NCBI RefSeq assembly: GCF_000025005.1
Contig: NC_013525.1
Location: forward strand, 1,514,501 to 1,578,500
DNA from: Thermobaculum terrenum ATCC BAA-798
GTDB taxonomy: Bacteria > Chloroflexota > Chloroflexia > Thermobaculales > Thermobaculaceae
DNA: 64,000 nucleotides
Direction: 5' to 3'
Under the pieces are notes generated by a model, which was not told where the DNA came from, made no database searches, and saw only the letters and a list, made by a program, of their open reading frames with translations. Made by a program: the position numbers and the translations under genes. Positions 1 through 64,000 of this stretch are shown here, one piece after another (within the stretch, counting starts at the first letter, position 1; each line of letters opens with the position of its first letter).

Positions 1-720
1 GCTTAGCTCGTCATGAATAACCTTGAGCTGCTCACGTAGATAGTATTCCCTCTGGCTCTTATCTATCTGCTGTCGGACTCGCGCTCTTATACGTGACTCG
101 AGCTCTTCGATTTGAGAAGAACCCGTAAGCATGATAGCCAGGCGCTCCAACCTGTCCATAGGATGAAGAATACTCAGGAATTTCTGCCTTTCCTGCCAAT
201 CCGTAATAAGGATATTCCCCAAGTAGTCTGCCAACTCAGAAGCCGAGGAGAATGCTTCCAGCTCATTCCTGGCGTCGCTCGGAGATTTGCCCTTAGACTC
301 AACGTGCTGGGCATAGAGATCTACTACGTGATCTATCATTAATCTCTCTACAGAAGATGTGGTCTCAGGCTCCTCGACAGGCGAAACAAGAGCTCTATAT
401 CCTTTTTCGGACACTTCTACTCTGTGCAGGCTAACCCGCTTCAGGCCCACAACCACAACCTGCATCAATCCCTCTGGTAGCCTTTCCCAATGGCGCAATC
501 GCACTAAGGTGCCTATACGGTTGAGTCCCTCTGGAGAGGGATCGTCCTCATCGCCGTTTCTCTGAGCACTAGTAACGAGCAGGCAGTCTCTAGCTATAGC
601 CCACTCTGCGGCTTCAAGAGATTTTGGCCTCCCTATCGTGAGCTTACTTTCGGTCCCAGGTAAAATAACCGTTCTCTTGAGTGGCAGAAGCGGATAAACA
701 TCGGCAGACTGCGCATACAT
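1..720 (-). CDS. lon: Lon protease, N-terminal part (cut by window edge)
   Basis: The minus-strand frame opens with ATG at 720 and stays open to base 1, giving the first 240 residues. The start reads MYAQSADVYPLLPLKRTVIL, typical of the Lon substrate-recognition (LAN) domain, and it continues through the domain into the helical linker (REYYLREQLKVIHDEL near the edge). In the family, Lon is a hexameric cytosolic AAA+ protease that degrades damaged and regulatory proteins; the ATPase and Ser-Lys protease domains would lie beyond the window. It is the last gene on this strand here and is separated from moaC by an AT-rich gap. A separate stand-alone Lon-N-like domain gene lies at 23.1-23.7 kb. 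Confidence 0.93.
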   Translation of the reverse strand, partial: MYAQSADVYPLLPLKRTVILPGTESKLTIGRPKSLEAAEWAIARDCLLVTSAQRNGDEDDPSPEGLNRIGTLVRLRHWERLPEGLMQVVVVGLKRVSLHRVEVSEKGYRALVSPVEEPETTSSVERLMIDHVVDLYAQHVESKGKSPSDARNELEAFSSASELADYLGNILITDWQERQKFLSILHPMDRLERLAIMLTGSSQIEELESRIRARVRQQIDKSQREYYLREQLKVIHDELS

Positions 721-832
721 AAGTCAAACCCCTAACTCATAAACCATATAAAATTACGTCTTCTAGATAAGCTCGATACTAAGAGCTATAACTAAAAATC
801 AAGCAAAAATCAGCACTACAAGTTAGTAATAC

Positions 833-862
833 ATTATAAAAACCGATAATTCCGTGCGCCAA
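833..862 (-). promoter_or_regulatory. Possible lon promoter
   Basis: On the minus strand a TATAAT hexamer lies at 838-833, with TTGGCG at 862-857 and 18 bases between them. This would give a leader of about 100 bases before the lon ATG. The -35 match is only fair. Nearby, between moaC and this site, are small AT-rich inverted repeats (ATAGTTTA at 901-908 with TAAACTAT at 921-928) that might end moaC transcription, but they lack a GC-rich stem. Confidence 0.4.
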
Positions 863-963
863 TATATAACTAGTCCTAGCCAATAGCTTTCGCTTTATGT
901 ATAGTTTATCTAATCAAAGTTAAACTATCGTTATAGTCAAATGACTTTAGTATTACTATTCTG

Positions 964-1446
964 TCATTCGGTTTCGGCCTTGTAGTCCCCATGCACACCA
1001 CCCGTCTTTTTGAGGAGCCGGATATCCCCTATAACCATGCCTCGCTCGACCGCCTTGGACATATCGTAGATCGTTAAGGCCGCAACAGACGCCGCAGTTA
1101 GAGCCTCCATCTCAACTCCAGTTTGAGCTTCCGTTCTGACTGTGGATACTACTCGTATCGATGGAGGGTCTTCAATAAATTGCAGATCTAGGTCAACCGA
1201 GCTAAGAGAAATGTTATGACACAAAGGTATTAGCTCCCAAGTGCGTTTAGCAGCCATAATACCTGCTAACTTGGCCGCAGATATCACAGAACCCTTCGGT
1301 AAATTACCTTGCCTTATCTTTCGAAGAGTATCCAGACTCATGTACACCGTAGCTTCCGCCACGGCCTCTCTATGCGATGTAGGCTTGCTTCCCACATCAA
1401 CCATATGTACATCCCCTGAAGAATCTATGTGCGTGAGATCATCCAT
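964..1446 (-). CDS. moaC: Cyclic pyranopterin monophosphate synthase MoaC
   Basis: About 160 residues, the usual MoaC length. MoaC converts the MoaA product to cyclic pyranopterin monophosphate, the first step of molybdenum cofactor synthesis, in the cytosol. Family hallmarks are visible: MVDVGSKPTSHREAVAEA near the N-terminus, the LIPLCHNISLS block, TEAQTGVEMEALTAASVA, and the C-terminal KTGGVHGDY. I place the start at the ATG at 1446 because the GGGAG ribosome site sits 7 bases before it and directly against the alternative ATG at 1452. The start overlaps the end of the upstream M20 gene by 8 bases, so it is the last gene of a coupled operon. MoeA (right edge) and MocA-like genes (24 kb) are other cofactor genes in the window. 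Confidence 0.95.
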   Translation of the reverse strand: MDDLTHIDSSGDVHMVDVGSKPTSHREAVAEATVYMSLDTLRKIRQGNLPKGSVISAAKLAGIMAAKRTWELIPLCHNISLSSVDLDLQFIEDPPSIRVVSTVRTEAQTGVEMEALTAASVAALTIYDMSKAVERGMVIGDIRLLKKTGGVHGDYKAETE

Positions 1447-3040
1447 TAGCATTCTCCCATGCTGCGAGTACTACGTCATGTATAGCTTTGGGGAGAAATT
1501 CACAGCTATACGGTATATATAGCCTCTCGGTATACTTGTGAGCATCAAATCCGAGTACGCCCATATTGACTACATCCAGGTTAACCTTGCGCATGCTCTC
1601 AAAAGGAACATTGTATGATCCGCTTTCACGCTTATTGGACCAAATGGGCATGTTTTTGCTTAGCGAGTCTAAGGATGAGGATTCAACCTCCAGCTTCATG
1701 TAACTGGCATCGGATATGTATGGATAGTAATGCTGTATCTTAGTGCCCAAGTTAGCAGCCAACTCGGTAACAGCTCGCACAAGTGGGTTGTCTTCTCCCC
1801 CTTTTACGCTCGGATAATAAGGGGGAGAAAAGTAGACTACGGCAGCTGGACCAGACATTCCACTCATATTCCAAGCTGTTCTTACCAACTCCGCACACCT
1901 CATTCTTGAGTCTGTGCCGGATTCAAACAACCGTTGGTTTATTTCCCTTAAAGCTTGTGCCACTTTATCCTTCCCCAGTATAGAGACGGCAGCTTCTACC
2001 AGCTCATCGTAAGTAACGACCTTGGGAGTTACCCCAGGGATATTGATATCAATATCCCCTAAAGACTCTACAATGGCAGCATTCACCAAAGCAGCTATCT
2101 CATCTATTACGTTCTTAGGGGATTTTCTTAGAACCAGGTAGTTTATGTAGCAGAAACTTTCGAAGGGGATCCTTACATCATAGCTGTCCTTGAAGTCACA
2201 CATCTTCAGAGTAACAGGTGCGACCGACCTCACGTCGTTGTCGGTATCGGCCAAATCGGGATTCATACTTATCTTGGAAACAATTCTTGCCAGAAGCAAA
2301 TTAGCGTCAATGCCTTTGGAAGGTTCCCCCGCATGGGACTCAACACCACGCACGTAGATACTAGGGAGCAACTTACCTATAGTACCTACGTGCATGGTGG
2401 AATCCATCTCCTCGCGAGAGCTGGGTGTCGAATAATCAGTATTTATGGCACCTATTAGCCTAAGACCTTCCTTCTCTGCAAGGGTTGAGAGCCATTCTAC
2501 GGCCCCCATGATGCCTATGCTCTCAGCCTCCTCATCTGGTACGGACAAGAATATTATGCTACCTGGTAACTCTTTTCCCTGAAGCTTCTCCTTACAAAAC
2601 TCGGATAGGGCCCATAGATGAGCAGCAATACCTGCTTTCATATCGACCGTGCCGCGACCAAACAACCAATCAGATTCAGCCCTTAGATGCTCATAGACAA
2701 TGTCGTCTAATTGTTCCCTTCGAGATAACAAGCGTTCGCGTAGCGCACCAGGATCGCAGGCATAACTTCCAAGGTCTCCATAATCTGAAACGTCAACAGT
2801 ATCAAAATGAGATATCAAGACAACAGCATTGTTCGAACTTCCCCTCAGCAAGGCCCAAACAAAAGAACGTTCCCAAGGATCTCCAGCTATCTTTTGTATT
2901 CCGTGCTGAAGGAGGCCGAGTCCAATCTCATCGAGGAGCTCATCTATTAGAGCAGGTATGCTTCTTTCACCCTCTGTCCTCGTAAAGCTAGGATGCTTTA
3001 CAAGCCGCAATATGATGCTCAGAACATTCTCTATAGACAT
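1439..3040 (-). CDS. M20-family peptidase, RocB-like
   Basis: A zinc hydrolase of the M20 family, about 533 residues, most like RocB, an arginine-utilisation-associated protein of uncertain reaction. Metal-site motifs are visible: ISHFDTVDVSDYG (His-x-Asp), FGRGTVDMKAGIAAH (bridging Asp), and PDEEAESIG (catalytic Glu pair). ESHAGEPSKGIDA belongs to the dimerisation insert. I choose the ATG at 3040 because the AGGTGA ribosome site falls inside the longer TTG-started version (3061). It starts 10 bases after the heptose adenylyltransferase gene and overlaps moaC. No arginine pathway genes are adjacent, so the substrate is open; a broader amidohydrolase or peptidase role is possible. Confidence 0.85.
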   Translation of the reverse strand: MSIENVLSIILRLVKHPSFTRTEGERSIPALIDELLDEIGLGLLQHGIQKIAGDPWERSFVWALLRGSSNNAVVLISHFDTVDVSDYGDLGSYACDPGALRERLLSRREQLDDIVYEHLRAESDWLFGRGTVDMKAGIAAHLWALSEFCKEKLQGKELPGSIIFLSVPDEEAESIGIMGAVEWLSTLAEKEGLRLIGAINTDYSTPSSREEMDSTMHVGTIGKLLPSIYVRGVESHAGEPSKGIDANLLLARIVSKISMNPDLADTDNDVRSVAPVTLKMCDFKDSYDVRIPFESFCYINYLVLRKSPKNVIDEIAALVNAAIVESLGDIDINIPGVTPKVVTYDELVEAAVSILGKDKVAQALREINQRLFESGTDSRMRCAELVRTAWNMSGMSGPAAVVYFSPPYYPSVKGGEDNPLVRAVTELAANLGTKIQHYYPYISDASYMKLEVESSSLDSLSKNMPIWSNKRESGSYNVPFESMRKVNLDVVNMGVLGFDAHKYTERLYIPYSCEFLPKAIHDVVLAAWENANG

Positions 3041-3050
3041 ACTAGAAATT

Positions 3051-3539
3051 TCACCTCTCAAGCAATTCTCTAATGGTTCCCAGAATGCGGGTAGTCGAAA
3101 AACCTTCCTGGTAGGGCAGTATAACTACCTTACCACCATACTCCCTAACTATCGCAGACTCTGGTAGGCTATTGACATCCGGGGTATAATCCCCGCCTTT
3201 GAAATAGATATCGGGCCTAATAGCTTCTACGATCCTTTCAGCTGTTCTGTCCGAGAATATGGTTACATAGTCTACACAGCGCAAAGCAGACAAAACCTCA
3301 GCACGAAAGATATCTGGGATGACAGGCCTTTGCGGTCCCTTTAGAGCACGGACTGATTCATCACTATTGACGCCCACTATTAGTACATCTACCATGGACT
3401 TAGCTGCACATAGATAGCGGACATGACCCACATGCAAAATATCGAAGCACCCATTAGTAAAGCCTATACTCTTTCCCTGCTTCCTAACGGCGTCCACTAA
3501 TCTAACGATATCTTGTTGGCTTAGTACTCTTTGCTCCAA
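3051..3539 (-). CDS. rfaE2: Heptose-1-phosphate adenylyltransferase (RfaE2/HldE C-domain type)
   Basis: A 162-residue nucleotidyltransferase that, in the family, adenylates D-glycero-beta-D-manno-heptose 1-phosphate to ADP-heptose. The fold signature GFTNGCFDILHVGHVRYL contains the HxGH nucleotide-binding motif; FSTTRI near the C-terminus matches the ISSTxxR-type motif. The start is TTG with a GGGGGG ribosome site 4 bases away. It lies 13 bases after the kinase gene, so the two HldE activities that are fused in Escherichia coli are separate here. The ADP-heptose presumably feeds a surface glycan; the glycosyltransferase gene two positions upstream fits. Confidence 0.92.
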   Translation of the reverse strand: MEQRVLSQQDIVRLVDAVRKQGKSIGFTNGCFDILHVGHVRYLCAAKSMVDVLIVGVNSDESVRALKGPQRPVIPDIFRAEVLSALRCVDYVTIFSDRTAERIVEAIRPDIYFKGGDYTPDVNSLPESAIVREYGGKVVILPYQEGFSTTRILGTIRELLER

Positions 3540-3552
3540 AATTCCCCCCTAA

Positions 3553-4554
3553 TTACCTCAGGCTTTGTAGTAGATCGTGCTGGGATACGCAGGCATTACC
3601 AAGTTTCTGCACAACCAGTGAAGCTGCTTTATTAGCCAGAAATGACGCTGTGGCAACATCGCCTCCGAGAGCCATCACCAAAGCTAGCACAGCTATAACT
3701 GTATCCCCGGCTCCAACCACATCCACAACGGTAACTTTTTCTCCCGGAACATGAACGTAGCCGGTATCCTGGGAATAAGCAGATATACCATTGGAATCAC
3801 GAGTTACGACGAGCCAATCACACTCTAGATATTTAGCTGCCTGTGGAAGCACGTACTCGAAATCGGCCTCGGTTTCTAATTTATGACCTAGCGATCTCTC
3901 TGCCTCGCGTCTGTTGCAGCGTATGCATTTATATCCCTTAAAACGGGAGAGCTCTCCCTGAGAGTCCACCAATATAGGGATATCGAGATATTGTGAAGCC
4001 TCCAAGCAAGACGCTATCACCTCAGGATTTACTACTCCAACCCTATAATCGGATACCAGTATGACATCTGCCTCCGAAGCTTTATTTTTTATATTCTTGT
4101 TCAGGTCAGATATCTGATGACTTCTCAAAGGTTCTCTATCTACTTTGTCTACCCTAGCTACCTGTTGTGGAAGGGACAGTAACCCTTCTGCCAATATTCT
4201 CGTCTTCTCAGTTGTTCTCCTATCCGGAGAGGAAACAAGATGAGATGAATCAACTCCGTGCTTATCCAACAACTCTCGGAGCTCGACTGCAGCTGAGTCG
4301 TCCCCAACCACCCCAATAAGCGACACCTGTGCGCCCAAAGAAGCTAAGTTCAGAGCAGGGTTAGATGCTGCACCAGGAAGGGCATACTCACGCCTCCACT
4401 CAAGGACTGGTACCGGGGCCTCTCTAGATAGCCTGGTTGGTTCACCAAATATGTACCTATCTAGGCATATATCGCCAACAACTAGCGCACTGACTCGGTG
4501 AAAAGATGCTATAAGATCTATTAGTTGCTGTCTATCTATGTTATTTAGCTTCAC
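3553..4554 (-). CDS. rfaE1: Heptose-7-phosphate kinase (RfaE1/HldE N-domain type)
   Basis: A 333-residue PfkB/ribokinase-family sugar kinase. It shows the N-terminal VVGDICLDRYIFGEPTRLSR and EAPVPVLEW segments characteristic of the HldE kinase domain, and the C-terminal VVDVVGAGDTVIAVLALV block holding the catalytic Asp of the GAGD motif. In the family it phosphorylates D-glycero-D-manno-heptose 7-phosphate at position 1 for ADP-heptose synthesis. The GTG start overlaps the stop of the zinc-finger membrane gene (GTGA), a sign of translational coupling, and the adenylyltransferase follows directly. Confidence 0.93.
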   Translation of the reverse strand: MKLNNIDRQQLIDLIASFHRVSALVVGDICLDRYIFGEPTRLSREAPVPVLEWRREYALPGAASNPALNLASLGAQVSLIGVVGDDSAAVELRELLDKHGVDSSHLVSSPDRRTTEKTRILAEGLLSLPQQVARVDKVDREPLRSHQISDLNKNIKNKASEADVILVSDYRVGVVNPEVIASCLEASQYLDIPILVDSQGELSRFKGYKCIRCNRREAERSLGHKLETEADFEYVLPQAAKYLECDWLVVTRDSNGISAYSQDTGYVHVPGEKVTVVDVVGAGDTVIAVLALVMALGGDVATASFLANKAASLVVQKLGNACVSQHDLLQSLR

Positions 4555-5045
4555 CTTTGACGTGCCACTGCTAAAAATAATGCAACTACCGCCATAATTA
4601 TTTGAAACAGGAAATCCATGTTGTTGCCTAGCGATATTCCTCTCAGTACCTCACCTACCAAACCTATAGCCACAGCTAACAAGACAGCGATAGCGGCAAC
4701 AGCCTGCATTTCAGGTCCGCGTTTTCTACCCGATACGAGACTAATTATCTCCCCTCCGACGAATCCAAGTACTAGGGCTATCCAAAAAGCGTAACGCGGG
4801 TACATCATCCATAGTGCTCCTAACACTATGGAAAGAGGCAGTACTGCCAGAAAGGACTTAGCGATCTGACCCATGGAAGGTGCATACACCCCGGATCTAG
4901 GGTTACTAGCACATTCCCTGCACCTTATACCTACTGGTGTATAGACCATGCATCTAAAACACACTGGCTTACCGCAGCGAGAGCATGTAAGACTAGTCAC
5001 CTGATCTGGATGTCTTGGACAACGAACTTCTTGCTCCACTATCAT
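4551..5045 (-). CDS. Zinc-finger membrane protein with rhomboid-type N-terminus
   Basis: About 164 residues. The N-terminus carries a B-box-like zinc finger (CPRHPDQVTSLTCSRCGKP followed by CFRC and CREC), as found in front of many bacterial rhomboid proteases. It is followed by four hydrophobic segments (around residues 60-78, 83-103, 113-134 and 142-160). I see no rhomboid GxSG or catalytic His, so it is not a protease by sequence. The start at 5045 gives an ATGA overlap with the upstream wecG stop and has an AAAGG ribosome site; a longer reading would overlap deeply. The function is unknown; the setting suggests a role in surface-glycan assembly. Confidence 0.8.
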   Translation of the reverse strand: MIVEQEVRCPRHPDQVTSLTCSRCGKPVCFRCMVYTPVGIRCRECASNPRSGVYAPSMGQIAKSFLAVLPLSIVLGALWMMYPRYAFWIALVLGFVGGEIISLVSGRKRGPEMQAVAAIAVLLAVAIGLVGEVLRGISLGNNMDFLFQIIMAVVALFLAVARQR

Positions 5046-5830
5046 CCTTTCTTTTTGATATTGCTTTTGAAAAGCAATAATTCTTTGAGAATTAGATAGA
5101 CAAATATCGGCAAAGCGATCTGACGTTTCCAACGCCAAGGCTGCCTCAGAAGCCTATAAAACCACTCTAACCCTAACTTACGTATTAGTCCTGGTGCTCT
5201 AGGCACCTTGCCCGATAGATAGTCAAAAGTCCCTCCAACTCCCATTGCGACTATAGATCCTAGATATGGAAGGTTCCTATGAATCCAAATCTCTTGATTT
5301 CGCATTCCAAAAGCGACAAACAACAACCTAGCTCCACTATTTTTTATCATTTGTCTTATGTGCTCATCTTCCTCAGGAATAGGACGCCCAGCGTAAGTGC
5401 CTGCAACTTGCAGTTCTGGGATCTCAGCTCTCAGGGCTCGGGCAGCTGCTTCGGCTACTCCTGGGGCAGCTCCCAAGAAGAATACGGGCCAACCTTTATT
5501 AGCAGCTAGAGTACATATATCTCTGATTATGTCTGCTCCTGGAGTGCGTGGAGACCTAATATGGTATAGCAGAAACAGCGCAATCTGGACACCCACACCA
5601 TCTACCACGGCAAGATCCGCGCTGTTTAGCACCTTAAGAAATTGAGGATCTTTCCGTGCAGACACTATAAACTCGGGGTTTACAGTTGCTATCCAACCAT
5701 TGTGACCACTTTCAAGAGTACTTGCTATAAAGCTGATGATTTGATCTATAGGAGCAGGGGTGACTCTAACCTTCAGGACTTCGAACTCCGATTGAAAGCC
5801 CAGGTTCGTGCCTTCTAAATATTTAGTCAA
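5042..5830 (-). CDS. WecG/TagA/CpsF-family glycosyltransferase
   Basis: A 262-residue protein of the WecG/TagA/CpsF family (GT26), which transfers N-acetylmannosamine-type sugars to lipid-linked intermediates in teichoic acid, enterobacterial common antigen or capsule synthesis. Family motifs are clear: WIATVNPEFIVSARKDP, ADLAVVDGVGVQIAL, FFLGAAPGVAEAAA, FVAFGMRNQEIWI and AMGVGGTFDYLSGKVPRAP. The C-terminus is basic and amphipathic, as expected for membrane association. It starts 21 bases after the response regulator stop and its own stop overlaps the next start, so it belongs to the 6-kb operon. The acceptor and donor sugars cannot be read from sequence. Confidence 0.92.
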   Translation of the reverse strand: MTKYLEGTNLGFQSEFEVLKVRVTPAPIDQIISFIASTLESGHNGWIATVNPEFIVSARKDPQFLKVLNSADLAVVDGVGVQIALFLLYHIRSPRTPGADIIRDICTLAANKGWPVFFLGAAPGVAEAAARALRAEIPELQVAGTYAGRPIPEEDEHIRQMIKNSGARLLFVAFGMRNQEIWIHRNLPYLGSIVAMGVGGTFDYLSGKVPRAPGLIRKLGLEWFYRLLRQPWRWKRQIALPIFVYLILKELLLFKSNIKKKG

Positions 5831-5851
5831 GCACTTTCTCCATAGAAGAAC

Positions 5852-6223
5852 TCAAGGTATGAGCGTATTTATAGCTAATTGTAAATCTTTTAGGTCAAAA
5901 GGCTTTTCAATGATCCAATCAGCTTTCGTAGCCCTGAAATCTCTCAGAGACTTACGCTTAGCGCTCAGGATGACGACAGGTATACTCATAGTATCTTCGT
6001 CAGACTTGAGTGACTCTAGAAGCTGAAGGCCATCAACGCGCGGTAATTCTATATCTAGAGTTATAAGGGCTGGACGCAGCCTCTTGATCATTACGAGCGC
6101 AGTTTCAGCCTCCTCTACAGGCAGAACTTTATAGCCTTCTCCCTCAAATATAAGTGTGAGGAAGTCTCGTACATCATCATTATCATCTATTACTACTATC
6201 GTCCGATTATCCCCTGAAGACAT
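5852..6223 (-). CDS. Single-domain response regulator (CheY-like receiver)
   Basis: About 123 residues comprising one receiver domain and no output domain. All acceptor-pocket residues are present: VVIDDNDDVRD (acidic pair), LITLDIELPRVDG (phospho-acceptor Asp), VILSAK (Ser/Thr), and IEKPFD (Lys). I favour the ATG at 6223; an in-frame ATG at 6289 would add 22 Cys-rich residues that do not look like receiver sequence. No kinase is adjacent. It precedes wecG by 21 bases and probably heads the glycan/heptose operon, suggesting phosphorelay input or a protein-interaction role. Confidence 0.88.
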   Translation of the reverse strand: MSSGDNRTIVVIDDNDDVRDFLTLIFEGEGYKVLPVEEAETALVMIKRLRPALITLDIELPRVDGLQLLESLKSDEDTMSIPVVILSAKRKSLRDFRATKADWIIEKPFDLKDLQLAINTLIP

Positions 6224-6292
6224 CGGAACTACATCCAATCTGCAAGCACATTTTACTCCAAAAAGGTAGCACATACATTCATTTTGCAAAAA

Positions 6293-6320
6293 GCATACCC
6301 TGGAATATGTATGCCCATAC
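6293..6320. repeat. Inverted repeats in the divergent gap before clpC
   Basis: GCATAC at 6293-6298 is mirrored by GTATGC at 6309-6314, and GTATG at 6309-6313 is mirrored again by CATAC at 6316-6320. The cluster lies between the divergent response-regulator operon and clpC, where a repressor site would be expected. It does not match the CtsR heptad repeat or CIRCE as I know them. Confidence 0.4.
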
Positions 6321-6407
6321 AGATGTTATGAGTAATGAAGCCGCTGATTCGGATACAGTTGTAAATTAGCGGCTCTACGACAAACTTTTTGGGTGAGGTA
6401 GAAGGAA

Positions 6408-8855
6408 TTGGCGCTGAATAGGTTTACTGATCAAGCTCACGATGCTTTTCAAAGAGCCCATGAAGCTATGTTGCGCATGGGTCATTCATACTTGGATGTA
6501 GAACACTTGCTGCTCGGACTGTTAGAGCAGCCAGATAGCACGGCCCAGATGATCCTGAAGCGTGTGGGTGTAGATATACCCAGACTCAAGGATCAGGTCG
6601 AACAGGTGCTACGTGGATCTCAACCAGTCACCCCAAATCGTGGCAACCAGCTGCAGGTGTACGTAACAGCTAGGGTAAGACAGCTGGGAGCATCTGCCGC
6701 TATGGAGGCGGACAGAAACGGGGATGAGTATGTGAGCACCGAGCACATCCTGCTAGCACTATGTAAGGATAACACCGGGCCCGCAAGTAGGCTGCTCTCG
6801 GCAAGTGGTGCTACACCTGAAGCGGTAGAGAGGGCTTTCCACGAGATCAGAGGTGAAGAGAAGATAACAGATCCTCATGCTAGTGTCCAGGGCCAGGCGC
6901 TTGAGAAGTTTGCAGTGGACCTGACTGCACTGGCTGAGAAGAACGAGCTTGATCCTCTGATCGGTAGGAAGACGGAGCTGCGCCGGGTAATGCAGATACT
7001 GTCTAGAAGGACCAAGAACAACCCGGTCCTTATAGGAGAGCCCGGAGTAGGTAAGACTGCAATCGTGGAAGGACTTGCTCAGGCTATAGTCAGGGATGAA
7101 GTACCTGAACCGCTGAGAGGCAAGAGGGTGCTATCACTTGATTTAGCCTCGATGCTAGCTGGATCTAAGTTTCGAGGAGAATTTGAGGAAAGACTGCGTG
7201 CCGTAGTAGATGAGATCAAGCAGTCTAAGGGTCAAATCATACTATTCATAGATGAGATACACACAATTGTTGGAGCCGGGGCTGCAGAAGGCGCAATGGA
7301 CGCAGCTAACATGCTGAAGCCTGCCCTTGCTAGAGGACAACTGCAGGCGATAGGAGCAACTACACTTGACGAATACAGAAAGCATATTGAGAAGGATGCA
7401 GCTCTGGAGAGGAGACTAGCTCCGGTGTTTGTTGAGGAGCCCTCCCCAGAAGAGACCCTGCAAGTCCTTTATGGAGTAAGGGACAGGTACGAGCAGCACC
7501 ACGGCCTGAAGATATCTGATGAGGCACTTGAGGCGGCTGTGAGGCTGTCGCACAGATACCTCAAGGAACGCAGACTGCCTGATAAGGCTATAGACCTAAT
7601 GGATGAGGCGGCCAGCAAGGTGCGCCTAGATAACTTCGATCTACCTGAGGAGCTTAAGTCTTACAAGCGAAAGATAGAAAGCTTGAACTCACAGATCGAA
7701 GCTGCAGTGGCTGAGCAGGATTACGAGCGCGCAGCTATGCTCAAGGCTGAGCTCATAAAGACACAAAACGAGTACGATAAGGAATACGAGAAGATCAAGT
7801 CAGAGCATCCAATAAGTGAGACGGTAACTGCCAAGGATATAGCTGAGGTTGTAGCGCAATGGACTGGAGTCCCAGTCAACCAAATGCTGGAGTCTGAGAC
7901 TGCTAAGCTGGCTCATATGGAGGAAGCTCTGCATAAGAGGGTCATTGGACAGGATCAAGCCATACAAGCCGTATCTGACGCTATTAGAAGGAGCAGAGCA
8001 GGTCTGTCTGATCCTAACAGGCCAATAGGTTCCTTCATATTCCTTGGGCCAACAGGTGTAGGTAAGACCGAGCTGGCTAGAGCATTAGCTGAGTTCCTGT
8101 TTGATGACAGGGAAGCCATGGTCCGAATAGATATGAGCGAGTATGGTGAGCGCCATACGGTATCCAGGTTGATAGGGTCTCCTCCTGGATATGTAGGTTA
8201 CGATGAAGGTGGGCAGCTAACTGAGGTTGTGCGACGCAGGCCATATCAGGTGATATTGTTTGACGAGATAGAGAAGGCCCATCCTGAGGTCTTCAATGTA
8301 ATGCTGCAGATACTCGATGATGGTAGGCTGACGGATGGCCATGGGAGAACAGTAGACTTTAGAAACACGGTCATCATTATGACTAGTAATGTAGGTACTG
8401 GGTGGATCGAGCAGTACCAGCCGCTAGGATTCACCAGAGCTGTGGACAGTCGAGGTGAGCAGAAGAAGCTTGAGGATGCTGTGACCAGGGCACTAAGGGA
8501 AACCTTCAGGCCCGAGTTTCTGAACAGAATAGACGAGATCATAGTATTCCATCCGCTCACCAGAGAGCAGATACTGCAAATAGTGGACATACAGCTAGGT
8601 GATCTTAAGAAGAGGCTCGAGGAGCGCAAGATAAACCTGGAGCTGACACAAGCAGCTAAGGAGTGGCTGGCTGATGAGGGATTTGATCCTACATTCGGTG
8701 CTCGACCATTGAAGAGGACGATCCAGAAGAACATAGAGAACGTGATCTCGAAGATGCTCATAAGTGGCGAGATCAAAGAGGGAGACACTGTAGTTGTCGA
8801 TAGAGATGGGGATAGTCTCACATTCTCATCTCTCCAGCCGGTCGTAACCCAGTAG
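6408..8855 (+). CDS. clpC: ATP-dependent Clp protease ATPase subunit ClpC
   Basis: An 815-residue HSP100 unfoldase that feeds proteins to ClpP. Domains in order: repeated Clp-N domain (about 1-145), first AAA+ domain with Walker A GEPGVGKT (210-217) and FIDEIH Walker B, a UVR-type middle segment (around [19 protein letters not shown]), a second AAA+ domain with GPTGVGKT (about 547-554) and [11 protein letters not shown], and the C-terminal D2-small domain. The short middle region and UVR motif favour ClpC over ClpB. The start is TTG with an AGAAGG ribosome site. It stands alone with its own terminator; clpP and clpX lie at 40-41.7 kb. Confidence 0.96.
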
Positions 8856-8880
8856 CAAGCAAAAACTCATAAAAGTAAGG

Positions 8881-8917
8881 GTACTAGAGCCTGGGAGATA
8901 CCCCCAGGCTCTAGTAC
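8881..8917 (+). terminator. Rho-independent-type hairpin after clpC
   Basis: A perfect 15-bp stem (8881-8895 pairing with 8903-8917, GTACTAGAGCCTGGG and its complement) with a 7-base loop follows the clpC stop by 25 bases. The downstream run is short (TATTTA), so termination may be imperfect. Confidence 0.8.
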
Positions 8918-9007
8918 TATTTAGAAGCACATAAATCGTCACGGTTGGACCTAATATAGGCTAGTGAAGCAAGCTATAATCACAACGTAATCCGATTGGA
9001 GGCCAAA

Positions 9008-10759
9008 ATGCTCTTTTCAAAACTCGCGGAATATTTTGAACAATTGGACCATACTACAAGCAGAAACACTTTGGTAGCCATTTTGGCCGACTTGTACTCC
9101 CAATGTGACCAGTCCGAAGTGCGACCAATCACTTACCTACTACAGGGCAGGCTTGCGCCTTTCTTTAAGCCTATCGAGATAGGCATGGGAATAAACTACG
9201 TTGCAGACGCTATTGGCAAAGCTTTTGGTGTGGACAGAAAGCACGTTATGCAAGTGTTTGACAGAGTTGGGGATATTGGCACAGCGGCTCGCCAGGTGCA
9301 GCAGGAAGCGGGAAAAGAGCTGTCCATGGAAGAAACCCCAACAGTCTTGGAAATATTCAATCAACTTATGGCTATAAGTCAGGTATCTGGCCAAGGTAGC
9401 ATTGAGAAGAAGATAGGCATGTTTGCGGATATATTACAGAAGTTGGATCCTAGATCGGTGACTTACATATGCAGAATACCAGTAGGCACTTTAAGGTTGG
9501 GAGTAGGAGATCCAACTATTCTGGATGCTCTATCTTTCGCCAAGAGCGGGGATAAGAGCCTGCGCAAACCTCTAGAAAGGGCCTATAACGAAACCTCAGA
9601 TCTCGGACTCATAGCTGAGACTCTATGGAAGGATGGTATAGAGGGCGTAGAGAAACTATCTATTATGCCCGGTAATCCAGTAAGACCAGCTCTGGCCGAG
9701 AGGCTCCCTACTCCCGAAGCCATAATCAACAGGATGGGACAATGTGCTGTTGAGAAGAAATACGATGGTTTCCGATGCCAGGTACACAAAATAGGAAACG
9801 AGGTGAAGATATTTTCCAGGAATCTTGAGGACATGACGGGGATGTTCCCTGAAATCACCAGCGGCACTCTAGCCATGGTGGATGCGGAAACTGCCATTTT
9901 TGAAGGAGAGGCCCTTGCCTATCACCCCTTATCTGGAGAGTTTCTCCCGTTTCAAGTCACTACAAAGCGAAGAAGAAAGCACAAGATAGAAGAAGCGGCT
10001 CAAGAACTCCCTTTAAAGTTGTTTGCTTTCGACATTCTCTACAAGAATGGTGAAAACTTGATGGGGATGAAATATGTAGATCGAAGGGAGATACTAGCAA
10101 ATACCATTAAGGGAGAAGACTCTCTTATCGTTTCCGACTGGGTCATAGCGGATAACGTCGAGAAGCTGATGGAGGTTTTCAACGAGGCAATAGAAAGTGG
10201 CCTTGAAGGTATAGTCGCCAAGAGGTTAGATTCCCCTTATCAGGCAGGAGCAAGGAACTTTAACTGGGTAAAGCTCAAAAGAACTCACGCAGGGCAACTC
10301 CAAGACACTGTGGACTGCGTCATTGTAGGCTACATCTATGGCAGAGGGAAAAGAGCACAGCTCGGTGCGGGAGCATTATTGGTTGCCGTTTATAACCCAG
10401 ACAAGGATACCTTCCAAACCATCACTAAGATAGGCACAGGACTAACTGACGAAGAATGGAAGGAAGTCGTAGAAAGATGTAAACCCTATGTCACAGAAGA
10501 AAAGCCGGCTCGAGTAGAAAGTATAATTCAGCCAAGCGTGTGGGTGGAGCCCGCGGTAGTTATAGAGGTACTCGCGGACGAAATCACAAGATCCCCTGTG
10601 CACACAGCAGGTATGAACGGAGAGAAGCAAGGTTATGCCCTTAGGTTCCCTCGCCTAGTGAGCTTTAGAGAGTCAGACAAGAGACCTGAAGATGCCACCA
10701 CGGTACAAGAGATAATAGAAATGTATCAACAACAGGCGATCAAACAAGTTGCTTCATAA
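9008..10759 (+). CDS. lig: ATP-dependent DNA ligase, archaeal type
   Basis: About 583 residues, the size of archaeal/eukaryotic ligase I rather than bacterial NAD-dependent LigA. It has an N-terminal DNA-binding domain (about 1-220), an adenylation domain with motif I EKKYDGFRCQ carrying the AMP-accepting Lys (about residue 251), motif III/IIIa EGEALAYHP, motif IV GLEGIVAKRLDSPYQ, motif V FNWVKLKR, and a C-terminal OB domain. The family seals nicks via an enzyme-adenylate. I choose the ATG at 9008 because GGAGG at 8998-9002 is its ribosome site; the upstream in-frame TTG at 8996 overlaps that site. An aminopeptidase gene follows by 25 bases. Confidence 0.95.
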   Translation: MLFSKLAEYFEQLDHTTSRNTLVAILADLYSQCDQSEVRPITYLLQGRLAPFFKPIEIGMGINYVADAIGKAFGVDRKHVMQVFDRVGDIGTAARQVQQEAGKELSMEETPTVLEIFNQLMAISQVSGQGSIEKKIGMFADILQKLDPRSVTYICRIPVGTLRLGVGDPTILDALSFAKSGDKSLRKPLERAYNETSDLGLIAETLWKDGIEGVEKLSIMPGNPVRPALAERLPTPEAIINRMGQCAVEKKYDGFRCQVHKIGNEVKIFSRNLEDMTGMFPEITSGTLAMVDAETAIFEGEALAYHPLSGEFLPFQVTTKRRRKHKIEEAAQELPLKLFAFDILYKNGENLMGMKYVDRREILANTIKGEDSLIVSDWVIADNVEKLMEVFNEAIESGLEGIVAKRLDSPYQAGARNFNWVKLKRTHAGQLQDTVDCVIVGYIYGRGKRAQLGAGALLVAVYNPDKDTFQTITKIGTGLTDEEWKEVVERCKPYVTEEKPARVESIIQPSVWVEPAVVIEVLADEITRSPVHTAGMNGEKQGYALRFPRLVSFRESDKRPEDATTVQEIIEMYQQQAIKQVAS

Positions 10760-10784
10760 ACTATGTTGCTTGAGGTGATGTATC

Positions 10785-11888
10785 ATGACGGACCCGAGAC
10801 ATCAGAAGTTAGCACAGGTACTTATAAACTACTCGTTAGGTATACAACCCGGAGATAAGCTTATAATCACTGCTCCTGCTGCAGCCGCTCCCCTTGTAAA
10901 AGAAGCTTACAGAGAGGCTATCAGAGCTGGTGCACACGTTATGACCAGGATAACTATAGATGGCCTAGCCGAGATAAGGTTCCGTGAAAGCAGCGACGAG
11001 CAGTTGAGGTTCGTGCTCGAACCCGAGAGACAGGAGATAGAATACTTCGATGCTATGCTAAGGATAATGGCGGATGAGAATACCAAGTCTCTAACCAATG
11101 TCGATCCCAACAAGCTAGCCATCGCCCAGCAAGCCCGAACAGATATCATGAGGAGATATCTTGAGAGAGCCGCAACGGGTGAGCTCAGATGGTGCCTGAC
11201 TCTGTACCCTACACATGCATATGCTCAGGATGCAGAGATGTCCCTAGAGGAATATGAAAACTTTGTGTTTAACGCAGGATTAATCCATCACGATAACCCA
11301 TCTGAATCGTGGCAGCAGATATCAAAAAAGCAACAAGAAATCGTGAAGCTGCTCGAAAGCCATGATGAAATACATATCGTTGGGAATGATATTGATCTCC
11401 GCTATCGAGTGGGTGGGAGAAAATGGATAAGTGCAGACGGCAAGCACAACTTCCCAGACGGAGAAGTATTCACCGGACCTATTGAGGATTCGGTAAATGG
11501 TCATATAAGGTTCAGTTATCCAGCCGTATACAACGGAAGGGAAGTAGAAAACGTGAGGCTCACCTTCCAGGACGGCAAGGTTGTAGAGGCCACTGCTTCC
11601 CGTGGGGAGGATTTGCTGAACTCAATGCTAAACGTCGATGAGGGAGCTAGAAGAGTCGGCGAAGTAGCCTTCGGACTAAACTACGATATCCAGAAGTTCA
11701 CTCGTAACATACTCTTTGACGAAAAGATAGGTGGAACAATGCATATGGCCCTTGGAAGGGCCTATCCTGAAACGGGTGGGACCAATGCATCTGCCATACA
11801 CTGGGATATGATCGCAGACCTGACTGATGCTAAGGTCTACGCCGACGGAGAGCTCATATACGAAAATAGGAAGTTCAAGATCTGGTAG
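10785..11888 (+). CDS. M29-family aminopeptidase
   Basis: A 367-residue metallo-aminopeptidase of the M29 (aminopeptidase T/AmpS/PepS) family, which removes N-terminal residues from peptides in the cytosol using two metal ions. The family-typical N-terminus (KLAQVLINYSLGIQPGDKLII), the substrate-side segment GRKWISADGKHNFPDGEVFTGP, and the C-terminal metal-binding region (RRVGEVAFGLN, HMALGRAYPETGG, SAIHWDMIADL) are visible. The ATG start follows a GAGGTGA ribosome site. It is probably co-transcribed with the ligase gene and is followed at once by a strong hairpin. Confidence 0.94.
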   Translation: MTDPRHQKLAQVLINYSLGIQPGDKLIITAPAAAAPLVKEAYREAIRAGAHVMTRITIDGLAEIRFRESSDEQLRFVLEPERQEIEYFDAMLRIMADENTKSLTNVDPNKLAIAQQARTDIMRRYLERAATGELRWCLTLYPTHAYAQDAEMSLEEYENFVFNAGLIHHDNPSESWQQISKKQQEIVKLLESHDEIHIVGNDIDLRYRVGGRKWISADGKHNFPDGEVFTGPIEDSVNGHIRFSYPAVYNGREVENVRLTFQDGKVVEATASRGEDLLNSMLNVDEGARRVGEVAFGLNYDIQKFTRNILFDEKIGGTMHMALGRAYPETGGTNASAIHWDMIADLTDAKVYADGELIYENRKFKIW

Positions 11889-11889
11889 A

Positions 11890-11925
11890 GTTGTGCACGG
11901 CAGGATTCTAGCTGCCGTGCACAAC
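11890..11925. terminator. Bidirectional terminator between the aminopeptidase gene and panB
   Basis: A perfect 14-bp stem (GTTGTGCACGGCAG at 11890-11903 with its complement at 11912-11925) and 8-base loop fill the 42-base gap between two convergent genes, so it can serve both. Confidence 0.8.
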
Positions 11926-11930
11926 AATAA

Positions 11931-12785
11931 CTAACTCAAAGCTTGCTGGAATTTGTTGAGCTCCTCAGGGCTCAATGAATAGGAATGCTCCTCGTCGGGA
12001 AACTTTCTACTCTTTACATCCTCTTTGTACATACAGAAGCCCTTCAGTATATGCTTAGACAGGTCAACGTATCGTTTGGCAAACTTAGGTAGTGATCTTT
12101 GACTCAAGCCAAATATATCGTGGAAGACTAATACTTGGCCATCGCAATAAGGGCCAGCTCCAATGCCGATGGTGGGTATCTCCAAGCGCTCTGTGATAGC
12201 TTTGGCCACAGGTGCAGGCACAGCCTCGAGAACAAGAGCGAATATGCCTGCATCTTGAAGAGCTAAAGCCTCATTCAAGAGCCTCAAGGCAGAGCCAGAA
12301 TCTCTCCCTTGTACCCTGTAACCTCCAAGCAACGAGAATGACTGAGGAGTAAGACCTATATGCCCCATTACTGGTATGCCTGCGGCTATTATGGCCTTAA
12401 TCCTTGAAAGCACTGCCGTGCCGCCCTCGAGCTTTACCGCATCGACTTCAGCATCCCTCATAAAGGCACCAGCATTCAAAACCGCATCTCTATCGGAGGG
12501 CTGATAGGACATATAGGGCATGTCGCCCACAATCAGAGCCCTTTCAGTTGCCTTCGAAACAGCTCTAGAATGGCTTATCATCTCGTCCATACTTACCTGT
12601 AAGGTATGTTCGTACCCAAGGACATTGTTACCAATGGAATCGCCTACTAGTATGACGTCTATACCAGCCCTATCAGCCAATAGGGCAGTTGGATAGTCAT
12701 ACGCAGTTACCATTACTATGGGTTCATCTTTTTGCTTCAAACGTATTAGGTCCTGAATGGTAACTTTATGAAGGGTAGATGACAT
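11931..12785 (-). CDS. panB: 3-methyl-2-oxobutanoate hydroxymethyltransferase PanB
   Basis: About 284 residues, the normal PanB length. The enzyme adds a hydroxymethyl group from methylenetetrahydrofolate to 2-oxoisovalerate, giving ketopantoate for pantothenate and CoA. Motifs: VTAYDYPTALLADRAGID, VGDSIGNNVLGYEHT (metal-binding Asp), AVKLEGG, MGHIGLTPQS, IGIGAGPYCDGQVLV. The start is the ATG at 12785, preceded by GGGAGGA; a longer reading to 12929 adds 48 residues that do not resemble PanB. panC and panD are not in the window. It is divergent from rlmN. Confidence 0.96.
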   Translation of the reverse strand: MSSTLHKVTIQDLIRLKQKDEPIVMVTAYDYPTALLADRAGIDVILVGDSIGNNVLGYEHTLQVSMDEMISHSRAVSKATERALIVGDMPYMSYQPSDRDAVLNAGAFMRDAEVDAVKLEGGTAVLSRIKAIIAAGIPVMGHIGLTPQSFSLLGGYRVQGRDSGSALRLLNEALALQDAGIFALVLEAVPAPVAKAITERLEIPTIGIGAGPYCDGQVLVFHDIFGLSQRSLPKFAKRYVDLSKHILKGFCMYKEDVKSRKFPDEEHSYSLSPEELNKFQQALS

Positions 12786-12905
12786 CACCTGTTCCTCCCA
12801 AAGTAGTACCTGCCATAAAATGGTCAAGTCCAGTTGCAATGTATCAAGTAAGGAAATAAGTGTAAAGGATATAAAGTGCTTAGAAATTATCCAAGTGCTA
12901 TACGA

Positions 12906-12911
12906 TATAAT
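12906..12911 (+). promoter_or_regulatory. -10 box directly before rlmN (leaderless-type promoter)
   Basis: A perfect TATAAT ends 6 bases before the rlmN ATG at 12918, so transcription should begin at or within a base or two of the start codon. No ribosome-binding sequence precedes that ATG. A convincing -35 box is not evident at the expected place (12883-12888). Confidence 0.6.
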
Positions 12912-12917
12912 TGCTCG

Positions 12918-14033
12918 ATGAGCATGCACTCAGCACTTGGCATCGCCAAAAACAAAAATCACAAGCCAGCTAAATCCTTGCTTGATCTTTCATTACAGGA
13001 ACTGCGTGAATGGATCAGGCTGAGGGATTACCCAGAATACAGGGCAGTTCAGGTATGGCAGGCCATCTATAGGCAGCTAGAAGTCGATCCGGAGAAAATG
13101 ACTAGTCTGCCAAAGGCCCTTAGAGAGGTGCTAAGTGCAGAGTTCCCATTCCCTAACATCACTCCCGTTAGGACGTTCGTAGCCGATGGAGGTGATACCG
13201 AAAAAGTCCTGTTCCAACTTGAAGATGGTAACGCTATCGAAAGCGTTCTAATGGAATATATGGATGGTAGGGCTACGGTCTGCGTAAGCTCGCAAGCGGG
13301 ATGCGCTATTGGATGCACATTCTGTGCTACTGGCTTAGGAGGTTTCTATAGAAATCTCTCCGCAGGTGAAATAGTCTATCAAATCCTGTACTTCTCGAAA
13401 AAGCTTCGTGATAAAGGCAAGAGGCTCACAAACATTGTGTACATGGGTATGGGGGAGCCCCTAGCTAACCTAGACGCCGTCTGGCGATCTGTGGAGAATT
13501 TGCACGAACCCACTGGCATGAACTTTAGTGCGCGCAGGATCACTATATCCACTGCAGGACTGGTTCATCAGATAGATAGATTTCCACCAACTGATCTTCA
13601 GGTGAACCTAGCTATATCGCTCCATGCACCTAACGATGACCTACGCACAAGTATCATGCCTATCAATCGCAGGTGGCCTATATCAGAGTTGATAGCCTCT
13701 GCCAAAAGATATGTCGAGAGAACTCATAGGAGGATTACCTTCGAATACGTACTTATAGCTGGCTGTAACAGCTCCAAAGAACACGCAAGAGATTTATCAA
13801 ACCTGTTACGAGGACTGCTCTGCCACGTGAACCTGATCCCTCTCAATAGAGTACCAGGGAGTCCTTTCGAGCCTCCTTCAACCGAGGAGGTAAATACTTT
13901 CAGAGACATACTGCTAAGTGCGGGGATCCCATGCACAGTGAGACTAGAAAGAGGTGCAGATATTCTGGCAGCATGCGGCCAACTAAGAATGGAGCATTCA
14001 CTTCATGATGCAGCTATACCTAGACACATATAG
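12918..14033 (+). CDS. rlmN: Dual-specificity RNA methyltransferase RlmN
   Basis: About 371 residues. A radical-SAM enzyme that methylates C2 of A2503 in 23S rRNA (and A37 of some tRNAs). It shows the cluster-binding CxxxCxxC motif in [32 protein letters not shown], the EYVLIAGCN segment, and the C-terminal LAACGQL containing the conserved resolving Cys. I choose the ATG at 12918, just behind the TATAAT box; the reading from 12876 would contain that promoter. The 3' end overlaps larC by 29 bases. Confidence 0.95.
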
Positions 14034-15219
14034 TGGCATTAGCGGAGATATGTTTCTTGGAGCGCTGTTAGATCTAGGCGCCGACGCAAACGCCCTGAAT
14101 GAACAGCTTCAATCCCTGGATCTGGGTAACTGGAATCTAAGGATAGAGAAGACAACGCGATCAGGCATAAACGGAACTAAGATAGAAGTTGAGTATTCAG
14201 AGCAGCATACCCACAGAAACTTTCAAGACATAGCCAAGATAATCACAGAATCTAATCTTCCGGACAACGTCAAGAATAAAGCCATAGATATCTTTCACCT
14301 AATCGCTCAGTCTGAAGCCAAAGTACACGGCACATCGGTAGATGAAATACACTTTCACGAAGTCGGAGCTATAGACTCGATAATAGATGTAGTAGGCACG
14401 TGCCTAGCGCTGCATCTTCTAGAGATAGATCAGATTTACTGTTCAAGCTTACCTTTAGGAGATGGCTTCGTATCTACAAGTCACGGAAAACTACCGGTAC
14501 CTGCACCTGCTACTTTGGAAATCCTCAGTACTTGTAATGCCAGAGTTACGTTTGAAAAGGGCTCGGGCGAGATGGTAACTCCTACAGGAGCAGCCCTTGT
14601 AGCCAGGCTAGCTCATTTTGATATACCCACTAATGTCAAGGTCCGTAAAATAGGTTACGGATTTGGCTCACGTCATCTCCCTTGGCCCAATGCATTGAGA
14701 GCTATACTGCTTGAGAGGGATGAACCCTCATCAGCATATAGCACTTATGAAGTAGACGAAGTAGTCATAATAGAGACAAATATTGATGACCTATCTCCTG
14801 AATTGACTTCTTACATGCAGTCGAAACTGCTTCGTAGCGGGGCTCTGGATGTCTGGATCTCTCCGGTAATTATGAAGAAAGGTAGATACGGACATATAAT
14901 AAGCGTCCTAACGACAGAAGAAAATGCACTAGAGATTACGAATTTGCTCCTAAGGGAGACTACAACTCTTGGCGTAAGAGAGAGCCGTCTCAAAAGAGTA
15001 AAAGCTCACAGAGAGATAAGAGAGATAGATACTAAATTAGGCAAAATCAGATTAAAGTTGAAATTGATAGATGGCAAAGTGCATCAGGCTAAGCCTGAGT
15101 ACGAGGACTGTGCCTCATTAGCCCAAAAGCATAACATGTCTATAGATCAGGTCTATGATTTAGCTAACATGGAAGCAAGAAAAATTATAGGGAAGGAGAT
15201 TGAAAATTTATGCCTCTAG
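14005..15219 (+). CDS. larC: LarC-like nickel-pincer cofactor protein (DUF111)
   Basis: A 404-residue single reading frame with the LarC signatures: N-terminal [22 protein letters not shown], the [16 protein letters not shown] block, and the [14 protein letters not shown] segment. In lactate racemase maturation, LarC is a CTP-dependent nickel insertase completing the pincer nucleotide; many genomes carry homologues without a racemase. In Lactobacillus the gene is split by a frameshift, but here it is continuous. It overlaps rlmN upstream and the PurE gene downstream (10 bases). No larA or larE is in the window, so the substrate context is unproven. Confidence 0.9.
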
Positions 15220-15668
15220 TTTCCGTGCTAATGGGTAGTGAATCAGATAGATCTTATATGCAGGAAACAATGGATACTCTTGAACAGATGGGTATAGAAG
15301 GAGAGCTTAAGGTAATATCCGCCCATCGCCAGCCCAACAAGCTTAGGGAATACATATCACAGGCAACAGCAAACGGTGTAGAGCTGTTTATAGCAGGAGC
15401 TGGTGCGGCTGCACACCTGCCAGGAGTTATAGCTTCCCTCACAACAAAACCCGTTATCGGCATTCCTCTGCCCACAAGCGATCTCAAAGGTCAAGACTCC
15501 CTCTACGCTATAGTCCAGATGCCCGCAGGCGTACCAGTGGCCACCGTGGCGATAGGAAAGGCAGGCGCCAGAAATGCAGCTTATCTGGCGGCACAAATCC
15601 TTGGGATCAAATACCCTGAAATAGCTGAGAAATATAACGAGTACAGAAGACAGCTTGCCGAGAGATAG
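15210..15668 (+). CDS. purE: PurE-type N5-carboxyaminoimidazole ribonucleotide mutase
   Basis: A 152-residue protein matching class I PurE: VLMGSESDRSYMQETMDTL, ISAHRQPNKL, ELFIAGAGAAAHLPGVIA, PVIGIPLPTSDLKGQDSLYA, MPAGVPVATVAIGKAGARNAA. PurE moves the carboxyl group on N5-CAIR to give CAIR in purine synthesis. The usual SAHRTP motif reads SAHRQP. The ATG overlaps the larC end by 10 bases and has AAGGAG 11 bases upstream. LarB, a partner of LarC, has a PurE-like domain but is normally about 100 residues longer, so I keep PurE; purH and purN converge just downstream. Confidence 0.88.
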   Translation: MPLVSVLMGSESDRSYMQETMDTLEQMGIEGELKVISAHRQPNKLREYISQATANGVELFIAGAGAAAHLPGVIASLTTKPVIGIPLPTSDLKGQDSLYAIVQMPAGVPVATVAIGKAGARNAAYLAAQILGIKYPEIAEKYNEYRRQLAER

Positions 15669-15684
15669 CTCTCATTATCAGCTG

Positions 15685-15720
15685 CATAGATCGGGAGGGA
15701 GTAATCCCTCCCGATCTATG
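15685..15720. terminator. Bidirectional terminator between purE and purH
   Basis: A perfect 16-bp stem (15685-15700 with 15705-15720, core GATCGGGAGGGA) and a GTAA tetraloop lie between convergent genes. A T-rich stretch follows on the plus strand. Confidence 0.85.
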
Positions 15721-15748
15721 CTTTACTTAATTTCATTATTTCATTTCT

Positions 15749-17299
15749 TTAGTGCTTGAAATGACGGGTGCCCGTAAAGACCATGGCTATGCCGTGCTTG
15801 TTAGCAGCACGTATTACTTCTTCATCCCTGATAGAGCCACCTGGTTGTATGACTGCAGTTACTCCCCCCTTAGCAGCTTCCTCTATGCCATCTGGGAACG
15901 GGAAGAAAGCATCACTGGCCATAACGCTGCCCTCTGCCCTTGGACCAGCCTTCTCTACTGCATGCCTCACTGCATCAACCCGACTTGTTTGACCTGAACC
16001 TACACCCACCATGGAGAGATCCTTTGCTAGAACTATAGCATTAGACCTTACATGCTCTACTGCACGCCATGCAAATAACAAGTCAGTTGTCTCTTCAAGT
16101 GTAGGTTGACGCTCCGTGACCACCCTGGTAGTCACCTCATCAGGAGATACCGCGTCCATGGTTTGCGCGAGGAACCCTCCGTTTATTCTCCTCCAATCAA
16201 GAGTCCAAGGAGTTAGAGGCTCCTCCCAGCTGGGCTTCATTTCGCCCACCTCTAGTAACCTCAACCTACGCTTCTTGGAAAAAACCTGCTTGGCTTCCTC
16301 AGTAATAGAAGGAGCAACTATGAGATCAAAATGTGTTTGGGTCATAACTTCCGCCAACCCCGCATCTATTTCGCGATTCACACCTACTATCCCACCAAAA
16401 GCCGATACTGGATCCCCCGCTAGTGCTCGTTCAAAGGCTACTTGTAGATCAGGATTGGTTGCCAACCCACAAGGAATACCATGTTTGATTATGGTGACCG
16501 TTGGCCCTAGAAAGTCAGCAACAACACTAACTGCAGCATATAGGTCCAATATGTTATTAAAAGACAGGTCCCTACCACCTACTTGCCTCAACTTTTGAAC
16601 CAGACCTGTATATCTAGGACTTACTTCAGCATATAAAGCTGCCCTTTGATGAGGGTTCTCTCCATACACCAAATCCTGTACCTTCCGCAAAGGTATAGTG
16701 ACTATGTTGGGGAATAGCTCCTCCTCAGCAGCTAGATAGCGATTTATAAGAGCATCGTAAGCCGATACATGGGCGAAAGCCTTAGCTGCTAGCCACCTGC
16801 GAGTTTGTTGACTCACCTGCCCGTGTTGGGACCACTCCTCCAAAACAGATTGATAATCCTGAGGATCTGTCAAGACCAAAACGTCTACGAAATTCTTTGC
16901 TGCTGCCCTAATGAGTGTAGGTCCGCCTATATCTATGTTCTCTAGTGCTGTAGAGAGATCAGTATTGGGATTAGAAACAGTTTCCTCAAAAGGATAAAGG
17001 TTTACAACTACGATATCTATAGGCTCGATACCAAGTGCTGCTATCTCTTGCATATCATCTGGTCGAGATCTTCTGGCAAGTATACCCCCATGTATCTGAG
17101 GGTGCAGGGTCTTGACTCTCCCCTCCATGATCTCTGGGAAACCAGTGATGTCGGTAACAGATTTGGCAGGAATATCAGCTTCCCTCAACACAGTCAAAGT
17201 CCCACCAGTAGAGAAAATCTCCACCCCTTTGGAAACAAGATCTTTTGCAAGTTCTATAATGCCGGTCTTGTCGGACACGCTTAGAATAGCACGCACCAC
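15749..17299 (-). CDS. purH: Bifunctional AICAR transformylase/IMP cyclohydrolase PurH
   Basis: A 516-residue enzyme catalysing the last two steps of IMP synthesis. The N-terminal MGS-like cyclohydrolase domain has ILSVSDKTGIIELAKDL, STGGT and GRVKTLHPQIHGGILARR. The transformylase domain includes YGENPHQRAALY, IIKHGIPCGLA, DPVSAFGG and VGVGSGQTSRVDA, with the typical end FTGTRHFKH. Both domains are of normal length. It starts one base after the purN stop, so the two genes form an operon. Confidence 0.97.
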   Translation of the reverse strand: MVRAILSVSDKTGIIELAKDLVSKGVEIFSTGGTLTVLREADIPAKSVTDITGFPEIMEGRVKTLHPQIHGGILARRSRPDDMQEIAALGIEPIDIVVVNLYPFEETVSNPNTDLSTALENIDIGGPTLIRAAAKNFVDVLVLTDPQDYQSVLEEWSQHGQVSQQTRRWLAAKAFAHVSAYDALINRYLAAEEELFPNIVTIPLRKVQDLVYGENPHQRAALYAEVSPRYTGLVQKLRQVGGRDLSFNNILDLYAAVSVVADFLGPTVTIIKHGIPCGLATNPDLQVAFERALAGDPVSAFGGIVGVNREIDAGLAEVMTQTHFDLIVAPSITEEAKQVFSKKRRLRLLEVGEMKPSWEEPLTPWTLDWRRINGGFLAQTMDAVSPDEVTTRVVTERQPTLEETTDLLFAWRAVEHVRSNAIVLAKDLSMVGVGSGQTSRVDAVRHAVEKAGPRAEGSVMASDAFFPFPDGIEEAAKGGVTAVIQPGGSIRDEEVIRAANKHGIAMVFTGTRHFKH

Positions 17300-17300
17300 C

Positions 17301-17909
17301 TTACCCCTTGATTAAAACTTTTCCATTCTGAATGGTAAGCCTTCCCTGAGCAAAGAGCCTTATAGCCTCGGGGAGGATTCTATGTTCTTCTCTCAAGATC
17401 CTGTCGGACAGAGATTCCACAGTATCATTCTCAAATACCGGAACTGCTGCCTGTGCGATTATAGGTCCCGCATCAACATCCTCAGTCACAAAGTGTACGG
17501 TACAACCAGAGATCTTCACACCATGCTTTAGGGCCTCGGCTTGAGCGTGGAGGGTTCCTCCAAATGCAGGTAATAGTGAGGGGTGTATGTTGATGATCCT
17601 TCCTTGCCAATGGCGCACAAATTCCTTCGTCAGTATGCGATCATATCCTGCCAGAACAACTAAGCCAACATCCCTGGCAGTAAGCATGTTAGATATTTCC
17701 ATTTGAGCTTCTTTTCTATCATTACCTTTGCGATCAGAACAGACAAATACTTCTATTCCAAAATCATTTGCAATTTGTACGGCCTTAACATCAGGATAAT
17801 TAGACACCACTAGGGAAACCTCAGCTCCCAGTACTCCCTCGCGCTGCCTTTGGAGGATCGCTTCCAAGTTACTGCCCCTGCCAGATACCATGACCGCAAC
17901 TTTGAGCAT
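17301..17909 (-). CDS. purN: Phosphoribosylglycinamide formyltransferase PurN
   Basis: A 202-residue folate-dependent GAR transformylase (third step of purine synthesis). It shows VMVSGRGSNLEAIL, VLAGYDRILT, the active-site run IINIHPSLLPAFGG with the catalytic Asn/His pair, and VHFVTEDVDAGPII holding the catalytic Asp. It is upstream of purH in the same operon. Confidence 0.96.
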   Translation of the reverse strand: MLKVAVMVSGRGSNLEAILQRQREGVLGAEVSLVVSNYPDVKAVQIANDFGIEVFVCSDRKGNDRKEAQMEISNMLTARDVGLVVLAGYDRILTKEFVRHWQGRIINIHPSLLPAFGGTLHAQAEALKHGVKISGCTVHFVTEDVDAGPIIAQAAVPVFENDTVESLSDRILREEHRILPEAIRLFAQGRLTIQNGKVLIKG

Positions 17910-18001
17910 TATCTACCCAACTCCATAGGATCTTTCTCTGCAAGTAAAGATAGCAGAACAACTGCCGAAAACCCAGGATCAGGGCAATTAGTCTAAGAAC
18001 A

Positions 18002-18037
18002 AATCTAGGTCCGGTGACTAGTCACCGGACCTAGATT
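18002..18037 (-). terminator. Perfect 36-bp palindrome at the hflX stop
   Basis: Positions 18002-18037 read the same on both strands (core TCTAGGTCCGGTGACT and its complement, with no spacer). The hflX stop codon lies at 18020-18018, at the palindrome centre, so one arm encodes the last HflX residues (SRSGD). On the minus strand it is followed by the T-rich ATTTGTT, so it should act as a terminator. Confidence 0.75.
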
Positions 18038-19406
18038 CAGCAGTTTCATATCGTCTCATAAGACTTACGTATTTTTCGGGTAACTTACCTCTGATGTGTG
18101 TGCCAGCATGAGTAAACTCTTCAGTTCTAACCTGACCATATTTATGGAACAGATCCACAAGAGCCCCCTCCGAATAAGGAAGCAATACATCAAGCTCCCT
18201 TAGATTGCTTTCTAGCACCTGCTCAACTTTTGACAACAGTGTATCTATACCCCATCCCAGCTCAGCAGAGATAAGAACGTAATTATCTGGGAGATCTTCT
18301 AAGGACGGCAGGCCACTATCGAGATCGGGAGCTAGCTTATCTACCTTGTTTAGCGCTACTACTGTAGGTTTATCAGCAGCCCCCAGGGATCTTAAGGTCT
18401 CATTTACGGTTGCTGCTTGTTCCTCCGCATTCTCGTGAGTTATGTCCACAACGTGAACTAGCACGTCCGCTTCAAGTATCTCCTCAAGAGTAGCCCGGAA
18501 GGCAGCAACTAGATCAGTAGGCAACTTCTGGATAAAGCCTACAGTGTCCGTCCACAGGCTGAGCATGCCAGCAGGAAGTCGCACTTGCCTGGTAGTAGGA
18601 TCAAGAGTTGCGAACAGCTTATCCTCTGCCAGGACATCGGCACCGGCCAGCTTATTAAGAAGCGTACTCTTACCAGCATTCGTGTAGCCTACAAGCGAGA
18701 CTACCGGTAGTCCCTCAGCCTTCCTGTGTTCTCGCAGTATCTTGCGATGCTTTCTTACCTGCTCGATCTCTCTTTTTATATGAGTTATACGCTCTCTGGA
18801 CTGTCTTCGGTCAACTTCCAGCTGAGTTTCTCCTGGGCCTCTAAGACCAACCCCTCCCACCCCTTGTCTAGAGAGGTGTGTCCACATTCTTGTAAGCCTC
18901 GGAAGGCGGTACTCAAGCTGAGCAAGTTCTACCTGTAATCTTCCCTCTTTAGTTCTAGCTCGTCGAGCAAATATATCTAGTATCAGGGCAGATCTATCTA
19001 TTATCTTGCACTTGAGCTCGTCCTCTAGATTACGCTCCTGACTTGGAGAGAGTTCGTCATCAAATAAAACAACTGTAGCGCCAGTTGCGTTCTTCATATC
19101 GGCTAGCTCGCGCAACTTACCCTTACCGATAAACGTCCTGGGATCAGGAGCTGCAAGGCGTTGTGTTATTCGCCCTACAACCTTGACATCAGCCGTATCA
19201 GCTAGCCTCTCTAATTCATCTAGAGATGAATTAACATCCCATTTGCTATCTGGGGTCTGAACCCCTACTAAAATTGCCAGCTCTTCAGGTTGTGCAGTCG
19301 AAACTGGTTTTATAGGTCCTACTCTGTCAATTGTGTCCTGCAATTGATCTCCTCTGAATACATCTTTATTTCTCATAGTTATACTACTATAACCAAGTTG
19401 CAACAA
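18018..19406 (-). CDS. hflX: Ribosome-associated GTPase HflX
   Basis: About 462 residues. HflX is a GTPase that binds the large ribosomal subunit and rescues or splits stalled ribosomes under stress. An N-terminal HflX domain (DPRTFIGKGKLREL, VVLFDDELSPSQERNLE), a helical linker (RRQSRERITHIKREIEQV), and a G domain with G1 GYTNAGKSTLLNKL, G3 DTVGFI and G4 NKVD are visible. The start is the TTG at 19406, four bases after the miaA stop; an ATG at 19376 is an alternative, and neither has a clear ribosome site. The stop codon lies inside a perfect palindrome. Confidence 0.95.
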   Translation of the reverse strand: MLQLGYSSITMRNKDVFRGDQLQDTIDRVGPIKPVSTAQPEELAILVGVQTPDSKWDVNSSLDELERLADTADVKVVGRITQRLAAPDPRTFIGKGKLRELADMKNATGATVVLFDDELSPSQERNLEDELKCKIIDRSALILDIFARRARTKEGRLQVELAQLEYRLPRLTRMWTHLSRQGVGGVGLRGPGETQLEVDRRQSRERITHIKREIEQVRKHRKILREHRKAEGLPVVSLVGYTNAGKSTLLNKLAGADVLAEDKLFATLDPTTRQVRLPAGMLSLWTDTVGFIQKLPTDLVAAFRATLEEILEADVLVHVVDITHENAEEQAATVNETLRSLGAADKPTVVALNKVDKLAPDLDSGLPSLEDLPDNYVLISAELGWGIDTLLSKVEQVLESNLRELDVLLPYSEGALVDLFHKYGQVRTEEFTHAGTHIRGKLPEKYVSLMRRYETAESRSGD

Positions 19407-19410
19407 CAGA

Positions 19411-20352
19411 TTAGGACAGGTGTCTATTTATTAGAGATTTCATGTGCACCAAATCCGTATCTGTAGTTGGATCAAACCAATTCACATCTCTAAACTTTCT
19501 AAACCACACATATTGGTGTCTGACTAACTTGTGATTATGATAGGAAAGGTGCCTCAAACATTCTTCAAGAGACGACCGGCCCTCAAAATATGGCTGAAAG
19601 TCACCATAGCCTATGCTCTGCATAGAGGGCAGATCCCATCCGTAACCCATATCTAGCAAGCCTTGTATCTCTTCCAAAAGCCCCCTGCGCAACATATCCT
19701 TGGTTCTGTTCTCAATGCGTTCATACAACTTAGGTCTGTCCATTGTTAGACCAAGTATCAGAAAATCATACTTGGGAGGTTCTGAAGACTGAAGCTCAGA
19801 TATCGGCCTCCCTGTTAATTCAAACACCTCTAGGGCCCTAATTATTCTTCGCAAGTCGCCTGGAAGGATCCTCTCGGCAGCCACAGGATCGACACTTCTC
19901 AACTTGTCATGGAGAAATTTTGTACCTTTTTGCTTGGCAATAGCACGCAAAGAATCTCTAATCTCAGGATTGGGAGCTACTCTTGGTATATTCCAACCCT
20001 CAATGATTGCCTTCAGATATTGACCTGTACCCCCCACCACAAAAGGGACTTTATGTCTATCGAGTAAAGAGTCAATTGTTCTATAAGACAGTTCCTGCTG
20101 CTGTGCTAGCGTCCATGTCTCATCTGGATTTACGAGATCTATGCAGTGATGATGAACCTTGGCTTGTTGCTCACGAGTAGGTTTAGCAGTTCCGATATCC
20201 ATGTATCGATAAACCTGCCTACTATCCTGATTGACTACCTCTCCGTTATATTCGAGGCAGAGGTCTATGGACAGGGCAGTCTTTCCCACAGCAGTAGGGC
20301 CAAGGATTACTATCACCGGTAGCTTTTGTGCGGACACATGATATAGTACCAA
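19411..20352 (-). CDS. miaA: tRNA dimethylallyltransferase MiaA
   Basis: A 313-residue enzyme that adds a dimethylallyl group to A37 of tRNAs reading U-starting codons. It shows the P-loop GPTAVGKTALSIDL, QVYRYMDIGTAKPT, FVVGGTGQYLKAII, and the C-terminal QSIGYGDF and RHQYVWFRKF segments. The start read is TTG at 20352, with an in-frame GTG a few codons later. hflX follows after 4 bases, the common miaA-hflX order. It diverges from mltG. Confidence 0.95.
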   Translation of the reverse strand: MVLYHVSAQKLPVIVILGPTAVGKTALSIDLCLEYNGEVVNQDSRQVYRYMDIGTAKPTREQQAKVHHHCIDLVNPDETWTLAQQQELSYRTIDSLLDRHKVPFVVGGTGQYLKAIIEGWNIPRVAPNPEIRDSLRAIAKQKGTKFLHDKLRSVDPVAAERILPGDLRRIIRALEVFELTGRPISELQSSEPPKYDFLILGLTMDRPKLYERIENRTKDMLRRGLLEEIQGLLDMGYGWDLPSMQSIGYGDFQPYFEGRSSLEECLRHLSYHNHKLVRHQYVWFRKFRDVNWFDPTTDTDLVHMKSLINRHLS

Positions 20353-20364
20353 GTGCGGCAGAAA

Positions 20365-20393
20365 TTGTAATGTGCATCTCTGCTTGCTAGAAT
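20365..20393 (+). promoter_or_regulatory. mltG promoter, leaderless type
   Basis: TTGTAA at 20365-20370 and TAGAAT at 20388-20393 are separated by exactly 17 bases. The -10 ends 6 bases before the mltG ATG at 20400, so the transcript should start on the start codon. No ribosome-binding sequence precedes that ATG. Confidence 0.7.
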
Positions 20394-20399
20394 CGCAAG

Positions 20400-21443
20400 A
20401 TGAATCAGGACATCAATAGGCAATCTCCAGATGATCAACCAGCACGTTGGCCTCTATTTTGGGCATTAGTGATTCTTGCCTTGGCAGTTCCAGCACTATG
20501 GTGGTATTTGGACCCAACACCTAGGGCGGATGCATCTTCTAAACCAGTGACAGTTGTAGTGAGACATGGAGAAGGCTGGAACGATCTTACAGATAGATTA
20601 CACAGGCTAGGGATCATAAGAAGGCCGTTAATATTCAAGGCGCTAGTCGTGCTCTCAGGTGAGAGGGGTCATCTCCTACCAGGCAGATATTTAATAAAGA
20701 GGGGAACGAGTGCTAGGGATCTCATAGCTACCTTCACAGATGCAAGCAATCAGTCTAAGATCACCATCCCCGAAGGTTTTAGGCTGGGGCAAATTGAGGA
20801 CAGGATGCTTCAATTAGGACTCACTACTCCACAACAATGGCAGGAAGCAATCAATAACCCACCAAAGTCTCCGTTATTAGCTTCTAAGCCTAAGGGGGTT
20901 AGTATCGAAGGTTATATCTTTCCAGATACATATATCTTTACGGAGGAGAATGCTGCACAGCAGCTTGTAAGAGAGGGAATAGCTAACATGCAAAAGCACC
21001 TCTCCAAGGATATAATTCAAGGCTTCAAACGCCAAGGGTTAACTATAAACGAAGGACTAACCCTGGCCAGCATTGTGGAAAGAGAGGCTCAAATTCCGTC
21101 TGAGAGACCAATAATTGCCTCGGTTTATCTTAATCGGCTAAGAAAGGGCATGCCCCTGCAGGCTGACCCAACAGTCCAATATGCAGTTGGGAAAAGGGGA
21201 GAATGGTGGAAGTCCCCTCTGACAAGGCAAGATCTAAAATCCGACTCCCCTTACAATACATATGTACATAAGGGGCTCCCACCAGGACCTATCTGTAGCC
21301 CTGGTTTACCATCAATAAAAGCCGTAGCGTATCCCGCCCACACAGATTACCTTTATTTTGTTGCTAAGGGTGATGGGTCGCATGCTTTTGCAAAAACTTT
21401 ACAGGAACACGAACAAAACATACAAAGATACCTTAGAAGATGA
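20400..21443 (+). CDS. mltG: Endolytic murein transglycosylase MltG
   Basis: A 347-residue YceG/MltG-family protein that cleaves nascent peptidoglycan strands and so sets glycan length. An N-terminal single membrane segment (about 18-38) is followed by a LysM-like region and the catalytic domain with IEGYIFPDTYIF, LTLASIVEREAQIPSERP (catalytic Glu), LQADPTVQYAVG, SPYNTYVHKGLPPGPICSPGLP and FVAKGDGSHAFA. The stop overlaps the next start as ATGA, so it leads an operon with the prepilin peptidase and flavin-reductase-like genes. Confidence 0.95.
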   Translation: MNQDINRQSPDDQPARWPLFWALVILALAVPALWWYLDPTPRADASSKPVTVVVRHGEGWNDLTDRLHRLGIIRRPLIFKALVVLSGERGHLLPGRYLIKRGTSARDLIATFTDASNQSKITIPEGFRLGQIEDRMLQLGLTTPQQWQEAINNPPKSPLLASKPKGVSIEGYIFPDTYIFTEENAAQQLVREGIANMQKHLSKDIIQGFKRQGLTINEGLTLASIVEREAQIPSERPIIASVYLNRLRKGMPLQADPTVQYAVGKRGEWWKSPLTRQDLKSDSPYNTYVHKGLPPGPICSPGLPSIKAVAYPAHTDYLYFVAKGDGSHAFAKTLQEHEQNIQRYLRR

Positions 21444-22063
21444 TCGAAGCACTTATATCTCTGGTGATAGGTCTGCTATCAGCCACTACGGCAAATATAA
21501 TTGCATCAAAGATAGGTGGAATAAAACCGGCAGTCGGCAGCAAGCAATCACTCCTGCTCGCTACTATTTGCTTCCTAGCGGTCTTAGTTCATGGGCTACA
21601 AGCAGGCATCGAATGTAACTTAGCGGCTGGCATATACATCGCTATTCTAGCCGCATGCGGAGCTATAGACCTGCAAAGGAGACTTGTATATCCTTCAGTC
21701 GTGATAACGGGAATACTGGCATCACTTCTGCTTAACCCATTATTGTGCAATACAAACCTGACCAATACTCTAGTAGGGCTGTTAGAAGGGCTTATTGTAT
21801 TTACGCTGATATTTGCAATAGGGATAATGATATTCCGAGCATCGGCGCTTGGGGTAGGAGATATTCTATTAGCTGCCATGATAGGTGGCATGGTGGGGGC
21901 AAGATCAGCACTAGCAGCTCTGATACTTGGGGTAGTCCTAGCTGGAGTCTACGCCACATTACTCCTGATAACAGGGAAGGCAAGTAGAAAAAGTTACTTT
22001 GCTTTTGGAGCTCCATTGTGCGTGGCTGCAATAGTTGTAATTAGCTTGAACCTAGGGAAATAA
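21440..22063 (+). CDS. Prepilin peptidase-like A24 membrane protease
   Basis: A 207-residue, almost wholly hydrophobic protein with about 6-7 membrane segments. Two aspartates fit the A24 (TadV/CpaA/PilD catalytic domain) pattern: one in ACGAIDLQRRLVYP and one in ALGVGDILLAA (the GxGD motif). The N-terminal methylase domain of PilD is absent. The family cuts leader peptides of type IV pilin-like proteins. No pilus genes are adjacent; it overlaps mltG by 4 bases and ends 1 base before the next gene. Confidence 0.82.
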   Translation: MIEALISLVIGLLSATTANIIASKIGGIKPAVGSKQSLLLATICFLAVLVHGLQAGIECNLAAGIYIAILAACGAIDLQRRLVYPSVVITGILASLLLNPLLCNTNLTNTLVGLLEGLIVFTLIFAIGIMIFRASALGVGDILLAAMIGGMVGARSALAALILGVVLAGVYATLLLITGKASRKSYFAFGAPLCVAAIVVISLNLGK

Positions 22064-22064
22064 G

Positions 22065-22535
22065 ATGCCAAGAGCTAAATCTACTGACAGCAATATAGGA
22101 GAGATATTTACACTAGGAGTTTATGTTCTCACCCTCAAAATTAACGACGACATCGTCCAGACGGTAACACCACAATTGATGCCTATTTCTTGGAATCCTC
22201 TTTTGTTAGTAGCAAGTATAAAGAAAACAGACCCTTTAGCTACATCAATAAGTAAGGATCAAACAATATGGATAAATGTTCTCATGGCAGGGGAGCGAAC
22301 AACAGTGGAAAGCTTACTAGAGAGTAGACCCAAATTGCCTGATGATGTAGAAGTGCATCAGGATAACAATACGGTACTTTCAAAATCGGTATTGGCTCTG
22401 GAATGTAGTGTGATAGAGATCACAGAGCAAGGGGACAGCCTACTTATAATATTGAGATCAAATAGGCACTTTATGCCCTCGCAAGGCCAACCGCTAACCC
22501 TCAGGCAAAGCGGGTTGGCTAGTCATTTTTACTAG
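22065..22535 (+). CDS. Divergent flavin-reductase-like split-barrel protein
   Basis: A 156-residue protein. The pattern FTLGVYVLTLKINDD, then MPISWNPLLLVASIKKTDPLATSI, then IWINVLMAGE, and a later ECSVIEITEQGDSLLIIL, follows the layout of FMN-binding flavin-reductase-like domains (entry strand, pro-rich loop, core helix, closing strand). It is remote, and the usual flavin-contact residues are not clear, so flavin binding is doubtful. It begins 1 base after the prepilin peptidase and is the last gene of the mltG operon. Confidence 0.5.
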   Translation: MPRAKSTDSNIGEIFTLGVYVLTLKINDDIVQTVTPQLMPISWNPLLLVASIKKTDPLATSISKDQTIWINVLMAGERTTVESLLESRPKLPDDVEVHQDNNTVLSKSVLALECSVIEITEQGDSLLIILRSNRHFMPSQGQPLTLRQSGLASHFY

Positions 22536-22544
22536 TGAATCGGA

Positions 22545-22574
22545 TTGACTAGTAACGCCGGCTTGTTATATACT
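22545..22574 (+). promoter_or_regulatory. Promoter for the A-type Fe-S carrier gene
   Basis: TTGACT at 22545-22550 and TATACT at 22569-22574 are 18 bases apart. This predicts a leader of about 35 bases before the ATG at 22618, which is preceded by GGGAGG. Confidence 0.6.
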
Positions 22575-22617
22575 GCTTCAGAGAGTAGGATGATCCAGTT
22601 GGGAGGTTTCTGAAAAG

Positions 22618-22974
22618 ATGGTAACAATTACGGAGAGTGCAGCCGCCAAGATCAAGGACCTGATGGAGAAGGAAGGACAACAGGGTGCTGCCCTAAGGCT
22701 ATATGTTGCGGGCGGCGGATGCTCCGGTCTTAACTATGGTATGGCCTTTGAAGAAGAGGTTGATCCTGAGGACCATGTATTCGAGCAAAACGGCGTCAAG
22801 ATCCTAATAGATAGCTACAGCTATCCTTATGTCAAAGGATCTGAGATTGACTACATAGATGGCTTGTTCGGCTCTGGGTTTACTATCAACAATCCTAATG
22901 CAGTGAGTACTTGTGCCTGCGGGCACTCTTTTGACACTGGCAGTAACGCTGCTACAGCCAGAAGCTGCAGGTAA
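22618..22974 (+). CDS. erpA: A-type iron-sulfur carrier (ErpA/IscA family)
   Basis: A 118-residue HesB/IscA/ErpA-family protein that hands Fe-S clusters to target enzymes. The three ligand cysteines are in place: GGGCSGLNYGM and the C-terminal STCACGHSF (CxC). Other family segments are ITESAAAKIKDLM and KILIDSYSYPYVKGSEIDYID. It is monocistronic, with its own promoter and a strong downstream hairpin. Choosing ErpA over IscA or SufA is not possible with certainty, because no isc or suf genes are next to it. Confidence 0.9.
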   Translation: MVTITESAAAKIKDLMEKEGQQGAALRLYVAGGGCSGLNYGMAFEEEVDPEDHVFEQNGVKILIDSYSYPYVKGSEIDYIDGLFGSGFTINNPNAVSTCACGHSFDTGSNAATARSCR

Positions 22975-23010
22975 TATCCTAAACCGTAGTAAACAAAAAT
23001 CTGAAGAGAC

Positions 23011-23060
23011 AAGACGAGAGGGGGGACCTAACTATAGGTACCCCCTCTTGTAATTATTTT
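23011..23060. terminator. Terminator between erpA and the Lon-domain gene
   Basis: A GC-rich hairpin (GAGAGGGGGG...ACCTA pairing with TAGGT...CCCCCTC, one imperfection) is followed on the plus strand by a T-rich run (TTATTTTTTATTTTT). It sits between convergent genes and can serve both. Confidence 0.85.
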
Positions 23061-23089
23061 TTATTTTTAAGAAAGCTTTAGACTGACCT

Positions 23090-23731
23090 CTATATATCAC
23101 CATCGGGCTCAATAATAGGTCTGGTAGGTCCTATTTTATCCAAGAGACTTATCTCTGCACGTAGATGCTTGGCTACCCAGTCCAATCTTTGCCTGGCAGA
23201 GGTGCACTCCAAGATTTTCTGTTTCTCAGATAAAGGAATGTGAAGTGCTCCTGCCACGAAAGACAGCGACTGAATATCATGGCTGATTTCGTCCGAAGAT
23301 CCTTTTATACCTGCCTTTTTTCGGTAATCAGAGATCAAATCCCTGACCTCTTCGGCAAGTATAGACACCTCATGCTCATCCTCTTCTTCATCTCGTAAAA
23401 ACTCTATCTCAGCCTGCAAGTAAGGCTCATCATCTATAAGTCGAAGGATACGAAATCTCTCTTTACCTACAGTAAGTAGATCCATACGACCATCCGGATA
23501 CTTCCCAGCTGAAACTATTCTTGCCATAGTACCGATTTCTTCTGGCTCAGCCGGACCTCCGACCTCTTTACCCTTGCGAATCTTAACCACCCCGAACATC
23601 CCATCGTGAGCAAGACAGCGGGAGATCATTATCTTATACCTCTCCTCAAAGATGTGGAGGGGTAAAAGCATACCTGGAAACAGCACAGTGTGTAATGGAA
23701 ACAAAGGTATTATATTCACGGATGGTTGCAA
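23090..23731 (-). CDS. Stand-alone Lon substrate-binding-domain protein
   Basis: A 213-residue protein consisting only of the Lon N-terminal (PUA-like plus helical) domain: IIPLFPLHTVLFPGMLLPLH, IFEERYKIMISRCL, FGVVKIRKGKEVGG, GTMARIVSAGKYPDGRMDLLTVG. There is no ATPase or protease part. Such proteins are common, but their role is not settled. The TTG start has AGGAG 6 bases upstream. It is monocistronic and converges on erpA; the full Lon is at the left edge. Confidence 0.9.
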   Translation of the reverse strand: MQPSVNIIPLFPLHTVLFPGMLLPLHIFEERYKIMISRCLAHDGMFGVVKIRKGKEVGGPAEPEEIGTMARIVSAGKYPDGRMDLLTVGKERFRILRLIDDEPYLQAEIEFLRDEEEDEHEVSILAEEVRDLISDYRKKAGIKGSSDEISHDIQSLSFVAGALHIPLSEKQKILECTSARQRLDWVAKHLRAEISLLDKIGPTRPIIEPDGDI

Positions 23732-23834
23732 GGAATACTCCTGTATCTAAACTAGGAAGCAAAATCTAGCTTCTTCTCCCATAACTATGGTAAATACGCA
23801 AGAGCATAACTGCAAATATGACCATTGAAAGCCA

Positions 23835-24464
23835 ATGATGGACGATAAGATGAATTCAACAAGGGTTACAGGTATTGTCTTAGCAGCTGGACTCTCCCAG
23901 AGAATGGGACAACCTAAACAGCTCCTAAAGCTAGGATCTCAAACACTCCTGTCACAGGTCATGCTTAACGCTATAAGGTCAAAGCTGGACCAAGTAATCG
24001 TAGTAGTATCGCCCCAAATAGAGCAGCAAGCAACCCAAATACTAGAATCATTAGATAAGAAGGTGCTTATAGTGGTCAATACAGACCCAGTAAGAGGAAT
24101 AAGCTCATCTATCAAGTTAGGATTAGAGGAAGTAAGCGAAGGCGCCAGGGGAGTAATGGTTTTACTTGGAGATCAACCTTTAGTGAGCACTGAGATCATA
24201 GATAAACTAATCGACACATTTGATCTTCATCCAAAGAAGATAATAGTTCCTACTTATAACGGCAAAGATGGTAACCCAGTTATTTTCCCTGCAGAATCCA
24301 TTGGTGATTTAAGGACGATAAGCGGAGATAAAGGGGCAAAAAATATCATCTACAATCACTTAGACCTGGTAATAAAAGTGGAAGTTGGAGATCTGGGTTC
24401 CATGGAGGATATTGATACGCCCGAGGACTATAAAAATATCCTTGCAAGATTTATGGAACGATAG
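23835..24464 (+). CDS. MocA-like nucleotidyltransferase (MobA-related)
   Basis: A 209-residue NTP-transferase-fold protein: VLAAGLSQRMGQPKQLLKLG (the G-x-G-x-R-M-G-x-x-K signature), VNTDPVRGISSSIKLGLEE, MVLLGDQPLVS and the C-terminal GSMEDIDTPEDY. This pattern is that of MocA/CoxI-associated molybdenum cofactor cytidylyltransferases, which make the dinucleotide cofactor for xanthine dehydrogenase/CO dehydrogenase-type enzymes. A molybdopterin-binding gene two positions downstream supports that. An alternative ATG (MNSTRV) lies 5 codons in. No such molybdoenzyme is in the window. Confidence 0.85.
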   Translation: MMDDKMNSTRVTGIVLAAGLSQRMGQPKQLLKLGSQTLLSQVMLNAIRSKLDQVIVVVSPQIEQQATQILESLDKKVLIVVNTDPVRGISSSIKLGLEEVSEGARGVMVLLGDQPLVSTEIIDKLIDTFDLHPKKIIVPTYNGKDGNPVIFPAESIGDLRTISGDKGAKNIIYNHLDLVIKVEVGDLGSMEDIDTPEDYKNILARFMER

Positions 24465-24465
24465 C

Positions 24466-24957
24466 ATGTACTGCCTCCAGTGTGGTCACGAGCTTACAAA
24501 ACGTAATTTGGAAGATAGGATAAGGCGCGTTTGCCCTTCATGTGGATGGGTATTGTGGGACGACCCCAAAGTAGTAGTCGCTGCCCTAATACACTCTAAC
24601 TTCAACATTTTGCTATGTAAGAGGACCTATGATCCGGGCAAAGGCAAGTGGAGCTTTCCTGCGGGCTACGTCGACCGAGGTGAAAAGCTAGAAGATGCAC
24701 TGGAAAGGGAAGTTTACGAAGAAACAGGGTTAAGAATATCTAATCCAAAACTGATTGAACTTTGGTCGGAAAAGGGTAATCCGGTAATCCTGGCTGTATA
24801 CGAAGTCCAAAATGTACAAGGCAAGATTTTACCTAACCAAGACGAAATTGCAGCTATCGAATGGTTTGATGCTAGGGCCCTCCCTGATATGGCCTTTGAA
24901 CACGATAAGCTTATAATAAATAACTGGCTTACGAAACTAGTAAAAGGACATGAATAG
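24466..24957 (+). CDS. Nudix hydrolase with N-terminal zinc ribbon
   Basis: About 163 residues. A zinc ribbon (CLQCGHEL...CPSCGW, about 3-30), as in NudC-type and related proteins, precedes a Nudix domain with a full Nudix box in GYVDRGEKLEDALEREVYEE. Such enzymes cleave nucleoside diphosphates linked to other groups; the substrate cannot be read. I start at the ATG at 24466, one base after the MocA-like stop; a longer frame would overlap that gene by about 80 bases. It is followed 3 bases later by the molybdopterin-binding gene. Confidence 0.9.
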   Translation: MYCLQCGHELTKRNLEDRIRRVCPSCGWVLWDDPKVVVAALIHSNFNILLCKRTYDPGKGKWSFPAGYVDRGEKLEDALEREVYEETGLRISNPKLIELWSEKGNPVILAVYEVQNVQGKILPNQDEIAAIEWFDARALPDMAFEHDKLIINNWLTKLVKGHE

Positions 24958-24960
24958 CAA

Positions 24961-25989
24961 ATGCGGGCCATAGAGTTATCAGCTAGCCAAGTAACCAACT
25001 ATCAGGGAAGCATTATATGTCATAACATCTTTGACCCTGCTAATCCTAAAAAGATCCTAATAAGAAAAGGTCACATAATAGATGGCTCTGAGAAACAGAT
25101 AATGAGCCATCTAGGGGATCTCAAGATACACCTCATCATACTAGAGGAAGGTGACATAGACGAATCTACAGCTGCTGAGAGGATTGCAAGAGCAGCAGCA
25201 GGGACAGGACTACAGCTAGGCCCCATCAGTGAAGGTAGTCTACGCATTGAAGCAACAGTTCGTGGGATACTTAGAGTTGATATAGACCGTCTGCGAAGAG
25301 TCAACGAAACAGATGGTGTACTGTTATGGACCTTGCATGATAGAACACCCGTAGAGATTGGTCAGCACGTAGCATCTGCCAAGATAGCACCTCTAGCTAT
25401 ATCTGAGGCAAGTATCCAGGAAGCTGAATCTCAGATGTACGATGGAGTAATTCATGTTGCTCCCTATCAGAGCAAACAGATAGGAGTAATCGTACAAGAA
25501 TCCATGGGCTTGAAAGCTAGAGAGAAGTTTGAAATGGTACTCAAAAACAAAATAGCCTGGTTTGGATCTCTAGAGCCCATTCTAGTCTATTCTGCTAGCG
25601 AGAGAATAAAAGAGGATCTAGAGCATATAATAGCGTCCAGGTGTGATTTGGTTTTGATTGGTGGCACAAGCTCTTTAGATCCATTAGACCCCGCTATAAG
25701 AGCTATTGAGTATCTCGGAGGGGAAATAATCAGAAGAGGGGTACCTGCACACCCTGGGAGCACCTACTGGTTGGGGTCCTTAGCAGATACCCCTATCATT
25801 GGTGTAGCTTCGTGTGGTATGTTTTCACAACGAACAGCCTTAGATCTTATAATGACTATGTTCTTTGCTGGAGAGCAACTGGATAACGCTCTAATCGCGA
25901 ACTTAGGACACGGAGGGCTTATAACCCGGGAAGTAACCCATATGTTCCCCAAGTATACAGAGTATAGGGATATTCAGGCGGAAAATTGA
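24961..25989 (+). CDS. Molybdopterin-binding domain protein (MoeA/MogA-related)
   Basis: A 342-residue protein. The first half (IDRLRRVNETDGVLLWTLHDRTPV, then QHVASAKIAPLAI) and the MoaB/MogA-like fold in the second half (IGVIVQESMGLKAREKFE, CDLVLIGGTSSLDPLDPAI, GEIIRRGVPAHPGSTYWLG) match the family of MoeA-like proteins found beside CoxL-type molybdenum hydroxylases. It probably binds molybdopterin. Its position behind the MocA-like gene agrees. Its stop overlaps the smc start by 4 bases. Confidence 0.8.
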   Translation: MRAIELSASQVTNYQGSIICHNIFDPANPKKILIRKGHIIDGSEKQIMSHLGDLKIHLIILEEGDIDESTAAERIARAAAGTGLQLGPISEGSLRIEATVRGILRVDIDRLRRVNETDGVLLWTLHDRTPVEIGQHVASAKIAPLAISEASIQEAESQMYDGVIHVAPYQSKQIGVIVQESMGLKAREKFEMVLKNKIAWFGSLEPILVYSASERIKEDLEHIIASRCDLVLIGGTSSLDPLDPAIRAIEYLGGEIIRRGVPAHPGSTYWLGSLADTPIIGVASCGMFSQRTALDLIMTMFFAGEQLDNALIANLGHGGLITREVTHMFPKYTEYRDIQAEN

Positions 25990-28900
25990 AGATCAATTCC
26001 CTGAAAATACAAGGATTCAAGAGCTTTAGTAATCACACATTACTAGAGTTTGATCATGGCATAACGGCTATAGTTGGCCCCAACGGCTCGGGCAAGAGCA
26101 ATATACTAGAGGCTATAAGATGGGTTCTGGGTGAACAGAGCTATTCCCTACTTAGGAGTAAGAAATCAGAAGATGTAATTTGGGCAGGCAGCCCCGGCAA
26201 ACCAAGGGCCGGCATGGCTGAAGTAGAGATATCGATTGACAATCACGACAAATCTATTCCTCTACCATATGAAGAGATTAGCATAACGAGACGGGCCTAT
26301 AGAAGTGGTGAGAACGAATACTTAATAAACGGCAGAAAGGCAAGGTTACGTGATGTCCAAGAGATAGGGGCAATCATTGGTGAATCTTTCACCTTCATAA
26401 ATCAGGGATCAGTCGATGAAGTGCTGCTGATTAGCCCCGAACATCGTACAGTGCTCCTAGAACAGGCAGCAGATATAACACACCACTTTAAAAGACGGGA
26501 CGAAACTCTGAAAAGGCTTGCAGAGGTAGAAGATAATCTCAGGCGAGTAGAAGATTTATTGAACGATAGCAGGCCGCGTCTCAAAAGCCTTATCAAGCAA
26601 GTAAACAACCTGCGATCAAAAGAAGTCGAAGAGGAAAAGCTAAGGCAGCTATTAGAAGCCTACTATTCCCGGCAAATTCAGGACCTAGAGAGTCAAATAG
26701 AGTCAGCTAGGCACAGAAAAGTTCATCTCCAGAATAGGCGTGACCAGATACTGGATCGTTTACCAACACTCGAATCGCAAAAGCGCCTTATAGAGCAGGA
26801 TATTGAAAAAAGGAAAAACCACATTGAGTGGGTAAACGCCTCCCTAAGAGAGAACAAGGCTCTGATGGCTTCCCTACAGAGGCAGATCGCTGATCTCCAG
26901 AAAGACCTAACAGAAAATGAAACCCAAGCAAGAATAACAGAATCCGAGATAGAGCACCTAAAAGCCCAGAAGCTGCAAGTCTTGACCGAGATACACAAAC
27001 TTGAAGCTGAAATAGAACTTTTGTGCAAGCAAAAGCGACAAGTAGAAACTGAACTGCTAACTCTGGAACAAGGCTCAAGAAACAGTATAGGCAAGAAACA
27101 ACAGATAGAAAGTTCCATAGCAGGCTTCGAACAAGAACTATCGGAGTTGCAAAGAGAGATAGCTTCTAAGAAGAGGCTAGTGGAAATCCTAACTGAGGAA
27201 ATAAGTAACTTAGAGAATGAAATAGAGATCCATACTAGCGAGAGGCTTAGTATCCAAGCTCGCAGCGAAGAGATACAAACCAAAAGAAAACACCTAATAG
27301 ACAGGATACAAGGCACCGAACGAGAGAGGCTAAGATTATTAGAAAAAATCAAAGATGTAAAGCAAAAGATAGGTACAACCAAACGTGAACATCAAGAACT
27401 CCAGCAAAGGTACAGCAATCTATCCTTACAGCTGCGAGAAGTACAGTCTAGAGAGAAGATACTCGATGATATCAGCAAGAGCGCTGCTGATATGCAGCCC
27501 GGTGTAAGAGAGATTATGCGCGCAAGTGCTTCCGGAGTATTGGGCGGGATATTAGGGCCTGTGGGTAATCTCATATCGGTCCCGGCAGAGCTAGAAACAG
27601 CTATAGAAGCAGCAATTGGAACAGGCTTACAGAACGTCATAACCCTAACTTGGCAGGATGCAGAGAAAGCTATCGAATGGCTAAAGATGAAGAAAATTGG
27701 CAGAGTAACCTTCCTTCCTATAGACACAGTAACACCACTAAAGGCTTCTCACATACCGAATATCGATGGTGTGGTTGGAATAGCAAGCGAATTAGTAAGC
27801 TATCCAGAACAGATAGATAGAGCAATCTCCTACATGCTAGGAAGAATATTAGTCGTACGCGATCTTGGCATAGCGAGACAAGTATTGCCTAGCTCCAGAG
27901 GTATTAGCTCAATAGTAACCTTAGAAGGTGAGGTAGTTAGACAAGGAGGTGCCGTTACTGGAGGTAATTTATCTAAAGCGCAAGGAGGGATTCTAGCCAA
28001 AAGACGTGAGCTAAAAGAGTCACGCGAAAGGGCAAGAGAGATAGGCCAGAAGCTAGAAGAGGTAAAAGATCAAGCACACAAGCTGGACAACATTCTACAA
28101 ACACTCAGACAAGAAGAGGACAGTCTCACCAAGGATCTATCGCAATTGGAGCAGAGCTTGCTCAGGGAAAAAGGCTCTGAGAAGTCTTTAGAAGACCAAT
28201 GTAAGCTGCTTAAAGAGAGACTGGATTGGGTAGAACAACAAATAGAGCGACTCCAAAGAAGACTAAACGAAGCAAATAACAAGCTGCCTCGGGAAAAAGA
28301 ACAGCTGCATAAGCTTACTGAAAGAGAAAAGGATATCAAAGCCAGAATTAATCAAGAAAGGGAGGCTCTTGGAGAATATGAGAGTAGCATATCTGAGATG
28401 GAGGCTAACCTTCTCAGATTATCCTCTTCTCTAGAGACACTTGATAGAGAGCTTGTAAAAACAACTCACAACTTACATGAAAATAAGGCCAGGATCACCA
28501 AAATAGATTCTGAGGTAGCTAGTAGGCAGTCGGAGCTAGATGACATTCACAGGCGAATAGAATGCTTGTCACCTCAAGTATCTCACCTGACGAAACAGCT
28601 AGATGTTGTATCTAAAGAGATCAGCAGCTTGCAAGAGAAGATAGATGAGGATTCTAACCAAATAGAGTCATTAAGAGAATCCCTTATAACAATCACGAAT
28701 CAAATAGCCTCATCAAATAATGAGCTCAGCTCTCTAAATGACTCCCTACAAGATGCATGTACCTTGTTAGAACATCTTGAAAGGCAAAAAAGCGACCTTA
28801 TACATGCATGTCAAAGAGAAACAGGTAAAGCTCCCTCCACTGATATTCAAATTAGTGACGACCTAGGAGATTTGATTAAAAAGATTGAGCAATCAAGACA

Positions 28901-29531
28901 GAAGATAGCCAGAATAGGACCGGTCAATCCATTAGCCATTGAAGAATATAACCAAGTCCGTGATAGGGTGGATTTTCTCGAATCTCAACTAAGGGATATC
29001 AGTAAAGCTAAGCATAACCTAGAAGATCTTATCAACAGGCTGGAGCATGAGATGCAACAGGCATTTCAGGAGACATTCCAGGAAGTATCACAGACCTTTG
29101 CCGAGTACTTTGATCGACTCTTTGGAGGTGGCAAGGCAGGTCTAAAGCTAGCCAAGGATGATAAAGATAAGTTAGGAGTTGAAATAGAAGTCCAACTACC
29201 AGGTAAAAGAGTCTCAACATTATCGGCATTGTCAGGTGGAGAAAGGGCTTTATGCTCTTGCGCGTTGTTATTAGCACTAATAAAAGATAGTAAAGCCCCC
29301 TTCTGCGTTATGGATGAGGTAGATGCAGCGCTTGATGAACGTAACGTTACGAGGTTCTGTGATCTCTTAGAAGAGCTAGCAAGTGACACTCAGTTTATAG
29401 TCATCACCCATAACAGGTTCACTGTCGAGAGAGCTAGCAGGATATTTGGAGTAACTCAGGATAAACAGGGTGTTAGTACCGTATTAAGTGTCAGAATGGA
29501 AGACTATCTAGCAGCAGATAAGGCTTCCTAA
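25986..29531 (+). CDS. smc: Chromosome segregation protein SMC
   Basis: A 1181-residue SMC ATPase, of normal length. An N-terminal ATP-binding head with Walker A GPNGSGKSN (about 32-40), a long coiled coil, a hinge around residues 510-680 (GVLGGILGPVGNL, then GAVTGGNLSKAQGG), a second coil, and a C-terminal head with signature LSGGERALCS (about 1081) and Walker B FCVMDEVDAALDERN (about 1105). SMC with ScpA/B compacts and segregates the chromosome. The TTG start overlaps the preceding stop. scpA and scpB are not in the window. Confidence 0.97.
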   Translation: MKINSLKIQGFKSFSNHTLLEFDHGITAIVGPNGSGKSNILEAIRWVLGEQSYSLLRSKKSEDVIWAGSPGKPRAGMAEVEISIDNHDKSIPLPYEEISITRRAYRSGENEYLINGRKARLRDVQEIGAIIGESFTFINQGSVDEVLLISPEHRTVLLEQAADITHHFKRRDETLKRLAEVEDNLRRVEDLLNDSRPRLKSLIKQVNNLRSKEVEEEKLRQLLEAYYSRQIQDLESQIESARHRKVHLQNRRDQILDRLPTLESQKRLIEQDIEKRKNHIEWVNASLRENKALMASLQRQIADLQKDLTENETQARITESEIEHLKAQKLQVLTEIHKLEAEIELLCKQKRQVETELLTLEQGSRNSIGKKQQIESSIAGFEQELSELQREIASKKRLVEILTEEISNLENEIEIHTSERLSIQARSEEIQTKRKHLIDRIQGTERERLRLLEKIKDVKQKIGTTKREHQELQQRYSNLSLQLREVQSREKILDDISKSAADMQPGVREIMRASASGVLGGILGPVGNLISVPAELETAIEAAIGTGLQNVITLTWQDAEKAIEWLKMKKIGRVTFLPIDTVTPLKASHIPNIDGVVGIASELVSYPEQIDRAISYMLGRILVVRDLGIARQVLPSSRGISSIVTLEGEVVRQGGAVTGGNLSKAQGGILAKRRELKESRERAREIGQKLEEVKDQAHKLDNILQTLRQEEDSLTKDLSQLEQSLLREKGSEKSLEDQCKLLKERLDWVEQQIERLQRRLNEANNKLPREKEQLHKLTEREKDIKARINQEREALGEYESSISEMEANLLRLSSSLETLDRELVKTTHNLHENKARITKIDSEVASRQSELDDIHRRIECLSPQVSHLTKQLDVVSKEISSLQEKIDEDSNQIESLRESLITITNQIASSNNELSSLNDSLQDACTLLEHLERQKSDLIHACQRETGKAPSTDIQISDDLGDLIKKIEQSRQKIARIGPVNPLAIEEYNQVRDRVDFLESQLRDISKAKHNLEDLINRLEHEMQQAFQETFQEVSQTFAEYFDRLFGGGKAGLKLAKDDKDKLGVEIEVQLPGKRVSTLSALSGGERALCSCALLLALIKDSKAPFCVMDEVDAALDERNVTRFCDLLEELASDTQFIVITHNRFTVERASRIFGVTQDKQGVSTVLSVRMEDYLAADKAS

Positions 29532-29581
29532 TTGCGGGTTTGCCAAAGAAGCCATCGTTTTGGTAAACTATTTGGCGTCGA

Positions 29582-29655
29582 TGGGGGATCGTCTAACGGT
29601 AGGACGACTGACTCTGGATCAGTTAATCGTGGTTCGAATCCACGTCCCCCAGCCA
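29582..29655 (+). tRNA. tRNA-Gln (CTG)
   Basis: A cloverleaf is visible: acceptor TGGGGGA pairs with TCCCCCA, the anticodon arm is ACTGA-CTCTGGA-TCAGT with anticodon CTG, and the T arm contains GTTCGAATC. CCA is encoded at 29653-29655. A terminator follows immediately. Confidence 0.93.
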
Positions 29656-29692
29656 GCTGGTAGCTTGGTGGGCTACCAGCTTTATTTATATA
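29655..29692 (+). terminator. Terminator after tRNA-Gln
   Basis: AGCTGGTAGC (29655-29664) pairs with GCTACCAGCT (29672-29681) across a 7-base loop, followed by TTATTTATAT. The stem starts at the last base of the encoded CCA. Confidence 0.82.
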
Positions 29693-29693
29693 A

Positions 29694-30533
29694 TTAGCCT
29701 TTCCAAGCTTCCTCATTCACATTATCCCGTGCCGACCGACTAATCGGGACAGCATAGGCAAGGAGTACTCCTATTTCTTCGTCTTGAACCACCTTGATTC
29801 GAGTGTCATACACGCCTGATAGAATGCTAGGGTTCAGAGTATCATCTGGGCTTCCCAGAGCGTAAACTTTACCATCTTTTAGTAAAGCCACGCGGTCGAA
29901 ATATAGGGCAGCAATGATAGGATCATGTAAGCAGGCTACTACAGTTATATCTAAACTCTTTCTTATATCGTATAATGCGTCGAACACCAAGTTTTTATAT
30001 TTCATATCCAAATGGGCAGTGGGCTCATCCAGAAGCATTATCTTGACTTCCTGAGCTAACAGCATAGCGATCATAACCCGCTGTTTCTGTCCCTCACTAA
30101 GGCTGCTTATACGCCTATGTTGGATGTCCTCAATTTGCATCATCTCCAGAGCGCGATCAACGGCTTGAACATCTTCATCTCTAAATGCAAACTCAAGTCG
30201 TGACTTATAAGGTATACGTCCTAGAGACACAAATTCCCTCACTCTCCAAGTGGGCAATACATTCTGCTCTTGTGGTAACACACCTAGAATCCTAGCAAGA
30301 TTCTTCCTAGAATAGGCCCTTATACTTCTAGATTCTATGACCACATCTCCCATAGAAGGTTTCAGGAAACCGCTGATAACCCTAAGCAGGGTTGTTTTGC
30401 CACTCCCATTTGGACCAAGCACAGCAAACATCTCGCCATGTCTTATATCCAAGTTGATCTCTCGCAGCACAGGCATATGCCCGTATGAAAAGTGCAGATT
30501 GTTCAGCACTATCGCGGGCCCAGCAGCTTTCAT
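29694..30533 (-). CDS. btuD: ABC transporter ATPase for cobalamin-type uptake
   Basis: A 279-residue ATPase of the FecE/BtuD family: Walker A GPNGSGKTTLL, signature SLSEGQKQRV, Walker B IMLLDEPTAHLD, and the H-loop CLHDPI. It powers import through the FecCD-type permease encoded just upstream, overlapping it by 4 bases (ATGA). The cobalamin riboswitch at the head of the operon points to B12 or a corrinoid as cargo; by sequence alone it could also serve iron-siderophores. It ends between smc/tRNA-Gln and this operon, with no separate terminator seen on its strand. Confidence 0.9.
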   Translation of the reverse strand: MKAAGPAIVLNNLHFSYGHMPVLREINLDIRHGEMFAVLGPNGSGKTTLLRVISGFLKPSMGDVVIESRSIRAYSRKNLARILGVLPQEQNVLPTWRVREFVSLGRIPYKSRLEFAFRDEDVQAVDRALEMMQIEDIQHRRISSLSEGQKQRVMIAMLLAQEVKIMLLDEPTAHLDMKYKNLVFDALYDIRKSLDITVVACLHDPIIAALYFDRVALLKDGKVYALGSPDDTLNPSILSGVYDTRIKVVQDEEIGVLLAYAVPISRSARDNVNEEAWKG

Positions 30534-31618
30534 AATGAATATCCCTTTCCTAACTTCCGTAGCATGAACAGGAAGAACGGAGCTCCGATCATAGCAGTTA
30601 ATATCCCCACAGGCACTTCATTTGGAGAGAGAGCTACACGAGCTAGCAAATCAATGATTACCATGAACGAACCACCAGCCAACGCGGTTACTGGAATCAT
30701 CATAGCGTGTTTGGGACCGAAAGCCATTCTCATGACATGGGGCACAACTAATCCGACAAAGCCTATAAGCCCACTAACAGATACCGCACTTGCAGTGAGC
30801 AAAGCAGACAACCCTATGAGGGCAATGCGGGTATAGGTAACATTAACTCCCAGATAAGAAGCGCCTTCATCACCAAGAGTGAGTGCATCAAGATCAGAAG
30901 ACATGAAAAACAGTACTAAGATAGTAATGAAGAACAAAGGCAATAAGACTCTTAGCTCATTCCAACCTGATACTCCAACACCTCCTAGCAGCCATACAAA
31001 TACCGCTTTCAACTGGGATTGTACTAAGGGGGTAAATGCCATGATAAAGCTCATTATCGCCCCTAGAAAGGATCCTACAGCTACGCCAGCTAGTATCAGC
31101 CGAGTAGGATCAACGGATCCGAAGGCTCCAGCTATTATGTACACTAACACGACAGATAGCATAGCCCCCACAAATGCTAGAAGCGGAACTGGCGCAAATC
31201 CAAGAAAATTCCACCTTAGCGCAAGTGCCATTGCAAGTACGGCTCCTAGTCCAGCTCCTGAGGATGATCCCAAGATATAAGGGTCAGCCAATGGATTTCG
31301 GAACACCCCTTGCATAACAAGTCCTGCTGAAGACAACCCACACCCTACAAGAAAAGCTGCTACCACCCGGGGCATCCTAAGTTGGAATAAAATAGCGCTA
31401 TCGCTCTCAGACCAAGTGACCGCAACAGGTAATCCTAGGGCATGGGCTATCATCCTAATTTCCTGAAGCGGTGAAATGTAGGCCGAACCAATAGCTGACG
31501 CCAAGATAATAGATGTAAAGGCTAAGATAACAAGAAAGGATATGACACCACCAGCTCTGAGCCAGTGGTAACTCTTTCTAATCTCAGAGCTGGTGGCTTG
31601 GACTTGACTGCTCATCAT
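30530..31618 (-). CDS. btuC: FecCD-family permease for cobalamin-type uptake
   Basis: A 362-residue polytopic membrane protein, about ten membrane segments, of the BtuC/FecCD family: RMPRVVAAFLVGCGLSSAGL and GVFRNPLADPYILGSSSGAG are typical, as is the C-terminal GFVGLVVPHVMRM contact loop for the ATPase. It imports substrate delivered by the lipoprotein encoded 5 bases upstream. The riboswitch suggests B12. The N-terminal 30 residues are longer than in some homologues. Confidence 0.92.
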   Translation of the reverse strand: MMSSQVQATSSEIRKSYHWLRAGGVISFLVILAFTSIILASAIGSAYISPLQEIRMIAHALGLPVAVTWSESDSAILFQLRMPRVVAAFLVGCGLSSAGLVMQGVFRNPLADPYILGSSSGAGLGAVLAMALALRWNFLGFAPVPLLAFVGAMLSVVLVYIIAGAFGSVDPTRLILAGVAVGSFLGAIMSFIMAFTPLVQSQLKAVFVWLLGGVGVSGWNELRVLLPLFFITILVLFFMSSDLDALTLGDEGASYLGVNVTYTRIALIGLSALLTASAVSVSGLIGFVGLVVPHVMRMAFGPKHAMMIPVTALAGGSFMVIIDLLARVALSPNEVPVGILTAMIGAPFFLFMLRKLGKGYSL

Positions 31619-31623
31619 TAAAC

Positions 31624-32763
31624 CTATCTTTCGCCAAATACCTCTGGATGAATAATAGCGGCAAGCTGCTTGATAGCTTGAGTCAACCTCGGGCCCGGTG
31701 TTGTATAAAGATCAGGGTTAACAGGCACCACTCTATTTTTCTTTACGGCTTCGATAGTGCTGAATCCTTCCCTGCTCTTCACCTCTTCAACTGTGGTCGG
31801 GTTGAGGAAGTCAGGACCTACAAAGCCCTTGACATCCCCTAGGATTATTACCTGAGGATTACGTCTCACTATAGACTCATAACTCACCTGTGGGAAGGGA
31901 TTCTTAACGTTACCAAATATGTTTCGCCCTCCAGCGATGGTTATCATTTGGTCAACCAAAGATCCAGCACCATAGGTATAGGGCTTACCTGGAGTACTCA
32001 CGTCTGATTCAAAATAGACCCTAACTTTTGGCAGTTTGCTAGTCTTAGATTCCACCTGTTTGACAGTACTTTCCAGCTGAGAGGCAAGTTTATCCGCCTC
32101 CTCAGTGTGACCTGTAATCCTCCCTAAACCTCGGATGTGCTTTACCACCTGGTCTATGGTACCGGGATACCCAGTATTGATTACCGTTATACCAGCATCC
32201 CTTAGGGGCTTATCTATTATCTGCTCAGCTCCTAGGCTACTTAGCACTAGATCAGGTTTTAGAGAAACTATCTGTTCTATATTGAATTTCTGGTATGTGC
32301 CTTTTATCTTAGGCTTCTCGGCAGCCTCCTTGGGGTAATTAGTAAACTGATCCACAGCTATAACCTGATCACCTGCACCGATAGCAAAGACCGTCTCATT
32401 ATTTGAGGGAAATAGCGAAACTATTCTACGAGGCTGAGATTTCAGAGTTACTTTGTGGCCAGTAGCATCTGTATAGGTGACAGGATACCCGTTCTCTGAG
32501 GAACCACTGACAGGTACTTCCGTAGCTGCTGGTGTGGGAGAAGCCGTGACCGTATTTTGAGGTGTAACTGTCGGAGAAGGAGATGTAACCGGAGTAACCT
32601 CCTGAGGACTTTGTGGAGTTTCAGCAACGGAAGGTACAGGAGAGGTTGGTGCAGCAGAAGCCAAAGGAGTTGGAGTTGAGGAAACGTTCTGTTGTCCACA
32701 GGAGACTACCAGCAAGGCTAAAGAAGTAAGGATCGTAATCAGAAATGCTAGACGCCTAACCAC
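31624..32763 (-). CDS. btuF: Cobalamin-type ABC substrate-binding lipoprotein
   Basis: A 379-residue exported lipoprotein. The signal peptide ends in a lipobox (LVVSCGQQ, Cys near residue 22). Residues of about 25-95 form a Thr/Pro/Ser-rich spacer before the binding domain, whose start (YTDATGHKVTLKSQPRRIVS) and IGAGDQVIAVDQFTNYP segment are typical of BtuF/FecB-type (periplasmic-binding-2) proteins. It delivers cargo to the permease encoded next. A GGAGG ribosome site precedes the start. The long tether fits a cell with a thick wall and no periplasm, but that is inference. Confidence 0.9.
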   Translation of the reverse strand: MVRRLAFLITILTSLALLVVSCGQQNVSSTPTPLASAAPTSPVPSVAETPQSPQEVTPVTSPSPTVTPQNTVTASPTPAATEVPVSGSSENGYPVTYTDATGHKVTLKSQPRRIVSLFPSNNETVFAIGAGDQVIAVDQFTNYPKEAAEKPKIKGTYQKFNIEQIVSLKPDLVLSSLGAEQIIDKPLRDAGITVINTGYPGTIDQVVKHIRGLGRITGHTEEADKLASQLESTVKQVESKTSKLPKVRVYFESDVSTPGKPYTYGAGSLVDQMITIAGGRNIFGNVKNPFPQVSYESIVRRNPQVIILGDVKGFVGPDFLNPTTVEEVKSREGFSTIEAVKKNRVVPVNPDLYTTPGPRLTQAIKQLAAIIHPEVFGER

Positions 32764-32825
32764 TTCTACCTCCAGAAAATTTTTATTTATTCAAAGTTTG
32801 GGCGCCTAGCTGGCGTAAAACTAAC

Positions 32826-32858
32826 AAAAAAGCCTTGCTCCCTATTTGGCAGCAAGGC
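32826..32858 (-). terminator. Expression-platform terminator of the cobalamin riboswitch
   Basis: On the minus strand GCCTTGCT (32858-32851) pairs with AGCAAGGC (32839-32832), followed by six T residues. It lies between the aptamer and the btuF start, so B12 binding would be expected to stop transcription before the transport genes. Confidence 0.88.
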
Positions 32859-32872
32859 GCACAATCTGTTAG

Positions 32873-33022
32873 ATTACAAATCTCCCAGCGGCGCCCTTTG
32901 CTCGAAGGGTTGCCTGCTGACACCGTGAGGGCAGGTATTCGGGCTCAGCAGTTAGACTGCTTACCGTTGCGGCACAGCGCCGGTCTCTAACCGGACTTCC
33001 CCTGTCACCTCACTGCCTTTAT
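32873..33022 (-). promoter_or_regulatory. Cobalamin riboswitch aptamer
   Basis: Read on the minus strand from about 33022: the core has GGGGAAGTCCGGTTAGAGACC (P3-P4 region), CGCTGTGCCGCAACGGTAA (the conserved CCGCAAC core) and the B12 box GCCCGAATACCTGCC, followed by peripheral hairpins. This is the class I cobalamin aptamer layout as known from Rfam-type consensus. It is followed by a terminator and then btuFCD. Confidence 0.92.
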
Positions 33023-33033
33023 TTAGTTTTTGC

Positions 33034-33049
33034 GGGCATAATTATGCCC
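33034..33049. promoter_or_regulatory. 16-bp perfect palindrome over the B12-operon -10 box
   Basis: GGGCATAATTATGCCC is a perfect palindrome spanning the predicted -10 region (33041-33046) and reaching the predicted transcription start. A protein bound there would block RNA polymerase, so it may be an operator; it could also be chance. Confidence 0.5.
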
Positions 33050-33070
33050 ATATCTAAAGACGAATGTCAA
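33041..33070 (-). promoter_or_regulatory. Promoter of the riboswitch-btuFCD transcript
   Basis: On the minus strand a perfect TTGACA (33070-33065) is followed after 18 bases by CATAAT (33046-33041). The predicted start near 33034 is just upstream of the aptamer. Confidence 0.75.
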
Positions 33071-33098
33071 TGCTTTAGAGACCATCTACAGACAACAA

Positions 33099-33128
33099 TT
33101 GAACAAAAAACCTCCTATAGTGTATAAT
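33099..33128 (+). promoter_or_regulatory. rpmH promoter
   Basis: TTGAAC at 33099-33104 and a perfect TATAAT at 33123-33128 are 18 bases apart. The predicted start is near 33135, giving a leader of about 40 bases before rpmH. It is divergent from the btuFCD promoter about 30 bases away. Confidence 0.75.
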
Positions 33129-33173
33129 TCCCCGTCCTAGTAAGATCACTATTGATTGAAGGGGTATTTGACT

Positions 33174-33332
33174 GTGCCCAAAAGAACCTATCAACCTAAG
33201 AAGAGAGTTCGCTTAAGAGAGCACGGATTCAGGGCCAGGATGAAGACTCTCGGGGGGAGGGCAGTGATAGCTGCTCGCCGCAGGAAGGGTCGCTGGCGCC
33301 TTACAGCAAGCGATAGCAAGACCTGGAAATAA
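33174..33332 (+). CDS. rpmH: Ribosomal protein bL34
   Basis: A 52-residue, very basic protein. It starts with GTG ([20 protein letters not shown]) after a GAAGGGG ribosome site and has the core [20 protein letters not shown] and the KGRWRLTAS segment of bL34, a large-subunit protein. It heads the usual rpmH-rnpA-yidD-yidC-khpB order, 8 bases before rnpA. dnaA is not on the other side, where it often lies. Confidence 0.96.
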
Positions 33333-33340
33333 GATCCACC

Positions 33341-33676
33341 TTGGATAGGCTGCATCGGCTTACCTCATCAAAAGACTGGAAAGAGGTTAGAACTAGAGGT
33401 CGATGCAGCCGTAGTAGTTTTGCTACTATTTGCGTGCTATTTGAAGGCGAGTCAGAGAAGTTTGGGTTTGCAGCTGCCAAATCTATAGGGTCGGTAGCAA
33501 AAAGGAATAGAGCGAAACGCAGGCTCAGGGAAGCGTTCAGGCAGACATATAAATTTGGTAGCAAGCCCTGCCTAGTTATAGCTATAGCGGGACCAGAATG
33601 TCTAACTATGGATTTCCAAGAACTAAAAAGCAAATTAGCCCAGCAGCTTTCGGATCTAGGGCTGCCTATCTCGTAG
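33341..33676 (+). CDS. rnpA: Ribonuclease P protein component
   Basis: A 111-residue basic protein that assists the RNase P RNA in cutting tRNA 5' leaders. The conserved RNR block is present: [20 protein letters not shown] followed by REAFR. The start is TTG ([14 protein letters not shown]), 8 bases after the rpmH stop. Its 3' end overlaps the yidD frame by up to 79 bases. Confidence 0.94.
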
Positions 33677-33894
33677 GAGAAATTCTTAAGTTCACCGCGT
33701 TAGGTGCTATAAGATTCTATCAACTTACTATATCAAAAGCCCTCCCTCCGTCATGCCGTTTCTACCCCAGCTGCTCACAATATGGGTATGAAGCTATCGA
33801 AAAATATGGTATCTTCAAGGGAGGATGGTTGACCATCAGAAGGGTCTTGAGATGTCACCCTTGGTCAAAAGGTGGGTTCGATCCCGTTCCATGA
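33598..33894 (+). CDS. yidD: Membrane protein insertion efficiency factor YidD
   Basis: A small protein (98 residues from this ATG) with the YidD signature [20 protein letters not shown] and the downstream [18 protein letters not shown]. YidD is an amphipathic membrane-associated helper of YidC insertion. The ATG at 33598 is deep inside rnpA, and the first ~27 residues do not look like YidD; no better ATG, GTG or TTG lies before the conserved core, though an ATT at 33682 sits close behind a GGAG. The exact start is therefore uncertain. Confidence 0.9.
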
Positions 33895-33971
33895 TCGTGA
33901 TTTACACCTATGACTATAATTTATAAGAGGAATTTCTCCTTAGAACAGCTATTTAGAAGGAGTAGTTAGTT

Positions 33972-35000
33972 TTGCATATACCTGGTTGGAATGCACTAAT
34001 ACAGCTGATAACTGATGGATTATTGTTCTTCCAAGGACTTACTGGAAGCACCGCTCTAGCCATAATTCTGTTCACTATTCTCATCAAGCTTATACTCCTA
34101 CCCCTATCCCTACCATCACTCAGAAACTCCAGAAAGCAACAGCAGATTGCTCCGCTAATCAAGCAAATTTACAAGAAGCATGGCAAGGATAGGGCTGCTA
34201 TAAGTGCAGAGACTATGGCTTTGTATCAACAGTATGGCATCAACCCTATGAGTGGGTGCTTGCCTCTGCTAATACAATTCCCAATATTCCTTGCCCTGTG
34301 GAGAGCAATAATACACCTCAGCACTGGTAGTAACGTTGGAGGACTGCTTTGGATAGATAACCTGGCTAGGCCTGATCATGTCTTACCTTTCCTTGCTGCG
34401 CTGGCACAGTGGCTGCAAACCAGGATGGCTATGCAGCCCAAAGATCAAATAATAGATCCTCAACAGCGCAGCATGAACTCCATGATGCAGATAATGCCTC
34501 TAATGGTTATATTCATAGGGTGGAACATAGCAGCAGGTGCTGTACTCTACTGGTTCGTATCAAGCTTGTTCAGTGCTGTACAACAGTACTTCGTAACCGG
34601 TTGGGGCTCACTAGTGGATATGTTCCCCTTCCTGCCTAGAAAGAAGTTCCCTCCTCTGGAACCTATCAAGCCTAAGGAGGGGCAACCAGCTAGAAAAAGT
34701 TTCATGCAAAGAATGCAGGAAAAAGCTCTCGAGATGCAGCAACAGCAGCAAAAGTTACAGGCTCAAACAGCAGCGGCTTCAAATGCCTCTAGCGGTAGCA
34801 CTAATCGCAGTGCCAACGAAGAGATCATTCAGGAAGCCGAATTTCACAGTGGGATAAGATTCACTGATGATGCTTGGGGGCTGCCTGGGGCACCTGGTAC
34901 TTCAGGCAGTAGTGCTCTGGCTGCACTAGATGCACCTTCTAAGCCACAACAGTCAAATAAAGCCAAAAAGCTTGAATCGAAGAAAAAAAAGAGAAGATAA
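33972..35000 (+). CDS. yidC: Membrane protein insertase YidC/Oxa1
   Basis: A 342-residue insertase of the short (Gram-positive-like) form. It has hydrophobic segments at about 30-50, 100-120, 135-155 and 175-205, the family motif around PMSGCLPLLIQFPIFLALWR, and a long Gln/Lys-rich C-terminal tail (after about 240) ending in a strongly basic KKLESKKKKRR run. The basic tail probably contacts the ribosome, as in YidC forms with extended tails. The start is TTG after an AAGGAG site. It lies between yidD and khpB. Confidence 0.94.
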   Translation: MHIPGWNALIQLITDGLLFFQGLTGSTALAIILFTILIKLILLPLSLPSLRNSRKQQQIAPLIKQIYKKHGKDRAAISAETMALYQQYGINPMSGCLPLLIQFPIFLALWRAIIHLSTGSNVGGLLWIDNLARPDHVLPFLAALAQWLQTRMAMQPKDQIIDPQQRSMNSMMQIMPLMVIFIGWNIAAGAVLYWFVSSLFSAVQQYFVTGWGSLVDMFPFLPRKKFPPLEPIKPKEGQPARKSFMQRMQEKALEMQQQQQKLQAQTAAASNASSGSTNRSANEEIIQEAEFHSGIRFTDDAWGLPGAPGTSGSSALAALDAPSKPQQSNKAKKLESKKKKRR

Positions 35001-35027
35001 ATAAGGGTGTGGAGGTAATCTGGAAAA

Positions 35028-35783
35028 TTGGAGAGGCCTGAGAAAGTCGAGATCTCGGCTACTTCTGTGGAGGATGCAATACAGCTTGCCTTGGAACAGC
35101 TAGGCAAGTCAAGAGATGAAGTAGATATAAAAGTCCTAAGATATCCAAACGAACCTGACGAGCACGGCTTTATAACGGACGAAGCTCTCGTATCAGTTAG
35201 CGTCAAGAGCAGCACTTCCGAGCTGCCAGAAGATCAAGAAGCTGAGAAGATTAAACACCTGCTTACACCTGATGAAAGAGAGACTGTTGCCAATCTCGGG
35301 CAGGAAGTCATGAGCGACATTCTGCATCACCTAAATCTGATTGCAAGTTGCAAAATCAACCAAAGGAGTTTAAGGCCAGACCAAGCCGAGTCTCCAGTAG
35401 TTCTCGAAGTAGAGGGAGAGGATCTAGGGATACTCATTGGTAGAAAGGGAGATAACCTAGATGATGTCCAGTTTGTGCTGAATCACATAGTCCAGAAGAA
35501 GGTAGGTTACTGGCCAAACTTACTACTTGATGTAGCAGGATACAGAAAGAGAAGAGAAGCAGTCCTCAGAGAAATGGCCAAGAGGGCAGCTGCACGCGTC
35601 GTCAGAACAAGGCAACCTTACAGCTTCGAACCTATGCCCCCTAGAGAGAGAAGAATTATTCACCTAACTCTTTCCCGAGATAATAGAGTGAGATCTGAAA
35701 GCTCCGGAGAAGGGGACGCGAGGCACGTAGTTGTTTATCCCAATCCTAGGAGACCTAATGCCGGCAACAGAAGAAAGGCCTGA
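35028..35783 (+). CDS. khpB: RNA-binding protein KhpB/Jag
   Basis: A 251-residue protein with a Jag-N domain (about 1-50), a KH domain with the GxxG loop in GILIGRKGDNLDDVQFVLNH (about 130-160), and an R3H domain (about 185-245, RERRIIHLTLS). It binds RNA and in other bacteria affects cell elongation and division. The TTG start has GGAGG 12 bases upstream. The 3' end overlaps the PfkB-type kinase gene by 26 bases. This locus order is widely conserved. Confidence 0.93.
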   Translation: MERPEKVEISATSVEDAIQLALEQLGKSRDEVDIKVLRYPNEPDEHGFITDEALVSVSVKSSTSELPEDQEAEKIKHLLTPDERETVANLGQEVMSDILHHLNLIASCKINQRSLRPDQAESPVVLEVEGEDLGILIGRKGDNLDDVQFVLNHIVQKKVGYWPNLLLDVAGYRKRREAVLREMAKRAAARVVRTRQPYSFEPMPPRERRIIHLTLSRDNRVRSESSGEGDARHVVVYPNPRRPNAGNRRKA

Positions 35784-36615
35784 TTTCCTAATACTTGGAC
35801 ACGTAACCAAGGACATACTAGAAGAGGGCTATGTTATAGGTGGTACAGCTACCTATGCGGGAATTGTTGGTATAAAGTTAGGTGTTCGTACCGCTGTAGT
35901 AACTAGCTGCGACAATGATATTGATGTAAATGGAGCTCTGTCTGGAGCTGAGGTCAAGGTTATACCTAGCCAATACTCCACTACATTCGAAAATATTTAC
36001 GTGGGAAATAAGAGACAACAGAGGCTACTAGCCAGGGCACTTCCAATATCGATTGATGATGTTCCGTCCAATTGGAGACGAGCTCCAGTGATACTACTTG
36101 GACCTGTCGCTAGAGAGCTGGAAAGCGACTTATTCGATGCTTTTCCTCATGCCCTGGTAGGTATAACCCCTCAGGGAATGATGCGCGGATGGGGAGAAGA
36201 CCATAAGGTATTCCCAATCCACTGGAAGGAAGCTGATAGGCTTCTAAAGCACGTGCAGGTCGCTATTCTCAGCGAGGACGATCTAGTGGATGAGTCCGAT
36301 TTAGACATGTACCTCAATACTGTTCCCACAGTCGTAGTTACAAGAAGCGATAGAGGAGCAACAGTATTTCACCAAGGACAGGAGAGGTCATTCCCTGCAT
36401 TTCGTTGCAATGTAGTGGATGCTACTGGAGCCGGTGACGTGTTCGCCGCGTCATTCCTTATAGAGCTATACCGTACAGGCAGTATAGAGCACGCTGCCAC
36501 TTTTGCAAATGCGGCAGCTTCCTTTGCGATCGAAGCTGTAGGACCTACCGGTATACCTACTAGGGAAAAGATCGAAAAAAGAATTGCTGAAGCCTGTTAC
36601 ATACTAACAGAATAA
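35758..36615 (+). CDS. PfkB-family sugar/nucleoside kinase
   Basis: About 285 residues of ribokinase-type fold: DFLILGHVTKDILEEG and GGTATYAG at the N-terminus, and the PfkB signature NVVDATGAGDVFAASFLIEL with the catalytic Asp near the C-terminus. The substrate is not evident; it is shorter than typical ribokinase and lacks a clear lid. I start at the ATG at 35758, with AGGAG 5 bases before it inside khpB, so translation is probably coupled to khpB. It ends just before the convergent VanW gene. Confidence 0.88.
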   Translation: MPATEERPDFLILGHVTKDILEEGYVIGGTATYAGIVGIKLGVRTAVVTSCDNDIDVNGALSGAEVKVIPSQYSTTFENIYVGNKRQQRLLARALPISIDDVPSNWRRAPVILLGPVARELESDLFDAFPHALVGITPQGMMRGWGEDHKVFPIHWKEADRLLKHVQVAILSEDDLVDESDLDMYLNTVPTVVVTRSDRGATVFHQGQERSFPAFRCNVVDATGAGDVFAASFLIELYRTGSIEHAATFANAAASFAIEAVGPTGIPTREKIEKRIAEACYILTE

Positions 36616-36661
36616 ACTAGTGAGTAATCTGCCAAGGTCTCACCAAATAACCTTAAATCTT

Positions 36662-38596
36662 CTAACCATTGTCTGAGTTAGCACTACCTACAGCGAATAC
36701 TGTAGGTAACGGATCATAACTGCTCGTAATATTATCATCCAGGATGACTTCCGTTCCCTTACGTACAGTACGCTCTATTACCACATCAGCACCTGCAGAA
36801 GCGTATAGATAAGTCTCAGTCTTGCCAGATTCTAATGTAGGGTCAGTCCAATAGATATCGCCTATAGGCTGGACGACATTTTCTATGATGGGTGGTTTTA
36901 CATCAACCGACCAACCTGGATCGGTACCATAAAGATTCACCTGTACGGTCTGGTCCTGTTCTGACACGCTGACCTGAATCAGGATAGCAGCAGGCGTGCT
37001 GTTCGTAAATCTCAGGTCGGTACCCGGAACGAGAACCATAGCGTCGGTCCCAGGTTGCTGATTCTCCTGTTGATAGAAGTCCAATCGGTAAGGCATGGAA
37101 TGCCTTTCTAGAATTGGCAATCCTGCATAGAGCGCGGCTCTGAAAACAGTTGTGGCGACCTGATTAATACCGCCTGGCCACCCTTGTAGCTCAAGCCTAT
37201 TATCCCCAACAAGTTCAGGCTTATAACCTGCAGATTCTGAGATCTTACCAATAGCCTCAGCGAACGAGAAATCGCTGCCCGCAGGTATTACATAACCATT
37301 GATAGCCTGGGCCGCCTTCTTGATGTTATCTATACGTTCCGGTCTCGACCCTCTAAATCCCGATACACCTGAGGCTATAAGCTCCTTGATACCAAGCGAA
37401 GCTATGTTGTTCTCTGATACAGATGGGCTGATACGAGAAATAGGGAGTTGCACCTGCCGAGAATTCGATTTAGCAGCTTCCTGTATTAGGCCAATAGCTC
37501 GATCAATATCTAGTCTCCTGCCCAGTTTTCCTGGAGCAAGAACCGACAGATGCCCATTATCCCATCTTAATCGAGCATTTACTGGTTCTGAATTTATATC
37601 CTTAGCAACTGAATCAAGGTAGTTCTCCAGTTCAACAGGATCTAAGTAGACATCTAGCTCAGTGTTACCTTTTACCTTTACGGGTTTACTTCTAAGCCAA
37701 TCTTGGAGCTTATCAGTGGTTATCTGCCATTTCTGTTGATTGTCACCAACTAACGTTATAGGCGATGAAATCATGCTCTTAGCCAGTGACTCTGCCTTAC
37801 TGACTTCTTGACTGCTGATAGTACCAGCAGTAGTGTACACAGCGATGCTAACAGGCCCCTTAGACATCTTCCTTAGAGAGGTCAAAACCTTGGATTCTGT
37901 CTCAGGCTGAAGGAAAGTATAACCGGCTCCACCACCCTCTATCTGAATGTTGCCTTCAGAGACTTGGATGGAAGGATTTAGAGGATCCCGATTGATTTGC
38001 CTGCCTATGTCCGACAAATAGCTTGACAACCTACTTTCATCTATACGCATGACAATAGGCACGACCTCTGGACTTTGCTGGCCAACTAGTGTGCGAGCAA
38101 TGACTAAGATAACTGGATCTTCTCTACCAGCTCTCATAGCCCTGTTGACGGTGGCTTCTACGTCTATCGTAAGTCCTATGTCCTCAGCAGCGGGATGCCA
38201 TTGAAGTTGGCCAAAAGTCAGTACGACAGGATTATTCAGGTAATCCTCTAGCGAGGACTCCAGCTTTTCCTTAGCATCATCCTGAGTAAGGGAGCCTACA
38301 GCTATATTCCCAACCACAACCTGAGGGTATATCCTATCTGAGTAAGCTCTTGTGATGAGAAAAGCAGAGCCTAACAAAACCACCACAAAGACCGCCAGTA
38401 CTGGCAAAGCGGCCCGAATAAGCCTAAGTAGAAATGATCTACCGTGGGGGTAGTTTCTGAGCTCAGATGCCTCTTCTCGCCAAGACTCGATTTCCCTGGC
38501 GAGGATCTTTTCCATTTGAGCCCTGCGGGTCTCACGAGCTGAGGGATGATGACTATGAGGATTAGTCGGGAATCGCCAGTTTTTGTAATCACGCAT
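36662..38596 (-). CDS. VanW-domain cell-wall protein with peptidoglycan-binding-like repeats
   Basis: A 644-residue membrane-anchored protein. A cytosolic basic N-terminus of about 60 residues precedes one membrane segment (about 65-88). Two YoaR/PG_binding_4-like domains follow, then a VanW domain (DFSFAEAIGKISESAGYKPE, GGINQVATTVFRAAL, DAMVLVPGTDLRFTNST) and a G5-like C-terminal part (ESGKTETYLYASAG, RTVRKGTEVI). VanW-type proteins act at the cell wall; their reaction is not established. It is the last gene behind two FHA-protein genes (8-base gap). Confidence 0.88.
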   Translation of the reverse strand: MRDYKNWRFPTNPHSHHPSARETRRAQMEKILAREIESWREEASELRNYPHGRSFLLRLIRAALPVLAVFVVVLLGSAFLITRAYSDRIYPQVVVGNIAVGSLTQDDAKEKLESSLEDYLNNPVVLTFGQLQWHPAAEDIGLTIDVEATVNRAMRAGREDPVILVIARTLVGQQSPEVVPIVMRIDESRLSSYLSDIGRQINRDPLNPSIQVSEGNIQIEGGGAGYTFLQPETESKVLTSLRKMSKGPVSIAVYTTAGTISSQEVSKAESLAKSMISSPITLVGDNQQKWQITTDKLQDWLRSKPVKVKGNTELDVYLDPVELENYLDSVAKDINSEPVNARLRWDNGHLSVLAPGKLGRRLDIDRAIGLIQEAAKSNSRQVQLPISRISPSVSENNIASLGIKELIASGVSGFRGSRPERIDNIKKAAQAINGYVIPAGSDFSFAEAIGKISESAGYKPELVGDNRLELQGWPGGINQVATTVFRAALYAGLPILERHSMPYRLDFYQQENQQPGTDAMVLVPGTDLRFTNSTPAAILIQVSVSEQDQTVQVNLYGTDPGWSVDVKPPIIENVVQPIGDIYWTDPTLESGKTETYLYASAGADVVIERTVRKGTEVILDDNITSSYDPLPTVFAVGSANSDNG

Positions 38597-38604
38597 GCTT
38601 TATT

Positions 38605-39057
38605 CTATCTTGCCAGCCTAAGCTTTACAGCTCCTAGAGTTAGTATGTCACCCACATTCACAGGAGAGGGTTCAATGACATCTTGGCCGTTAACTAATGT
38701 ACCGTTGGTACTACCAGCATCTCGAATGTACCAAGTGCCATCCCAAAGATACAAAATAGCATGCTCTCCAGAAACAGTAGGATCATCCAAGACTATAGCA
38801 TTCGATATCTTCCTGCCAATAGCAGTAGTCGGCTCAAGAGGGAAAACTGTTCCTGGCCTTAGACCAGTACGCCCTGGGTCTACGACTACAAGTTGACCAA
38901 ACCGGCTGTTTTGAGACGTAGTAGCAGTAACTGCTCTAAGCTCCCTTAGAGCTATTCTCACCACCTCAAAGAGGAAGATATATAGCAGGGCTACGAATCC
39001 CACATTGAGAAGGAACACAAGTAGATCGTAGTTTATCCTCACTGCGGTCCTTCCCAA
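38605..39057 (-). CDS. Membrane-anchored FHA-domain protein (FhaB-like)
   Basis: 150 residues: one N-terminal membrane segment (about 8-32) and a C-terminal FHA domain (IGRKISNAIVLDDPTVSGEH, then DAGSTNGTLVNG), which recognises phosphothreonine. The arrangement matches actinobacterial FhaB. In the FHA loop the usual SRxH reads SGEH, losing the Arg that normally contacts phosphate. It starts 4 bases after the FhaA-like gene. No Ser/Thr kinase or PP2C gene is adjacent, unlike in Actinobacteria. Confidence 0.9.
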   Translation of the reverse strand: MGRTAVRINYDLLVFLLNVGFVALLYIFLFEVVRIALRELRAVTATTSQNSRFGQLVVVDPGRTGLRPGTVFPLEPTTAIGRKISNAIVLDDPTVSGEHAILYLWDGTWYIRDAGSTNGTLVNGQDVIEPSPVNVGDILTLGAVKLRLAR

Positions 39058-39061
39058 ACCT

Positions 39062-39799
39062 CTATCTTAGACTGAACCTAATGTCTACGCTACCCAGGGT
39101 TATCCTGTCACCATGTTCCAAGGACTTCTCCCTAATCGCGTGGCCATTGACGTATGTACCATTAGTACTGTTCAGATCTTTTATGTACCACTCGCTACCA
39201 CGAAGGTATATCTCGGCATGATGCCTAGATACCATTGGGTCTTCCAGAATTATCTGATTATCCAGTCCCCTGCCTATGGATGCACGGCCAGAAGGAGATA
39301 AGTGAAATCTTTGACCATTTTGGGGACCACTTATTACCGTCAAGAAAGCAGATGCTGGGATCTTTGGTCGCGCTCTAGTAACCTCTATAGGTTGAGTAAA
39401 TTCAAGCTGTGGATCGATCTCACCAGGTCCCAGATCTTGCAGATAAGACTCTACATGAACTGATCCAGGCTTGACATTTGGATCAGAAATTATCTCGACT
39501 TTAGGTTTAGTAACGAGTGTCAAATTATGAGCCCTTGCCCTGTCCTGAATATAAGCGGAAAAATCACGCTCTAGAGCCGTCTTGAAACGCTCAAATGGCT
39601 CATAATCTCTAGGATGCAAGGATACTTGGTAGTAATTAGGAGCGAGTATCTGACCTAGGCCTACAACCTGGTTGGTCTCAAGTTCCCTTTCTAGGCGATG
39701 AGCTATTTCAGCTGGCTGTACTCTGGGCCTAAAGATGCGGGTAAAGGCCCCCTCAAATAAGGCCTCTAACCCGCTCTCCAGGCGCCTGAGTACACTCAC
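39062..39799 (-). CDS. FhaA-like protein (DUF3662 plus FHA)
   Basis: 245 residues: an N-terminal DUF3662 domain (RRLESGLEALFEGAFTRIFR, about 1-110), a linker, and a C-terminal FHA domain with intact binding motifs (IGRGLDNQIILEDPMVSRHH, DLNSTNGTYVNG). In Actinobacteria FhaA works in cell-wall regulation through pseudokinase and flippase partners. Together with the next two genes it forms a likely wall-related operon. It lies 27 bases after clpX. Confidence 0.92.
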   Translation of the reverse strand: MSVLRRLESGLEALFEGAFTRIFRPRVQPAEIAHRLERELETNQVVGLGQILAPNYYQVSLHPRDYEPFERFKTALERDFSAYIQDRARAHNLTLVTKPKVEIISDPNVKPGSVHVESYLQDLGPGEIDPQLEFTQPIEVTRARPKIPASAFLTVISGPQNGQRFHLSPSGRASIGRGLDNQIILEDPMVSRHHAEIYLRGSEWYIKDLNSTNGTYVNGHAIREKSLEHGDRITLGSVDIRFSLR

Positions 39800-39826
39800 C
39801 TACTACCTCCGCAGATAGCAATCAAC

Positions 39827-41095
39827 TTAGGCGCTCTCCTCAAGTTGCTTGCTATCTTCCCATGTCACAAGCTTAGGCTTAGATCTATTCCGTATAGTAT
39901 CCCCATCGACAATACACTTACGTACACCGGTCAGAGAGGGTATCTCGTACATGGTCTCTAGCAAGACTTCCTCTATCGTGGACCTTAGCCCTCTAGCACC
40001 CGTCTTGCGAGCTATAGCCTCCTCAGCCGCAGCTTCCAGAGCATCGTTTGTGAACTGTAGCTCTACGTTATCGAGAGCCATAAGCTTCTGATATTGCTTT
40101 ATAATCGCGTTCTTGGGCTTGGTCAGTATATGGATCAAATCCTCCTTAGTCAGAGGATCCAACGTAACCACAACAGGTAATCTACCAATGAACTCTGGAA
40201 TCAGCCCAAACTTTAATAGATCCTCTGGGATAACATGCTGAAGCACCGAACCCTCAGACTGACCAGAGTCATATTCTTGCCGTGCGAAACCTAGAGATCT
40301 CTTTGCGCCTATTCTCTTGGCTACTATGTCTTCCAGGCCCTCAAAAGCACCACCACAAATGAACAGTATGTTAGTCGTATCGATCTGTATAAATTCCTGA
40401 TGAGGATGTTTCCGTCCGCTTTGTGGAGGTACATTAGCGACGGTTCCCTCTATGATCTTCAGGAGCGCCTGTTGTACGCCCTCACCTGATACATCCCTGG
40501 TTATCGAGGGATTGTCACCTTTACGGGCAATCTTATCTATCTCGTCTATGTATATGATTCCTCGCTCGGCCCTCTGGATATCCAGATCTGCAGCTTGTAT
40601 CAACCGTAGGAGTATGTTCTCGACGTCTTCACCAACGTAACCGGCCTCGGTAAGAGCAGTAGCATCAGCTATTGAGAACGGCACATCCAAAATCTTAGCC
40701 AAAGTTTGAGCAAGGAGCGTCTTACCGGAGCCGGTAGGACCTATCATAAGTATATTGCTCTTCTGAAGTTCCACATCATCGATCTGCATATCTGCGGCAA
40801 CGCGCTTGTAGTGGTTGTAAACGGCCACCGAAAGGGTTTTCTTAGCCCTGTCCTGCCCCACCACATAATTATCCAGGAGCTCATAAATCTTCTTAGGAGG
40901 CGGAATTCTAGACGGTGCCGGCTCTCGACGGAGACCAGCTGACTCCTCCTCATCTATAATCTCTCGGCACAGGTCCACACACTCATTGCAGATATAAACT
41001 GCCCCTGGACCAGCTATCAATCTTCGAACGTCTTCCTGGCGCTTGCCGCAGAAGGAGCATTTATAGCTTGATCTGGAACTTCTAGAATTGGACAT
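39827..41095 (-). CDS. clpX: ATP-dependent Clp protease ATPase subunit ClpX
   Basis: A 422-residue AAA+ unfoldase partner of ClpP. It has the N-terminal C4 zinc domain ([10 protein letters not shown], then ICNECVDLC), Walker [13 protein letters not shown], pore loop GYVGED, Walker [14 protein letters not shown], the RKH loop [10 protein letters not shown] and sensor region [11 protein letters not shown]. It follows clpP by 14 bases, and tig-clpP-clpX form one transcription unit. Confidence 0.97.
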
Positions 41096-41109
41096 TTCCT
41101 CTCCCGTAA

Positions 41110-41742
41110 CTAAGTAGTACTCTGCACATTACCTGCAGGTAGCTGCTTTGTACTTGCCATTATTTCGTCAATGATACCGTATTCTTTGGCCTCTTCGGGA
41201 GTCATGAACTTCTCCCTGTCAAAGTCGACCTCTATTCTCTCCAAAGGTTGGCCAGTATGCATTGCCAGTAGCTCACGCACCCTACGCTGCATCCTGATTA
41301 GAAACCTGGCTTGCTGCTCTACATCAGCAGCAGCACCTTGTGCCCCACCACTCGCAGGATGCATATGTATAGTAGCGTTGGGCAGGGCATACCTCTTACC
41401 CTTAGTACCCGCAGCAAGCAGCGGTGTAGCCATGCTGGCCGCCAAGCCCATACAAATTGTCACGATATCAGGCCTGACAAATTGCATAGTGTCGTATATC
41501 GCAAGGCCAGCTGTGATAGAACCGCCAGGACTATTTATGTAAAACTGTATATCCCTCTCAGGATCTTCGGCGTCCAGAAATAGTAGTTGAGCGATAATGA
41601 GATTTGCTATCTGATCATCAATGGGAGTTCCAAGGATAATTATTCTATCTTTTAGAAGGCGAGAGTAAATATCAAAAGCCCTCTCACCTCTATTGGTTGT
41701 CTCTATTACCATAGGAATAAGCGATCTGGGATCGGTAACCAT
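41110..41742 (-). CDS. clpP: ATP-dependent Clp protease proteolytic subunit ClpP
   Basis: About 210 residues. The catalytic Ser is in [13 protein letters not shown] and the His in [13 protein letters not shown], and the Asp lies in the later [15 protein letters not shown] region, so the triad looks complete. I choose the ATG at 41742, which has GGAGG 8 bases upstream; the version from 41796 adds 18 residues. It lies between tig and clpX. ClpC (6.4 kb) and ClpX are the likely partners. Confidence 0.96.
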
Positions 41743-41841
41743 TTCTCTATCCTCCGAAAATAACACCTCTACTATCCATTTTAACAACGCAGGCAAGGAT
41801 CTAAAGCGTATCGCTTATTTTGCTAACAACTACATGTCCTT

Positions 41842-43380
41842 CTACGCCTTACGAGCCTCGTCATTACCCTCAGCATCAGACCCTTGAGACTCTTCAGAAG
41901 CCTGAACTAAGGTTTCACCCTCAGCAGTCACCTCGCTTTCATTGGTACCACCCTCGACATATTGGATAGCCGAATTCTCAGCATCCACCTGTGAGGCTGA
42001 GGAGTCAGGAGTTTGCTCTGAGCCTTCACTTGCCGGTTCCTCCTTAGGATAAAGCGGCTCTCCAGTGGCTATTTCCACGATTCTGTCGAGGAACCGACGA
42101 TCGTAAATGTCAGCCCTTATACGATCCCGCCACTCCTGGGTATCTAGCAAGGCTCTTGCCTCGGCGCGCTCAGATTCATCTATACGCTCTGCAATCCTAT
42201 CTATCTCTCGCTGGATTTCGGATTCATCGACCTCTATATTTTCAGCCTTCGCTATCTCCGATAGAACTAATCGCCTTGTCAGCCTCTTCTCGGCGTCAGG
42301 GCGTAGAGTGTTTCTAAGATCCTCTATAGTCTGCTGAGTAAATCGTAGGTACTGCTCGAGAGGTATCCCTTGAGCACTGAGGTTTTCACGAATATGAGCC
42401 AGCTGATGGTCTACCTCATGTTCGATAAGCACCTGAGGCATGTCCACCGTAGAGGTCTCTACCATCTTCTCTATGACTTCATTTGCCACTCTGTCACGCT
42501 CCTCAGCTTCCCTTTCAGCCTGGAGCCTCTCCCTAACTTTCTGCCTCAGATCTTCAACGCTCTCAGCACCTAGGCCAGTGCGCTTAGCAAAGTCATCATC
42601 CAGATCAGGAAGCTGAAGCTCCTTTATGCTCTTTACGGTAACCTTATACTTAACAGGCTTACCTGCGTACTCCTCTACAGGATAGTCCTCAGGTAACTTA
42701 GACTCAACCTCGTAGTCTTTGCCCTCTTCTGCACCTTCTAAAGCCTTCTCAACATCTTCAGGTAGATAACCTCTACCGAGGACTATAGTAAGATCCTCTC
42801 TCTTACGAGGCTCCTCGCCTTCGTACTGTTCTTCTATATCTACGACAAGCTGATCACCATTCTTGGCAGGGCGCGCAGGATCAGGAGTAACCCACACACC
42901 CTCTCTCTCTCGAAGAGATTCTATATACTTGTCAACATCCTCATCGGTGACAATTACCTCACGGCGCTCGACCCGGACAGATTTATAGTCACCTAGCTTT
43001 ACTGTGGGTTCAACTGGAAGGGTGACTTCAAACCTGAAAGGCTCACGCTCAAGCAACTTAAAAGCCTGAGGCTCGGCTATAGGGTTTATCTTCTCCTGCT
43101 CAACAGCCTGCTCGATAGCATTGGGTACTATCTCTCGGGTGGCTTCTTCAAAAATAGCTTCCTCCCCTAGGTACCTCTCAATCAATACCCTAGGAGCCTT
43201 CCCCTTTCGGAATCCAGGAATAACTACTCTATTAGCCAACCTGCGATAGGCTCTGTCTATCTCTTTATCAACAGTTTCTTTATCTACCTCTATCTCAAGT
43301 CTAACTACACTACCAGGAAGTCTCTCAGATTCGACCTTCACCAAAGACTCTAACCCCCATATAGTCTTCTTGTTAGTCAC
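41842..43380 (-). CDS. tig: Trigger factor with long acidic C-terminal tail
   Basis: Up to 512 residues. A ribosome-bound chaperone and peptidyl-prolyl isomerase: N-terminal ribosome-binding domain with NRVVIPGFRKGKAPRVLIE, an FKBP-type domain (about 165-250), and the helical C-terminal chaperone domain. After about residue 435 comes an acidic, low-complexity extension of roughly 70 residues, not usual in the family. The GTG at 43380 is the furthest start; a GTG at 43341 behind GGGGG fits the family N-terminus (KVESERLPGS) better. clpP follows after about 100 bases. Confidence 0.95.
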   Translation of the reverse strand: MTNKKTIWGLESLVKVESERLPGSVVRLEIEVDKETVDKEIDRAYRRLANRVVIPGFRKGKAPRVLIERYLGEEAIFEEATREIVPNAIEQAVEQEKINPIAEPQAFKLLEREPFRFEVTLPVEPTVKLGDYKSVRVERREVIVTDEDVDKYIESLREREGVWVTPDPARPAKNGDQLVVDIEEQYEGEEPRKREDLTIVLGRGYLPEDVEKALEGAEEGKDYEVESKLPEDYPVEEYAGKPVKYKVTVKSIKELQLPDLDDDFAKRTGLGAESVEDLRQKVRERLQAEREAEERDRVANEVIEKMVETSTVDMPQVLIEHEVDHQLAHIRENLSAQGIPLEQYLRFTQQTIEDLRNTLRPDAEKRLTRRLVLSEIAKAENIEVDESEIQREIDRIAERIDESERAEARALLDTQEWRDRIRADIYDRRFLDRIVEIATGEPLYPKEEPASEGSEQTPDSSASQVDAENSAIQYVEGGTNESEVTAEGETLVQASEESQGSDAEGNDEARKA

Positions 43381-43463
43381 TGACTTAGATCAGTGGGCAT
43401 AAGTATAGTATTACTTATAAATACCCGGCGCGCAATTATATCACCTTGTGGGCCATTTTGGTT

Positions 43464-43697
43464 TTAGCCGCCAAGAGTGTAGCCGCGCAGCCTCCTAAGG
43501 GTTGAGGGGTCGAGAACTAATATATGGTCATGCCACTGGATTATAGTCTCCAGACCCGACAGTCCTTCAGCCTTCTTCAGCGCATTGCCCAAAGTAATTC
43601 TACGGCTATTCCAATAAATATATCTATGTCTTCTAGAATCTGTCTGAAGGTCTCTTAGATAACTAATCAGCTGGGCTTTTGTTTTGATCTCTGTCAT
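43464..43697 (-). CDS. Small unknown protein (77 residues)
   Basis: I do not recognise this family. 77 residues, basic, with KTKAQLISYLRDLQTDSRRHR and a hydrophobic HILVLDPSTLRRLRG near the end; no signal peptide or membrane segment. The ATG overlaps the stop of the preceding 67-residue gene (ATGA) and has AGGTGG upstream, which supports both genes as real and coupled. It lies between prmC and tig. Confidence 0.55.
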   Translation of the reverse strand: MTEIKTKAQLISYLRDLQTDSRRHRYIYWNSRRITLGNALKKAEGLSGLETIIQWHDHILVLDPSTLRRLRGYTLGG

Positions 43698-43897
43698 CTC
43701 TTTCCACCTGCAATACGATGAGCAACAATTTTCCTGACAGCTCCATAGAGACTAATAAGCTTCAGTATGAGCCGCCACCTAATATTTGGAACAAGTATGG
43801 TAGAACCGCAAAGTGCGCATTGATACCATCTTCCTAACTCATTTTTGACAGGCGGGACTGTAAACTTATGATCCCTTCTGGAGCTGCAGCTGAGCAC
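43694..43897 (-). CDS. Small unknown protein with one CxxC pair (67 residues)
   Basis: Not recognised. The GTG start has AAGGAG 6 bases upstream. It carries a half zinc-ribbon (WYQCALCGSTILVPN), a further Cys near the N-terminus, and a basic, partly hydrophobic C-terminus. It is translationally coupled to the next 77-residue gene. It starts about 90 bases after the prmC end, on the same strand. Confidence 0.55.
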   Translation of the reverse strand: MLSCSSRRDHKFTVPPVKNELGRWYQCALCGSTILVPNIRWRLILKLISLYGAVRKIVAHRIAGGKR

Positions 43898-43984
43898 TTG
43901 ATTCTCCTTCGAGATTTCTTAAGCATCCACTATTAAGATGCCTACACAGGTGTTAAGTAGGTGTGAAAGAATAGGAAATTGTCG

Positions 43985-44836
43985 TCAAGAAGATGTAAAA
44001 TTACTGATCGAGACCACTCTGGGAAGTCCTGCCAAGTCTTGAAGGACGACAATACTGGCGTCGGGAAACCTGAGTTTTATTTCGTGCTTTAGCTTGTCAA
44101 CTAGCCTTGGATCCACTTCTAGCAAGCAGTAAGCACCATATGAACAATGTTTTGGTAGTTGACCCAAGAGCTCTCTTATATACTCCAAACCATCCTCTCC
44201 ACCGAAGAGAGCAGTTCGCGGCTCCCATAAAATCACATCGGGTTGAAGTGAATCAGCCTCGGATTCAGGTATATATGGGAGGTTAGCAACTACCATATCT
44301 ACCATCTCATGCACCGGGTCCAGAAGATTACCTTGTAGGAGAAATACTCTATCCTGCACTCCATGTTTCTGGACGTTCCTTCGAGCAACATCCAGCGCAT
44401 CGTGTGAAATATCAGTAGCAACAACCTTCACATCTGGACGTTCTATAGCAATAGATATAGCGATAGCCCCCGATCCAGTACCCACATCAGCTACCACAGC
44501 TCCCTTTGTAGCAAGCTTTTTTGCCAGATCAACAAGCATCTCTGTTTCCGGTCTTGGGATAAGTACTGACCTAGAGACACAAAAAAGCCTTCCATAGAAC
44601 TCCTTGTAACCTAGGATGTAGGCAATAGGTTCGTGGCGGGACCTACGCTCGACTAGACCAAGAAACTTCTCTTGATCCGGGAGGCTTACCTCTTGATTCA
44701 GGTTAGCTAACAAACTGGTTCTATCAATCCCTAAAACACTAGCAAGAAGGAGTTCTGAATCCAAAGAAGGATTTTCTACATCGGCGGCTTTCAGCCTGGC
44801 CTTTGCTTTCAGAAGCAATTCTCTAATAGCAGCCAT
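43985..44836 (-). CDS. prmC: Peptide chain release factor N5-glutamine methyltransferase PrmC
   Basis: 283 residues. An N-terminal helical domain (about 1-80, RELLLKAKARLKAADVENP) and a SAM methyltransferase domain with ADVGTGSGAIAISIA and the catalytic NLPY motif (VVANLPYIPESE). It methylates the Gln of the GGQ motif in release factors. prfA, its frequent neighbour, is not here. Two tRNA-Ser genes lie upstream on the same strand. Confidence 0.95.
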   Translation of the reverse strand: MAAIRELLLKAKARLKAADVENPSLDSELLLASVLGIDRTSLLANLNQEVSLPDQEKFLGLVERRSRHEPIAYILGYKEFYGRLFCVSRSVLIPRPETEMLVDLAKKLATKGAVVADVGTGSGAIAISIAIERPDVKVVATDISHDALDVARRNVQKHGVQDRVFLLQGNLLDPVHEMVDMVVANLPYIPESEADSLQPDVILWEPRTALFGGEDGLEYIRELLGQLPKHCSYGAYCLLEVDPRLVDKLKHEIKLRFPDASIVVLQDLAGLPRVVSISNFTSS

Positions 44837-44881
44837 AACGAAGAGCTTATTAACTTTTGAGGGTCGCTTAAAAAATAAAGG

Positions 44882-44971
44882 CGGAGAGGGTGGGATTCGA
44901 ACCCACGAGGCGGGATTTACCGCCTACGCGATTTCCAGTCGCGCGCACTAGACCAACTATGCGACCTCTCC
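44882..44971 (-). tRNA. tRNA-Ser (GGA)
   Basis: Read on the minus strand: acceptor GGAGAGG pairs with CCTCTCC, anticodon arm CGCGA-CTGGAAA-TCGCG with anticodon GGA, and a long variable arm (GGCGG...CCGCC) as expected for Ser. Discriminator G; CCA is not encoded. Confidence 0.93.
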
Positions 44972-44998
44972 GCGTATACACGCTCAGGAATCCCTGAG

Positions 44999-45084
44999 CG
45001 GAGGGGGTGGGATTCGAACCCACGAGGGCTCATCGCCCTGCCCGCTTTCGAGGCGGGTGCACTAGTCCACTATGCGACCCCTCC
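44999..45084 (-). tRNA. tRNA-Ser (CGA)
   Basis: Read on the minus strand: acceptor GGAGGGG pairs with CCCCTCC, anticodon arm CCCGC-CTCGAAA-GCGGG with anticodon CGA, and a variable arm (GGGCGATGAGCCC). Discriminator G; CCA not encoded. Between it and the next tRNA-Ser lies an 8-bp inverted repeat (44981-45000) that could be a processing or termination signal. Confidence 0.93.
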
Positions 45085-45128
45085 AGCGTGTTAGTATACC
45101 AAACTACTATATATGCGTTTCAAGGGTA

Positions 45129-46127
45129 TTACCTCTCGGCAGCACTCTGAGAGCCGTAAAGAGAGTTCCTTACGAACCTATGCAGATAATTCCAGTTGTT
45201 ATTTCTGGGATACAGGATGTACTGTCCATCGCTGCTCATACCCTGATCGAGGGCATTATCGAGCCCTAAAACCACTGATCTCTTATCATCTATTTTTCTA
45301 CCAAATATGCTTGCAAGATCCCTGACCGATAGATTGGTCTTTATATCATCCTGCACAGCATCAGCAAGCTTGAACCCTCTTATAATGCCAGTTGGCGAGA
45401 GTAGCTTACGCTTGATCGCAGATACCACTAACTGCTGTCTAGCAGCCCGCGCAAAGTCACTAGACTCTCGGGGGTCATTCGTATACCTAGCTCTGGCATA
45501 ACGTATAGCTTCTTCGCCATCCATATGTTGCACACCCTTTTTGAACCTTATAGTAATCCATTTATAGTTTATTCTCGGATCATCATTAGCTGGATACTTT
45601 GCGGTAAAAGACCTAGGGACATTTACATCGACCCCCCCGAGTGCATCTACTAGATCTCTAAAGCCATTAAAGTCGACCGTCATCCAGCCCTGAATGGGAA
45701 TGCCTAGTGCATGAGATATATCCTCTGCGGCAGCCGCAGCCGCTTTGCGGTGATTACGAGTCTGCGCAAATGCATAAGCATAGGCGGCATTTATTTTACG
45801 ATAGTAGCCAGAGCCGTAAGGTGATTCTACCCAGAGGTCTCTAGGAATGCTAAGACGAGATGCAGGACCTCCATTTAAGGGCACGCTATATATCATCAAG
45901 GAATCCGTCAAGTAAGCTCCATCATGATTACCACCGCCATAACCCATAACTAATAGATTAAAGTGCCCCTCTTTACGAGCTAGTTGGTTAATATCTGACT
46001 CCAAGGCGCTTTTGCGGCTAATTGCCATACTGAAAGCATTCGCTCGATTGTAGGCAAATATGCCAAACACCACGGTAGCAATAAGCAATATTACTATTAC
46101 TAAAGATGCTAACTTTATAACCCTCAT
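45129..46127 (-). CDS. LytR-CpsA-Psr (LCP) family protein
   Basis: 332 residues. One N-terminal membrane segment (about 5-27) and an extracellular LCP domain with SRLSIPRDLWVESP, YRKINAAYAYA, GGVDVNVPRSF and RYARARYTNDPRESSDFARA, which include the Arg and Asp residues that bind the lipid pyrophosphate. LCP enzymes attach glycopolymers to peptidoglycan in Gram-positive bacteria. With the WecG-type gene at 5 kb this argues for a wall-linked glycopolymer. It is divergent from the PRC-barrel-like gene. Confidence 0.93.
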   Translation of the reverse strand: MRVIKLASLVIVILLIATVVFGIFAYNRANAFSMAISRKSALESDINQLARKEGHFNLLVMGYGGGNHDGAYLTDSLMIYSVPLNGGPASRLSIPRDLWVESPYGSGYYRKINAAYAYAFAQTRNHRKAAAAAAEDISHALGIPIQGWMTVDFNGFRDLVDALGGVDVNVPRSFTAKYPANDDPRINYKWITIRFKKGVQHMDGEEAIRYARARYTNDPRESSDFARAARQQLVVSAIKRKLLSPTGIIRGFKLADAVQDDIKTNLSVRDLASIFGRKIDDKRSVVLGLDNALDQGMSSDGQYILYPRNNNWNYLHRFVRNSLYGSQSAAER

Positions 46128-46264
46128 CTTATACAGAAAACTTCTCCTAGTAGCCGAAACTGTTTAGTTACCTCTAATAATGATAACGAAACACATAAGT
46201 ATTAGTTTTTCGGCACCGTTATTGCTAATCCTATTTTTACAAAGATCCTTAGGAGAAGAGGAGC

Positions 46265-46708
46265 ATGAACCATATAGTAAGCGAAGGCATGGATGTCATA
46301 GATGCTACTGGAAACAAATTAGGGGAGATAACCAAAGTATGGGAAGAAAAAGAGAGAATCATTGAAGGTTCAGAGGAACAACCAGAAGGCAGAGGTATCA
46401 ATCCCCCTACTCCCGCAAGTGGTCCCCCAACGGGCGATTTCATAAGAGCCGGAATGGCCCCTAGAGAATCTCTTATAGAACCTAGTCTACAACCTACCAC
46501 CGACTTCGATGAGAAGCTAGCAAATGAACCCCTACAAACCGCTGGAGGGGGTTATATGCAAGTAAAGATTGCCGGGCTACTCTCAAAGAGCCTGTACATT
46601 CCTATGACAGCTATAAAGGAAGTTCGTGAGCAGCAGGTACTACTCAGATTTACCAAGGATGAGCTGGAGAACATGGGGGCTGGCAACAAGCCAGACTGGC
46701 TCACTTAA
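46265..46708 (+). CDS. PRC-barrel/DUF2171-like protein with central insert
   Basis: 147 residues. The first ~28 residues (GMDVIDATGNKLGEITKVWE) and the last ~55 (YMQVKIAGLLSKSLYIPMTA, then VLLRFTKDELENMGAG) resemble the two halves of a PRC-barrel/DUF2171 domain. Between them is an unusual Pro/Gly/Glu-rich insert of about 60 residues. A GAGGAG-type site precedes the ATG. The function is not known. Its end overlaps the convergent response regulator by 8 bases. Confidence 0.7.
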   Translation: MNHIVSEGMDVIDATGNKLGEITKVWEEKERIIEGSEEQPEGRGINPPTPASGPPTGDFIRAGMAPRESLIEPSLQPTTDFDEKLANEPLQTAGGGYMQVKIAGLLSKSLYIPMTAIKEVREQQVLLRFTKDELENMGAGNKPDWLT

Positions 46709-47402
46709 CGGGCTGGGGAGCCCTTAGCATATATCCTATGCCCCGTATGGTGTGTATCATATCGGGCTCGCCGCCAGCCGTTAGCTTGGAACGTAGGTAG
46801 CTTATGTAGACTTTTACGGCATCAGAGTCTATGTCAAAGGAATAACCCCATACACGTTCGAATATGGCCTCTTTACTTACAACGTGCCCCTCGTTGCGAG
46901 CCAAGAATTCCAACAAGTCAAACTCACGTGTAGTAAGATCAAGCTTACGCTCACCCCTCATAGCCTCTCTAGAAGCTAGGTTGAGAGTTAGATCACCAAC
47001 TCTGATGATACTCTTCTCCTGAGGCTGCCTCCTCCTCAATGAAGCTCTGATCCGCGCCAGAAGCTCCTCAAAATTGAACGGCTTAGTTATGTAATCATCT
47101 GCACCAGCATCAAGGCCTGCTATCTTGTCTTCAGTTGCGTCCTTCGCAGTAAGAATAATAATAGGCAAATCAGGATCTAGTCCTTCTCGCAGCCGCCTGC
47201 ATACCTCTTCCCCACTCATCTCAGGAAGCATTAGGTCCAAGATTACGAGATCGGGAGGATTATCCCTGGCCTTATCCAGCCCCTCTTCGCCTGAAGCTGC
47301 AGTATCGACCAGGTAACCCTTAAACGTTAGCCCTCTGCGCAGAAGGTCAGCTATTTGATGTTCGTCCTCGATTACTAAGATTCTTGCCTGCTGGTTAGAC
47401 AT
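46701..47402 (-). CDS. OmpR-family response regulator
   Basis: 233 residues: receiver (VIEDEHQIADLLRR, phospho-acceptor Asp in LVILDLMLPEMSG, TAKDATEDK, TKPFNFEE) and winged-helix DNA-binding domain (LDLTTREFDLLEFLARNEGH, VWGYSFDIDSDAVKVYISYL, GYMLR). The layout matches MprA/PhoP types. No kinase is adjacent; the only kinase in the window is at 57-58.6 kb. The ATG lies 11 bases behind an extended -10 box. Confidence 0.94.
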   Translation of the reverse strand: MSNQQARILVIEDEHQIADLLRRGLTFKGYLVDTAASGEEGLDKARDNPPDLVILDLMLPEMSGEEVCRRLREGLDPDLPIIILTAKDATEDKIAGLDAGADDYITKPFNFEELLARIRASLRRRQPQEKSIIRVGDLTLNLASREAMRGERKLDLTTREFDLLEFLARNEGHVVSKEAIFERVWGYSFDIDSDAVKVYISYLRSKLTAGGEPDMIHTIRGIGYMLRAPQPVK

Positions 47403-47413
47403 ATCTCTACGAG

Positions 47414-47422
47414 ATTATACCA
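47414..47422 (-). promoter_or_regulatory. Extended -10 promoter of the OmpR regulator gene
   Basis: On the minus strand TGGTATAAT forms an extended -10 with a perfect TATAAT (47419-47414). The predicted start is about 5 bases before the ATG at 47402, too close for a ribosome-binding site. Confidence 0.6.
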
Positions 47423-47535
47423 GCGATAGCAAAAATAAATAGTAGCACACTAGATACCTAATCATGCCTAGCCTTTATATAGTAACCTACCAACTATTAC
47501 AATAAGCTTGTAAATATACTTTTTTGGAGGCGAAG

Positions 47536-49110
47536 TTGGAGTTTAGGGTCCTAGTTGCTGATCCCATAGCCCCCGAAGGTGTCGAATTACTTCAAAAATA
47601 CTCCCAGGTAGATGTCAAGACTGGTTTGTCGGAGCCCGATCTCATACAGGCCATACCTCAATACGATGCGCTCGTGGTGCGAAGTGAAACTAAGGTCACA
47701 TCACGGATCATCGAGGCAGGCGATAGGCTTCAAGTGATTGCTAGAGCAGGAATCGGGGTCGATAACATAGATGTGGATGCTGCCACAAAAAGAGGCATAC
47801 TCGTTGTCAATGCACCTCTAGGTAATACCGTAGCCGCTGCTGAGCATGCCATAGCGCTAATTTTATCCTTGGCAAGAAACATTCCTCAGGCAGACGCGTC
47901 AATTAGGCGAGGAGAGTGGCAGAGAAGCAAGTTCATGGGCGTAGAGCTTGCCGGGAAAACCCTAGGGATAGTAGGGCTGGGCAAGGTAGGCGCAGAGGTG
48001 GCTCGGAGAGCAAGGTCCTTCAATATGAACCTATTGGCATACGACCCATATGTATCAGCAAGCATTGCCGAAAGTCTAGGAGCTCGGTTGGTTTCTCTAG
48101 ATGAATTATTGAGAAACTCCGACATAGTAACTGTCCATGTACCACTACTTCCAAGCACGCGTAATCTAATCAGCAGTAGTGAATTTGACATCATGAAGCC
48201 TGACGCATTGCTAGTCAATGTAGCAAGAGGGGGCGTGGTCAATGAAGAGGCACTCGTAGAGGCCCTGAAAGAAGGCAAGATTGCAGGAGCAGCCTTGGAC
48301 GTTTATGAAAAAGAGCCTCTACCACCAGACAGCCCCATTATACATTTGGAGCATACAGTACTAACTCCGCACCTGGGAGCATCGACCAAGGAAGCGCAAG
48401 TTAAGGTTGCACTCGAGGTAGCTGAGCAAGTCATTGATGTACTTAATGGCAGGCCGGCAAGAGGGGCAGTCAATGCTCCCTCCCTACCTCCAGAACTACT
48501 TGCTGGAGAGCTTGGTCATTACATAGAGTTAGCAGACAAACTCGGTAGGCTGTACACACAGGTGCATGGCTTTAGCCATACGGGCATAGAGATAGTGTAC
48601 TGCGGCGACTTGGCAAGTCAGGACCATAGATTGATACGTAGCGCTGTTTTGCGAGGGTTGCTAGAGCCCATTAGCAGCGAGAGGATCAGCTTTGTGAACG
48701 CAGAGATTATGGCCCAGGAGAGAGGCTTGAGAGTAACTGAAGCCACAGGAATGGCCCCAGAAGGCTATACCAGCAGCTTGAGGTTGCAGAGCGCAGAGGG
48801 CGTGCTAGAGGGTACGGTAATAGGCGAAGAACAGAGAGTAATAAGATTGGACAAATTCCCCGTGGACTTTATCCCCAGTGGCTACTTCTTGTTCTGCCCT
48901 CACATTGATAGACCAGGTGTGATCGGTGCAATAGGTACTATACTTGGTAATCACAACATCAACATCAGCGCCGCTATGAGCGGCAGACTTGCCCCACGAG
49001 GTGAGACTATGCTGGTGCTCACATTAGATGAGCCTGTGCCAGATGAGGTATGTGAGGAAATCAGGCAGAAAGTCCCTGGTATAGGTAATCTAACACGCGC
49101 AAGTCTATAA
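47536..49110 (+). CDS. serA: D-3-phosphoglycerate dehydrogenase SerA
   Basis: About 524 residues, the long bacterial form. It has a substrate domain, an NAD domain with GIVGLGKVGAEVARRARSF, catalytic Arg in VNVARGGVVNEEAL, Glu in YEKEPL and His in TPHLGASTKEAQ, an intervening ASB domain, and a C-terminal ACT domain (RPGVIGAIGTILGNHNINIS), which usually mediates serine feedback. I choose the TTG at 47536 because GGAGG (47526-47530) is its ribosome site; an earlier in-frame TTG at 47524 overlaps that site. proC follows. Confidence 0.95.
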   Translation: MEFRVLVADPIAPEGVELLQKYSQVDVKTGLSEPDLIQAIPQYDALVVRSETKVTSRIIEAGDRLQVIARAGIGVDNIDVDAATKRGILVVNAPLGNTVAAAEHAIALILSLARNIPQADASIRRGEWQRSKFMGVELAGKTLGIVGLGKVGAEVARRARSFNMNLLAYDPYVSASIAESLGARLVSLDELLRNSDIVTVHVPLLPSTRNLISSSEFDIMKPDALLVNVARGGVVNEEALVEALKEGKIAGAALDVYEKEPLPPDSPIIHLEHTVLTPHLGASTKEAQVKVALEVAEQVIDVLNGRPARGAVNAPSLPPELLAGELGHYIELADKLGRLYTQVHGFSHTGIEIVYCGDLASQDHRLIRSAVLRGLLEPISSERISFVNAEIMAQERGLRVTEATGMAPEGYTSSLRLQSAEGVLEGTVIGEEQRVIRLDKFPVDFIPSGYFLFCPHIDRPGVIGAIGTILGNHNINISAAMSGRLAPRGETMLVLTLDEPVPDEVCEEIRQKVPGIGNLTRASL

Positions 49111-49126
49111 CCCAGGAGCAATAACT

Positions 49127-49972
49127 ATGAGTTCGTTAGGCTCAGCTACCGTGTCTTTCATAGGCGCAGGAGCCATGGCCGAGGCTATGATAGCTGGTGT
49201 ACTAAACCGGCAGCTGATCAGGCCAGAGCAGGTGCACGCAAGCCACCCTAGAGCTGACAGACGTCAGGAACTGCAAACTAGATACGGAATCAACGTGCAT
49301 CATATGAACCTGGAAGCAGCCCAAGCCGGCGATATAGTAGTACTAACCATCAAGCCTCAGATCCTCAAGAGGGTAATCCCCGAATTGCGGGGCAACTTGA
49401 GAGCAGACCAACTGGTACTGAGCATAATAGCTGGAGCTCCAATTCATGCCTTGGCAACTGGGCTGCTGCATCCAGCCATAGCCAGAGCAATGCCCAACAC
49501 CCCAGCACAGATAGGCCAGGGAATGACAGTATGGACCACCACCCATGAAGTACATCATGATCAGAAAGCTCAGGTAAAAGAGTTGCTTGGGGCACTCGGT
49601 AAGGAGATCTGGGTCGAGGACGAACAGATGGTAGATATGGCTACAGCGTTGAGTGGTACTGGGCCTACCTATGTATTTATGGTGATGGAAGCGCTTATAG
49701 ATGCAGGTGTACACCTAGGATTTTCAAGACGAGTGGCTACAGAGCTGGTGGAGCAGACGATGCTCGGGTCGGTAATGTTTGCGCTGGAGACCAGAAAACA
49801 CCCAGCAGAGCTACGCAACATGGTGACATCCCCAGGAGGAACTTCAGCTGAAGCCATATACCAGATGGAGAAGGGAGCTCTTAGGACAGTACTCTCTAAG
49901 GCTGTTTACGCAGCTTTCCTACGCACTCAAACACTAAGTGAGAGTGTGAGCAAAAATATCGACAAAGAATAA
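49127..49972 (+). CDS. proC: Pyrroline-5-carboxylate reductase ProC
   Basis: 281 residues. The last enzyme of proline synthesis. NAD(P)-binding SFIGAGAMAEAMIAGVL, ISIIAG-like LSIIAGAPIHAL, ARAMPNTPAQIGQGM, and the C-terminal signature region VDMATALSGTGPTYVFMVME and TSPGGTSAEAI are present. It starts 16 bases after serA with an AGGAG site and is co-transcribed. A terminator follows directly. Confidence 0.96.
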   Translation: MSSLGSATVSFIGAGAMAEAMIAGVLNRQLIRPEQVHASHPRADRRQELQTRYGINVHHMNLEAAQAGDIVVLTIKPQILKRVIPELRGNLRADQLVLSIIAGAPIHALATGLLHPAIARAMPNTPAQIGQGMTVWTTTHEVHHDQKAQVKELLGALGKEIWVEDEQMVDMATALSGTGPTYVFMVMEALIDAGVHLGFSRRVATELVEQTMLGSVMFALETRKHPAELRNMVTSPGGTSAEAIYQMEKGALRTVLSKAVYAAFLRTQTLSESVSKNIDKE

Positions 49973-50013
49973 TACCGTCCGAACCCTGGTACTGGTACTA
50001 GGTTCGGACGGTA
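49973..50013. terminator. Terminator after proC
   Basis: TACCGTCCGAACC (49973-49985) pairs perfectly with GGTTCGGACGGTA (50001-50013) around a 15-base loop. It begins right at the proC stop and lies between convergent genes, so it may serve the ABC permease gene as well. Confidence 0.8.
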
Positions 50014-50030
50014 CCCAGCCAAGATTGATA

Positions 50031-50852
50031 TTATCCGCTCCTCTTCAGTCTACCCGTGCGCTTAGCGTAATGCTCAACTTTCAGGAATATCCATACACCA
50101 ATTGGTATGCTTACCACACCTGTTATGACTAGTGGGACTAACACATCACCGAGTTGAGCAACTCCATTCCCCTCCATAAGCGTACGCCTCATACCCTCTA
50201 GCACGTAGGTAGCTGGCGATATCTTAGCTAGGGGCTGCATCCAACCTGGTAAGACTGATATAGGATAGTAGACTCCTGACACCAGCAGCAGTATGCCGCT
50301 TATCATGAAGGTCATCTCCGCCCCCCTCTCTGTAAAGAGGAGCGGCAAGATAGAAGCCATTATACCGACACCAATAAAGCTCAGAGAACCTATTACACCT
50401 ACTACTAGTGCACCAACGTAGTTGGCCCTTGCAAGATCCAAGTCCACAAAAAGGCCAATAGCTAAAAAGAGCACAGCAGTACGTAGTAAGCCGTAAACTA
50501 CACTGAACAACGCAGTACCCAGCATATGAGTGGTGCGGCTTATAGGCGCCATAAAGGTATACTCAATAGTACCTTCCCACCTCTCCCAGGCTATCATTTC
50601 ACTTATTGAGTCGAACACAGATCTCAGATAAGCCCAGACGAGGGTGCCTATGACCAAATAAAGCACTAGATGCCTAGCATCCGTACCTTGGGCCTTTCCT
50701 ATATAAATAACCGATAGAGAACTAGTAAGGCTATATACAAAGAAAGCTAGCTCCCATCCCCAGTATCTTTTGACCAGGTTAAGGTTTCGCTCCACAAAAG
50801 CATAGCTGGCACGAAGCTCTCGAAGGAGCGTGGGTGGATTATAAGTGCTCAT
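50031..50852 (-). CDS. ABC-2 type transporter permease
   Basis: 273 residues with about six membrane segments; the sequence around GVYYPISVLPGWMQPLAKISPATYVLEGMR is the ABC-2 permease signature seen in drug and polysaccharide exporters. It pairs with the ATPase gene 24 bases upstream. The cargo is unknown. A leader hairpin lies before the ATPase gene. Confidence 0.88.
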   Translation of the reverse strand: MSTYNPPTLLRELRASYAFVERNLNLVKRYWGWELAFFVYSLTSSLSVIYIGKAQGTDARHLVLYLVIGTLVWAYLRSVFDSISEMIAWERWEGTIEYTFMAPISRTTHMLGTALFSVVYGLLRTAVLFLAIGLFVDLDLARANYVGALVVGVIGSLSFIGVGIMASILPLLFTERGAEMTFMISGILLLVSGVYYPISVLPGWMQPLAKISPATYVLEGMRRTLMEGNGVAQLGDVLVPLVITGVVSIPIGVWIFLKVEHYAKRTGRLKRSG

Positions 50853-50876
50853 ACTGTTGAAACTCCTAATCGCGTA

Positions 50877-51776
50877 TTAATCCTCTATTTCTTGCTCATC
50901 TTCTTCAAGGCTGCGACCGGTGAAGAACATGAAAGTATCCTCAAGAGTAGGTGCAGGATTTGCAGGAGTCGCTACCATACTCTTCAGCTCCTGTGGTGTC
51001 CCTTCAACTATCAGCTTACCCTTATCAATGATGGCTATCCTGTCACAGAGCGCGTCAGCTTCCGCCATATCATGCGTGGTCAGGAGTATAGTGGCATCGT
51101 GCTCTTCCCTAAGCTGCTTGACTAGTTGCTGCACATCTAGTTTAGATCTGGGATCAAGACCAGTTGTTGGTTCATCAAGCAGTAACAACACCGGAGTAGT
51201 CAGGAAGGCTCTAGCTATCGCCACCTTCTGCTGCATCCCACGCGACATCTGCTCTAGGGGGCGAGAAAATCGATCAGGGGGTATGCCTAGCCTGCTTAGA
51301 ATTTCAGGAATTTCTCTTCTAGCCCTAGAGGGAGGGACACCATAGAGCCTAGTAGCATACATTAGGTTCTCCACTGGCGACAGCTTCTTAAAAAAGCTGG
51401 CCTCCACTGATACCCTGTTTAGAAGCCTTTTGACCATCTTCTCCTGCTTCACAACATCGAAACCGAAAACCTTTATCTCCCCACCATCTGGTATCAGAAG
51501 GGTAGACATCAGCCTTATTAAAGTGCTCTTACCAGAGCCATTGGCCCCAAGTATCCCATAGATTTCGTTCCTCTTCACGCTGAGCGATATATGGTCCACA
51601 GCCACGACCTGTTGAGGTTTCTCAACCTCAGCAGTTCCTCTGAACTTTTCTAAGAAAGACCTTCCTCCAAATGTCTTGTAAGCATCTCTTACTAGTAATG
51701 CATACTCCTGGTCCAACACTCCTATCAAAGATGACTTGTTGGCTGTGGAAAGAGAAGAATTACTACTTAGACCCAC
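50877..51776 (-). CDS. ABC-2 type transporter ATP-binding protein
   Basis: 299 residues. Walker A GANGSGKSTLIRLM, signature MSRGMQQKV, Walker B LLLLDEPTTGLD, H-loop TTHDMAEAD. About 40 residues precede the ATPase core (LVRDAYKTFGGRSFLEKFRG), typical of the ABC-2/NatA-like group. GTG start with GGAGG 6 bases upstream. It is the first gene of the two-gene operon. Confidence 0.92.
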   Translation of the reverse strand: MGLSSNSSLSTANKSSLIGVLDQEYALLVRDAYKTFGGRSFLEKFRGTAEVEKPQQVVAVDHISLSVKRNEIYGILGANGSGKSTLIRLMSTLLIPDGGEIKVFGFDVVKQEKMVKRLLNRVSVEASFFKKLSPVENLMYATRLYGVPPSRARREIPEILSRLGIPPDRFSRPLEQMSRGMQQKVAIARAFLTTPVLLLLDEPTTGLDPRSKLDVQQLVKQLREEHDATILLTTHDMAEADALCDRIAIIDKGKLIVEGTPQELKSMVATPANPAPTLEDTFMFFTGRSLEEDEQEIED

Positions 51777-52123
51777 GCTGTTCCTCCTTCAGAAAAATGG
51801 CAAACAAATAGGCCGCTAGCAGAGCCCTTACTCTCCGCCACGGCCTAATCGTTTGATCTAATTGGGCGATAAAACTATGTCAGCCGAAGGGATGCTTCTG
51901 GCGGAGAGGATACAGTTGCCACACTCGTAGACGAACAGAGCTTAGCAACCTGCCGATACTATGCGAACCAGTTACGTTGCTGATGCTCATCGTCCTCTCC
52001 ACCTTGTCGTTGTCAACCACTACTATAGCGACATTAGAAGAAGAAAGCAACCGAAAACGATATATTCGCTGAAGCAAAATTTGACTAACCAATGAGCAAT
52101 GACCCATAATAACAATCAGTATT
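51777..52123. other. Non-coding gap upstream of the ABC-2 operon
   Basis: No convincing gene. It holds a two-part inverted repeat (TAGGCCG at 51809-51815 with CGGCCTA at 51841-51847, and inside it AGAG/CTCT around CCCTTA) that would form a hairpin in the leader of the minus-strand ABC operon. A 75-codon minus-strand frame (51880-52107) lacks a ribosome site and family features, so I leave it out. Confidence 0.5.
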
Positions 52124-52198
52124 GCCGACGTAGCTCAGCGGTAGAGCAACTGTTTCGTAAACAGTAGGCCGAGGGTTCGAATCCCTCCGTCGGCTCCA
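52124..52198 (+). tRNA. tRNA-Thr (CGT)
   Basis: Acceptor GCCGACG pairs with CGTCGGC, anticodon arm ACTGT-TTCGTAA-ACAGT with anticodon CGT, T arm GGGTTCGAATCCC, and CCA encoded at 52196-52198. Confidence 0.94.
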
Positions 52199-52415
52199 CT
52201 CACGGTATTTTGCACTGTAGAAGACTAGCAGTTCCACCTGGTAACGGTACGTCCACAGCTTCCAATATGCTTTTCTACTGAAATCTCCACTTCAGCTGTT
52301 ATTACCTAGGTGATTGCTTAGCCATACTCATATGCAATACCCCAGTACTGGCTTTTCCTGATACCCCTTCCTGGAGTAGAATGCATGTGTTACTAGTTAG
52401 CTTTGGAGGATGGTA

Positions 52416-52844
52416 GTGAAAACCGTTACTGTCCACTCTCGTGAGGGATATCAACAGGAGATCATGGCTGGAAGCCACGCCTTTATGTCAGACCTTCCGA
52501 TAAGCGAGGGAGGTAATGAGACAGCTCCTGAACCCTACGATCTTCTACTAGCAGCTCTTGGAGCATGTACCTCGATGACACTGCGAATGTACGCAGAACG
52601 AAAAGGATGGGATCTTGAGGATATAAGGGTTGAGCTAAGCATCCACAAGTCTCCAGGGGAGAAAGACGTTATTCACAAGAAAATCGAAGTAACAGGAGAC
52701 CTTACGGAGGATCAGATAGAGCGTCTTAGATATATTGCCACTAGGTGCCCTGTTAACCTCACTCTACGCCGAGGGGTAGAGATGGAGGAAGAAATACAGC
52801 TTGCAAGCACCTATCAGGCAACGACAAATATCCCTAGAGATTAG
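52416..52844 (+). CDS. OsmC-family protein
   Basis: About 142 residues of the OsmC/Ohr/YhfA superfamily, thiol-dependent peroxide reductases and relatives. The segments PYDLLLAALGACTSMTLRMY (one conserved Cys) and YIATRCPVNLTLRRG (second Cys) match. It is closest in layout to the YhfA-like branch. I choose the GTG at 52416, 6 bases after GGAGG; the ATG at 52410 touches that site. It stands alone between tRNA-Thr and the second ABC operon. Confidence 0.88.
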   Translation: MKTVTVHSREGYQQEIMAGSHAFMSDLPISEGGNETAPEPYDLLLAALGACTSMTLRMYAERKGWDLEDIRVELSIHKSPGEKDVIHKKIEVTGDLTEDQIERLRYIATRCPVNLTLRRGVEMEEEIQLASTYQATTNIPRD

Positions 52845-52945
52845 TGATAACAATATAAAAATCATCCTTGACTTCGATAATACTTGAACATCCATAATTG
52901 TTCCTGCCATCAGAAACCGATTAAGCAACATCAGGAGAGCAAATC

Positions 52946-53926
52946 TTGGACTCTATAGTCACGGTTAGAGCCTTAAGAAAGGTTTATCATGTCCCTGAGC
53001 GTGAAGCTGGCGTTGTATCAGCAGTAGCAAGTTTATTCAATCGCAAAACTCGCGAGGTAGTAGCAGTAGATAGCATCTACTTTGACTTGCCTCCGGGAGA
53101 GGTAGTAGGCTTTCTGGGACCAAATGGAGCCGGAAAGACTACTACCCTCAAGATGCTCTCGGGACTGTTGTATCCCACATCGGGAGAAGCACTTGTGCTA
53201 GGACATCATCCCTGGCGTCGAGAAAGAAAATTCCTGCAGCAGATCACCCTTGTTATGGGGCAACGTACACAACTTTGGTGGGATATCCCAGTAATAGATT
53301 CGTTTGAGATGTATAGGGCTATATACGAGATCCCTCATAAACAGTACAGACACACACTGGATGAGCTTACCGAACTACTGGAATTAGCGCCTTTGCTCCG
53401 CAAGCCAGTACGCAATCTTAGCCTCGGAGAACGCATGAAGTGTGAGTTCGCCGCTGCACTGCTTCACAGACCCAGGATTCTCTTCTTGGACGAACCCACC
53501 ATAGGCCTGGATGTAACCATGCAGGCGCGAATCAGAGCATTTATCAAAGAGTATAACCAAAGGTATGGATCAACAGTATTACTTACTAGCCACTACATGG
53601 CAGACGTAGAGGCTCTATGCAAAAGGGTCATAGTTATTCATCACGGCACTATCCTGTATGATGGTGACCTTCTTGGTCTAGTACACAGGTTCTCCCCTGA
53701 AAAGACGATTGTTGTGGAGCTTAGAGAAGGTAGTTTTGATCTCTCTCACTTCGGGCGAGTTATAGAGCAAGATGGTGCGAGGGTAGTCCTCAGGGTATCT
53801 AAAGATGACACACCCAGGATCACATCACAGCTACTAGCCAACTTGCCAGTGCTAGATCTAACCGTAGAGGACCCCCCTATCGAGGAAGTCATAGGACAGG
53901 TATTCGCCCAGCAGGAGGTAGCATGA
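52946..53926 (+). CDS. ABC transporter ATP-binding protein (COG4586 type)
   Basis: 326 residues. Walker A GPNGAGKTTTLKML, signature LSLGERMKCEFA, Walker B ILFLDEPTIGLD, H-loop TSHYMAD. The N-terminal stretch before the core and the VMGQRTQLWWDIPVIDSF segment are typical of the COG4586 exporters, which work with two different ABC-2 permeases, as encoded next. TTG start. The cargo is unknown. A 4-base overlap with the next gene shows coupling. Confidence 0.92.
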   Translation: MDSIVTVRALRKVYHVPEREAGVVSAVASLFNRKTREVVAVDSIYFDLPPGEVVGFLGPNGAGKTTTLKMLSGLLYPTSGEALVLGHHPWRRERKFLQQITLVMGQRTQLWWDIPVIDSFEMYRAIYEIPHKQYRHTLDELTELLELAPLLRKPVRNLSLGERMKCEFAAALLHRPRILFLDEPTIGLDVTMQARIRAFIKEYNQRYGSTVLLTSHYMADVEALCKRVIVIHHGTILYDGDLLGLVHRFSPEKTIVVELREGSFDLSHFGRVIEQDGARVVLRVSKDDTPRITSQLLANLPVLDLTVEDPPIEEVIGQVFAQQEVA

Positions 53927-54726
53927 AGAGGCTATTCGACATCTACTACTCTTACATGAAGATAGTGATAGCTATGCAATTGCAATACAGAGCATCCCTC
54001 CTAATATGGGCATTCTCATCATTGGTCTGGGTGCTGATACCTCTCGTTGTATGGGTAACCGTAGCAAAATCTCAAGGTGGACAGGTCGGAAGTTATAGTT
54101 CGGGTGACTTTGCTGCCTACTTTATTGCACTGCTTATAGTTGAACAGACAACTTTCACCTGGGTGATATGGGAGATGGGCGAACGCATACGTAGCGGACA
54201 ACTTTCTCCCAAGCTCCTACGCCCTATTCATCCAATACATGAAGATGTTGCATGGAATATCTCATACAAGGCAATAACGTTTGCTCTGATTTTGCCATCA
54301 GCACTTCTGATAGGCTGGGCTTTCCATGCGGAGTTCCACCCTCATGTATGGCACATAGTTGTATTCTTTCCGTCCTTGATATCGGCGTTTCTCATGCGCT
54401 TTGTCATGGAATGGACAATAGGATTGGTAGGATTCTGGGTCACGCGTACCTCAGCTATCAATCAGATTTATAGCACACTTTTCCTATTCCTCTCTGGGCA
54501 GATGACGCCGCTCTCGCTCTTACCCCGTCCATTGGAGATGCTGGCGAATATCCTGCCTTTTAAGTGGGCAGTAGCATTTCCCACAGAGCTAGTCCTAGGA
54601 AGGCTAAACCCTACGCAAGTCCTCTTAGGTTTCGCGATACAAGCTTTATGGTTGTTAGTAAGTCTTATAGCCTTCAGGTTCATCTGGAGACTAGGAATAA
54701 GTAGGTACTCAGCAGTAGGAGCATGA
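53923..54726 (+). CDS. ABC-2 family permease, first of pair (COG4587-like)
   Basis: 267 residues, about six membrane segments; LFDIYYSYMKIVIAMQLQYRASLLIWAF at the start and an ALIVEQTTFTWVIWEMGERIRSGQL-type segment match the COG4587 ABC-2-like family. It overlaps the ATPase gene (ATGA) and is followed by a second permease after 1 base. It probably forms a heterodimer with it. Confidence 0.85.
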   Translation: MKRLFDIYYSYMKIVIAMQLQYRASLLIWAFSSLVWVLIPLVVWVTVAKSQGGQVGSYSSGDFAAYFIALLIVEQTTFTWVIWEMGERIRSGQLSPKLLRPIHPIHEDVAWNISYKAITFALILPSALLIGWAFHAEFHPHVWHIVVFFPSLISAFLMRFVMEWTIGLVGFWVTRTSAINQIYSTLFLFLSGQMTPLSLLPRPLEMLANILPFKWAVAFPTELVLGRLNPTQVLLGFAIQALWLLVSLIAFRFIWRLGISRYSAVGA

Positions 54727-54727
54727 C

Positions 54728-55513
54728 ATGAGATATGCTAGGTTGCTTGGCACATTCTTCCGTATAGGATTGATGAGCGAGCTCCAGTATAGAGCCAATT
54801 TCTTTGTTCAAGCATTCCAATCATTAGTAGGGCTTTTGACGGGGTTGGGAGGTTTGGCGATCGTCTTCGGGCAAACAGATAACCTCGATGGGTGGTTGCC
54901 AGAGGAGCTCCTAGCGGTGCTTGGCGTTTACATACTTATAGGTGGCATTGTAGGGCTTATCGTAAGACCTAGTTTAGAGAGATTCATGGAGGATGTGCGA
55001 CAAGGTACTCTAGATTTTGCTCTAACTAAACCTTTAGACTCCCAGGTCTACGTCAGCACTCGACAATTAGAGATATGGCGTCTGTTCGACGTAGGATTAG
55101 GCATAGTAGTTATAATCATAGCCTTAGTACAGATAGGCGACAGCGTAGGTACATACCAAGCTATAAGCTTTGGGATAGTATTGTTCTCAGGAAGCGTGAT
55201 CGTCTATAGTTTCCTTCTCTCTCTTGCAACGCTGGCATTTTGGTTTATAAGAGTAGAAAACCTGCTTGTGATCTTTGAGAGTATGTATCAGGCTGGAAGA
55301 TGGCCAGTAACTATCTATCCTCAACCTCTGAGAGCAGCACTCACCTTTTTGGTGCCAGTAGCATTTGCTGTGACCGTGCCTGCACAAGCACTTACCGGCA
55401 AGATTACTTGGCAGCTACTAGTAGGCGCCATCTTGCTATCTATAGCACTTCTATGGTTCTCGAGATGGTTCTGGCATCAGGGCATACGGCACTACTCAGG
55501 TGCGTCGGCCTAG
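54728..55513 (+). CDS. ABC-2 family permease, second of pair (COG3694-like)
   Basis: 261 residues, about six membrane segments; MSELQYRANFFVQAFQSL and FMEDVRQGTLDFALTKPLDS match the COG3694 ABC-2-like family, the usual third gene of this operon type. The segment order mirrors the preceding permease, so the two are paralogues. Stop lies 13 bases from the end of the convergent HtrA-like gene. Confidence 0.85.
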   Translation: MRYARLLGTFFRIGLMSELQYRANFFVQAFQSLVGLLTGLGGLAIVFGQTDNLDGWLPEELLAVLGVYILIGGIVGLIVRPSLERFMEDVRQGTLDFALTKPLDSQVYVSTRQLEIWRLFDVGLGIVVIIIALVQIGDSVGTYQAISFGIVLFSGSVIVYSFLLSLATLAFWFIRVENLLVIFESMYQAGRWPVTIYPQPLRAALTFLVPVAFAVTVPAQALTGKITWQLLVGAILLSIALLWFSRWFWHQGIRHYSGASA

Positions 55514-55526
55514 AGTTTTCTGAGAT

Positions 55527-56666
55527 TTAGGGACTGGGAGTAGCTACTACTGTAGGAGTAGCGCCAGGCGCGGGTTTACGAGCAAGTAGAACAGTATACC
55601 TATTAACTGTGCCTTTGCGAATGACCTGCAGGTGGACAGTCTCACCTGGACGCTTAGCCGCCAGCAAAGACTCGAGCGTTTGCTTCTCATTGACGACCTT
55701 GCCATCGAGCGAGATTATCAAGTCGCCAGGCTTTAGGCCAGCTCTATCTGCTGGAGAATCTGGCAACACAGCAGTGATTAATGCTCCTGACTGATCCAGT
55801 CCCCTAAGCTGAGCAAGCTGCGGAGTTACTGTGACGTAATATATACCTAGGCTTGCCCTCGGACCTGCGCCTGTCTTAAGTAACCGCTGCGCGATATTGC
55901 GTGCTGTATTGGCAGGTAATACCAGTGACCATCCCCTGTTATCCACAGCCACCGTTATGCCTATGATTTCCCCAGCCAAATTGACTACGGGGCCTCCCAA
56001 AGCCACCTCTGGTGCCTTAGCATCCGTCCAAATGAGGTTATCTGCCATCTGGGCCCCACCTATATTGTTCTGAAATCCTATCGAGCCTATGATACCCATA
56101 TCAGCAGTAACCCCAGCCCCATTGCGCGAGATTCCAAGGGCAATAACTTGGGTACCGGTCTCTATCGAGTTTGGATCTGCAAAAACAGGTTCTTTGGGAA
56201 CGGGTACGCTCACCTTGACTACTGCTAATCCTGTGTCCTGGTCAGGGGCCGCTACTAACACCCCTCTTGCTGAACGCCCATCATAGAAAACTACCTGTAC
56301 TTGATCATACCTTTGAAGGACTTGGCTAGTAGTAAGTATGTAACCATCGAGGTTCATAACTACACCATTACCAAGCAGAGTCCTTTGACCTCTACCCTGC
56401 TCCGTACTGGTGGGAGTTGTAATGGTGACCATATAAGGTTCTGAGGATTTTACAACATCAGCGGGGTTCATCTGACTGAGGGGCTGACCTGAGGTCGTAG
56501 TGGGATATCCCCTTCTGGAAAGGGCAAAGCCTGCCATGCCGCCTGCAAGGGCACCGAATACAAGTGCTCCTATCAGCAACAGTATGATAGAAACATAAGT
56601 AAAGCGAGGTTGGCGCTTATCGGAGTTTTCCTGCTCCTCAGCGTCCGTTTCTCTCAGTTCTACCAT
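55527..56666 (-). CDS. HtrA-like membrane protein lacking the catalytic triad (pseudoprotease)
   Basis: 379 residues: cytosolic N-terminus, one membrane segment (about 24-48), a trypsin-fold domain (about 75-250), and a C-terminal PDZ domain (about 265-360, with SPADRAGLKPGDLIISLDGK). The fold aligns clearly with HtrA/DegP, but Gln115 takes the place of the catalytic His (LTTSQVL for LTNNHVV), Gly146 that of the Asp (DTGLAVVKV for TDLAVLKV), and Leu223 that of the Ser (VALGGP for GNSGGP). It should not be a protease. It overlaps the upstream receiver gene by 29 bases. In Mycobacterium a kinase/regulator pair is next to an HtrA (MprAB-PepD), so a sensing role is possible. Confidence 0.9.
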   Translation of the reverse strand: MVELRETDAEEQENSDKRQPRFTYVSIILLLIGALVFGALAGGMAGFALSRRGYPTTTSGQPLSQMNPADVVKSSEPYMVTITTPTSTEQGRGQRTLLGNGVVMNLDGYILTTSQVLQRYDQVQVVFYDGRSARGVLVAAPDQDTGLAVVKVSVPVPKEPVFADPNSIETGTQVIALGISRNGAGVTADMGIIGSIGFQNNIGGAQMADNLIWTDAKAPEVALGGPVVNLAGEIIGITVAVDNRGWSLVLPANTARNIAQRLLKTGAGPRASLGIYYVTVTPQLAQLRGLDQSGALITAVLPDSPADRAGLKPGDLIISLDGKVVNEKQTLESLLAAKRPGETVHLQVIRKGTVNRYTVLLARKPAPGATPTVVATPSP

Positions 56667-57030
56667 CCCTCAGAACTTTCCGAACCTTACGTAGAAGAGT
56701 TCTCTTGTCGAAGGGCTGTGGGAAGACATCCGCTAAGCCATTAAACCTCCCCGCCACAGCCTGTTCCTCCCCAGAGGATACTATACCTATTATAGGCACA
56801 TTCTGCGTAGCTGCATCTCTACGAAGAGAGCGAACTATTTGAACTGACCTCAGCTTGGGCAGATCCATATCAAGAAGGACAAGATCGGGTTTGATATCTT
56901 TTACGGCCTCAACAGCTCTCCTCTTGTCAAATAAGGTGATAGCATCGTATCCGGCACCTTCAAGCGCGCACGCCGCGAGCATCTGAGTCTCCCAACGATC
57001 GCCTATAAGGATGACCCTCTTTCTATCCAC
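56638..57030 (-). CDS. Degenerate single-domain receiver
   Basis: About 130 residues of receiver fold (VILIGDRWETQML, LVLLDMDLPKLRSVQIVRSL). The acceptor Asp is present, but the N-terminal acidic pair is reduced to one Asp (IGDR for VDD) and the conserved Lys is Gln (PQPFDK for xKPF), so normal phosphorylation is doubtful. I choose the GTG at 57030 with a GGGGGG-rich ribosome site; longer forms up to 57093 add residues unlike receiver sequence. It sits between the kinase gene (104-base gap) and the HtrA-like gene. Confidence 0.8.
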   Translation of the reverse strand: MDRKRVILIGDRWETQMLAACALEGAGYDAITLFDKRRAVEAVKDIKPDLVLLDMDLPKLRSVQIVRSLRRDAATQNVPIIGIVSSGEEQAVAGRFNGLADVFPQPFDKRTLLRKVRKVLRDGRTERNGR

Positions 57031-57134
57031 TTCTCTTCCCCCCTTGCCATTAGTCATGGCCGGAAGAAAATAAGTCTCAAGGCAAAGATACACTTACCCC
57101 GTTACAGACAAGTTACTTGAAGGTTAGAAGAGGG

Positions 57135-58595
57135 TTATAAATTGGGAGCTAAACTTTGCGTCTGTGCACTAGAGTGTCTTTCTTCTTCGCGATTATATGT
57201 AGAGTCACCCTCAAAGAGAGGTAACCATACAGTAAAAGTACTTCCCTCACCTTGCTTACTGCTGACGGTTATACGCCCGTTGTGGGCCCTTACTACCCAT
57301 TGAGCTATAGAGAGCCCCAGGCCACTACCTGCCCCTTTGGGGGCTTTGCTAGACCTGTAAAACCTCTCAAATATTCTAGTGAGCTCAGATGGAGCTATAC
57401 CTATTCCCGTATCCCTGATCTCAACTTTAGCCCAGGGAGGCTCGGCATATACCGACACATAAACACTGCCACCTTTAGGTGTATATTTGAATGCATTATC
57501 CAATAGATTCAACATCACCTGTTTGAGCTGGTCAGCATCACCGGATACCATCACCTGATCCTCACGCTCAAGCCTCACAGATAAACCATCGATTGAGGTG
57601 TGCATCTGCTTGAGAGTATCCAAAACTACATCATGCAGATTGACTGGTCTGTATGTTAGGTTTACCTGTCCTGCGTCTGCTCTCGCCAGCATCAACAGAT
57701 TAGAGACCAGACGGCTTAGCCTGGACACCTCACCACGTATGTTCTCTAACCCTTCCCTGACATCAGGGGGTAGGTTTGGATCCATAAGCATCACTTCCGC
57801 ATTCCCCCTGATGGTTGTCAAAGGAGTGCGAAGCTCATGAGAAGCGTCTGCTACAAACCTCTTTTGGCTTTCAAAAGCCTTCTCAAGCCTGTTTAGCAGG
57901 GAGTTGAAAGTACGAGCTAGTCTATTGACCTCAAGTACTCCATAATCTGCAGGCAACCTCTTACTAAGATCATCGACACCGATCTTACGCGTATCCTCGA
58001 CGATGCGGGAAAATGGCCTAAGTGCCTGCCATGCTAGGAAATATGCCAATACCCCTGCGGATACCGAGGCTATCGCCCCACCAAGTATGAGTATGGTCTT
58101 TAACCTAGCGAGTATCCTGTCGACGGGTTCAAGACTCCTACCCACCTGGAGATACCCAAGCACCTCAGTCCCATATTTGACAGGCCTAGTAAGCACTCTC
58201 ATCCTACTACCATCATCCAGCATCACCGTCTGCAGCACGGGACGCTTAACTCTCTTGAGGAAACCAGGATTAGCATCGGGGATGTTAGTATCACTTATGG
58301 TGGGAGCTAAGGGTAATCCATCAGGACCATATAACCTGAGTTGGACGCTCTCCTCGCTCTGCCGGCCCAAGTTTATTACAGCTATCAAACGTTCGATCTG
58401 TTCAGCTATATCAGTATCAGTATCTGAAACCAAGTACTGGGATACCTGCTGGGAATATTCTTTTAGAGATCCATCGATAGAATCATGTAAGGTGCGCTCT
58501 ACTATGTGCTCTATTCCCACACTGAGAGCTGAGACTATAAGTAGTACTGTGACCGTATAGCTAAATGCCAAAAAGGATCGAATACTTGGGAACAT
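57135..58595 (-). CDS. Two-component sensor histidine kinase
   Basis: 486 residues: membrane segment 1 (about 10-30), extracytoplasmic sensor (about 31-160), membrane segment 2 (about 165-188), HAMP (about 190-240), HisKA with phospho-acceptor His in [18 protein letters not shown], and HATPase with [25 protein letters not shown] and [13 protein letters not shown]. All kinase boxes look intact. Its cognate OmpR regulator is not adjacent; the one at 46.7 kb is a candidate. It precedes the degenerate receiver and HtrA-like genes. Confidence 0.94.
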
Positions 58596-58683
58596 TCCAC
58601 TTTACCATTTATAGGATAGCTTCCTGATGAAAGTATATCCCACAAAAGGCACACATGAGGTTAGCGCATGCAAAGTTTAGCTT

Positions 58684-58711
58684 AAAAAGCAAAAGGCCGC
58701 TTTCGCGGCCG
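58684..58711 (-). terminator. Terminator after tRNA-CAT
   Basis: On the minus strand GGCCGC-GAAA-GCGGCC (58710-58695) is followed by TTTTGCTTTTT. It begins within 3 bases of the tRNA 3' end. Confidence 0.9.
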
Positions 58712-58712
58712 G

Positions 58713-58785
58713 TGGGCTCGGCAGGATTCGAACCTGCGACCTTGCGGTTATGAGCCGCTTGCTCTAACCGCTGAGCTACGAGCCC
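58713..58785 (-). tRNA. tRNA with CAT anticodon (Met, or Ile2)
   Basis: Read on the minus strand: acceptor GGGCTCG pairs with CGAGCCC, anticodon loop CTCATAA with anticodon CAT, T arm GCAGGTTCGAATCCTGC. Discriminator A; CCA is not encoded (the next bases are CCG). It is not an initiator by its acceptor end, which is fully paired. Elongator Met and lysidine-modified Ile2 cannot be separated with certainty by eye. Confidence 0.9.
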
Positions 58786-58984
58786 ATGCAAAAGTAATTA
58801 TAGCAACGCATGTGATGTTTGTGTAGGAGATATTCATGAGCCCTATGCAGTTTGGCTCGAACTTCAAGAACAGTTTCATGTAGGAAAAGAGGTTTTGTCA
58901 GCTAGATCAATGCGCATAATTCTATTCTGATACCACCTGCTTTTATTGAAAGCAGGATCAAATAAATCTGACCTTAGCTTATCA

Positions 58985-59758
58985 CTATCTATCGGGGAAG
59001 CCTGCACGCATGCCACCATCCACAAGGAGTACTGCACCGTTGCAGAATCCTGCTTCATCGGATGCAAGGAATGCTACGGCGGAGGCTACATCCTCTGCAG
59101 TGCCATATCTGCCGATAGGCGGTAGAGGCCATTCATGCCAGTGATCAGCAGGCCTTATCTCCCCACCCGGCAAGGTCATGTGCTTCATTCCGGGAATGGT
59201 ATCTCCAGGGCATACGCAGTTGGACCGCACCCCCAGCAGCCCTCCATCCAGCGCGAACATCCTGGAGAGCATGATCACGGCGGCCTTGCTCACGGAGTAG
59301 GCACCAGCCATCCTCTCCCCGATTACGCCAGCATCCGAAGCTACATGCACCATACACCCCTTCCGTTCGGCAAGCAACGGCAAGGCTGCACGTGCGTGCA
59401 GGAAGTACCCCTTCACATTTACGTCCATGATACGGTCCCAATCGTCTTCGCTAGTCTCAGATATAGGGGCTACGAGCCCTACACCTGCGTTGTTTACTAG
59501 TACGTCGAGGCCACCATACAGAGCTACCACCTGCTCCATGACGGACGCGACATCATCAGCACTGGAGGCATCAGCTGATATGAAGCTGCAGGGACCTAAA
59601 GAAGAGAGGCGAGTCTCCGCATCCTTGCCCTTTTCTCTATCCCTGCCTGTGATCAAAACGCTTGCACCTTCTTTCAGGAAACAGGTCGCTATCTGGAGAC
59701 CTATACCGCTCGTGCCACCCGTTACTATCACAGATCTACCTTCGAACCTGCGACCCAT
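58985..59758 (-). CDS. Short-chain dehydrogenase/reductase
   Basis: 257 residues of classical SDR: VIVTGGTSGIGLQIA (cofactor Gly-rich loop), LVNNAGVGL, catalytic Ser in VHVASDAGVIG, and YSVSK (Tyr and Lys). The end (GFCNGAVLLVDGGM) is typical. The substrate is unknown. The base composition of this gene is visibly richer in G and C than its neighbours. GGAGG lies 9 bases before the start, inside the HAD gene, which it overlaps by 23 bases. Confidence 0.9.
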   Translation of the reverse strand: MGRRFEGRSVIVTGGTSGIGLQIATCFLKEGASVLITGRDREKGKDAETRLSSLGPCSFISADASSADDVASVMEQVVALYGGLDVLVNNAGVGLVAPISETSEDDWDRIMDVNVKGYFLHARAALPLLAERKGCMVHVASDAGVIGERMAGAYSVSKAAVIMLSRMFALDGGLLGVRSNCVCPGDTIPGMKHMTLPGGEIRPADHWHEWPLPPIGRYGTAEDVASAVAFLASDEAGFCNGAVLLVDGGMRAGFPDR

Positions 59759-60605
59759 CCCCTACAGCCTCCTCAGAGAGGACGAACCTTTCAATAGCTT
59801 CTGCCACACCATCTTCATCGTTCGAACTTACAACAGCATTAGCCAGCTCTCTTACAGGTGATATGGCATTTCCCATGGCCACACCTAGACCTGCTGCCTC
59901 CATCATTTCAAGGTCGTTTATCTGATCTCCTATAGCCATGACCTCATCCATGCTGATACCGTAGCTAGCAGCTAAGTGTCTCAGCGCCTTGGCTTTAGAA
60001 GCACCTACGTTGAGTATATCTAGCAAGTAGCCGGTATCTGGCTTGTCAGGCTCAGGTTCCCACAGCAGAACCTTGTAGTAGGGCCTCTTGACCATTGCTT
60101 CGTAAAGAGGTCCAAGTACGTCATGATCTTCTATCACCCAGACGCTGAGCACATGCTCAGCGTTAGCGAGGTCTTCGTAAGGCAGCCTTTTTATATTACG
60201 CTGACTGTTTAGATACTGCGATGCTAGAACGCTATCCTTCTCTGGTGGTCCCGCTAGTAGTCCACCACCTGCAGAAGGGCTCACAAATAACACCGGCTGA
60301 TGACCATAATTTACAACAAGTTCTACAGCCTCTCGCACCAAGCTTGGGGACATTACATCCTCATAAATTACCTCGCCAGTAGCTGAATCCTGAATCAACG
60401 TACCCCCATGTAAAACCAAGGGTACATCTATACCAATCTCCTCAGCTATCTTCTGTGCAAAATGCAATCTCCTGCCAGTAGCAATAGTCACTATAACTCC
60501 AAGATCTATCGCCTTCCTAACAGCCTCCTTTACACGGGGACGTACACGACCATGAGAATCCAGCAAGGTACCGTCAAGGTCAAGGGCAATCATCCTATAC
60601 TTCAC
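59736..60605 (-). CDS. HAD-family phosphatase (Cof type)
   Basis: 289 residues. The DxD motif is in MIALDLDGTLLDS, motif II in VTIATGRR, and the end motif in AIGDQINDLEMMEAAGLGVA; the C2 cap insert of Cof-type HAD phosphatases lies between. These act on sugar phosphates and related compounds; the substrate is not evident. It follows the desulfurase-like gene by 2 bases. Confidence 0.92.
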   Translation of the reverse strand: MKYRMIALDLDGTLLDSHGRVRPRVKEAVRKAIDLGVIVTIATGRRLHFAQKIAEEIGIDVPLVLHGGTLIQDSATGEVIYEDVMSPSLVREAVELVVNYGHQPVLFVSPSAGGGLLAGPPEKDSVLASQYLNSQRNIKRLPYEDLANAEHVLSVWVIEDHDVLGPLYEAMVKRPYYKVLLWEPEPDKPDTGYLLDILNVGASKAKALRHLAASYGISMDEVMAIGDQINDLEMMEAAGLGVAMGNAISPVRELANAVVSSNDEDGVAEAIERFVLSEEAVGDGSQVRR

Positions 60606-60607
60606 TT

Positions 60608-61852
60608 CTAAACACCACTACCCACTACAATATCCTCTAGGGTATTAAGGAAACGATCAACCTCTTCACGTGTATTATAGTGGGCTAACCCTACGCGCAC
60701 TGCACCACCACTACCTTCAAGTCCCAGCCTCTGCATAAGCGAGAGAGCATAATAGTTTCCATCCCATACATTAAATCCCTTTTCAGCCATCATCTGAGCC
60801 ATATCCCGGGGATGGATACTTTCACACCTAAAGGCGAATGTGGCAACCCTCTCATGCCATCTACTCAGATCTCTAATGCCGTAGACTTTCACTGGTAAAG
60901 AAAGCAATCCTTCCAACAATGGCTTACCTATATAGGCTTCATATTCTTGAATAGTGTGCATAGCGGATAGGATTCTTTCCCTCCTAGTATTCCCGCTACC
61001 TAGAGAGGCTATATGATCCACAGCAGAGGTAATTCCTGCCAAAAGTTCGTAGCTTGGAGTCCCCGTTTCCCACTTATAGGGTGGCCTATCATATGCTGGC
61101 CTGACTTTATACGGTCTTAGCATTTCCGAGAGATCTCGCCGAATATAGAGCACGCCTACATGTGGACCAAAGAACTTGTAGGCTGAACAAGCAAGCATAT
61201 CACACCCGATAGCCGTTACATTGATTGGTCCGTGCGCGGCATAGTGGACAGCGTCTACAAAGACAAGCGCTCCTACTTCGTGCCCTATCCTAGTTATGTC
61301 TTGTACGTCGACTATCGTTCCAACTGCGTTGGACGCATGGGTTACAGCTATAATACGGGTACGAGGATTTATAGCTCCATGCAGGGAATCAACACTGAGC
61401 GTGCAATCCTCTGGATTGATATCGACTGTCCGAATAGTAAGCCCCTTATCCTCAGCTAACAATAGCCAGGGCGCAACATTGGCATCGTGATCAAGAGTTG
61501 TAACCACGATCTCATCACCAGGTCGTAGGATCCTACCTAAAGCTCGACTAATAGAAAAGGTGAGAGTAGTCATGTTTGGGCCGAACACTATCTCATCAGG
61601 AGAATCGGCTCCTAGAAAATCTGCCATAGCTTGACGCGCATCTTCTACTAAGGTATCTGTCCTTTTACTAGTCTCAAAGGCTCCATGTGAGTTGGCATTG
61701 TTATGTGTCAAGTAGTAAGATATAGCCTCCACGACCTGATGTGGTACCTGCGTACCCCCAGGGTTATCGAAAAACACGGGAGCGCCTGGTGCAGTTACGG
61801 ATGGAAACTCCTGCCGAGCTCTCAAGATCGCCTCAAAGTGCTCAACTTTCAT
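60608..61852 (-). CDS. Cysteine-desulfurase-like PLP enzyme (VC1184 subfamily)
   Basis: 414 residues of the class V aminotransferase fold. PLP Lys in LACSAYKFFGPHVGVLYI, VTHASNAVGTIVDVQDI, and ending GGAVRVGLAHYNTREEVDRF match the VC1184-like branch of the NifS/SufS family. The usual short active-site Cys loop near the C-terminus is not evident, so sulfur transfer is doubtful. It leads a three-gene run with the HAD and SDR genes. Confidence 0.85.
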   Translation of the reverse strand: MKVEHFEAILRARQEFPSVTAPGAPVFFDNPGGTQVPHQVVEAISYYLTHNNANSHGAFETSKRTDTLVEDARQAMADFLGADSPDEIVFGPNMTTLTFSISRALGRILRPGDEIVVTTLDHDANVAPWLLLAEDKGLTIRTVDINPEDCTLSVDSLHGAINPRTRIIAVTHASNAVGTIVDVQDITRIGHEVGALVFVDAVHYAAHGPINVTAIGCDMLACSAYKFFGPHVGVLYIRRDLSEMLRPYKVRPAYDRPPYKWETGTPSYELLAGITSAVDHIASLGSGNTRRERILSAMHTIQEYEAYIGKPLLEGLLSLPVKVYGIRDLSRWHERVATFAFRCESIHPRDMAQMMAEKGFNVWDGNYYALSLMQRLGLEGSGGAVRVGLAHYNTREEVDRFLNTLEDIVVGSGV

Positions 61853-61934
61853 AGCAATTCAGCTCCTTACTAGTATTCTCTGAAAGCATTTTATATCCGA
61901 CTCGGCAGGAGCAACTATCTCATTAGAGCTACTA

Positions 61935-62354
61935 TTAGCCCATTTCCGTTGTAGAGCTCTCCATTCTGAAAATAGGATGATGAGCTGGTTCAGGCAAAAC
62001 TTCAAACTGCTTCTTTACCTGAGCTCCCCACTTTTGAAGGTAAGCTTGAATAATAGGAGGCTTATCTTGGTCTGGGACCTCTACAGCTCTAAAGTGTTCA
62101 GTCTTTCCTTTGAAGCGTATCATGCCTTCTCCCGCGGATCTCAGATTAAGCACCCAGTCGGTATTGCCCCTAGGTGCGACAAGATATTTCTGACCTTGGT
62201 ACTCAAGTACATTAACGGGCACACTTCGCATCTTACCCGTCTTTCTGCCACGAACCACAAGCACAGGTACTAATCCTAGCTTCATCAATAAAGGGTTGAC
62301 CAGGTTTTTTACGAACCATCCTGGCTTGAGATAGGGACCATTTCTACCGGGCAC
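61935..62354 (-). CDS. Deazaflavin-dependent nitroreductase-like protein
   Basis: 139 residues of the Ddn/DUF385 family: VLVVRGRKTGKMRSVPVNVL, YLVAPRGNTDWVLNLRSAG. Members use coenzyme F420 or bind heme or other flavins; F420 is known in Actinobacteria and Chloroflexota. GTG start with GGAGG 6 bases upstream. It follows the lpd gene by 24 bases. Confidence 0.85.
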   Translation of the reverse strand: MPGRNGPYLKPGWFVKNLVNPLLMKLGLVPVLVVRGRKTGKMRSVPVNVLEYQGQKYLVAPRGNTDWVLNLRSAGEGMIRFKGKTEHFRAVEVPDQDKPPIIQAYLQKWGAQVKKQFEVLPEPAHHPIFRMESSTTEMG

Positions 62355-62378
62355 GTGTTTCCTCCGATTATCGGTAAA

Positions 62379-63779
62379 TCATTTGACTATGTAGTGTATT
62401 GCGCGTCCTGTGGTAGCCAACGCTGCTTCCTGGATCGCCTCAGGCAGAGTGGGATGTGCATGAATAGTGAGATCGACATCCTCAGCAGTTGCCCCCATCT
62501 CCATCGCAAGGGTTAGCTCTGCAATGAGGTCGGAAGCATGCGGACCCAAAATATGTGCCCCTAGTATCTCACCTGAATCCGCCTCAGATATGATCTTGAC
62601 TAGACCTTGAGACTCTCCCATACCTAGAGCCCTTCCATTAGCTGAGAAGGGGAACCTACCTACTTTAATCTCGTATCCTTGCTCGTAAGCAGCCTGCTCG
62701 GTAAGCCCTACGCTAGCCATCTCGGGGACAGAGAACACACAGGAAGGTACAGCAAAGTACTCCATCTTGGTTCTCTTGCCTAGCATATTACGGACTGCTA
62801 CTTGTGCCTCAGTCCAAGCCACATGTGCCAGCGGCATCTTGGCTACCACGTCACCTGCAGCATATACATTCGGGATATTGGTTTGCATTCTGTCATCTAC
62901 TTTAACAGCTCTCTTATTCATCTCAACACCCAAGTTGTCCAGCCCAAGACCTTCCGTATAGGGAATCCTACCGGTAGCCACAAGTACTACATCCCCTTCG
63001 GCTACCTTCTCCTGTCCGTTCTCGCTGTATCTGACCAAAAGCTTGCCTTCGCCCTGTTCCACTGCCTGTACGGGGGCGTTTAGGTGAAACTCTACCCCAT
63101 CGCGCTGCAGAAGCTGTTGCAGTCGCTTGGTGAGCTCCTCATCATAGCCAGCAAGGATTCGTGGAAGCATCTCGATCACAGTTACTTTGGTACCGAGGTT
63201 CACGAAGATGCTTGCAAACTCTATCCCTATGTAACCTCCGCCTATAATGACCAGCTCCTGTGGCTGTTCCTTAAGGGATAGCAACCCTGTACTGTCTACT
63301 ACGCCTGGCAGATCCATCCCTTCTACCGGAGGTTTGGCTGGGACAGATCCAGTAGCTATAAGTATGTTGCGTGTTCTAACTGTTTGGGTGCCCTCCTGGG
63401 TACGTACCTCAATCTCATTAGGAGTCTTGATTGTGGCTTCTCCAAATATCTGGGTAGCTCCATTAGACCTCAGGAGTCCTTGCACTCCAGACACAAGCTG
63501 CTTCACCACCTTGTCACGCCGGGCAACTATCGCATCAAAATCGGGCTCGATATCTCCCTTGAGGCCCATCTCAGCTCCCTGGCGCGCCAACTTAAGCACT
63601 TCAACGGTGCTTACCATAGCCTTTGTTGGGATACAACCTACATTGAGACAAGTGCCTCCCCAATACTGCTTCTCTATTACAACGGCCCTTACCCCCATCT
63701 GTTGGGCATATATTCCGGCCACATAGCCTGCTGGACCTCCACCTATTATGGCTATGTCAAACTCCTGATTCTCAGACAA
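62379..63779 (-). CDS. lpdA: Dihydrolipoyl dehydrogenase
   Basis: 466 residues, E3 component of 2-oxo-acid dehydrogenase or glycine-cleavage complexes. FAD motif IIGGGPAGYVAG, redox-active disulfide GGTCLNVGCIPTKAM, NAD motif IIGGGYIGIEFASIF, ATGRIPYTEGL, and the C-terminal HAHPTLPEAIQEA. The other complex genes are not in the window. TTG start with AGGAGGG upstream. moeA precedes it by about 43 bases. Confidence 0.95.
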   Translation of the reverse strand: MSENQEFDIAIIGGGPAGYVAGIYAQQMGVRAVVIEKQYWGGTCLNVGCIPTKAMVSTVEVLKLARQGAEMGLKGDIEPDFDAIVARRDKVVKQLVSGVQGLLRSNGATQIFGEATIKTPNEIEVRTQEGTQTVRTRNILIATGSVPAKPPVEGMDLPGVVDSTGLLSLKEQPQELVIIGGGYIGIEFASIFVNLGTKVTVIEMLPRILAGYDEELTKRLQQLLQRDGVEFHLNAPVQAVEQGEGKLLVRYSENGQEKVAEGDVVLVATGRIPYTEGLGLDNLGVEMNKRAVKVDDRMQTNIPNVYAAGDVVAKMPLAHVAWTEAQVAVRNMLGKRTKMEYFAVPSCVFSVPEMASVGLTEQAAYEQGYEIKVGRFPFSANGRALGMGESQGLVKIISEADSGEILGAHILGPHASDLIAELTLAMEMGATAEDVDLTIHAHPTLPEAIQEAALATTGRAIHYIVK

Positions 63780-63822
63780 CTGTTACCCTCCTACCTATTT
63801 ACTGTTGAATCTCCAAGCTATG

Positions 63823-64000
63823 TTAGCGAATCAGCATGACTTTGACCTCATCACCTGGCTCCAGTGCAGGTTTATCTTCCGGTACGATAGCTATACCATC
63901 CGCATGCATCAGCGAGGTCAATATGCCTGATCCTTGCTCTCCTGTCAAACGCGCAAAAAACTTGCCATTTGATCTATGAAGCTTTACCCTCACGAAATGA
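63823..64000 (-). CDS. moeA: MoeA C-terminal part (cut by window edge)
   Basis: The minus-strand frame from the edge gives the last ~58 residues, ending at the TAA at 63823. They match domain IV of MoeA, which inserts molybdate into adenylylated molybdopterin: RVKLHRSNGKFFARL, TGEQGSGILTSLMHADGIAI, VPEDKPALEPGDEVKVMLI. The catalytic part lies outside the window. Confidence 0.88.
   Translation of the reverse strand, partial: HFVRVKLHRSNGKFFARLTGEQGSGILTSLMHADGIAIVPEDKPALEPGDEVKVMLIR

Follow-up and report, generated by a model that had tools for sequence, protein, structure and literature searches.

A predicted HtrA-family pseudoprotease encoded with a sensor kinase and a pseudo-receiver in Thermobaculum terrenum

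A protein of the HtrA family in which all three catalytic residues have been replaced is encoded on chromosome 1 of Thermobaculum terrenum, within the stretch of 64,000 nucleotides analysed here (the window), together with a sensor histidine kinase and a degenerate stand-alone receiver. The dead triad, the selection acting on the gene and the conservation of the cassette were jointly shown, and this combined result is regarded as almost certain. That a dead HtrA is encoded beside an intact kinase and a degenerate receiver suggests that the protein, referred to below as pseudo-HtrA, binds or senses rather than cuts. To our knowledge, few bacterial HtrA pseudoproteases have been described, and these are chiefly magnetosome proteins. 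The cassette is a small, thermostable and testable system in which it can be asked whether an HtrA senses protein damage without cutting, and in which the use of pseudo-receivers, called a mystery in a 2025 review (PMC12632262), can also be studied. The host, a heat-loving soil bacterium, has a thick wall of the Gram-positive type and its growth optimum at 67 °C (PMC3035366).

The gene and the approximate limits of its domains are as follows.
55527..56666, (-): pseudo-HtrA, 379 amino acids (open reading frame, Pfam, alignments and AlphaFold model)
56532..56603, (-): predicted transmembrane helix, approximately residues 22-45 (hydropathy and model)
55872..56441, (-): trypsin-fold domain, approximately residues 76-265 (Pfam, model and fold match)
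55572..55871, (-): PDZ domain region, approximately residues 266-365 (Pfam and model)

Pseudo-HtrA consists of a cytoplasmic N-terminal tail, one transmembrane helix, a degenerate trypsin-fold domain and one PDZ domain, in that order. The predicted helix is marked by a hydropathy peak of 2.47 at residues 27-45 and by a helix at residues 21-43 of the AlphaFold model, and it is flanked by basic residues; the topology is probably N-in. Pfam matches above the cut-off were obtained for both domains (Trypsin_2, 61.7 bits, residues 99-237; PDZ_2, 63.7 bits, residues 286-360). The AlphaFold model, a monomer built with 43 homologues, has a mean pLDDT of 82.9, and almost every block of ten residues within the protease and PDZ domains scores 78-97; in Foldseek the model matches the crystal structures of DegQ, DegP, DegS and AlgW (E ~1e-24 to 1e-30; TM up to 0.85 by target). 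Fold and domain order confirm that the window protein is a bona fide member of the HtrA/DegP (S1C) family. Its layout, with a transmembrane anchor and a single PDZ domain, is of the DegS type; against the DegS equivalog (NCBIfam TIGR02038) it scores 133 bits, with the cut-off at 422.95. Membership of the MamO family was rejected (NCBIfam NF040961, 40 bits versus a cut-off of 800).

The catalytic positions correspond to the following codons.
56322..56324, (-): Gln115, catalytic His position (alignments)
56229..56231, (-): Gly146, catalytic Asp position (alignments; Gly in all five orthologues)
55998..56000, (-): Leu223, nucleophilic Ser position (alignments)

These three substitutions had been proposed in the first-pass annotation of the window, and they were confirmed by agreeing sequence alignments together with the overall fold match. 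Alignments with DegP and DegQ place Gln115 on the His, Gly146 on the Asp and Leu223 on the Ser, and an alignment of 57 Chloroflexota HtrAs gives the same three columns, which hold His, Asp and Ser in 100% of the 51 intact homologues. An intact triad elsewhere in the active site was looked for and not found: the sole histidine, His345, lies in the PDZ domain and none lies in the trypsin domain, so that a substitute His/Asp/Ser triad is impossible. The T. terrenum protein also has no Cys. The nucleophile motif GNSGG has become VALGG, and its Asn is gone in all five orthologues. Judged by its sequence, pseudo-HtrA is catalytically dead and unable to cut. A close described parallel in kind is MamO of magnetotactic bacteria, which has the HtrA/trypsin-2 fold, a non-functional active site and non-catalytic roles (PMC4794232). 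MamO, however, keeps the His and Asp and has Thr at the nucleophile position, whereas the window protein has lost all three residues; MamO is also longer and binds metal via a di-histidine motif, whereas the window protein has one His and belongs to a kinase cassette.

The erosion was surveyed over 84 columns whose residue is shared by 80% or more of the active HtrAs. Among those missing from every pseudo-HtrA are the triad positions, the Asn preceding the His, the Asn preceding the Ser and the GFA strand lining the S1 pocket, whereas the core glycines, the GG-P beyond the former nucleophile and most PDZ positions are kept. Other residues are fixed across the pseudo-HtrA clade (T113, G146, P219-E220, W246, L248 and L250), three of which, W246, L248 and L250, sit by the S1-pocket strand. 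The earlier statement that the fold residues and the PDZ domain are well kept is accurate for the T. terrenum protein but does not extend to the whole clade, as the Gly of the 'AGLKxGD' PDZ loop is lost in three of the four orthologues (genomes G295, G400 and G403).

The search for orthologues covered 400 genomes of the phylum together with 40 relatives. Close orthologues turned up only in the same family, in genomes G295, G400, G401 and G403, with E values of 1e-82 to 1e-87 against 7e-41 for the next match; a scan of the genome contigs with the single pseudo-HtrA protein gave no additional full-length relative. The triad positions read Q/G/A in G295, S/G/V in G400, D/G/L in G401 and S/G/V in G403; across the five proteins the Gly at the Asp position is fixed, while the His and Ser positions vary. 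The reading frame is open in all five genes. Such a survey had been suggested in the first-pass annotation, where a normal triad in orthologues and decay of the present frame would have counted against a selected role; all four orthologues have lost the triad, and none has a broken frame. The five proteins form a clade with 100/100 support whose stem measures 0.99 substitutions per site, and with full support and so long a stem a single loss of the triad on that branch is the simplest reading. A degenerate triad was found in one of 73 other HtrAs examined, 21 further HtrAs included. This protein (genome G413, locus L042, 1141-2484, +) reads Q/D/A, groups elsewhere in the tree and lies outside any kinase cassette, with a sigma-factor-like gene approximately 2 kb away.

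Selection was measured between G400 and G403, the sole pair close enough for dN/dS. Over the whole gene the ratio comes to 0.13; taken separately, the protease domain gives 0.14 and the PDZ domain 0.08. Non-synonymous changes are far fewer than the neutral expectation (p ~1e-14). Three pairs of HtrAs with intact triads from the same two genomes gave 0.19, 0.23 and 0.22; the difference from pseudo-HtrA is not significant, and constraint on pseudo-HtrA is not relaxed relative to its active paralogues. The protein has the defining property of a pseudoprotease, namely catalytic residues that are absent in orthologues under purifying selection. Triad loss shared by five species, its single stem and purifying selection together make a selected non-proteolytic role well supported, as the first-pass annotation had argued in preference to decay.

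The two genes encoded before pseudo-HtrA complete the cassette.
57135..58595, (-): sensor histidine kinase, first cassette gene (Pfam, hydropathy and motif comparison)
56638..57093, (-): stand-alone pseudo-receiver, second cassette gene (Pfam and motif comparison)

The kinase has two transmembrane helices, an extracytoplasmic region and HAMP, HisKA and HATPase domains, and its H, N and G boxes are intact in all four genomes that hold the cassette (T. terrenum, G295, G400 and G403). In the receiver, DD1 is replaced by Gly, the Thr by Val and the Lys by Gln or Arg in all four genomes; DD2 is lost too in three of them, and the phospho-Asp is kept in all four. Three or four of the five catalytic residues are therefore missing, and the protein has neither a DNA-binding domain nor any other output domain. 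By its residues it is a pseudo-receiver under a published definition (PMC12632262), resembling other bacterial pseudo-receivers in having the receiver fold without catalytic residues and differing from them in standing alone, without an output domain, and in being translated with a pseudoprotease. The start homologous to that of its relatives is probably the GTG at 57030, and in both T. terrenum and G295 the end of its frame shares 29 bp with the beginning of the pseudo-HtrA frame.

Orthologues of the kinase, the receiver and pseudo-HtrA occur together in the same four genomes, with scores far above the next matches, and all three are absent from G402 and G404. In the 96%-complete assembly of G401 no kinase or receiver orthologue was found, and its pseudo-HtrA gene begins at a contig end, which cuts it; given this genome, the link between pseudo-HtrA and the kinase may not be universal. 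In G403 and G295 the order on one strand is DUF4230, kinase, pseudo-receiver, pseudo-HtrA and molybdopterin oxidoreductase, and the oxidoreductase gene lies directly downstream of pseudo-HtrA on the same strand in G401 (gap 30 bp) as well as in G295 and G403. The corresponding T. terrenum genes are now adjacent elsewhere on the chromosome, without the trio.
639613-640062 (G000, C1) and 1967-3448 (L223): DUF4230 gene beside the gene for a membrane-bound molybdopterin oxidoreductase, T. terrenum
58713-58785, (-): tRNA gene (Rfam tRNA, 73 bits, E 2.5e-15)

The DUF4230/oxidoreductase pair adjoins a uroporphyrin-III methyltransferase gene, as in G403. Because the ancestral flanks are adjacent to each other elsewhere in T. 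terrenum, the trio must have stayed together when the flanks separated. It now stands just after the tRNA gene, the kinase being the next gene downstream of the latter. Insertions are common at tRNA genes, and this one may bear on how the trio moved. A terminator-like hairpin (58695-58710) also lies upstream of the kinase with the tRNA gene. DUF4230 was rejected as a general partner; it is common in the class and, among the loci checked, is linked to a kinase only in this family (beside a kinase at none of 16 loci outside it).

Where a membrane-anchored binder that does not cut is encoded together with a kinase possessing an extracytoplasmic region, the simplest reading is that the binder serves that kinase as an accessory sensor. 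We infer, tentatively and with somewhat less than even confidence, that pseudo-HtrA partners the cassette kinase outside the cytoplasm, as a binding protein or co-sensor without proteolytic activity. Anchored in the cytoplasmic membrane and facing outwards, it would form a non-cutting binding module whose PDZ domain and remodelled substrate cleft would capture exposed C-termini or misfolded secreted proteins; the bound state would be relayed to the extracytoplasmic domain of the kinase, tuning the latter. CpxP tunes CpxA, and pseudo-HtrA may act by analogy with this pair or with a DegS-type PDZ domain that reads peptides independently of its own protease. The pseudo-receiver, unlikely to be phosphorylated normally, may be an intracellular binding partner or titrator of the kinase and not a phospho-switch. 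The complete three-protein unit, with an intact kinase, a dead HtrA as peptide-binding co-sensor outside and a phosphorylation-independent pseudo-receiver inside, is a more doubtful proposition. A role as co-sensor is consistent with triad loss in five species under selection as strong as on active paralogues, with erosion centred on the active site while glycine, core and fold positions are kept and new residues become fixed, with the co-occurrence, overlapping frames and joint displacement of the trio, and with the intact kinase motifs and degenerate receiver in all four genomes. Against it, co-encoding with a kinase may mean co-regulation only, as for PepD and MprAB, no kinase or receiver orthologue was found in G401, and three orthologues carry a changed PDZ loop.

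It is unlikely that pseudo-HtrA instead joins or docks on trimers of active HtrAs and changes their activity. MamO activates MamE-dependent proteolysis in this manner without catalysis (PMC4794232), T. terrenum retains four HtrA paralogues with intact triads, and pseudo-HtrA keeps the fold and most core positions; however, no active HtrA lies in the cassette at any orthologue locus, and the stem of 0.99 from the paralogues weakens, without excluding, mixed trimers. An outcome in which pseudo-HtrA is a chaperone or holdase for secreted proteins, with the kinase controlling only its expression, is likewise unlikely. Gram-positive HtrAs are also chaperones (PMC12826053), as is PepD in vitro (PMC3062566), and the molybdopterin oxidoreductase, encoded directly downstream in three genomes, would perhaps be among the clients; yet T. 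terrenum has lost the linkage to the oxidoreductase and kept that to the kinase, and the cassette receiver has no DNA-binding domain. A new ligand- or metal-binding function on the old cleft is improbable: clade-fixed residues surround the former S1 pocket and nucleophile, and MamO binds metal on the same fold (PMC4794232), but the T. terrenum protein has a single His and lacks Cys, which speaks against a His/Cys metal site. Decay to a pseudogene was rejected as scarcely credible, since the faster divergence of the orthologues (45-54% identity in the protease domain versus 58-77% in active paralogue pairs) is outweighed by five intact frames, a dN/dS of 0.13 that refutes decay in substance, and a conserved operon with its overlap.

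DegS and AlgW, PDZ-gated stress-sensing proteases, share with pseudo-HtrA the transmembrane anchor, the single protease and PDZ domains and the fold. They signal by cutting an anti-sigma factor, whereas pseudo-HtrA is unable to cut, and the kinase encoded next to it points to a different output. PDZ-bearing HtrAs encoded beside a sensor kinase, in the context of envelope or secretion stress, are also known: in mycobacteria the gene for PepD directly follows those of the MprAB two-component system (PMC3062566), and HtrB occurs with CssRS in Streptomyces (PMC12802291). PepD, however, is proteolytically active, and its system includes a DNA-binding regulator, whereas the present cassette has a dead protease and a pseudo-receiver that stands alone. 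The earlier remark that no role had been described for such a protein in this kind of operon needs to be narrowed, as active HtrAs beside two-component systems are familiar; it holds for an inactive HtrA in that position, of which no description was found. Among open-licence papers, none was found on an HtrA with triple loss in a kinase cassette, and none paired a pseudo-receiver with a pseudoprotease. Pseudoprotease HtrAs (MamO) and kinase-linked active HtrAs were thus known already, and the present lineage and the double-pseudoenzyme cassette were not found described.

In G405 (L041; L133, 4323-6002, -), an intact stand-alone receiver lies directly upstream of an intact HtrA, a suggestive picture of an ancestral pair; the tree, however, does not place the G405 HtrA next to the pseudo-HtrA clade, and an ancestral pair of this type was not retained. 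In five genomes of the same class (G126, G166, G309, G402 and G404) a kinase likewise adjoins an HtrA in regulator-kinase-HtrA operons, but there the triads are intact and a DNA-binding regulator gene lies beside the kinase in at least four of the five. Descent of the cassette from these operons is not supported, as their HtrAs form a separate clade (100/100). Operons of a kinase with an active HtrA recur in the class (L123, L124, L125, L126 and L141), with an HtrA clade of their own.
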